Below are positions 1-24,739 of a DNA stretch of 24,739 bases, in pieces. A program made the translations under genes and the position numbers. This DNA comes from a virus: positions 1 through 24,739 of IMG/VR virus record IMGVR_UViG_3300045257_000038; one strand, written 5' to 3'. The notes below the pieces were generated by a model. That model made no database searches. It worked only from the letters and a program-made list of their open reading frames with translations, and was not told the DNA's origin. How positions within the stretch are numbered: position 1 is the stretch's first letter; each line of letters starts with the position of its first letter.

Positions 1-24
1 CCAATCGCGCGCAAGCGCTCAAAG

Positions 25-444
25 ATGCCGCCGATCCGCCCGAAACGGCATAGCCCTGGCATCCACGTCGGGAAGCGCACCACGCTCGAGGACTTCCGGC
101 CGAGCGCTTCCCGACGCGGCTACGGCAGGAAATGGGAACAAGCCCGCGCGGGCTACTTGCGTTCTCATCCCCTTTGCGTGCATTGTCTTGCTAAGGGACT
201 GACCGTCGCATCCTGCGAGGTCGATCACACCATTCCCCACCGCGGCGATATGGTGCTATTTTGGGACCGGACTAATTGGCAAGCCCTTTGCCATTCCTGC
301 CATTCCGCAAAGACCGTCCGCGTCGACGGCGGGTTTGGCAACCGGAGACTCGATCATGGCTGCCCCACGACTCCCGAACGCGACCAACGTCCTCAACGGC
401 GGCTGGCAGAAAAACCCGAACCGGGCCCGGCCTCCGACGGTTGA
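25..444 (+). CDS. HNH endonuclease, packaging-associated
   Basis: A 139-residue HNH nuclease of the type found beside terminase genes in HK97-like phages, where it assists the terminase in cutting concatemeric DNA for packaging. Two Cys pairs, C51xxC54 and C89xxC92, should form the structural zinc site. Between them lies the beta-beta-alpha-metal core: V66-D67-H68 (general base histidine), N84 in TNWQALC, and H93 in SCHSAKT. The basic N-terminus (about residues 1-40) may contact DNA. The C-terminal tail after about residue 105 is Pro/Arg rich and overlaps the start of the next gene by 89 bases in another frame. The ATG start is not preceded by a strong Shine-Dalgarno sequence, so the start is less certain than the family call. 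The role in packaging is inferred from position and family. Confidence 0.9.
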   Translation: MPPIRPKRHSPGIHVGKRTTLEDFRPSASRRGYGRKWEQARAGYLRSHPLCVHCLAKGLTVASCEVDHTIPHRGDMVLFWDRTNWQALCHSCHSAKTVRVDGGFGNRRLDHGCPTTPERDQRPQRRLAEKPEPGPASDG

Positions 445-763
445 GGACGACGAGCCGGCCAGCGAGACCGCTCCGGCGCTCGAGCTCATCTCGTTCGACC
501 AGGCCTGGGCGGCAATTATCGAGATGGCCGCGCCCGGCGTCCTGCGGCGCCGCGATGAGGGCTGTATCTTCGAGTGCGCACGGCTGCACATGAAGATCCG
601 CAACCAGACGGTGCTCGACATCCGTGCTGGCCGGCAATCCCGCGTGGAGAATTCCGACTCGACGCAATACCGGAATTGGCTCGCCAAGATCGGGTGCACG
701 CCGGTCGACAGTCATCACGTCGCGGCGCCGGGCGGCGGCAAGGGCAAGGGCGAGTTTGATTGA
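356..763 (+). CDS. terS: Terminase small subunit (P27-like)
   Basis: Probable small terminase subunit, 135 residues, the DNA-recognition partner that loads the large subunit onto phage DNA. The frame is open from a TTG at 335, but the ATG at 356 has GGAG eight bases upstream (344-347) and is preferred. The N-terminal 35 residues are Pro/Asn/Arg rich and probably disordered. The central helical part contains FECARLHMKIRNQTV and a C-terminal NWLAKIG segment, which resemble the P27 family of small terminases. The tail is Gly/Lys rich. It sits between an HNH nuclease and the large terminase, the usual order in HK97-type phages. It overlaps the HNH gene by 89 bases and meets the large terminase in a TTGA overlap. 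The family call leans on position as well as sequence. Confidence 0.8.
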   Translation: MAAPRLPNATNVLNGGWQKNPNRARPPTVEDDEPASETAPALELISFDQAWAAIIEMAAPGVLRRRDEGCIFECARLHMKIRNQTVLDIRAGRQSRVENSDSTQYRNWLAKIGCTPVDSHHVAAPGGGKGKGEFD

Positions 764-2454
764 GCGCGACGCCCTATTGCGATCGTGCGGAGCGCTACGT
801 TGCGGGCGTCCTCTCCGGTGAGATCCTTGCCTGCCGGCTGATCCGGCTTGCCTGCGAGCGGCATCGCCGGGATCTCGCACGTGTCGGCGACCCCGACTGG
901 CCCTATTACTTCGACTATGACGCGGCCGAGCGCGTCGCGCGCTTTACAACGCGCTTCCCGCACGTCAAGGGGCGTTGGGCAAACCGGCTCGGCAAGGACA
1001 AACTGTTCGACCCGGAAGGTTGGCAATGTTTCTGGTATTGCTCGCTCGGCGGTTGGCTGCGCATCGACACGGGCAAGCGGCGATTCCGCAAGGGGCGCCT
1101 GTACGTGCCGCGCAAGAACGGCAAGTCGTTCCTGGTCGCGCCGCTCGGCCTCTATATGCTCGCCGCCGACGGCGAGTCGGGCGCCGAGGTCTACTCGGGC
1201 GCGACCAATGAGAAACAGGCCTGGGAAATCTTCGGGCCCGCGAAACAGATGGCGAACGCGCGGTCGGATTTTCGCGAGCGCTACGACATCCAGGTCAATG
1301 CAAAGTCGCTCACGATCCTCGGCACGCTCGCCAAGTTCGAACCGATCACCGGCAAGCCCGGTGACGGCGCGAGCCCGCATTGCTCGATCACCGACGAGTA
1401 CCACGAGCACGAGAACGACGACCAACTTTCCACGATGGAGACCGGCATGCTCGCGCGCGAGCAACCGTTGAGCATCGTGGTCAGTACGGCCGGCGACAAC
1501 ATCGCGGGACCGTGCTACGACGACTGGAAAAATTGTGAGGCTGTGCTCGAGCAAACGCTCATCGACGAGACATTGTTTGCGTTGATCTACACGATCGATG
1601 ACCCCGACAAATGGGCCGAGCCGGAATCGTTGCGGATGGCAAACCCCAACTTCGGCGTCTCGATCGACGAGGGGCCGCTATTGCATAACCAGGCGCTTGC
1701 CGTCACGAGTGCGCGGCAACAGGGTCATTTCAAGATCAAGCATCTCAATATCTGGATTCAGGCGCGCAACGCCTATTTCAACGTCGAGGCGTTCCGCACC
1801 GCGGCGATCCCGAGTCTGCGCTGGGAAGATATGGCTGGCCGCCGCTGCTATGTCGGCATGGATCTGGCGAGCAAGAATGACCTGTGCGCCGTCGTGTTCC
1901 TGTTTCCGAACGTCGACGGAACATTCGACGTGTTCGCGAAGTATTACCTGCCGCGCGATACGGTCGACAAGCCGGAAAACATCCTTTACCAGACGTGGGA
2001 GATCGAGGACCGGCTGACCGTCACCGAGGGCAACCAGACGGACTATTTCATCATCCAGGAAGATATCGAGGCCGCTGCGGAGTTCGTCGAGATCGTCGAA
2101 TTAGCCTACGACCCGCACAATGCTACTATGCTCGTCACTGCGCTTGCCAAGACGGGCCTAGAGCTCGTCGAGTACGGCGCGACGGTGCTTAATTTCTCCG
2201 AACCGATGAAGGAGTGCGAGGCGCGGATCACGGGCGGCAAGATGCACCACGCTGGCGACGTTGTGATGCAGTGGGCGCTCTCAAACGTGGTTTCCAAGCG
2301 CGATCGCAAGGACAACGATTACCCGAACAAAGAGAAATACGAAAAGAAAATCGATCCGGCCGTCGCGCTCATCATGGCGATGGGTCGGTTCCTCATATCC
2401 GAAGGGAATCGACAGAACATCGATGACTTTCTCAGTAATCCGGTGATGGTATGA
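760..2454 (+). CDS. terL: Terminase large subunit
   Basis: The packaging motor ATPase and nuclease, 564 residues, a normal length for the Terminase_1 family. The N-terminal ATPase shows a Walker A-like loop at about residues 116-123 (VPRKNGKS) and a Walker B at about 208-213 (CSITDE), followed by HEHEND. The C-terminal RNase H-like nuclease starts at about residue 363 with YVGMDLASKND, where D368 is the expected first metal ligand. A later acidic cluster, FIIQEDIE, may contribute to the same fold. The start is a TTG at 760 overlapping the upstream stop as TTGA. A rare start in a four-base overlap fits translational coupling, and no better ATG exists nearby. The gene ends in an ATGA overlap with the next small gene. 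Confidence 0.96.
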   Translation: MSATPYCDRAERYVAGVLSGEILACRLIRLACERHRRDLARVGDPDWPYYFDYDAAERVARFTTRFPHVKGRWANRLGKDKLFDPEGWQCFWYCSLGGWLRIDTGKRRFRKGRLYVPRKNGKSFLVAPLGLYMLAADGESGAEVYSGATNEKQAWEIFGPAKQMANARSDFRERYDIQVNAKSLTILGTLAKFEPITGKPGDGASPHCSITDEYHEHENDDQLSTMETGMLAREQPLSIVVSTAGDNIAGPCYDDWKNCEAVLEQTLIDETLFALIYTIDDPDKWAEPESLRMANPNFGVSIDEGPLLHNQALAVTSARQQGHFKIKHLNIWIQARNAYFNVEAFRTAAIPSLRWEDMAGRRCYVGMDLASKNDLCAVVFLFPNVDGTFDVFAKYYLPRDTVDKPENILYQTWEIEDRLTVTEGNQTDYFIIQEDIEAAAEFVEIVELAYDPHNATMLVTALAKTGLELVEYGATVLNFSEPMKECEARITGGKMHHAGDVVMQWALSNVVSKRDRKDNDYPNKEKYEKKIDPAVALIMAMGRFLISEGNRQNIDDFLSNPVMV

Positions 2455-2636
2455 ACCCAAAGGCAATCGACGGGATTTTGTTGTTGCTGGCGTTTGCTGC
2501 TATTGTCTCCGGCGTCGCGGTCAAATGGGGTACGGGTTGGGCTCTGATCTGCGCGGGTAGCCTCGTCATCGCGCGCGTCGCGGCCCCTTACGTGCATGTG
2601 TTGCTGTTGACGCGCCGGGAGCGCTCCGATGCTTGA
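2451..2636 (+). CDS. Small two-helix membrane protein
   Basis: A 61-residue hydrophobic protein of unknown function between the large terminase and the portal gene. Two membrane segments can be seen at about residues 8-25 (ILLLLAFAAIVSGVAV) and 30-50 (WALICAGSLVIARVAA onward), with a short Lys/Gly loop between them and a basic C-terminus (TRRERSDA). By the positive-inside rule, both ends would face the cytoplasm. The start is an ATGA overlap with the terminase stop and the end overlaps the portal gene by 8 bases, so the gene is embedded in the operon and very probably translated. Similar tiny hypothetical genes occur between terminase and portal in some phages. Membrane blocking of superinfection is one possibility, but nothing in the sequence proves it. 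Confidence 0.8.
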   Translation: MNPKAIDGILLLLAFAAIVSGVAVKWGTGWALICAGSLVIARVAAPYVHVLLLTRRERSDA

Positions 2637-3936
2637 CGGTTACGGCAACCCCAGGAAAAAACCCCTCACAAGTTTCTTTACCGGCATCCTCGGCGTCGCC
2701 GGCTACCTGGGCGGCGGCTGGTATCCGACGGGTTCACGCGAGGGCGCGGCGCCGTTCCGACAGGTCGGCAGTGACGCCGGCCCGGTCATCACGCCGGGGA
2801 CCGCGCTGCAGCTTGCCGCGGTCTGGGCGAACGTGCGGCTGATCGCCGACACGCTCGCAACATTGCCGTTTTGCATGAGCCAGCCCGACGACACGGGCAA
2901 GCTCGTCGAGATGACCAACTCGCCGATCTACCGGATGCTGGCGCTCAAGCCGAACCTGGACATGACGGCCGCGCAATTCTGGACGATGGTTCAGGTTGGT
3001 TTGGAGCTTTGGGGGAACGCCTACGCGGTCAAGGGAACGGTTGCGGGGCGCGTCGTTTCATTGACCCCGCTGCGCCCCGACTACATGACCGTCTATCGCG
3101 ACATGGACGGCAACATCCTCTACGCCTATTCGCGCGGCTCGACGCTGCAGATTTACACCGCAGATGAGATGGTACATTTCAAGGCGTTCGGCGTTGACGG
3201 GCTAGTCGGCCTGAGCCCCGTGGCAATGGCGCGGCAAACGCTCGGGCGCTCGCTGGCGACCGACGAGGCGAGCGGCGCGTTGTTCCTGAACGGCATGAGC
3301 GCGGGCGGTTTCATCGAGTACGCGCAAGTGCTCTCGAAAGAGCAGCGTGAGGAAATCCGTACCAACATCCAGAAATTTGTCGGGTCGAAAAATACCGGCA
3401 AGATCATGGTGCTCGAAGCGGGCATGAAGTACAACAAACTCATCATGTCGGCGGCCGACTCGCAAATGCTCGAGACACGGCAGTTCAACGGCGCCGAAGT
3501 GTGCCGCTGGTTTGGCACGCCGCCCGTGCTGGTCGGTTTCGTGACCAAGCAATCGAGTTGGGCGTCCTCGCTCGAGTCGACGATCAATCTCTGGATCAAG
3601 ACAGCATTGCGGCCGCGCATCGTCAACATCGAGCAGACGTTGCAGGTTGCGCTCGGGCTTCCGACGTCGACGACTATCGAGTTCAACATGGACGATCTCG
3701 AGCGCGGCGATAGTGCGGCGCGTGCCGCGCTGTACGCAAGCGGCGCGCAGAACGGTTGGATGACGCGCAATCGGATTTGCCGGCTCGAGAATCAGCCTGA
3801 ATTCGAGGGCGGCGACATTCATACCGTGCAAAGCAACTTGATCGACCTGTCGCAGATCAACGAGCTTGGCGGCCAGCAGGCCCAAACAACGCAAGCCGGT
3901 GAAAGTACCGGCGGCAACTCGGGGAAAGCACCATGA
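2629..3936 (+). CDS. Portal protein (HK97 type)
   Basis: Portal protein of 435 residues, the dodecameric ring at the capsid vertex through which DNA is packaged and ejected. It matches the HK97-type family in length and in its long conserved centre: an early ALQLAAVWANVRLIADTLA helix, then LELWGNAYAVKG, VHFKAFGVDGLVGLSPV, and later SQMLETRQFNGAEVCRWFG with TPPVLVG. The C-terminal 40 residues are Gln/Gly/Thr rich and probably flexible. A GGGAG at 2617-2621 sits seven bases before the ATG, supporting this start inside the preceding gene. The gene ends in an ATGA overlap with the small Cys-containing gene at 3933. Confidence 0.96.
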   Translation: MLDGYGNPRKKPLTSFFTGILGVAGYLGGGWYPTGSREGAAPFRQVGSDAGPVITPGTALQLAAVWANVRLIADTLATLPFCMSQPDDTGKLVEMTNSPIYRMLALKPNLDMTAAQFWTMVQVGLELWGNAYAVKGTVAGRVVSLTPLRPDYMTVYRDMDGNILYAYSRGSTLQIYTADEMVHFKAFGVDGLVGLSPVAMARQTLGRSLATDEASGALFLNGMSAGGFIEYAQVLSKEQREEIRTNIQKFVGSKNTGKIMVLEAGMKYNKLIMSAADSQMLETRQFNGAEVCRWFGTPPVLVGFVTKQSSWASSLESTINLWIKTALRPRIVNIEQTLQVALGLPTSTTIEFNMDDLERGDSAARAALYASGAQNGWMTRNRICRLENQPEFEGGDIHTVQSNLIDLSQINELGGQQAQTTQAGESTGGNSGKAP

Positions 3937-4262
3937 ACTTGCGTGAGCTTGAAGCGGAGTTCGTGCGGTCAACGCCGGGCGGCTTTGAGCAGGTTGAGAC
4001 GATTGCCGAAGCGGAAGGACTTTGGTTTCTTTGTCCAAAATGTTTCAAGGACAATGGCGGAAAAGTGCGAACGCATATGATCCTTTGCTGGAATCCTCTC
4101 GCGCCGGCGGATCGCGACCCGCGGCCTGGTCGAGGGTTGTTTGCCGGAACGAGTCTCGACGACCTGACTCTGGACGCAGTGCCGCCCGAAAAGAAACGCT
4201 CCGTCCTCTTGCTTGGCGGGTGCAATGCGCATTTCCACGTTACTGCCGGAGAAATCACGTGA
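3933..4262 (+). CDS. Small Cys-containing head-operon protein (DUF6527-like)
   Basis: A 109-residue protein of unknown function between portal and protease. It has a likely metal site: FLCPKCF (C34, C37), with H48 and C52 in HMILCW and a late CNAHFHV segment. The middle is Pro/Arg/Gly rich (PADRDPRPGRG). The pattern of a CPKC pair, a THxxLCW strand and a proline-rich loop recalls phage proteins labelled DUF6527, but that link is from memory and unverified. It starts in an ATGA overlap with the portal gene and ends in a GTGA overlap with the protease gene, so it is tied to head protein synthesis. It might be a head assembly factor or a host-directed accessory protein; the sequence does not decide. 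Confidence 0.8.
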   Translation: MNLRELEAEFVRSTPGGFEQVETIAEAEGLWFLCPKCFKDNGGKVRTHMILCWNPLAPADRDPRPGRGLFAGTSLDDLTLDAVPPEKKRSVLLLGGCNAHFHVTAGEIT

Positions 4263-4948
4263 AACTCAAATTTCTCAACCTGTCGCTGCAGAACGTCAAG
4301 GCGGCCGAGTTGCAGGACGACGGCACGTTCGAGGGCTACGCCTCGGTGTTTGGCGAGGTCGACAGCTACGGCGAAGTCGTCAAGAAAGGTGCGTTCAAGG
4401 CCTCGCTGAAAGCCTGGGCGAAGCGCGGCAAGCTGCCGGCAATGCTTTGGCAGCACGATTCGAAAAACGTCATCGGCAAATGGCTCGAGATGAAAGAGGA
4501 CGATATCGGCCTGCGCGTCAAGGGGCAGATCGCGCTCTCCGTCCCGCAAGGCGCCGCGGCCTATGCGTTGATCAAGATGGATGCGGTCGACGGTCTTTCG
4601 ATCGGGTTCGTGGCGACCGAATGGACGACCGACAGCAAGAGCGATCTGGTCACGCTCGATGTCATCGATTTGTGGGAAGTGTCGATCGTTACATTTCCTG
4701 CGGGCAGCAGCGCGCGGGTCGATGGCGTGAAAGCGATTGCGGAATATGGCAAACTGCCAACAGTACGAGAGTTCGAGGCGGCCCTGGGCGAGCTAGGGTT
4801 CTCGAATAGCAGGGCCGAGATCATCGTGTCGAAAGGCTATGCGTATCTCTTGCGACAGAGGGACTCTGCCGCGCAAGCAAGCGACGCGAAAACAATTCTC
4901 GACGGTCTCGTCGAGACCATCCGCTCTACTCCGAGGAAATCACCATGA
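4259..4948 (+). CDS. Prohead maturation protease (HK97 gp4-like)
   Basis: Serine protease of 229 residues that cleaves the scaffold-like N-terminus of the capsid protein during head maturation. Expected catalytic residues are visible: H66 in MLWQHD, S114 in DGLSIGF, and E140 in LWEVSIVTFPA, the herpesvirus-protease-like arrangement of the HK97 family. The N-terminus carries the usual FEGYASVFGEVDSYGEVV strand set. The frame stays open upstream to 4022, but that part overlaps the previous gene in another frame and looks non-coding. The GTG at 4259, in a GTGA overlap with GGAG just upstream, gives the family length. It ends in an ATGA overlap with the capsid gene, its substrate. Confidence 0.93.
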   Translation: MKLKFLNLSLQNVKAAELQDDGTFEGYASVFGEVDSYGEVVKKGAFKASLKAWAKRGKLPAMLWQHDSKNVIGKWLEMKEDDIGLRVKGQIALSVPQGAAAYALIKMDAVDGLSIGFVATEWTTDSKSDLVTLDVIDLWEVSIVTFPAGSSARVDGVKAIAEYGKLPTVREFEAALGELGFSNSRAEIIVSKGYAYLLRQRDSAAQASDAKTILDGLVETIRSTPRKSP

Positions 4949-6249
4949 ATATCAAAACGCTGTTTGCGGCCGCCCGCGCGCAGTTCGTGCGTCGCACGGT
5001 CAAGCATCGGGGCTTCCGCGTCGGCCGCAAGGACGGCCCGTCGTTGCCCGAGATCCAGGCATTGCTCAAGGACGCGCTCGAAAAGCGCGATGCCGAAGTC
5101 GGCAAGCTCGTCCAGAAAGCCGAAGCCGAAGCGGCTGAATCCGGCAAGGTCTCAAAGGAAACTGCCGAAGCGGTCAAGAACGCGATCAAGAGCGCAACCG
5201 AGATGGGCGAGCGTGTCGCCGGTCTGGAACAAGAGCTCGCTGCGATCAAGGCGGCGCGCAAGGACACGCAACAGCACGCCAAGAGTGCCGGCGAGTTGTT
5301 CGTCGAGAACGAGGATTTCAAGGCGTTCGCCGCGAAGGGCCGCGGTACGGCGATCATGCGGCTCAAGGCCGTCACCAACATTACCAGTCTCACGACGGGT
5401 ACTGGCGGCGTCGGCGCGGGCGTCGTGCCCGACTACCTGCCCGGCATCGTCACGCCGGCGTTGCGGCCGTTCACGATCCGCGATCTGATCCTGCCCGGTC
5501 GCACGTCGAGCAATCTCATCACCTACGTTCAGGAGACCGGCTATCAGAACATGGCGGCCGCCGTGGCCGAGGGTGCTGCGAAGCCGCAATCCGATCTGGC
5601 GTTCACGCGCCTTGACTCGGCGGTCAAGACGCTCGCCCATTGGGTGCGCGCCTCGGTGCAGATCCTTGCCGACATCCCGCAGTTGCAGACGTACATCGAC
5701 ACGCGCCTGACCTACGGTCTGAAATACGTCGAGGAAGCGCAGATCCTTGCCGGCGACGGCACGGGCGAGAACCTGTTGGGTCTGATCCCGCAGGCGACCG
5801 CGTTCAACACGGCGCTGACGAGCGTTGGCGATACCAAGATCGATACGCTGCGCAAGGCGATCCTGCAGGTCCGCATCGCCGAGTATCGTGCCAACGGCAT
5901 CGTCCTGAACCCGATCGATTGGGCGGACATCGAGCTCCAAAAGAACACGCAGGGCTCGTATATCTGGGCGAATGTCGCGTCGAGCGTCGGTCCGCAGTTG
6001 TGGCGCCTGCCCGTTGTGGACACCAATGCGATGCCCTCGGGCAAGTTCCTGGTCGGTGCGTTCAACATGGCCGCCCAGGTGTTCGATCGTGAAGATGCGA
6101 ACGTCCAGGTCTCGAGCGAGGACGCCGACAACTTCACGAAAAACATGGTCACGATCCGTGCCGAGGAACGCCTCGCGCTGATCGTGTTCCGTCCGGAAGC
6201 GATCATCTACGGCGCGTTCCCCGAGAGCGGCACGCATCCGACGACCTAA
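4945..6249 (+). CDS. Major capsid protein (HK97 fold)
   Basis: Major head protein of 434 residues. Residues 1 to about 130 are charged and helical (Lys/Glu/Ala heptads such as LVQKAEAEAAESGK and AGLEQELAAIKAARK) and correspond to the delta domain, which acts as internal scaffold and is removed by the protease encoded just upstream. The shell-forming part follows, with PDYLPGIVTPALRPFTIRDL, a strand around TYVQETGYQN, DLAFTRLDSAVKTLAHWV, and the conserved GDGTGENLLGL segment. Cleavage near residue 136 (around MRLKA/VTNIT) is a guess from the start of the conserved region. GAGGA at 4933-4937 is seven bases before the ATG, and the start overlaps the protease stop as ATGA. A promoter and terminator follow directly. 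Confidence 0.96.
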   Translation: MNIKTLFAAARAQFVRRTVKHRGFRVGRKDGPSLPEIQALLKDALEKRDAEVGKLVQKAEAEAAESGKVSKETAEAVKNAIKSATEMGERVAGLEQELAAIKAARKDTQQHAKSAGELFVENEDFKAFAAKGRGTAIMRLKAVTNITSLTTGTGGVGAGVVPDYLPGIVTPALRPFTIRDLILPGRTSSNLITYVQETGYQNMAAAVAEGAAKPQSDLAFTRLDSAVKTLAHWVRASVQILADIPQLQTYIDTRLTYGLKYVEEAQILAGDGTGENLLGLIPQATAFNTALTSVGDTKIDTLRKAILQVRIAEYRANGIVLNPIDWADIELQKNTQGSYIWANVASSVGPQLWRLPVVDTNAMPSGKFLVGAFNMAAQVFDREDANVQVSSEDADNFTKNMVTIRAEERLALIVFRPEAIIYGAFPESGTHPTT

Positions 6250-6253
6250 CCAG

Positions 6254-6281
6254 TTGACGGCTTCGTCAGTTCGGGTATATT
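6254..6281 (+). promoter_or_regulatory. Sigma70-like promoter after capsid gene
   Basis: TTGACG at 6254-6259 and TATATT at 6276-6281, separated by 16 bases: five of six matches to each housekeeping consensus box. It lies in one of the few non-coding gaps of the window and faces the accessory and tail genes. The expected start of transcription (about 6287-6289) falls inside the 5' arm of the terminator hairpin that follows. A transcript started here would keep only a short GC hairpin with the UUCG loop at its 5' end, so it should escape termination. Function is inferred from sequence only. Confidence 0.55.
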
Positions 6282-6310
6282 GAGGGGGCGCTTCGGCGCC
6301 CTCTCTTTTT
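6282..6310 (+). terminator. Rho-independent terminator after capsid gene
   Basis: A ten-pair stem (6282-6291 with 6296-6305, one G-T wobble) closed by the very stable C-TTCG-G tetraloop at 6292-6295, followed by five T at 6306-6310. This is a textbook intrinsic terminator for + strand transcripts arriving from the head genes. The T tract abuts the GGAG ribosome binding site of the next gene. It should reduce transcription of the downstream genes relative to the capsid gene. Confidence 0.88.
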
Positions 6311-6320
6311 GGAGCCCGTC

Positions 6321-6596
6321 ATGCAATACACGATCCTTCGCGTTTTCCCCGAGGCCACGCGTCGCGGCTTGAAAGAGGGCGACAGATTCGTCCCGAGCAA
6401 CACCGAGAGCGCGCATGCGTTGCTCGCTGCAGGCTTGCTACGCGCCGAGGCTGACGGAACGAAACGCAAACCTGTCGCCAAGAAAAAGCTCACGCTCGGT
6501 AACGACGCGCGCATGTCGGGTGGCTTCAATCGGCAGAACGCGCTCTCGGGCGCGCCGCAGAACAAGGATGCGGCGAGCTTGAGGCGTAACAAGTGA
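6321..6596 (+). CDS. Hypothetical basic protein after capsid gene
   Basis: A 91-residue protein with no recognised family. Residues 1-40 look folded (MQYTILRVFPEATRRGLKEG, then an Asn/Ser/His stretch and ALLAAGLLRAE). The C-terminal half is basic and low in hydrophobics (KRKPVAKKK, then RMSGGFNRQN and SLRRNK) and probably disordered. The open frame reaches back to a TTG at 6309 inside the terminator T tract. The ATG at 6321 is preferred because GGAG at 6311-6314 lies six bases before it. It is the first gene after the promoter/terminator pair and ends in a GTGA overlap with the next small gene. It could be a head-associated or connector protein, but this is only positional. Confidence 0.75.
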   Translation: MQYTILRVFPEATRRGLKEGDRFVPSNTESAHALLAAGLLRAEADGTKRKPVAKKKLTLGNDARMSGGFNRQNALSGAPQNKDAASLRRNK

Positions 6597-6832
6597 GTTC
6601 GCTCATGCGGTTAAAGATCGTCATGAAAGAAGCGGGTCGCGGCGAGGTTTTTCTCGACGATCACAAAATTTCAGGCATCACCAACGTCAAGCTCGAGATG
6701 GGCGTCGACCAACTGAGCGTGCTGGAATTGAGGATGGTTGTTGGGGACGCGGAGATAGACGGCGCTGCGGATTGCACGTCGATCGAAGATCGCTCACGCA
6801 CCTATACTTTCGGCACGCGAGAGACAACGTGA
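6593..6832 (+). CDS. Hypothetical small protein before glycosyltransferases
   Basis: A 79-residue protein, possibly a small beta-rich fold. The core is GRGEVFLDDHKISGITNVKL, then GVDQLSVLELRMVVGDAEIDG. This arrangement resembles short unnamed proteins seen between capsid and tail genes of other phages, as remembered rather than searched. The GTG start at 6593 overlaps the previous stop as GTGA and has GAGG at 6581-6584 eight bases upstream. An in-frame ATG at 6605 is the alternative start. The last 15 residues (about TSIEDRSRTYTFGTR) look unstructured. The gene ends in another GTGA overlap that starts the first glycosyltransferase, so the two are probably co-translated. Confidence 0.72.
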   Translation: MSSLMRLKIVMKEAGRGEVFLDDHKISGITNVKLEMGVDQLSVLELRMVVGDAEIDGAADCTSIEDRSRTYTFGTRETT

Positions 6833-7506
6833 CCGGCCTCATCGGCGTCGGCCGCATCACGTGCGGCTTACGGGAACCGCGCAACCTGCGATTGCCTGTC
6901 GGCGCGATCCAATGCGATTATGTGGATGTCGACCGGCAAGGTCCGGGCTTCGCGCGCAACCAGGTGCTCAAGCAACTCATGGATGAGGGTTGCGAGTTCA
7001 TGTTCCTGTTCGATGACGACTGTTACCCGCTCATGGACGGGTGGGCCGACTACTTCGTCTCACAAAGCATTCTGACCGGCGTGCAGTTTCTTGGCTTGCC
7101 CGAGGCGTTCAAGAGCAATTTTCATCATTGCGGGCGTCATGAAGTCGTCTATTGGGATCGCATCATCGGATGCTTCAATTTCCAAACGCGCGAGTTCATG
7201 GAAAAAATCGGGTACTACAATGCGGCCTACAAAGGCTACGGCTGGGAAGATTCCGGTCGCAACCACCGTGCTTTGCGCTCGGGCTTGATCGGCAACAATT
7301 ACGGTCGATTCCCGTCGCTCTTGCGCGCGACTTCCTACATTTTCAGCGAGGATGTCTATGCGTTGAACCCGACGCCGAACATGACATTCGAACAAAAACA
7401 GGAAGGCATTGAATACAACCGGGCGATCAATATTCGCGAGGGCGCGTCGTCGCAACTCTACTATCCCTATTTGCATTACGCGCCGCCCGAGGGCTTCGAG
7501 GTATGA
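6829..7506 (+). CDS. Glycosyltransferase-like protein (GT-A fold)
   Basis: Probable sugar transferase of 225 residues. PGFARN at about 39-44 resembles the R-N segment after the nucleotide-binding start of GT-A enzymes. An acidic triplet D62-D63-D64 in FLFDDDCYP would be the DxD metal and sugar-nucleotide site. KGYGWEDSGRNHR at about 135-147 matches the W-E-D acceptor/catalytic motif of GT2/GT7-type C-terminal domains. The frame is open from 6772, but the GTG at 6829 overlapping the upstream stop (GTGA) is the better start, because the extra residues overlap the previous gene. The usual first Rossmann strand is short, so the enzyme may be minimal. The gene is coupled by ATGA to the next glycosyltransferase. 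Substrate unknown; virion protein or host envelope glycan are both possible. Confidence 0.78.
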   Translation: MTGLIGVGRITCGLREPRNLRLPVGAIQCDYVDVDRQGPGFARNQVLKQLMDEGCEFMFLFDDDCYPLMDGWADYFVSQSILTGVQFLGLPEAFKSNFHHCGRHEVVYWDRIIGCFNFQTREFMEKIGYYNAAYKGYGWEDSGRNHRALRSGLIGNNYGRFPSLLRATSYIFSEDVYALNPTPNMTFEQKQEGIEYNRAINIREGASSQLYYPYLHYAPPEGFEV

Positions 7507-8435
7507 GTTTGCTCAAGGTCGAATGCAACCCCCATACGTCCTGCGGATATCACCGTCTCGCATTGCCGTTCTCGTTGCTTGAATGCGAGCCGAAGGTGCC
7601 GATTTTCGTATTCAATCGATTGCCGGAATGTGCGCCTCGGGGGCTCGAGGCGCTGCGCGCGAAAGATATCAAGATCATCATGGATATCGACGATTATTGG
7701 GCATTGCCCGATACGCATTATCTCTATCCGAATTACATGAGCGAGATGACCAGCGTGCGGATTCGCATGAGCCTCGAGCGCGCGGATCTTGTGATGGCCA
7801 CAAATTCCTACCTTGCCGATAGGGTGCGCCCGGTCAACAAGAACATCGTCATCGTGCCGAACGCGTTGCCGTTCGATCTCGGGCAGTTCAAGCCGGGGCC
7901 GTCCGTGAGCGATTGCAGTTTCGTCTACGCGGCCGGGCCGAGCCATTACGAGGACATCGCCAGCGTGCGAGAGCAACTCGATGCGCCCGACGTGACCCTG
8001 GCCGGCGTGGACTTCAATCATCCCGAGTGGAAGCGCATCATCGAGCTCGTGCCGAACGCGCGCACGACCGGCGTGCGGCCGATTGGGGATTACATGCAAG
8101 CGTATGACCGGCATTCCGTCGCGCTCGGGCCGCTGATCGATACGCCATTCAATCGCTGCAAGTCGAATCTCAAGATGCTCGAGGCCGGCGCGCGCAATCT
8201 GCCGTTCATCGCATCGCGCAATTCGCCCTACCACTACGACGATCCGCTTGTCGGTCATTGCGGCGTGTTGCTCGCGGGAGACCTGGATGAATGGTCTACG
8301 TGGATGGATACGTTGCGTCTCGATCGGAATTTCCGCGAGCGTGTCGGCGTCGAGCTCGGTCAGTACGTGCGTGAGCGTTTCCAACTCGCCGATGCGAATC
8401 TCATCCGCAAGCAAATCATCGAGAGCTTCCAATGA
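7503..8435 (+). CDS. Glycosyltransferase-like protein (GT-B, GT4-like)
   Basis: A 310-residue protein with the outline of a GT-B glycosyltransferase. The N-terminal half has KIIMDIDDYWALP (residues 58-69), then SLERADLVMATNSYLADRV (90-108) and IVIVPNALP (115-123), which are the linker motifs before the second Rossmann domain in GT4 enzymes. The C-terminal half shows FVYAAGPSHYED (140-151) and FNRCKSNLKMLEAGARNLP (216-234), equivalent to the donor-binding K...E...A.G.P segment. It starts in an ATGA overlap with the GT-A gene and ends in an ATGA overlap with the third enzyme. Length is slightly short for GT4 (usually about 350-400). Donor and acceptor cannot be read from the sequence. Confidence 0.82.
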   Translation: MSLLKVECNPHTSCGYHRLALPFSLLECEPKVPIFVFNRLPECAPRGLEALRAKDIKIIMDIDDYWALPDTHYLYPNYMSEMTSVRIRMSLERADLVMATNSYLADRVRPVNKNIVIVPNALPFDLGQFKPGPSVSDCSFVYAAGPSHYEDIASVREQLDAPDVTLAGVDFNHPEWKRIIELVPNARTTGVRPIGDYMQAYDRHSVALGPLIDTPFNRCKSNLKMLEAGARNLPFIASRNSPYHYDDPLVGHCGVLLAGDLDEWSTWMDTLRLDRNFRERVGVELGQYVRERFQLADANLIRKQIIESFQ

Positions 8436-8977
8436 TCCATTACGTCGTTCCGTGGAAAACCGGCAACATCGGCGGCGGGATCAACGATGCGATTGCGGCC
8501 ATCGCGCCGGGGCGCAACGATTGGATTTGCGTTCGCGATGGCGACACGATGTTCCTGACTAGCCAATGGGGGCGGCACATCGAACAGATTGTCGACAAGG
8601 CCATGCTCGAGAGCTATGAGCTCGTCGGGTGCATGACTAATCGATTGCGCGCAGCGTACCAACTGCATCTCGGCTACCTTGACGATGACCCCGCCATTGG
8701 CAATCACGTTCAAATTGCGAATTGGCGTGGGAACGAATTTGGCGCCAATATCGAGGAAATTCCGACAGGCCCGATCGCCGGCATGTTCATGCTGTTCCCG
8801 CGGCGGGTATGGGAACGCGAGCCGTTCGCCGAGCGGTCGATTTACTTCGACCAGGAGTTTACGGCAAGCGTCCGTCGCAGCGGGGGCAAAGTTGGGGTAG
8901 CATTGGGCCTGTACCTGTTTCATCTCTACCGTTGGGGCAAGGCTGACCCGTTCGGATCAAAGGATCACCTGACATGA
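8432..8977 (+). CDS. Glycosyltransferase-like protein (GT2-like, short)
   Basis: A 181-residue protein resembling a compact GT-A transferase. WICVRDGDTMFL (31-42) carries the DxD-type D36-G-D38. GPIAGMFMLFPRRVWE (113-128) resembles the G...G..ML..R..W acceptor-loop segment, FDQEF (139-143) may provide the catalytic base, and H164 in YLFHLYRWG could be the late metal-ligand histidine of this class. The N-terminus IHYVVPWKTGNIGGGIND resembles the first strand and loop of phage and capsule GT2-like enzymes. It overlaps its neighbours by ATGA on both sides, the downstream neighbour being the head-tail connector, so this accessory block has no transcriptional boundary at its right end. Confidence 0.75.
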   Translation: MIHYVVPWKTGNIGGGINDAIAAIAPGRNDWICVRDGDTMFLTSQWGRHIEQIVDKAMLESYELVGCMTNRLRAAYQLHLGYLDDDPAIGNHVQIANWRGNEFGANIEEIPTGPIAGMFMLFPRRVWEREPFAERSIYFDQEFTASVRRSGGKVGVALGLYLFHLYRWGKADPFGSKDHLT

Positions 8978-9504
8978 CGAGCATGGTCACGCTGGCGCAG
9001 GTCAAAGCACAGTCGCGTATTCTGCAGAATGCTGAGGATGGGCTCTTGCAGGGCTATGTCGACGCGGCCGAGCTTCATGCGCAGAAATATCTCAATCGCA
9101 ACGTGTACGCGGACAAGGCGGCCTGGGACGCGGATCGCGTCAAGTTGACCGACAGTACCGCGAAAGATGCGCAGGACGCCTACAATGCCGCAATGGCGGC
9201 GATTGGCGTTGCGCCGCCGCAGGCATTCGGATTCGACGCATTCGGCAATCCGATCGTGCCGCCGTTTCAAGATACGTTTGCTGCGCAGGTTGCGCTTGAG
9301 GATTTCCTCACAGTGCAGAATATGCTCAATCGTATCCTCTACGGCATGATCGTTACGCCGACATTCGTGCAGGCCGTCGTTCTGATCGTCGCAAGTTGGT
9401 ACGTTAATCGCGAGACGACGATCACCGAGCTCGGCGACGCGATCGAGTTGCCCTGGGGCGCCAAGGCGTTGCTCGATTTCGACCGTCGGCAAATGGGGGC
9501 TTAA
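8974..9504 (+). CDS. Head-tail connector (gp6-like)
   Basis: Probable ring protein of 176 residues that docks under the portal, like HK97 gp6. The N-terminal VTLAQVKAQSRI with DGLLQGYVDAAELHAQKYLNR is the typical opening of this helical family. The C-terminal FVQAVVLIVASWYVNRE followed by ELPWGAKALLDFDR is the typical closing part. Between them, residues about 50-100 form an Ala/Asp-rich insertion (KLTDSTAKDAQDAYNAAMAA and the GFDAFGNPIVPPFQ loop), making the protein longer than the usual 100 or so residues. The start is an ATGA overlap with the upstream glycosyltransferase. The stop TAA is immediately followed by the ATG of the adaptor gene. Confidence 0.87.
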   Translation: MTSMVTLAQVKAQSRILQNAEDGLLQGYVDAAELHAQKYLNRNVYADKAAWDADRVKLTDSTAKDAQDAYNAAMAAIGVAPPQAFGFDAFGNPIVPPFQDTFAAQVALEDFLTVQNMLNRILYGMIVTPTFVQAVVLIVASWYVNRETTITELGDAIELPWGAKALLDFDRRQMGA

Positions 9505-9873
9505 ATGCGCCGTCGTGGCCGCTATCGTCATCTCATCACGCTACAGAAAACCGTCACGTCGGGGACCGACGCGTTCGGTGCTCCGATCAAGGCATGGCAG
9601 ACGGTTAACCCGGTCTGGGCGGATATCTCGCCGGCCAGCATGACGTCGGCACGCGGCGCGGAATTGCGCGTGCTTGATGCGGCGGTCTATGGGCTTGATC
9701 CAGTCATCGTGACGTTTCAGCCATATCCGGGCGTCAAGATCGACTGGCGTTTTCTCTACTACAACGATTTCTCTGATTTCATCGAAACCTATGAGATCAA
9801 GGCGGTGCGGGAGACCAATGCGGACGATGAAATGTCGTTCATCGCGGCGCGCGTTCTGACGGGGACGACGTGA
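9505..9873 (+). CDS. Head-tail adaptor (phage H-T joining protein)
   Basis: A 122-residue stopper/adaptor protein of the head-tail joining family (SPP1 gp16/HK97 gp7-like). The usual beginning is present: a basic N-terminus (MRRRGRYRH) followed by ITLQKTVTSGTDAFGAPIKAWQTV and VWADISPAS, then GAELRV. The end has the IETYEIKAVRETN strand. It starts directly after the connector stop with no spacer and ends in a GTGA overlap with the gp10-like gene. It is expected to close the head after packaging and to receive the preassembled tail. Confidence 0.87.
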   Translation: MRRRGRYRHLITLQKTVTSGTDAFGAPIKAWQTVNPVWADISPASMTSARGAELRVLDAAVYGLDPVIVTFQPYPGVKIDWRFLYYNDFSDFIETYEIKAVRETNADDEMSFIAARVLTGTT

Positions 9874-10268
9874 TGCAGGGCTTCGACTTTACGACGCCAG
9901 GCCTTGCCGGGTTCGAGCAAAAGCTCATCGAGCTCGGGACCAACGGCGCCCGTCGGGTCGGTCGCGCGGCATTGCGCCAGTCAACCAACGTGGTCATGCG
10001 GGAGACGCGCTTGCTTGCGCGTCGGCGCACGGGTTTGTTGATCCGCTCGATCCAGACGCGCGATCGCGGCATCCGCGGCGACACGATCTATTTCTCGGTA
10101 AGCGTCATGCAACGCGCGTTCTACGGCAAGTTCCTCGAGTTCGGCACGTCGCGGATGCCAGCGTACCCGTTCATGCGCCCGGCCGCCGAGAACACGGCCG
10201 TCGAGTCGGTCGAGGTTCTCGCGCTCAATCTTGGCTCGGGCCTGGCCGCCGAATGGAGCAAGCCATGA
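9870..10268 (+). CDS. Tail component, HK97 gp10-like
   Basis: A 132-residue protein of the HK97 gp10 family, which forms part of the tail-to-head interface. Family features are GLAGFEQKLIELG near the N-terminus, LARRRTGLLIRSIQT in the middle, YGKFLEFGTSRMPAYPFMRPA towards the C-terminus (the E-F-G-T ... P-A-x-P-F-M-R-P signature), and a final helix. Two starts are possible: GTG at 9870, which overlaps the previous stop as GTGA, or the ATG immediately after it at 9873; the product differs by one residue. It shares an ATGA overlap with the following tail-completion gene. Confidence 0.9.
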   Translation: MMQGFDFTTPGLAGFEQKLIELGTNGARRVGRAALRQSTNVVMRETRLLARRRTGLLIRSIQTRDRGIRGDTIYFSVSVMQRAFYGKFLEFGTSRMPAYPFMRPAAENTAVESVEVLALNLGSGLAAEWSKP

Positions 10269-10606
10269 GCTTGATCGCTGAACAGATCCCCGTCGCGCTC
10301 AATGGGATCGGTTGCCCGGTGACGCCGTGGGCATCGGCTGACCGGAACGCGGTTCCGCGCATCGGTTTTCATCTTGTGGCGGGCGGCGACAACGGCAATC
10401 TCAAGGGGGCCGGGCCAACCCGCGCCCGGTATCAGATCGATTGCTACGCGCGCTCTCAGGCCGCCGCCAGTGGACTTGCGGCGTCGGCAAAGGTAGCATT
10501 GCGAGCGGGGATGACTATTGGTCAGATCACCGACAATCCCGACAACTTCGAAGCGGACATAGAGCTTTACACGGCGAGCTTCGATATCGCAGCATGGGCT
10601 CCATAA
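10265..10606 (+). CDS. Tail completion protein (DUF3168-like)
   Basis: Probable tail-completion/terminator protein of 113 residues, the gpU/gp17-like ring that ends tail tube growth. The order of features fits DUF3168: an N-terminal helix, a P-R-I-x-F-H strand (VPRIGFHLVAGG), RARYQIDCYARSQAAASGLAASAKVALRA in the centre, and the closing ELYTASFDIAAW strand. The ATG at 10265 has GGAG six bases upstream (10255-10258) and overlaps the gp10-like stop as ATGA. The in-frame ATG at 10253 would lie inside the previous gene and is less likely. The tail tube gene follows after an 17-base gap. Confidence 0.8.
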   Translation: MSLIAEQIPVALNGIGCPVTPWASADRNAVPRIGFHLVAGGDNGNLKGAGPTRARYQIDCYARSQAAASGLAASAKVALRAGMTIGQITDNPDNFEADIELYTASFDIAAWAP

Positions 10607-10623
10607 CTTCCGAGGGTCATCCA

Positions 10624-11151
10624 ATGAAAATCTCCAAGCGCTTGAACCTGATCGCGGCCGCGTTGGCGGTTGCATTGGGCAATGCCGTCGACTGGCTTCG
10701 CGGCAGCACCACGACTCGCCATTACGGCATGCGCTACGGTTTCAAGAATGCCGCCGTGAGTACCCAGGAGTTCCAACTCGACGTTTCGCTCGACGATGGA
10801 GCGACCTGGACCGAGATCAAGCAGATTACCGATATCGTCGACCCGACCGGCGAAGCCGCCGACCTGGATGCGAGCAATCTCAAGAGTCCCGGCGTCAAGG
10901 AATACATCGCCGGCCTGCGCGACAGTGCATCCGTGAACATCACGGGGCAGCGCGTGCGTGCCGATGCGGGGCAGAACATTCTCCGCGACAATCAGGGCGT
11001 CGTCGCCAAGTTCAAGAACACCTACAGCGACGGCGAAGTGCTGACCTATTCCGCGACGATCAAGAGCTTCCGCATCACGGGCGGCACCGATGCCGTGATG
11101 ATGTTCACGTCCGCGATCCGCGGCAGCGCGAACACCTGGACCACGACCTAA
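10624..11151 (+). CDS. Major tail tube protein
   Basis: Major tail protein of 175 residues that stacks as rings to form the tube. The core from about residue 42 is typical: EFQLDVSLDDGATWTEIKQI, DPTGEAADLDASNLKSPGVK (the P-x-G-x-A-D-D/L-D-A-S-N signature), ASVNITGQRVRADAGQN, and ITGGTDAVMMFTSAIR at the end. The ATG at 10624 has GAGG at 10612-10615 eight bases upstream; the longer open frame back to 10441 overlaps another gene and is rejected. The first 40 residues are odd: a basic start then a hydrophobic run (LNLIAAALAVALG, residues 7-19) that looks like a signal or membrane segment, not expected for a cytoplasmic virion protein. A terminator follows the stop. Confidence 0.9.
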   Translation: MKISKRLNLIAAALAVALGNAVDWLRGSTTTRHYGMRYGFKNAAVSTQEFQLDVSLDDGATWTEIKQITDIVDPTGEAADLDASNLKSPGVKEYIAGLRDSASVNITGQRVRADAGQNILRDNQGVVAKFKNTYSDGEVLTYSATIKSFRITGGTDAVMMFTSAIRGSANTWTTT

Positions 11152-11180
11152 GCGTCGCCCCGCGGCGCGGCGCTTTAGCC

Positions 11181-11217
11181 CCCTCGAGTGTTCATCCCCT
11201 GGACGCTCGAGGGTTTT
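11181..11217 (+). terminator. Rho-independent terminator after tail tube gene
   Basis: A perfect 8-pair stem (11181-11188 with 11206-11213) that extends inward by five more pairs, two of them G-T wobbles, closed by a seven-base loop, and followed by TTTT (11214-11217). It terminates + strand transcripts after the abundant tail tube gene and probably lowers expression of the chaperone and tape measure genes. The next ribosome binding site, AGGAG at 11225-11229, lies just beyond it. No clear promoter is seen in the gap. Confidence 0.85.
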
Positions 11218-11235
11218 CTCAACTAGGAGCATTTC

Positions 11236-11613
11236 ATGCTTTGCCTGAATCGCGATCAGATCCTCGCCGCAACCGATCTCAAATCCGAGCCTGTCGAGAC
11301 GCCCGAATGGGGTGAGGGTTCCGGGGTTTTCGTCCGGTCCCTGACCGCGGTCGAGCGCGACACGTGGGACAAGCGCGAATACGGCAGCACCAAGCCGGAG
11401 ATGATCGGCTACAAGGCGCGGTTTTGCGTTCTGGCAATGGTGAACGAGGGCGGTACGCGCCTGTTCGCCGACGCGGACGCCGATGCGCTCGCCAAGAAAT
11501 CAGCCGGCGTCATCGAGCGCGTGTTTACCGTCGCAGCAAAGTTGAACGGCTTGCTTGCGAACAACTCGGCAGATATCGAAAAAAACTCAGAGGCCGTCCC
11601 CTCGCCCGAGTAA
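11236..11613 (+). CDS. Tail assembly chaperone gpG-like
   Basis: A 125-residue tail assembly chaperone in the position of lambda gpG. The start has AGGAG six bases upstream (11225-11229). The content matches the family: PEWGEGSGVFVRSLTAVERD near the N-terminus, KARFCVLAMVNEGG in the centre, and a helix ending ERVFTVAAKLNGL. The C-terminal NNSADIEKNSEAVPSPE is flexible and contains the slippery heptamer used for the -1 shift that makes the longer form. gpG and gpGT coat the tape measure protein and recruit tail tube subunits. The tape measure gene directly downstream supports the call. Confidence 0.87.
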   Translation: MLCLNRDQILAATDLKSEPVETPEWGEGSGVFVRSLTAVERDTWDKREYGSTKPEMIGYKARFCVLAMVNEGGTRLFADADADALAKKSAGVIERVFTVAAKLNGLLANNSADIEKNSEAVPSPE

Positions 11614-11840
11614 TCTGGCGATTGGCGTGGCGGCTGGGATACCCACATCCTGATTTGATGTTGCCCCAATTGACGGCTCTCCAACTTGCGGAGATGATTG
11701 CATACGAGCGCATCGATCAGGTTCCGGTAAGCCCCGAGGAAAAAGCGGCACAGGCGGCGGCAACCGCAGCAGAGTTCAGGGCCGAAAAGAGCGACAAGAT
11801 CAAGGAGCTTTTCCGCAAGAAAGGTTTTAGCCGAGGATAG
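11236..11840 (+). CDS. Frameshifted tail chaperone gpGT-like fusion
   Basis: A -1 ribosomal frameshift at 11580-11586 would produce a 201-residue fusion: 117 residues of gpG read in frame to the AAC codon, then 84 residues from 11586 in the -1 frame. The T part is well formed (VIWRLAWRLGYPHPDLMLP, then LTALQLAEMIAYERIDQVPV and a charged C-terminal helix ending ELFRKKGFSRG) and has no good start of its own, which also argues for frameshifting. In lambda a comparable shift yields a small fraction of gpGT, and the T domain contacts tail tube subunits while G binds the tape measure. The stop TAG ends three bases before the tape measure ATG. Confidence 0.85.
11580..11586 (+). other. -1 frameshift slippery site A AAA AAC
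   Basis: The zero-frame codons are GAA AAA AAC, giving the X XXY YYZ heptamer A AAA AAC. After a one-base back-slip both tRNAs re-pair on AAA AAA, and reading continues at 11586 into the T frame, which stays open to 11840. The zero frame stops 25 bases later at 11611-11613. Position, sequence and downstream protein all match tail chaperone frameshift sites in other phages. Confidence 0.87.
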
Positions 11841-11843
11841 AAC

Positions 11844-14800
11844 ATGACGACTGCCGCAACCCTCGACACCAATCTGACGCTCAATTCAACCGCGTTCCGG
11901 CAGGGCATGATCCAGGCCGCGAACACGGCCAACGCCTCGCTCAAGAGTATCCAGGCGCAGGCGCAGCAAACCGCAACGATCCTTGGCACGCTCAACAAGG
12001 CGGCCGCCGCGTTCGGCTCGTTCGAATTGCTCAAGGCGGGCATCGGCTCGCTCATCGACGCACAGGTCAAGCTGCAGTCGATTCAATATACGTTGCTCTC
12101 GGCAACCGGCAACGCGATCGCGGCCGGCGAGTCGATGGCGTTCCTGCGCGACGAATCCGAAAAGCTCGGCCTCTCGCTGCCCGATACGGCTGAGGGTTTT
12201 GCGCGCCTGGCCGCTGCGGCGTCCGCAAGCGGCGTGAGCATGACGGCGCAGCAAGGCCTCTTTGACGCGTTCGCCAAGGCCTCGAGCACGTTGCATTTGA
12301 GCACGGCGCAATCAGGTCGCGCATTGCTCGCACTGCAAGAAATGTTCTCGCGCGGCACGATCACGGCGCGGCAACTCAATCAGCAACTCGGTCAAGCGGT
12401 CCCCGGTTCTGCGGTGCGATTCCAGCAGGCCGTCATGGCGATGACCAAGGGCACGGATCTGCAAGGCAAGTCGTTCGAGCAATTGCTCAAGGGCGGCAAG
12501 CTCATCACCACGCAATTCCTGCCGGCGTTGACGCAAGCATTGCAGGCGTCGGGCAGCGGTTGGGAGCAAGCGTCGCAAGGCTTGAACGCCAATCTCAATC
12601 GGCTCTCGACGGCCTGGTTCAATCTCAAGACGGAATTGAGCGGCGGCCTGTTCAGCGACACGCTCTCGAGCGGCGCCGCGTTGCTCGCGCAAAATTTGAA
12701 CAAGGTCGCGGGGGCTATTCAGCTCGTCGCTGCGGTTGCTGCCGCGCGCGGACTCGCGTCGATTGGGCAGGCCATCGCTCGGCCGGTGCAATCCGCAATT
12801 GGCGATCAGATTCTCGCTTCGACGCGCGCGGATATTGGAGTCTCGCAAGCCCAGAGCGCGGCGCAGGCGACAGCGGCATATCAGGCCGAGGCGCAATCGT
12901 TGCTTGATGTCGATGCGCGCACGCTGCAATTTATCCGCGATCAAAAGATTCTGGCGTTGCAGGCTCGCAAGACTGCGGCACAATTGTTCGAGCAAGCGGC
13001 GCAACAGGATCTCGTCGCGCGGCAGAACGTCGCGCGGATCGGCGGCGGCGCGACGCTCTCGAGCAACATTGCCTATTCCGCCGAGCAAACGGCCGCAGCC
13101 GTCGCGGCACAAGCCAAGTTGACGGCTGCGCAAAAAGCATTCAACGAGACTTCGGCGCGGGCAGCGGGGCTGCTGCGTCAGGAGCAAGAGGCCTCTGTCG
13201 CGCTCTCTGCGAGCCGGGCTGTGCTCACGGACGCCACGGAGACCGCAACGGCCGCTACTGTCGCCCTGACGGAAGCGCAGGGTGTGCAGGCGGCTACGGC
13301 GGCATTCAGCGGCCTTGGCGCGACGATCGGCCGGGCAGCGAGCTCGTTGGGTTCGTTCGTGCTTGGTCTCGTGGGCGGACCGTGGGGAGCGGCAGTGCTT
13401 GCCGTGGGCGGTCTCGCCTACGCATTCGAGTCGGCAAAGTCGTCGGCCGAGCATCTTGAGATTCAGACGAAAGAGAACGCAAAGGCCGTCGAGGACCTTA
13501 TAAAGCAAGCTTACGATTTGCAGATCGCGTTCAAGCAAGTCGGCAATCTCGAATCGTTCTCCAAGCTGCAGGATTCCGCCGATTCCCTCGGCGCTGCGTT
13601 GCTGAAAAATACGCAGGATCTTGCCGCGGCGCAGCAGCATCTCTCCGACGTTTCCGCCGCAGCCTCGAGCGACGGCAAAGCGACGGGCACGTCCTGGACG
13701 AATCTCACGGGAGTCTACAAAGCGGCGAAAGATGCCGTCGATCAACTGACTGCAGAGAATGTCGCGCTCTCGGCGGCCTACGGAACCGCAGCGGGAGCTC
13801 AAGTTCAGGCTTATGGGTCGAGCTGGGATGGTGTCCGCGCGATCTTCAACAATATGGCGCTCTCGATTGACGGCGTGACTAGCGCATTCAATCGACTTGG
13901 CCCGGCGATGAATCAGGCCGCAGCCGCGCAATCGGGCATCGACGCTGCGAGTGCGAAAGCCAACACGCTTTTAACCGAGATGGAAGCAAATGCCGAGGCG
14001 TCGGCGAAGCGCTTGCGGCAAAAGGATATGAACCCCGCGCAGATTGCGGCCGACAACCTTGTGCAATTCATGTCGACGATGGCGAAAGCGGGACGCGTGG
14101 CGAGTCAGGATCAAGTCGCGACGGGGCTCGCCGACATTGCGCACCAGCAAGGAATTCTCGCTGACGCTGCAGCCAAGAAAGCCGCCGAGGCCGCCGAGGC
14201 TGCCGCAAAGGCGCGCGCGCGTGAAGCGGCGGATCTCCTGGTATCGCAGCAGGGAGAGCTCGCAGCCGCGCAGGCGCAGCTTGAACAGACGGACAAGATG
14301 GTGCCGGCGCAAAAGCAACTCAACGAGGAATTGGGCGGCGGCGTCAAAGCATACAACGGCATGACCGACGCGCAGAAAGCACTCTCGCGCGCGACGCTCG
14401 AGCAGGCCGCCGCGTTGCAGGAACAATTCATCGCAAACGAGAAAGCGCGCAAGTCGGCCGAAGCCTACGCCGCGATGAAAGAGAATCTCGATCGCATACT
14501 CGAGAATTCCCGGCAACAGATCGCGGACGATCTCGCGGCGTTGCAGGGGCAAGGCGCGCAAGAGACCGCCGACGCACGTGCAACTGAGGCGTTCCGTCGC
14601 AGCTATACCGAGCGGCAGCGGCTCATCGACAAGAACAAGGAATTGACCGAAGCCGCTGCGGCCGAGGCGACTGCGGACAACAAGAAAGAGCTCGATCAAC
14701 AACTCACGGATTATCAGGATTTTATCAAGGCGCGCGCGACGGCAGAATACAATGCGATGGGCGGTCTGAAAACCGCGATCGCGGATTTCATCGAGGCGCA

Positions 14801-15554
14801 GAACAATATGTTCACGCTCGCGCAGACATTCACCAACGATTTTCTCACGCAAACCAACGACGCTTTTACCGCGTGGGAAACCGGCGCCTCGAGCGCGAAA
14901 AAGGCGTTCGGCGGCCTCATGGATTCCATGTATAAGGAAGCCTGGCAGTTCGTTAACAATCAAGTATTCAAGTCGCTCTTGTTGGCGTTCAATGCGCCGG
15001 GTAGCGAGGGTCAGCCGGGCGCGGGTAAGGGGTTCTGGGAAAACCTCAAGGGCTCGCTGTTCGGCACGTTCTCGGGTCAAGGCAATCCGATGGCGACGGC
15101 GCAGGTTACGGCAACCACGGCGAATACGACCGCGCTTGTCGCGCTCACGACCGCGTTGACCGCGAGTTCATTGGCAAGCGGTCTCGGCGGTAGTAGCGAT
15201 TTGCTGAGCAGCATTTTCAGCGCGGGTGATTCGAGTCAGTTCGGCGCCGGCATCACGAGCTCGATTTCTGACCTGTTCGGCGGCGGTCTCGCGGGCGGCG
15301 GTCCAGCAAAGCCCTATTCGATCCATCCGGTCGCGGAGCAAGGCCCGGAAGTTCTCAACGTCGGCGATCAGGCGTATCTCATGATGGGAGCACGTGGCGG
15401 TCACGTGACGCCGACACGGGATCTCGCGGTCTCGAGCTCGTCCAGCGTGACCAATATCAGCGTCATGGTGCAGCCGACGACGACGCGACGTACCGCGGAT
15501 CAGGTTGCGAGCGCACTCGCCCGCAAACAACGTCAAGTCGTTGCCAGGAGCTAA
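11844..15554 (+). CDS. Tail tape measure protein
   Basis: The largest gene, 1236 residues, sets tail length and helps DNA delivery. Residues about 75-198 match the phage tape measure N-terminal domain (LQSIQYTLLSATGNAIAAGE, DTAEGFARLAAAASASGVSM, SGRALLALQEMFSRGTITA, and a QLNQQLGQAVPGSAVRFQQ segment). Long Ala/Gln/Glu-rich helical regions follow (about 300-490, 560-650, 780-960). A hydrophobic stretch at about 495-530 (LGSFVLGLVGGPWGAAVLAV) could insert into the host membrane during infection. The C-terminal part has a Gly-rich turn and HPVAEQGPEVLNVGD (about 1156-1170), the usual late motif. GAGG at 11833-11836 is seven bases before the ATG. At about 1.5 angstrom per residue, a helical tape predicts a tail on the order of 180 nm. 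Confidence 0.95.
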   Translation: MTTAATLDTNLTLNSTAFRQGMIQAANTANASLKSIQAQAQQTATILGTLNKAAAAFGSFELLKAGIGSLIDAQVKLQSIQYTLLSATGNAIAAGESMAFLRDESEKLGLSLPDTAEGFARLAAAASASGVSMTAQQGLFDAFAKASSTLHLSTAQSGRALLALQEMFSRGTITARQLNQQLGQAVPGSAVRFQQAVMAMTKGTDLQGKSFEQLLKGGKLITTQFLPALTQALQASGSGWEQASQGLNANLNRLSTAWFNLKTELSGGLFSDTLSSGAALLAQNLNKVAGAIQLVAAVAAARGLASIGQAIARPVQSAIGDQILASTRADIGVSQAQSAAQATAAYQAEAQSLLDVDARTLQFIRDQKILALQARKTAAQLFEQAAQQDLVARQNVARIGGGATLSSNIAYSAEQTAAAVAAQAKLTAAQKAFNETSARAAGLLRQEQEASVALSASRAVLTDATETATAATVALTEAQGVQAATAAFSGLGATIGRAASSLGSFVLGLVGGPWGAAVLAVGGLAYAFESAKSSAEHLEIQTKENAKAVEDLIKQAYDLQIAFKQVGNLESFSKLQDSADSLGAALLKNTQDLAAAQQHLSDVSAAASSDGKATGTSWTNLTGVYKAAKDAVDQLTAENVALSAAYGTAAGAQVQAYGSSWDGVRAIFNNMALSIDGVTSAFNRLGPAMNQAAAAQSGIDAASAKANTLLTEMEANAEASAKRLRQKDMNPAQIAADNLVQFMSTMAKAGRVASQDQVATGLADIAHQQGILADAAAKKAAEAAEAAAKARAREAADLLVSQQGELAAAQAQLEQTDKMVPAQKQLNEELGGGVKAYNGMTDAQKALSRATLEQAAALQEQFIANEKARKSAEAYAAMKENLDRILENSRQQIADDLAALQGQGAQETADARATEAFRRSYTERQRLIDKNKELTEAAAAEATADNKKELDQQLTDYQDFIKARATAEYNAMGGLKTAIADFIEAQNNMFTLAQTFTNDFLTQTNDAFTAWETGASSAKKAFGGLMDSMYKEAWQFVNNQVFKSLLLAFNAPGSEGQPGAGKGFWENLKGSLFGTFSGQGNPMATAQVTATTANTTALVALTTALTASSLASGLGGSSDLLSSIFSAGDSSQFGAGITSSISDLFGGGLAGGGPAKPYSIHPVAEQGPEVLNVGDQAYLMMGARGGHVTPTRDLAVSSSSSVTNISVMVQPTTTRRTADQVASALARKQRQVVARS

Positions 15555-15556
15555 CG

Positions 15557-16162
15557 ATGTCTTTCTATGCGATCGAGATTGAACCGACGCCGGGTTTTGG
15601 CTTTGTCGGCGGCCCCGAGTTCAGTACCAATGTCCAGCCGCTTGCGAACGGCCATGAGTCGCGCAATGCGGATTGGGATATTTGCCGCCATTTCTATACG
15701 GCGCCGTTCAAGAACATTTCTGCCGAGGCGTATCGCAAGATCAAGAAAGTATTTTTGATTTGCCGCGGTCGCAACCATTCATTCCTACATCGCGATTGGG
15801 GCGACTACGAGGCGATCGACGAGCAGTTCGGCACGGGCGACGGAAGCGAGACGACATTCCAATTGAGCAAGCTCTCGAGCGATGGCGGCGGTACTTATCT
15901 CCGCACCATCACCAAGCCCGAGCTTGCCGACCTGGTAGTCAAGGTCGATGGCATCGTGACCGGCGCGACGGTCTCGGCGACCGACGGCAGTGTTGTGTTT
16001 GCCGAGGCGCCGGCCGATGGCGCGGTGCTGACCTGGACAGGTTTGTTTTTCGTGCAAGTGCGTTTTGATAATGACAAGCTCCCTTATTCGCTGGACGATA
16101 AAAACAGCGCTGGTTTCGTGACCAACGGAAGCATCGACTTGCTCGAGGTTCTCGGCGAATGA
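15557..16162 (+). CDS. Distal tail protein (DUF2460/GTA ORF12-like)
   Basis: A 201-residue protein of the DUF2460 type, which forms the distal tail ring in Rhodobacter gene transfer agent and related phages. The N-terminus has PEFSTNVQPLANGHESRNADW, then RHFYTAPFKNIS, the typical opening. FLICRGRNHSFLHRDWGDYEA is the conserved centre. Residues about 92-165 carry a beta module (GTGDGSETTFQLSKL, IVTGATVSATDGSVVFAEAP, AVLTWTG), and the end VQVRFDNDKLPYSLDD is characteristic. It begins two bases after the tape measure stop and ends in an ATGA overlap with the DUF2163-like gene. A related module recurs in that next protein. Confidence 0.9.
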   Translation: MSFYAIEIEPTPGFGFVGGPEFSTNVQPLANGHESRNADWDICRHFYTAPFKNISAEAYRKIKKVFLICRGRNHSFLHRDWGDYEAIDEQFGTGDGSETTFQLSKLSSDGGGTYLRTITKPELADLVVKVDGIVTGATVSATDGSVVFAEAPADGAVLTWTGLFFVQVRFDNDKLPYSLDDKNSAGFVTNGSIDLLEVLGE

Positions 16163-17331
16163 CGCGCGTCATTCCGAGCTTGCTTTGCGACGATCTTGCC
16201 GAACCCGCCAAGACGTTGACCTATTTGTTAAAGGTCAAGCCGCTTGCGACGGCGATGTCGACGGCATCGATTTTCGGAATTACCAGCGGCAATGTCGATT
16301 TCACGTATGACGACGGCACTGTCGACGGCGAGATCACCTATCGATGCGCGACGGGTTACACGCCGTTTGATGTCGAAACCAAATCCGACATGAGTGTCAA
16401 CAATAGCGAAGCCGCCGCGTTGCTCGCGCAATACCCGATCGACGGTATGACGATCGAGGCGGTGAACCGCGGCGACTATGACGGCGCGCGGTTTGTGCAA
16501 TACCTGGTCAACTACAAGAACGGGTCGCACGGCCATACGATCATCGACTCCGGTCAGATCGGTATGGTCACGCAAGTCGACGAGCTCGCCTGCCGGATCG
16601 AGCTCCGCTCGTTGCAACAGATCCTCAAGCAACTCTCGATGGTTGAGCTCACGTCGATTACCTGCCGCGCGCAATATGGCGACGCGCGATGCAAGCAACC
16701 CTTGCGCTGGTACAACGGCACGGTTGCGAGTGTGGGTGCCGAGGCGGATCGCACGTTCGTCCTCACGTTGGCGCCGGGCTCGGGCGTTGTGCCCGGCAGC
16801 GGCACGTTCCCGGTCACGGCCGTTCCGTTCTTTACCGGCGATGGCACGACGCGGATCTTCCAATTGCTCGACACGGCCGGCGAAGCGGTTACGTCGGGTT
16901 TCACCGTTACGGATATCAAACTCAACGGAACCATAACAAGCGCGTGTACGATTTCAGGCGCTGGCCTCGTGACGTTCACGACGGCGCCGGGTGCGGGCGT
17001 TGCGGGAACATGGGACGGGACGCTCACGGAGAATCCCGACGGGTTCTTTGTGCCCGGCATGGTCGAGTGGCTCACGGGTCCGAACGCGGGCATGCAACTC
17101 GAGACGGAAACCTACGTCTCCTCGACCGGCACAGTGACGCTGGCGATCCCCACGTTCTACAACATTGCAGCCGGGCATATCTTGAAGCTCCGTCGCGACT
17201 GCGACAAATCCAAGGCCATGTGCAAGGCCTATGGCAACTTGCCGAACATGCGGGCCGAGCCGGAGTTGCCTCGGGGCAATGGTGTCTCGCTGCAATCGCC
17301 CGACCAGACGCTACAGGCAGCAACGCAATGA
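16159..17331 (+). CDS. Tail hub protein (DUF2163/GTA ORF13-like)
   Basis: A 390-residue tail-tip hub protein of the DUF2163 class, analogous to lambda gpL in position. N-terminal features are YLLKVKPLATAMSTASIFG, GITSGNVDFTYDDGTVDGEI, and VNNSEAAALLAQYPIDGMT. The conserved centre is RSLQQILKQLSMVELTSITC. Four cysteines in two pairs, C-x8-C in CRAQYGDARC and C-x5-C in DCDKSKAMCKAYGN, could hold an iron-sulphur cluster, as reported for lambda gpL and the GTA hub. Residues about 215-295 form an inserted beta module (FFTGDGTTRIFQLLD, ISGAGLVTFTTAPG, GTWDGT) absent from minimal homologues as remembered. FVPGMVEWLTGPNAGMQLE near the end is typical. Both ends are ATGA overlaps. Confidence 0.88.
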   Translation: MTRVIPSLLCDDLAEPAKTLTYLLKVKPLATAMSTASIFGITSGNVDFTYDDGTVDGEITYRCATGYTPFDVETKSDMSVNNSEAAALLAQYPIDGMTIEAVNRGDYDGARFVQYLVNYKNGSHGHTIIDSGQIGMVTQVDELACRIELRSLQQILKQLSMVELTSITCRAQYGDARCKQPLRWYNGTVASVGAEADRTFVLTLAPGSGVVPGSGTFPVTAVPFFTGDGTTRIFQLLDTAGEAVTSGFTVTDIKLNGTITSACTISGAGLVTFTTAPGAGVAGTWDGTLTENPDGFFVPGMVEWLTGPNAGMQLETETYVSSTGTVTLAIPTFYNIAAGHILKLRRDCDKSKAMCKAYGNLPNMRAEPELPRGNGVSLQSPDQTLQAATQ

Positions 17332-17777
17332 TGCGGGCCATCGGGCCGCCCCTGACGCCGCAGGAGAGCGCCAGGCTCGTCGCCGAGGCCCGAGCGCTGC
17401 TGGACGTGCGGTTCCGGCACATGGGCCGCTCTCGGCGTGGCGTGGACTGCGCCGGCACGGTTCTGATGGCATTGCTGGCGATCGGTCGACCGTTCAACGA
17501 TAACAACGGGGAAGCCTACGGCCGCGAGCCATTCAACGGCACATTGCGTAAGATGCTCATCGAGAATCTCGGGGCGCCGATCCCGCGCGAGGAAATGCGG
17601 GTTGGCGACGTTCCTCTCATGGAGTTCGAAAACGAGCCGCATCATGTCGGGTTGCTTGGGGACTACCAGTATGGCGGCCTATCATTGATTCACGGATATG
17701 CTCGCGTTCGCAAAGTTGTCGAGCATCGGCTCGATAAGACGTGGCGGAACAGGATTGTCGAGGTCTATCGACCATGA
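17328..17777 (+). CDS. NlpC/P60-type cysteine peptidase, tail tip
   Basis: A 149-residue NlpC/P60-like protein, expected to cleave peptidoglycan peptides during DNA entry, like the K protein of lambda or GTA ORF14. The catalytic triad is C41 in GVDCAGTV, H106 in PHHVGLL, and a third polar residue, probably H122 in LIHGYA. The VGDVPLMEFEN strand before the histidine is typical. The start ATG at 17328 overlaps the hub stop as ATGA; the next codon is also ATG (17331). The longer open frame back to 16689 overlaps the previous gene and is not coding. It ends in an ATGA overlap with the large tail-tip gene, the expected partner. Confidence 0.9.
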   Translation: MMRAIGPPLTPQESARLVAEARALLDVRFRHMGRSRRGVDCAGTVLMALLAIGRPFNDNNGEAYGREPFNGTLRKMLIENLGAPIPREEMRVGDVPLMEFENEPHHVGLLGDYQYGGLSLIHGYARVRKVVEHRLDKTWRNRIVEVYRP

Positions 17778-20410
17778 GCGGCCAGCAGATCGGAACATTC
17801 GTTGGCGGCGTCGTCGGTGCGTTCTTTGGCGCGCCGCAGCTTGGCATGGCGATCGGTGGCCTCATCGGTGGCCTCGTTGATCCGACCAAGATCCAAGGTC
17901 CGCGCATCGGCGACGGGCAGGCCCAGACCGCGACGGACGGCGCTCCTATCGCATGGGTCATGGGAACCGCAGTGGTCGCGGGTACGATCGCGCAATACAG
18001 TGCCAAGCGTCATGTGCAAGTCAAGGTGAGCGGCGGCAAGGGCGGCCCGCCAGCGCAATATCAGGACGAGCTCTTTCAGGATTTTTGCATCCTTGTCTGC
18101 GAATCATGCTCGCTACGCGATAGCGTCATCGATACTGTGCTCATGGTGCAACAGGATGGACAGATCGTCTATGATGTGCGGCCGGGAACGTCGCCGGATG
18201 TTGTCGCGAGCTCGACAAAATGGGCGACCAACGTCACGTTCCAGTTCGGCGACGAAGCGCAACTCCCGCATCCGACAATGGAAGCGATCACGGGCGTCGG
18301 TAACACGCCAGCCTATCGCGGCGCCTTCACGGCGATCTTCACGAATTTCAACCTGACGAGCTCGGGCAATCGCATCCCGCAATTCCTGTTCACGGTTTCC
18401 TCTGCGGCAACCGTGGTTATTCCCGACAATCCGTTGCCGCTCGAGATCAAGTCGAGTTCGTCCAACTATGGGGGTGGCACGATGCCGCCGTCGGCCGTCG
18501 GCGCAGTCGAGGGTTTCGTGCAGACGATCCTGTTTGATCTGCCGACATCCGCGTTCGAGATCGATTTTGACAATTGGGCGTTCCATCGGTTCATCGTGCA
18601 ACCGCTCTACGGAAGTGAGGCCAATGCATTCAACTATATCGATCAGGGCGATCTCGCATCGGCGATGTCGCAGAGCGGTATCTACGATAGTGGATGGTTG
18701 ACCCTGAGCTATTTTAGTTGGGATCCGACATCGATTGCGTGGTTCGCGGCGCATCACGTGGACCTGCCTATCGCCGTTCCAGATACCGTCGTGCGTCCGT
18801 TCCTCGTGAAAGCAGGGCGTATGGTAACTGGCGTGCGCGTCTACGGGTTCATCGATTTCCTGCCCGGCCTTTATACCGTGCAGCCGTGCGATGCGCATAT
18901 CTCCGTGCCGAACCCCTCGGGCCATACGCTCGTTCCGCGTGACCTGAATTACTATCTTGATCCGTCGGATGTCGTCTATCGGCCGCCGTGGAGTCCGGCG
19001 ACGAATCAGGTGCAGGCAACGCCGGGAAGCGTGTTGCTCTCGGATATCGTCAAGCGCATGTGCAAGCGCGGCGCCCTCGTCGACGCGGAGATTGACGCGA
19101 GCGATCTTGCGACGGTCGACGTGCTCGGCTATCCCATCGCGAAACAGGCGAGCGCTGCGGATTGCCTCGCGCCGATTCTCGCAGCCTATTTCGCCTACGG
19201 TTCGGAATATGACGGTCGCGTCAATTTCCATTTCTACGGCGCCGATGTCGTCATGGAGATCCTGCGCGACGATTTGCTTGAGGCGAACGCTGCGAACCAG
19301 GATGCGATCATCTGGAATCCGCGTAATCAGGCGACGGAATATCCGCGGCGCATCGTGGCGACCTATGTCGACCCGGATCAGAATTATACGCCGGTCAATG
19401 TTGCGGCGGCGCGCAGCAGTATCAATGTCGTCGCGATCGGCGATCAGCAGTTTCCGATCCCGGTCACGATGGATGCGAATGTTGCGCAACAAGCCGTCGA
19501 CAAAGCCCTCAAGGTGGCTTACGCGACATTGCAGGGCAAACCGGAATATTCCGTGCCGTTCGCGCGCTCGGATACCTATCTCAAGCTCGTCCCAGGCGAT
19601 CCGATCGCATTTCAGGGCCGTCGATACGTCGTGGATGAGATCACGATCAGCAACGGCTACGTGAAGCTCACGACGCGTTACGATCGGCAGAGCGCCTATA
19701 CCTCGACAGTGCAGGCAGTTCCGGGTAATCCGCCGCCCGATCCCGGATCGATGTTCTCGGGGCCAACGAATCTCATGGCGATGAACCTGCCGTCGTTGCG
19801 GCCGCAGGATACCTACGGGGTTTATCTTGCTGCGTCCTCGATGTTCAACTCGCCATCGTGGAAGGGCTGCGTTGTGCAGGTGTCCTACGACGGCAAGATC
19901 AGTTGGCAGATTGCAACGCAGATGATCCTCGCGTCGACGATGGGTATCGTCACGCCGGCAACGACAACGCCGCTGACTGTCTCGCTCAACGGCGATATAA
20001 ATACCGTGACCGACGCGCAGCTTGCGGCGAAAGCAAATGCCTATGCGCTTGTCGATCAGTTCTCGCAGAACGCCGAGATCGGCCAGTTCAAGACGGTGAC
20101 GGAGACGACGCCGGATACGTTCCAGTTGACCGACGTTGTGCGCGGATTGATGGGAACCTCAATCAACGCCAATACGCCGGGCGATCAATTCACGATGCTC
20201 GACAATGTTTATTTCGTGCCGATCGATCTCTCGTTCGCCGGGCGCACGCTTTACTTCCGCGCGATCGGCTTTGGCGAGAGTGCGGCGGATGCTGGTATCA
20301 TCTCTCTCGTCTATAATCCGCGCTTTAACCGGACGATTGGTTTCGAGACGGTACAGGACGGGGATCGGATCACAACGTCGAGCGGCGATTTCATTGAGGT
20401 AACAGCATGA
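17774..20410 (+). CDS. Large tail-tip protein (GTA ORF15/J-like)
   Basis: An 878-residue central tail-tip protein. The N-terminus is Gly rich and hydrophobic (FVGGVVGAFFGAPQLGMAIG), then GPRIGDGQAQTATDGAPIAW and VMGTAVVAGTI at about 42-72, the standard opening of this class of tail proteins. A middle part (about residues 390-600) contains the phage-tail_3-like region, with AKQASAADCLAPILAAYFAY and RRIVATYVDPDQNYT. Towards the end, LTDVVRGLMGTSINAN, then DQFTMLDNVYFV and RTLYFRAIGFG resemble the G-R-R-G-T ... Y-Y-R-A closing segments. The start at 17774 overlaps the peptidase stop as ATGA, which is better than the upstream ATG at 17741. It probably forms the hub-to-spike cone and anchors the fibres encoded next. 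Confidence 0.88.
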   Translation: MSGQQIGTFVGGVVGAFFGAPQLGMAIGGLIGGLVDPTKIQGPRIGDGQAQTATDGAPIAWVMGTAVVAGTIAQYSAKRHVQVKVSGGKGGPPAQYQDELFQDFCILVCESCSLRDSVIDTVLMVQQDGQIVYDVRPGTSPDVVASSTKWATNVTFQFGDEAQLPHPTMEAITGVGNTPAYRGAFTAIFTNFNLTSSGNRIPQFLFTVSSAATVVIPDNPLPLEIKSSSSNYGGGTMPPSAVGAVEGFVQTILFDLPTSAFEIDFDNWAFHRFIVQPLYGSEANAFNYIDQGDLASAMSQSGIYDSGWLTLSYFSWDPTSIAWFAAHHVDLPIAVPDTVVRPFLVKAGRMVTGVRVYGFIDFLPGLYTVQPCDAHISVPNPSGHTLVPRDLNYYLDPSDVVYRPPWSPATNQVQATPGSVLLSDIVKRMCKRGALVDAEIDASDLATVDVLGYPIAKQASAADCLAPILAAYFAYGSEYDGRVNFHFYGADVVMEILRDDLLEANAANQDAIIWNPRNQATEYPRRIVATYVDPDQNYTPVNVAAARSSINVVAIGDQQFPIPVTMDANVAQQAVDKALKVAYATLQGKPEYSVPFARSDTYLKLVPGDPIAFQGRRYVVDEITISNGYVKLTTRYDRQSAYTSTVQAVPGNPPPDPGSMFSGPTNLMAMNLPSLRPQDTYGVYLAASSMFNSPSWKGCVVQVSYDGKISWQIATQMILASTMGIVTPATTTPLTVSLNGDINTVTDAQLAAKANAYALVDQFSQNAEIGQFKTVTETTPDTFQLTDVVRGLMGTSINANTPGDQFTMLDNVYFVPIDLSFAGRTLYFRAIGFGESAADAGIISLVYNPRFNRTIGFETVQDGDRITTSSGDFIEVTA

Positions 20411-21282
20411 CAACCGCGAATGCTCTGTATGCGTCCAACCCCCTCACGCTTGACGGCACGGAACGCGTCGTTCTCGATCAAGCGTCCGGTCCGACTGGCG
20501 GTGCGCTTGCGCAGGCAATCGCCAACCTGTTCAAGAATCGCAAGGGAACGGATCTCGCATCGGCTGCGACCGTGAACCTCGGCGCCGCTGTCGGCGAGTA
20601 TTTCCATATCACGGGAACGACTGCGATCACGGCGTTCGACAATGTTCCCGCAGGTATCACGCGGCTCGTTGTGTTCGGCGGCATCCTCACGTTGACCTAT
20701 GACGCGACCGCGATGGTGTTGCCGACATCGGCAAACATCACGACGGCATCGGGCGACTGTGCGATTTTCGTCTCGGAAGGCTCGGGTAATTGGCGTTGCG
20801 TTTTGTATGACAGGTTCAGCGGTGCGCCGCTCAAAGGCGTGGATATCCACGGGTTGACGCTCAAGGATCCGCCCCTCGGTGCCGATGAGATCGTTCTCGC
20901 CGACAGTGCATCGTCTTGGGTATTGGCGAAAACAACGATTGATGATTTGCGGGCAATGCTCTTGAAGCCCAACGTGCAGATCGTTGCGGCGGCTGCAACC
21001 GTCACGCCGACTTTCAGCGACGATATGGTACGCATCACGGCGCAGAATGCGGCGTTGGATCTCGCGAATCCGAACGGAACGGCTGTTGACGGTTGGGGCA
21101 TCGCATTTGAGATCGAGGACGATGGGACATCCCGCGCGATCACTTGGGATACGCAGTATCGCGGCATTGGCGGCACGCTTCCCGCAGCAACCGTGGCCGG
21201 CAAGAAAATGATGTTCGGTGCGCTATACAATGCAGCCGATACCAAGTGGGACGTGCCGCTTCCGGTCGCGCAGGAAACCTAG
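20407..21282 (+). CDS. Tail fibre-like protein with two beta modules
   Basis: A 291-residue protein without a named family, read as a tail fibre or tip-decorating protein from its position and composition (Ala/Thr/Gly rich, few Lys). It looks modular: residues about 55-140 (NLGAAVGEYFHITGTTAITA, GITRLVVFGGILTLTYDATA, NWRCVLYDRFSG) and residues about 190-285 (IVAAAATVTPTFSDDMVRIT, GWGIAFEIEDDGTSRAITWD, MMFGALYNAADTKWDV) have similar length and strand patterns and may be two copies of one fold. A linker rich in acidic residues joins them. The start is an ATGA overlap with the tail-tip gene. The stop is followed two bases later by the GTG start of the SPRY-like gene. Confidence 0.75.
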   Translation: MTTANALYASNPLTLDGTERVVLDQASGPTGGALAQAIANLFKNRKGTDLASAATVNLGAAVGEYFHITGTTAITAFDNVPAGITRLVVFGGILTLTYDATAMVLPTSANITTASGDCAIFVSEGSGNWRCVLYDRFSGAPLKGVDIHGLTLKDPPLGADEIVLADSASSWVLAKTTIDDLRAMLLKPNVQIVAAAATVTPTFSDDMVRITAQNAALDLANPNGTAVDGWGIAFEIEDDGTSRAITWDTQYRGIGGTLPAATVAGKKMMFGALYNAADTKWDVPLPVAQET

Positions 21283-21283
21283 C

Positions 21284-21907
21284 GTGAAGCCGTATCGCGC
21301 GCTCGGATTGAGGGCTCTCGCCTCGGCGCCGTCGGGGCCTGTTGTCTTGTGGAATCCCGCAGACTTCAACGCAAATTTCACCCTGAGCGGCGGCAACAAG
21401 ATCGCCGTGCGCGCTGGTCCCGACGGCTGGGTATCCGGCCGCGCGGATCATTCATTCGCCTCGGGCAAAAAGTATTTTGGCGTCTTGATCGGCGGGGCAG
21501 GCGCGGATGCCGGATTGATGATCGGATGGAGCGAAGCCGCCGCAACGCTCGCAAACTATGTTGGCTTTGATACGCACGGCTGGGGCTTCAATTCCAATGC
21601 CGGCGATACCTACGCAAGCGGCGCCGGCCCATTCGCCTATGGCGGAGCTTGGGGCGGCGGCGCGCATATCGGTGCGGCGATCGATTTTGGTGCGCAAAAA
21701 ATGTGGTGGGCGATCAACAATGTTTGGCAGAATAGCGGTAATCCTGCGGCCGGAACGGGTTGGGCGTTTACTTCGTTCGGCGCATTGACGCTGTTCCCGA
21801 CGATCTCTGGTTATTTTGGCGCGGGTACTCACAACTTCACGTTGCAGGCAAATGCAACCGACAGCACCTACGCGCCGCCGAGCGGCTTCTCGATGATTGG
21901 AGTGTGA
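21284..21907 (+). CDS. SPRY-like tail fibre or receptor-binding protein
   Basis: A 207-residue protein dominated by a SPRY/B30.2-like beta sandwich (about residues 60-190). Visible landmarks are KKYFGVLIGG, AGLMIGWSEAAATLANYVGF, GWGFNSNAGDTYASGAG, HIGAAIDFGAQKMWWAINN (the D-F ... K-x-W-W-x-x-N signature) and ALTLFPTISGYFGAGTHNFT. It is Gly, Trp and Tyr rich, as receptor-binding domains often are. The GTG at 21284 has AGGA eight bases upstream (21272-21275); the open frame back to 21218 lies inside the previous gene. As the last structural gene before lysis genes, it is the best candidate for a host-recognition tip. The ligand is unknown. Confidence 0.8.
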   Translation: MKPYRALGLRALASAPSGPVVLWNPADFNANFTLSGGNKIAVRAGPDGWVSGRADHSFASGKKYFGVLIGGAGADAGLMIGWSEAAATLANYVGFDTHGWGFNSNAGDTYASGAGPFAYGGAWGGGAHIGAAIDFGAQKMWWAINNVWQNSGNPAAGTGWAFTSFGALTLFPTISGYFGAGTHNFTLQANATDSTYAPPSGFSMIGV

Positions 21908-21909
21908 GC

Positions 21910-22551
21910 ATGAATCCGACCGGCAGTCCGTCATGGTATCTCGCCGGTTTGCTCCTCATGCAAGGGCTCACGATCCTGTCAACGGTATTCATTGCGCTCC
22001 TGACGCTGCGCATGAATGCACGGAACAAGGTCAATGCACGTCGCGCGCGACGTGATCGTCGGCAAACGCGGGAACAGATCTTCGCGCGTATCGACGAGCT
22101 CTCCCATAAGATCGCGGCCAATGCTCCGATTGCGCTTAAGCCGAGTGAGGCGACAATCGAAGGACTCGATCAGGAATCGCGCGGCGTTGTCGTCTTGTTC
22201 GTGGATGACATGGCTTCGAACCGCATGCTCATGGCGCGGCGTTTGACGCGTTCGGGCTATACGGTGCTCGAGGCGCATAATGGCGTGGAAGCCCTCAAGA
22301 TGCTCTGGGGCAACAAGGTCGACGCCGTTGTCTCGGACATGATGATGCCCGGCATGAACGGCCTGCGTCTGTGCGAGGCGATCCGTGCGATTGACAGGTT
22401 CAAGCATCTGCCGTTCCTGTTGTTTACAATGGCCTACGATGAGGTAGACGGGAGTAAACTCGCCGGCATGGCTGGGGTCGATGCGTTCGTGGTCAATCCC
22501 GCGACCGTCGACGAATTGCTCAAGCGTCTGGATGAATTACTCAAGCATTGA
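21910..22551 (+). CDS. Membrane-anchored response-regulator receiver protein
   Basis: A 213-residue protein combining one N-terminal membrane helix (about 10-34, YLAGLLLMQGLTILSTVFIA and onward) with a two-component receiver domain (about 92-212). A basic linker (residues 36-60, many Arg) should hold the C-terminus in the cytoplasm. Receiver landmarks: acidic pair D99-D100, phosphoacceptor D143 in VVSDMMMPGMNG, switch T173 in LLFTM. The conserved lysine of the usual K-P motif is replaced by N196 (VNPATV), which should weaken normal activation. No DNA-binding or enzymatic output domain follows. GGAG at 21899-21902, inside the end of the SPRY gene, is seven bases before the ATG, so it is a true late gene. 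It lies directly before the endolysin. A role in host signalling or lysis control is inference. Confidence 0.9.
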   Translation: MNPTGSPSWYLAGLLLMQGLTILSTVFIALLTLRMNARNKVNARRARRDRRQTREQIFARIDELSHKIAANAPIALKPSEATIEGLDQESRGVVVLFVDDMASNRMLMARRLTRSGYTVLEAHNGVEALKMLWGNKVDAVVSDMMMPGMNGLRLCEAIRAIDRFKHLPFLLFTMAYDEVDGSKLAGMAGVDAFVVNPATVDELLKRLDELLKH

Positions 22552-22562
22552 GGAATGCGAAT

Positions 22563-23090
22563 ATGACCACGCCAACCATTGCTGAATTGTCCCGCGAGTT
22601 CGCGCGCATCCAAGCGAGCGGCGAGATCTCGACGCTTGTCCACGTTGCGACCGAGTACGCGTTTCCTGCGAGCCTCTGGATCGCGATCAACTCGCGCGAA
22701 ACGAATTGCGTCAATGAGCTCGGCGACTTCCGGCAGGGCGTCTATAACGGCGTCGGCATGTGCCAAGTCGATATCCAGCACGACATCGCCCGCAATGCCC
22801 GCAACGACGGCTCGTGGAAAACGCCGGAAGGTTTCGCCGCGTTGCAAAGTTTCGGCGCAGCATTGCTTGCGGCTAACATCGCCAAGGTGCGCGCGGACTT
22901 TGACGATCTGACCGACTACGACGTTTGGCGCATCGCGGCCGACGGTTACAACGAGAACATCCTCAACGCCGAGCACGACGCGGAAGATGGTGGCGACGAG
23001 GATCGGCGCACGACCGGGCACGATTATGGTGTCGACGTGATGGCGCGCAAAGCCGTGTTCGATCGCTTGCTCGAGGGCTCGACGACATGA
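22563..23090 (+). CDS. Endolysin, lysozyme-like muramidase
   Basis: A 175-residue lysozyme-superfamily protein (GH23/goose-type-like), expected to cut the glycan strands of peptidoglycan at lysis. LWIAINSRETNCVNE places E46 as the catalytic acid, followed by the G-V-G-M-C-Q-V-D segment (63-70), which corresponds to the G-x-G-x-x-Q-V motif. The later WRIAADGYNENILNA and TTGHDYGVDVMARKAVFDRL complete the fold. No signal peptide is present, so release depends on the holin encoded next. GAGGA at 22550-22554 lies eight bases before the ATG at 22563; the open frame from the TTG at 22548 is less likely. It ends in an ATGA overlap with the holin. Confidence 0.87.
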   Translation: MTTPTIAELSREFARIQASGEISTLVHVATEYAFPASLWIAINSRETNCVNELGDFRQGVYNGVGMCQVDIQHDIARNARNDGSWKTPEGFAALQSFGAALLAANIAKVRADFDDLTDYDVWRIAADGYNENILNAEHDAEDGGDEDRRTTGHDYGVDVMARKAVFDRLLEGSTT

Positions 23091-23440
23091 ATGCTCCCGC
23101 GCCGGTAAAGCCGCCCGATCCGGCGACGAAGCTATCCGACCGTGTTGCTGCGTTCGTCGCGGCCTCGATCATCTTCATGGTTGCCGGCGTGGCGATCTCC
23201 CTATTGTTGCGTGCCGTGCCAATAGGTAACGAGACGATTATCGGGCAATTACAGGGTGCGCTCTGGACATCGCTAGGCGTGATTGTGAATTACTATTTCG
23301 GCACGAGCGCCACGCAGCGCAAGAAAGACGACACGATCAGTAACGCACTGACAAGCGCGGCAAATCCGAGTATAACGGACGCCAGCAACCCCGCCGTGGT
23401 CACAACGACCACAACCAAGGTCACAGGAGATACGACATGA
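23087..23440 (+). CDS. Holin-like membrane protein
   Basis: A 117-residue protein with two hydrophobic segments: a clear helix at about 20-42 (VAAFVAASIIFMVAGVAISL) and a weaker amphipathic one at about 51-71 (IIGQLQGALWTSLGVIVNYY). It then turns basic (QRKKDD) and ends in a Thr/Ser/Asn-rich tail. The NYYFGTS ... KKDDTI pattern is common in small phage holin-like proteins found next to endolysins. It would permeabilise the cytoplasmic membrane to release the endolysin encoded immediately upstream. The ATG at 23087 overlaps the endolysin stop as ATGA (a second ATG is at 23091, out of frame). The gene ends in an ATGA overlap with the exported protein gene. Confidence 0.8.
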   Translation: MNAPAPVKPPDPATKLSDRVAAFVAASIIFMVAGVAISLLLRAVPIGNETIIGQLQGALWTSLGVIVNYYFGTSATQRKKDDTISNALTSAANPSITDASNPAVVTTTTTKVTGDTT

Positions 23441-23769
23441 ATGCTCGCGTTCTTGCAATGGGCCTGTTTCTCGCCACGCTTCCGCTGTGCGGATTTACCT
23501 GCGCGTCTCTCGGCGGCACGTTGCCTGCGCAGGACATCGTCGGTGCATGCTACGCGTTCGATGCCGCGTTGCCGCTCGTGGCCAAAGGGATCATGCTCAA
23601 GAAGATTCCGCCATCGGACTACGCCGCCATCAACAAGGCGATCGACTATGCCAAGCCGATCTGCGACGTCAATCCGATGCCAACCAGCCTGACCGCGATT
23701 GCGTTCAGTGAACTCCAGAATGCTGTGTCAACCCTCGTGTCCGCGCAAACGAAGCTCAAGGGCAAGTAA
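23437..23769 (+). CDS. Small exported protein of the lysis region
   Basis: A 110-residue protein with a signal-peptide-like start (MNARVLAMGLFLATLPLCGF) and a helical mature part (DIVGACYAFDAALPLVAKGI, SDYAAINKAIDYAKPICDV). It has four cysteines, two in or near the signal region (C18, C22) and two further along (C38, C76) that could pair in the periplasm. Neither early Cys sits in a canonical lipobox, so a lipoprotein is possible but not supported. It starts in an ATGA overlap with the holin. By position it could assist outer membrane disruption like a spanin, but it lacks the proline-rich or coiled-coil traits usual for those, so the function stays open. Confidence 0.72.
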   Translation: MNARVLAMGLFLATLPLCGFTCASLGGTLPAQDIVGACYAFDAALPLVAKGIMLKKIPPSDYAAINKAIDYAKPICDVNPMPTSLTAIAFSELQNAVSTLVSAQTKLKGK

Positions 23770-23809
23770 GGCGCCCGCGACAAATTCCCCTCACTACCGG
23801 AGAAACCGC

Positions 23810-24079
23810 ATGAACCTTCCGCCGCTCGGCACAATCATTGCCGATATCCAAGCTCTCGAGCCCACCATTGCGAGCGTTGTCTCCGCGATCAACCCCGCGG
23901 TTGGCGCATCGATCGGCGTTGCTGATAGCGTGCTCAATGCTGGCGCCGGCCTCTACGCGCAGTTCGAAGCGCTCAAGGCCGCCAAGGGCGCGATCGATCC
24001 GTCCGCCTGGGATGCGCAGGTTGCCGCGTTCAACGCGGGCGCCGCCGATATCGCGGCTGCGGAAGCCGGCACGACATGA
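23810..24079 (+). CDS. Hypothetical Ala-rich protein near lysis genes
   Basis: An 89-residue Ala-rich protein of unknown function. GGAG at 23799-23802, seven bases before the ATG, supports the start. The sequence is moderately hydrophobic and helical (LGTIIADIQALEPTIASVVS, VGASIGVADSVLNAGAGLYA) with an Ala-rich C-terminus (QVAAFNAGAADIAAAEAG). The hydrophobic parts are amphipathic rather than clear membrane helices. It follows the exported protein after a 40-base gap that shows no terminator and ends in an ATGA overlap with the small hydrophobic gene at 24076, so both are probably made together. Confidence 0.7.
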   Translation: MNLPPLGTIIADIQALEPTIASVVSAINPAVGASIGVADSVLNAGAGLYAQFEALKAAKGAIDPSAWDAQVAAFNAGAADIAAAEAGTT

Positions 24080-24225
24080 GCCTCGGCACACTCCTGCTGA
24101 TCGTGGTCATCGTCCTGTTGCTCGGGGGCGGCGGGTATCGCTATGGCGGACCCGTCTATGGCGGCGGCGCGCTAGGGCTCGTCCTGTTGATCCTGTTGAT
24201 CCTCTGGTTGACCGGGCGACTGTAG
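24076..24225 (+). CDS. Short DUF3309-like membrane protein
   Basis: A 49-residue hydrophobic protein. It has two membrane segments (TLLLIVVIVLLLG and ALGLVLLILLILWL) around a Gly/Tyr-rich middle (YRYGGPVYGGG) and a short basic end. This plan, with MSLGTLLLI at the start, closely recalls the DUF3309 family of very small proteins common in alphaproteobacterial chromosomes, though the middle differs from the usual one. The start overlaps the previous stop as ATGA and the stop is followed one base later by the GTG of the next gene, so it is tightly packed and very likely expressed. Role unknown; a membrane-active lysis accessory or a captured host gene are the options. Confidence 0.75.
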   Translation: MSLGTLLLIVVIVLLLGGGGYRYGGPVYGGGALGLVLLILLILWLTGRL

Positions 24226-24226
24226 C

Positions 24227-24487
24227 GTGCGCGTCTGCGGAATGGTGGGGTGCAGCCGCGAGGCATTCCGCATTCCGCAGATTTCATTTTGCGCCGAGGG
24301 TTTCCCGTACGCGGGGCGAGCGAAGCTGACGATAGACTTGCCGCTTTGCCCAGAGCATGCGGCGCAAGAGTGCGTCGATCTGATTGACAAGGATCTCTGG
24401 GAACGTCTCGATCTTGAATTTGCGAAGCTCGGCCGATCGAAGCCTGATCGCGCCTCGGTCATTCTCGAGTTCGTTCGCCTAGACTAG
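24227..24487 (+). CDS. Hypothetical small Cys-rich protein
   Basis: An 86-residue protein of unknown function. The N-terminal half has C4, C9, C22 and the CPEHAAQEC segment (C41, H44, C49), suggesting a small metal-binding site. The C-terminal half is helical and charged (DLIDKDLWERLDLEFAKLG and VILEFVRLD). The GTG at 24227 has no clear ribosome binding site; the start may rely on re-initiation from the gene that stops at 24225, or be the ATG at 24242. It is the last + strand gene seen and its end overlaps the end of the convergent - strand gene by nine bases. Confidence 0.65.
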   Translation: MRVCGMVGCSREAFRIPQISFCAEGFPYAGRAKLTIDLPLCPEHAAQECVDLIDKDLWERLDLEFAKLGRSKPDRASVILEFVRLD

Positions 24488-24700
24488 CGACAGCATCACG
24501 TAGCCGTCGCGCAATCCGTCGGCATGGCTCACATCGCCAACGGTTCGCATCATCGCCTTGCCGTCAGGGCATTCGAGCCAAAGCACGTCGCCGCGCTGGA
24601 AAGGAAATAGCGGGTCTTTCTCGATGAGCGCGGTTTGGTGGCGGCCGACGAGGCGTTCGAATGTCGGTTCGTCAATCTTGATCTTATGCGAGCGTTTCAT
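24479..24700 (-). CDS. ASCH/DUF3850-like small protein
   Basis: A 73-residue - strand protein. The pattern HKIKIDEPTFERLVGRHQTA, then FQRGDVLWLE and a final LRDGYVMLSL strand, resembles the ASCH/PUA-like DUF3850 fold (K-I ... F-x-x-L-x-x-G-R ... F-Q-x-G-D-x-L-x-L ... G-Y-V-x-L), a presumed RNA-binding fold often found in phage accessory regions. The start at 24700 is preceded on its own strand by a G-rich GGGGGA run at a workable spacing. It is the only - strand gene in the window and faces the lysis genes tail to tail, so a second transcription unit begins at or beyond the right edge. No terminator is seen between the two units. Confidence 0.72.
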   Translation of the reverse strand: MKRSHKIKIDEPTFERLVGRHQTALIEKDPLFPFQRGDVLWLECPDGKAMMRTVGDVSHADGLRDGYVMLSLV

Positions 24701-24739
24701 TTCGTTGTTCCCCCAAGCGCGGTTGAAGTTAGCGTTTCG

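Follow-up and report, generated by a model that had tools for sequence, protein, structure and literature searches.

A predicted membrane-anchored receiver domain at the head of a phage lysis cassette

The control of lysis by phages is understood in terms of holin clocks, antiholins and membrane energy. Receiver domains have also been described in phages: CDS-30 of Alteromonas phage V22 encodes a receiver and is classed among the auxiliary metabolic genes, with signalling as its category (PMC7289586), and the divergent receiver-like fold of jumbo phages (cREC) is linked to enzymes of NAD/ADP-ribose and never to histidine kinases (PMC7824862). In addition, several percent of the bacterial receivers are pseudo-receivers, for which a definition was given by Bourret and colleagues (PMC12632262). 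The same work states that changes of the conserved lysine are not necessarily fatal to phosphorylation. The residue next to the conserved threonine (T+1), typically a small one, governs how accessible the phosphorylation site is. Furthermore, a structure of CheY carrying methionine at T+1 is available with BeF3, which mimics phosphate (3oly).

The gene considered here, called TM-receiver, is located in the virus record IMGVR_UViG_3300045257_000038, which was analysed as a whole (24,739 bases, the window). Like cREC it represents a receiver-type fold in a phage, but it is a classical PF00072 domain; it is found among lysis genes, directly ahead of an endolysin, a setting in which V22 CDS-30 was not seen.

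The gene and its late operon

The source of the gene is a tailed phage with an ordered late region. Genes for an HNH protein, terminase, portal and HK97-type capsid protein and a long tape-measure-like ORF are followed by those for a DUF2460 protein, an NlpC/P60 protein, a GTA-type tail protein, a fibre-type protein, the SPRY protein and the lysis genes (Table 1). Three adjacent genes (6772-8977) separate the capsid gene from the structural genes that follow; two of them have weak matches to glycosyltransferase families, both below cut-off (PF02709, E 0.003; PF13692, E 0.005), and the three could serve the modification of capsid or host glycans at an unusual location. The lysis region ends with a DUF3309-family protein of 49 aa (24076-24225; PF11752, E 1.6e-6), and a small gene in opposite orientation (24479-24700, minus strand) matches phrog_986 (E 8e-8), a family with the annotation RNA-binding protein.

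Table 1 Features of the TM-receiver gene and of the adjoining genes in the window
Feature	Position	Strand	Basis
SPRY-domain protein upstream, probably a fibre-type late protein	21284..21907	+	PF00622, E 2.3e-7; relatives after tail gene in contigs L151 and L159
Shine-Dalgarno-like GGAG of the TM-receiver gene, within the SPRY gene end	21899..21902	+	sequence
TM-receiver gene (213 aa), product lacking an output domain	21910..22551	+	ORF, PF00072, structure model
Membrane helix, residues 10-33, predicted N-out/C-in	21937..22008	+	hydropathy, charge bias; helix 8-71 in model
Basic helical stalk, residues 34-71, unbroken from the membrane helix in the model	22009..22122	+	charge, model
Receiver (beta-alpha)5 fold, residues 94-212	22189..22545	+	PF00072, model, Foldseek
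Codon of D143, phosphoacceptor position	22336..22338	+	alignment to PleD and to receivers of viral contigs
Codons of T173 (conserved T) and M174 (T+1, usually a small residue)	22426..22431	+	alignment
Codon AAT of N196, conserved-Lys position	22495..22497	+	alignment
Endolysin, relative of goose-type lysozymes	22563..23090	+	profile search, relatives
Candidate holin	23087..23440	+	hydrophobic segments, cassette position; counterpart in contig L002, E 1e-6; family matches of unknown function
Small exported or lipoprotein-like protein	23437..23769	+	possible L002 counterpart, weak (E 0.002, single comparison)
89-aa protein of unknown function	23810..24079	+	L002 counterpart, E 2e-6

The TM-receiver ORF starts with ATG two bases behind the stop codon of the SPRY gene (21905-21907). 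A sequence-only reading of the window had placed the ribosome binding site in the end of a SPRY gene and the endolysin 11 bases downstream, and both statements, together with the SPRY assignment itself, were borne out by the coordinates and the profile searches. The Shine-Dalgarno sequence of the endolysin gene (GAGGA, 22550-22554) overlaps the TM-receiver stop codon. Because its own Shine-Dalgarno sequence is situated inside the SPRY gene and that of the endolysin over its stop, TM-receiver is a genuine late-operon phage gene, as had been proposed. It has the same direction as the endolysin gene and is translationally packed with it, and thus belongs to the lysis cassette by position; codon usage and GC content are inside the range of the phage's own genes.

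These data also bear on the idea of an artefact, either a chimeric join or a base error which turned the conserved lysine of the receiver into the asparagine discussed below. The gene is known from one metagenomic record and a second copy was not found, and the codons of both amino acids are one base apart. However, phage genes of the same strand follow on both sides at distances of 2 and 11 bases with overlapping translation signals, and relatives of the endolysin adjoin phage portal or terminase genes; an artefact is extremely improbable.

Protein architecture and active site

The structure of the TM-receiver protein was predicted with AlphaFold2, with the protein and nine viral-contig receivers as input. 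The model (mean pLDDT 87) consists of a single unbroken helix (residues 8-71), a disordered linker of low confidence (about 72-92) and a terminal (beta-alpha)5 fold. Residues 95-207 match PF00072 with an E value of 5.3e-21 (75 bits versus a curated cut-off of 30), and both this match and the fold identify a receiver domain. A Foldseek comparison with the PDB gave 580 matches at E<=0.001. RR468, CheY4 and CheY ranked highest, closely followed by DivK, and the TM-score of the best matches, normalised to the target, was about 0.9. The protein ends with the receiver fold and has no output domain.

One strongly hydrophobic segment only is present, at about residues 10-33 (Kyte-Doolittle peak 2.09 for residues 13-31). 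The charge of residues 1-10 is net zero, and residues 33-75 comprise 12 K/R versus 4 D/E. A cleavable signal peptide was rejected, as the N-terminus has no basic N-region. Based on this charge bias around the membrane helix and on the positive-inside rule, which is established knowledge, the protein is predicted to be N-out/C-in, and the receiver would face the cytoplasm within reach of kinases. No clear heptad pattern of a coiled coil is visible in the stalk. The anatomy given by the sequence-only reading, namely one N-terminal membrane helix, a basic linker and a full receiver fold with no output domain, agrees with these results in all parts.

The same is true for the active site. The acid pair D99/D100, D143 and T173 are present as had been read, and P147 (D+4), G151 (D+8) and the aromatic residue at K-3 (F193) are kept as well; an aspartate-less receiver was rejected, since D143 is present. 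The position of the conserved lysine is occupied by N196, and in addition to the earlier description a methionine (M174) is found at T+1. Among 68 distinct receivers aligned the lysine is present in 64, while asparagine at this position and methionine at T+1 occur once each, both in the TM-receiver protein only. From the five residues of a functional receiver (DD, D, T and K) just K is lacking, and because of its replacement by N196 the domain is, as judged from sequence, a pseudo-receiver by the published definition (PMC12632262). Phosphorylation may still be possible, because it is not necessarily lost when K is changed (PMC12632262) and CheY with methionine at T+1 was obtained with BeF3 (3oly), but it would probably be slow.

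One explanation which depends on phosphorylation is a lysis timer: membrane helix and stalk would contact the candidate holin, and host kinases or acetyl phosphate would phosphorylate D143, so that the altered state of the receiver advances or delays lysis. The retained D143, acid pair, T173 and K-3 aromatic residue are consistent with it, as are the predicted membrane anchor and the place directly before the endolysin gene with overlapping translation signals. However, the lost K and the bulky T+1 residue should blunt a phospho-switch, the papers searched contain no lysis system that uses a receiver, and no homologue was found in other cassettes, including the related one of contig L002; a timer is doubtful. 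Alternatively, the domain may act independently of phosphorylation. As a folded module in the cytoplasm it would serve the interaction with, or the dimerisation of, a lysis or membrane protein, or it would bind some other ligand. The assignment as pseudo-receiver (PMC12632262) and the unusual methionine at T+1 fit such a scaffold, and another pseudo-receiver, that of Caulobacter ShkA, is reported to be regulated by c-di-GMP binding (PMC7010744). Pure scaffolds, however, often lose the active-site residues which are all kept here except K, and there is no known partner or ligand; this explanation is rated unlikely.

Relatives, cassette heads and module exchange

As far as searched, TM-receiver was found in one phage only. 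The IMG/VR viral contigs contain no full-length homologue, and in INPHARED 48 records match the receiver part only, none of them covering 80% of the query. Likewise, no full-length relative was found in the plasmids, where only the receiver part was matched, or in 398 bacterial genomes of the sampled phylum. The best matches in these genomes (31-43% identity) span the receiver and extend, if at all, into a part of the stalk, the best-scoring named models being PleD and RcsC; the N-terminal 95 residues have no match in 299 genomes. A receiver-profile scan of viral contigs yielded seven receivers and no TM-receiver beside lysis genes. According to inspection by eye, the seven belong to bacterial-type kinase or regulator genes, several of them beside phage genes. 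The capsid protein has many relatives among viral contigs, and 50 capsid-related contigs possess neither a TM-receiver nor an endolysin relative. In most contigs with the common tail module the fibre genes are followed by genes of opposite orientation; these contigs, including L151 and L159 with SPRY relatives after the tail gene, contain no TM-receiver.

A lack of homologues in other phages had been set beforehand as evidence against the sequence-only reading, and no homologue was found in the collections searched. Anatomy, late-gene context and the lack of a described precedent stand. The two functions suggested by that reading, a phosphate sink or decoy for host kinases and a coupling of the host signalling state to lysis timing, were neither supported nor contradicted. 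Since no homologue was found, conservation supports none of the possible functions; the reality of the gene is unaffected. Regarding precedent, a described phage lysis module with such a protein was absent from the papers searched, as the earlier reading had stated, and no papers on membrane-anchored response regulators were found in the open-licence literature. For gp63 of phage N4 the term 'Receiver domain' is used in another, unrelated sense.

The endolysin alone has no significant Pfam match. A profile that combines it with its two relatives, however, has a match to goose-type lysozymes (E 8e-11), and its earlier designation as endolysin is therefore right. One relative (56%) lies in the virus contig L002, whose layout differs, with a portal-type gene after the endolysin. 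L002 contains counterparts of the candidate holin and the 89-aa gene as well, and possibly of the gene between them, in a different order (L002:4987-6522 versus window 22563-24079), but carries no receiver. The other relative (44%) is situated near terminase genes in L004, a prophage-like stretch in a MAG and the one such locus found in a genome scan with the endolysin profile. Two further scans of viral contigs with this profile revealed no new phage. Because similar lysis genes occur in an unrelated phage and in a prophage, the lysis module seems to be exchanged, which would mean a tail module of one lineage combined with a lysis module from another, and TM-receiver sits at the joint of both.

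This position, together with the occurrence in one phage within the collections searched and the loss of K, which fits decay, would be in line with a captured bacterial gene or domain that has no selected role in lysis, as a late-expressed moron or in decay. On the other hand, the frame is intact, codon usage is in the phage's own range, the fold is complete with the other landmark residues kept, and the operon packing is tight, and a mere capture is considered quite unlikely.

Small proteins with a membrane helix and a long helical extension, as judged from sequence by eye, occur where the lysis genes begin or close to this point in L095 (105 aa), L110 (about 175 aa), L002 (116 aa) and L004 (189 aa). 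They resemble TM-receiver in being small, in the single membrane helix with its extension and in the vicinity to an endolysin, but lack the receiver and any significant similarity. Furthermore, the topology predicted by charge is of the TM-receiver type in L110 and L002 and not in L095 and L004. A single comparison of TM-receiver with the L002 protein gave a non-significant E value of 0.01, and the best match of the N-terminal part to holin, antiholin and spanin families, the holin phrog_1350, is not significant either (E 0.03). The comparison of cassette heads by lysozyme and amidase family searches in 50 related contigs comprised few cassettes and gave loose support only. Position and shape suggest that a receiver was joined onto a common membrane-plus-helix part of lysis cassettes. 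Two successive small proteins of this kind, encoded by overlapping genes (L002:3871-4616), precede the L002 lysis genes. In the related phage L110 the fibre gene is separated from the lysis genes by the gene of a membrane protein that looks acyltransferase-like in sequence (L110:3002-3988).

Proposed function and comparison with known systems

Most sensor kinases are located at the membrane. The best explanation, though a tentative one, combines a cytoplasm-facing receiver on an accessory lysis-cassette protein with docking as a decoy for host kinases. TM-receiver would be an accessory part of the membrane-plus-helix type that acquired a receiver akin to the ones in hybrid kinases and PleD. 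This receiver may work by docking, with the fold, acid pocket and Asp for meeting histidine kinases or Hpt proteins kept, and would be poorly suited to fast phosphate turnover and hence no normal phospho-switch. In the last stage of infection the protein could occupy host kinases as a stoichiometric, membrane-held decoy.

The decoy is ranked first because the fold and acid pocket are kept while two positions governing turnover, those of phosphate contact (K-to-N) and site access (Met at T+1), are changed in a way unique among the aligned receivers, and also because of the predicted membrane location with a basic cytoplasmic flank, where most sensor kinases sit. The possible tolerance of receivers to such changes, the operon position with overlapping translation signals and the membrane-plus-helix proteins near the head of other cassettes are consistent with it. 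A precedent is PIT4 of Pseudomonas phage LSL4, a phage protein which binds several host histidine kinases (PMC10714779). Against the decoy stand the missing homologues and hence missing conservation, the non-significant N-terminal similarity to other cassette proteins, the stalk with no clear heptad pattern and the lack of a known target; moreover, one would expect to find a decoy of host signalling among the early genes and not among lysis genes. A catalytic phosphate sink appears as the less likely version, because a sink must turn over, and K-to-N and the bulky T+1 residue should slow turnover. The wider proposal is a lysis module with a built-in two-component receiver, held at the membrane, that reads or blocks the signalling of host kinases and in this way adjusts lysis or suppresses a stress response of the host during lysis; it is likewise rather doubtful. 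If true, lysis control would gain a new input, namely a phage protein that links lysis or late infection with the two-component signalling of the host, and TM-receiver would be a rare case of a pseudo-receiver whose biological setting is clear. Being a single orphan, the gene represents a lead and not yet a system.

CheY, DivK, Spo0F and RR468 share with TM-receiver the receiver fold, the acid pair, the phosphoacceptor Asp, the Thr and the absence of an output domain, but they are products of bacterial genes, possess the conserved Lys and have no membrane anchor. The bacterial pseudo-receivers (PMC12632262) are similar in missing one of the five active-site residues, here K, and a large T+1 residue, as in TM-receiver, is commoner in this class; TM-receiver differs in keeping all other landmarks and in being phage-encoded, membrane-anchored by prediction and part of a lysis cassette. 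Several phage receivers are present in BFVD, with alignments over the receiver part, and neither among them nor in V22 CDS-30 was a membrane-anchored protein beside an endolysin seen. The analogy to PIT4 is possible in the proposed mechanism only, since PIT4 is an early gene and is not described as a membrane-anchored receiver (PMC10714779). Phage receivers and pseudo-receivers are thus already known; new within the open-licence papers and sequence collections searched, from which it was absent, is the combination of a membrane anchor, a receiver with no output domain and a position in the lysis cassette.
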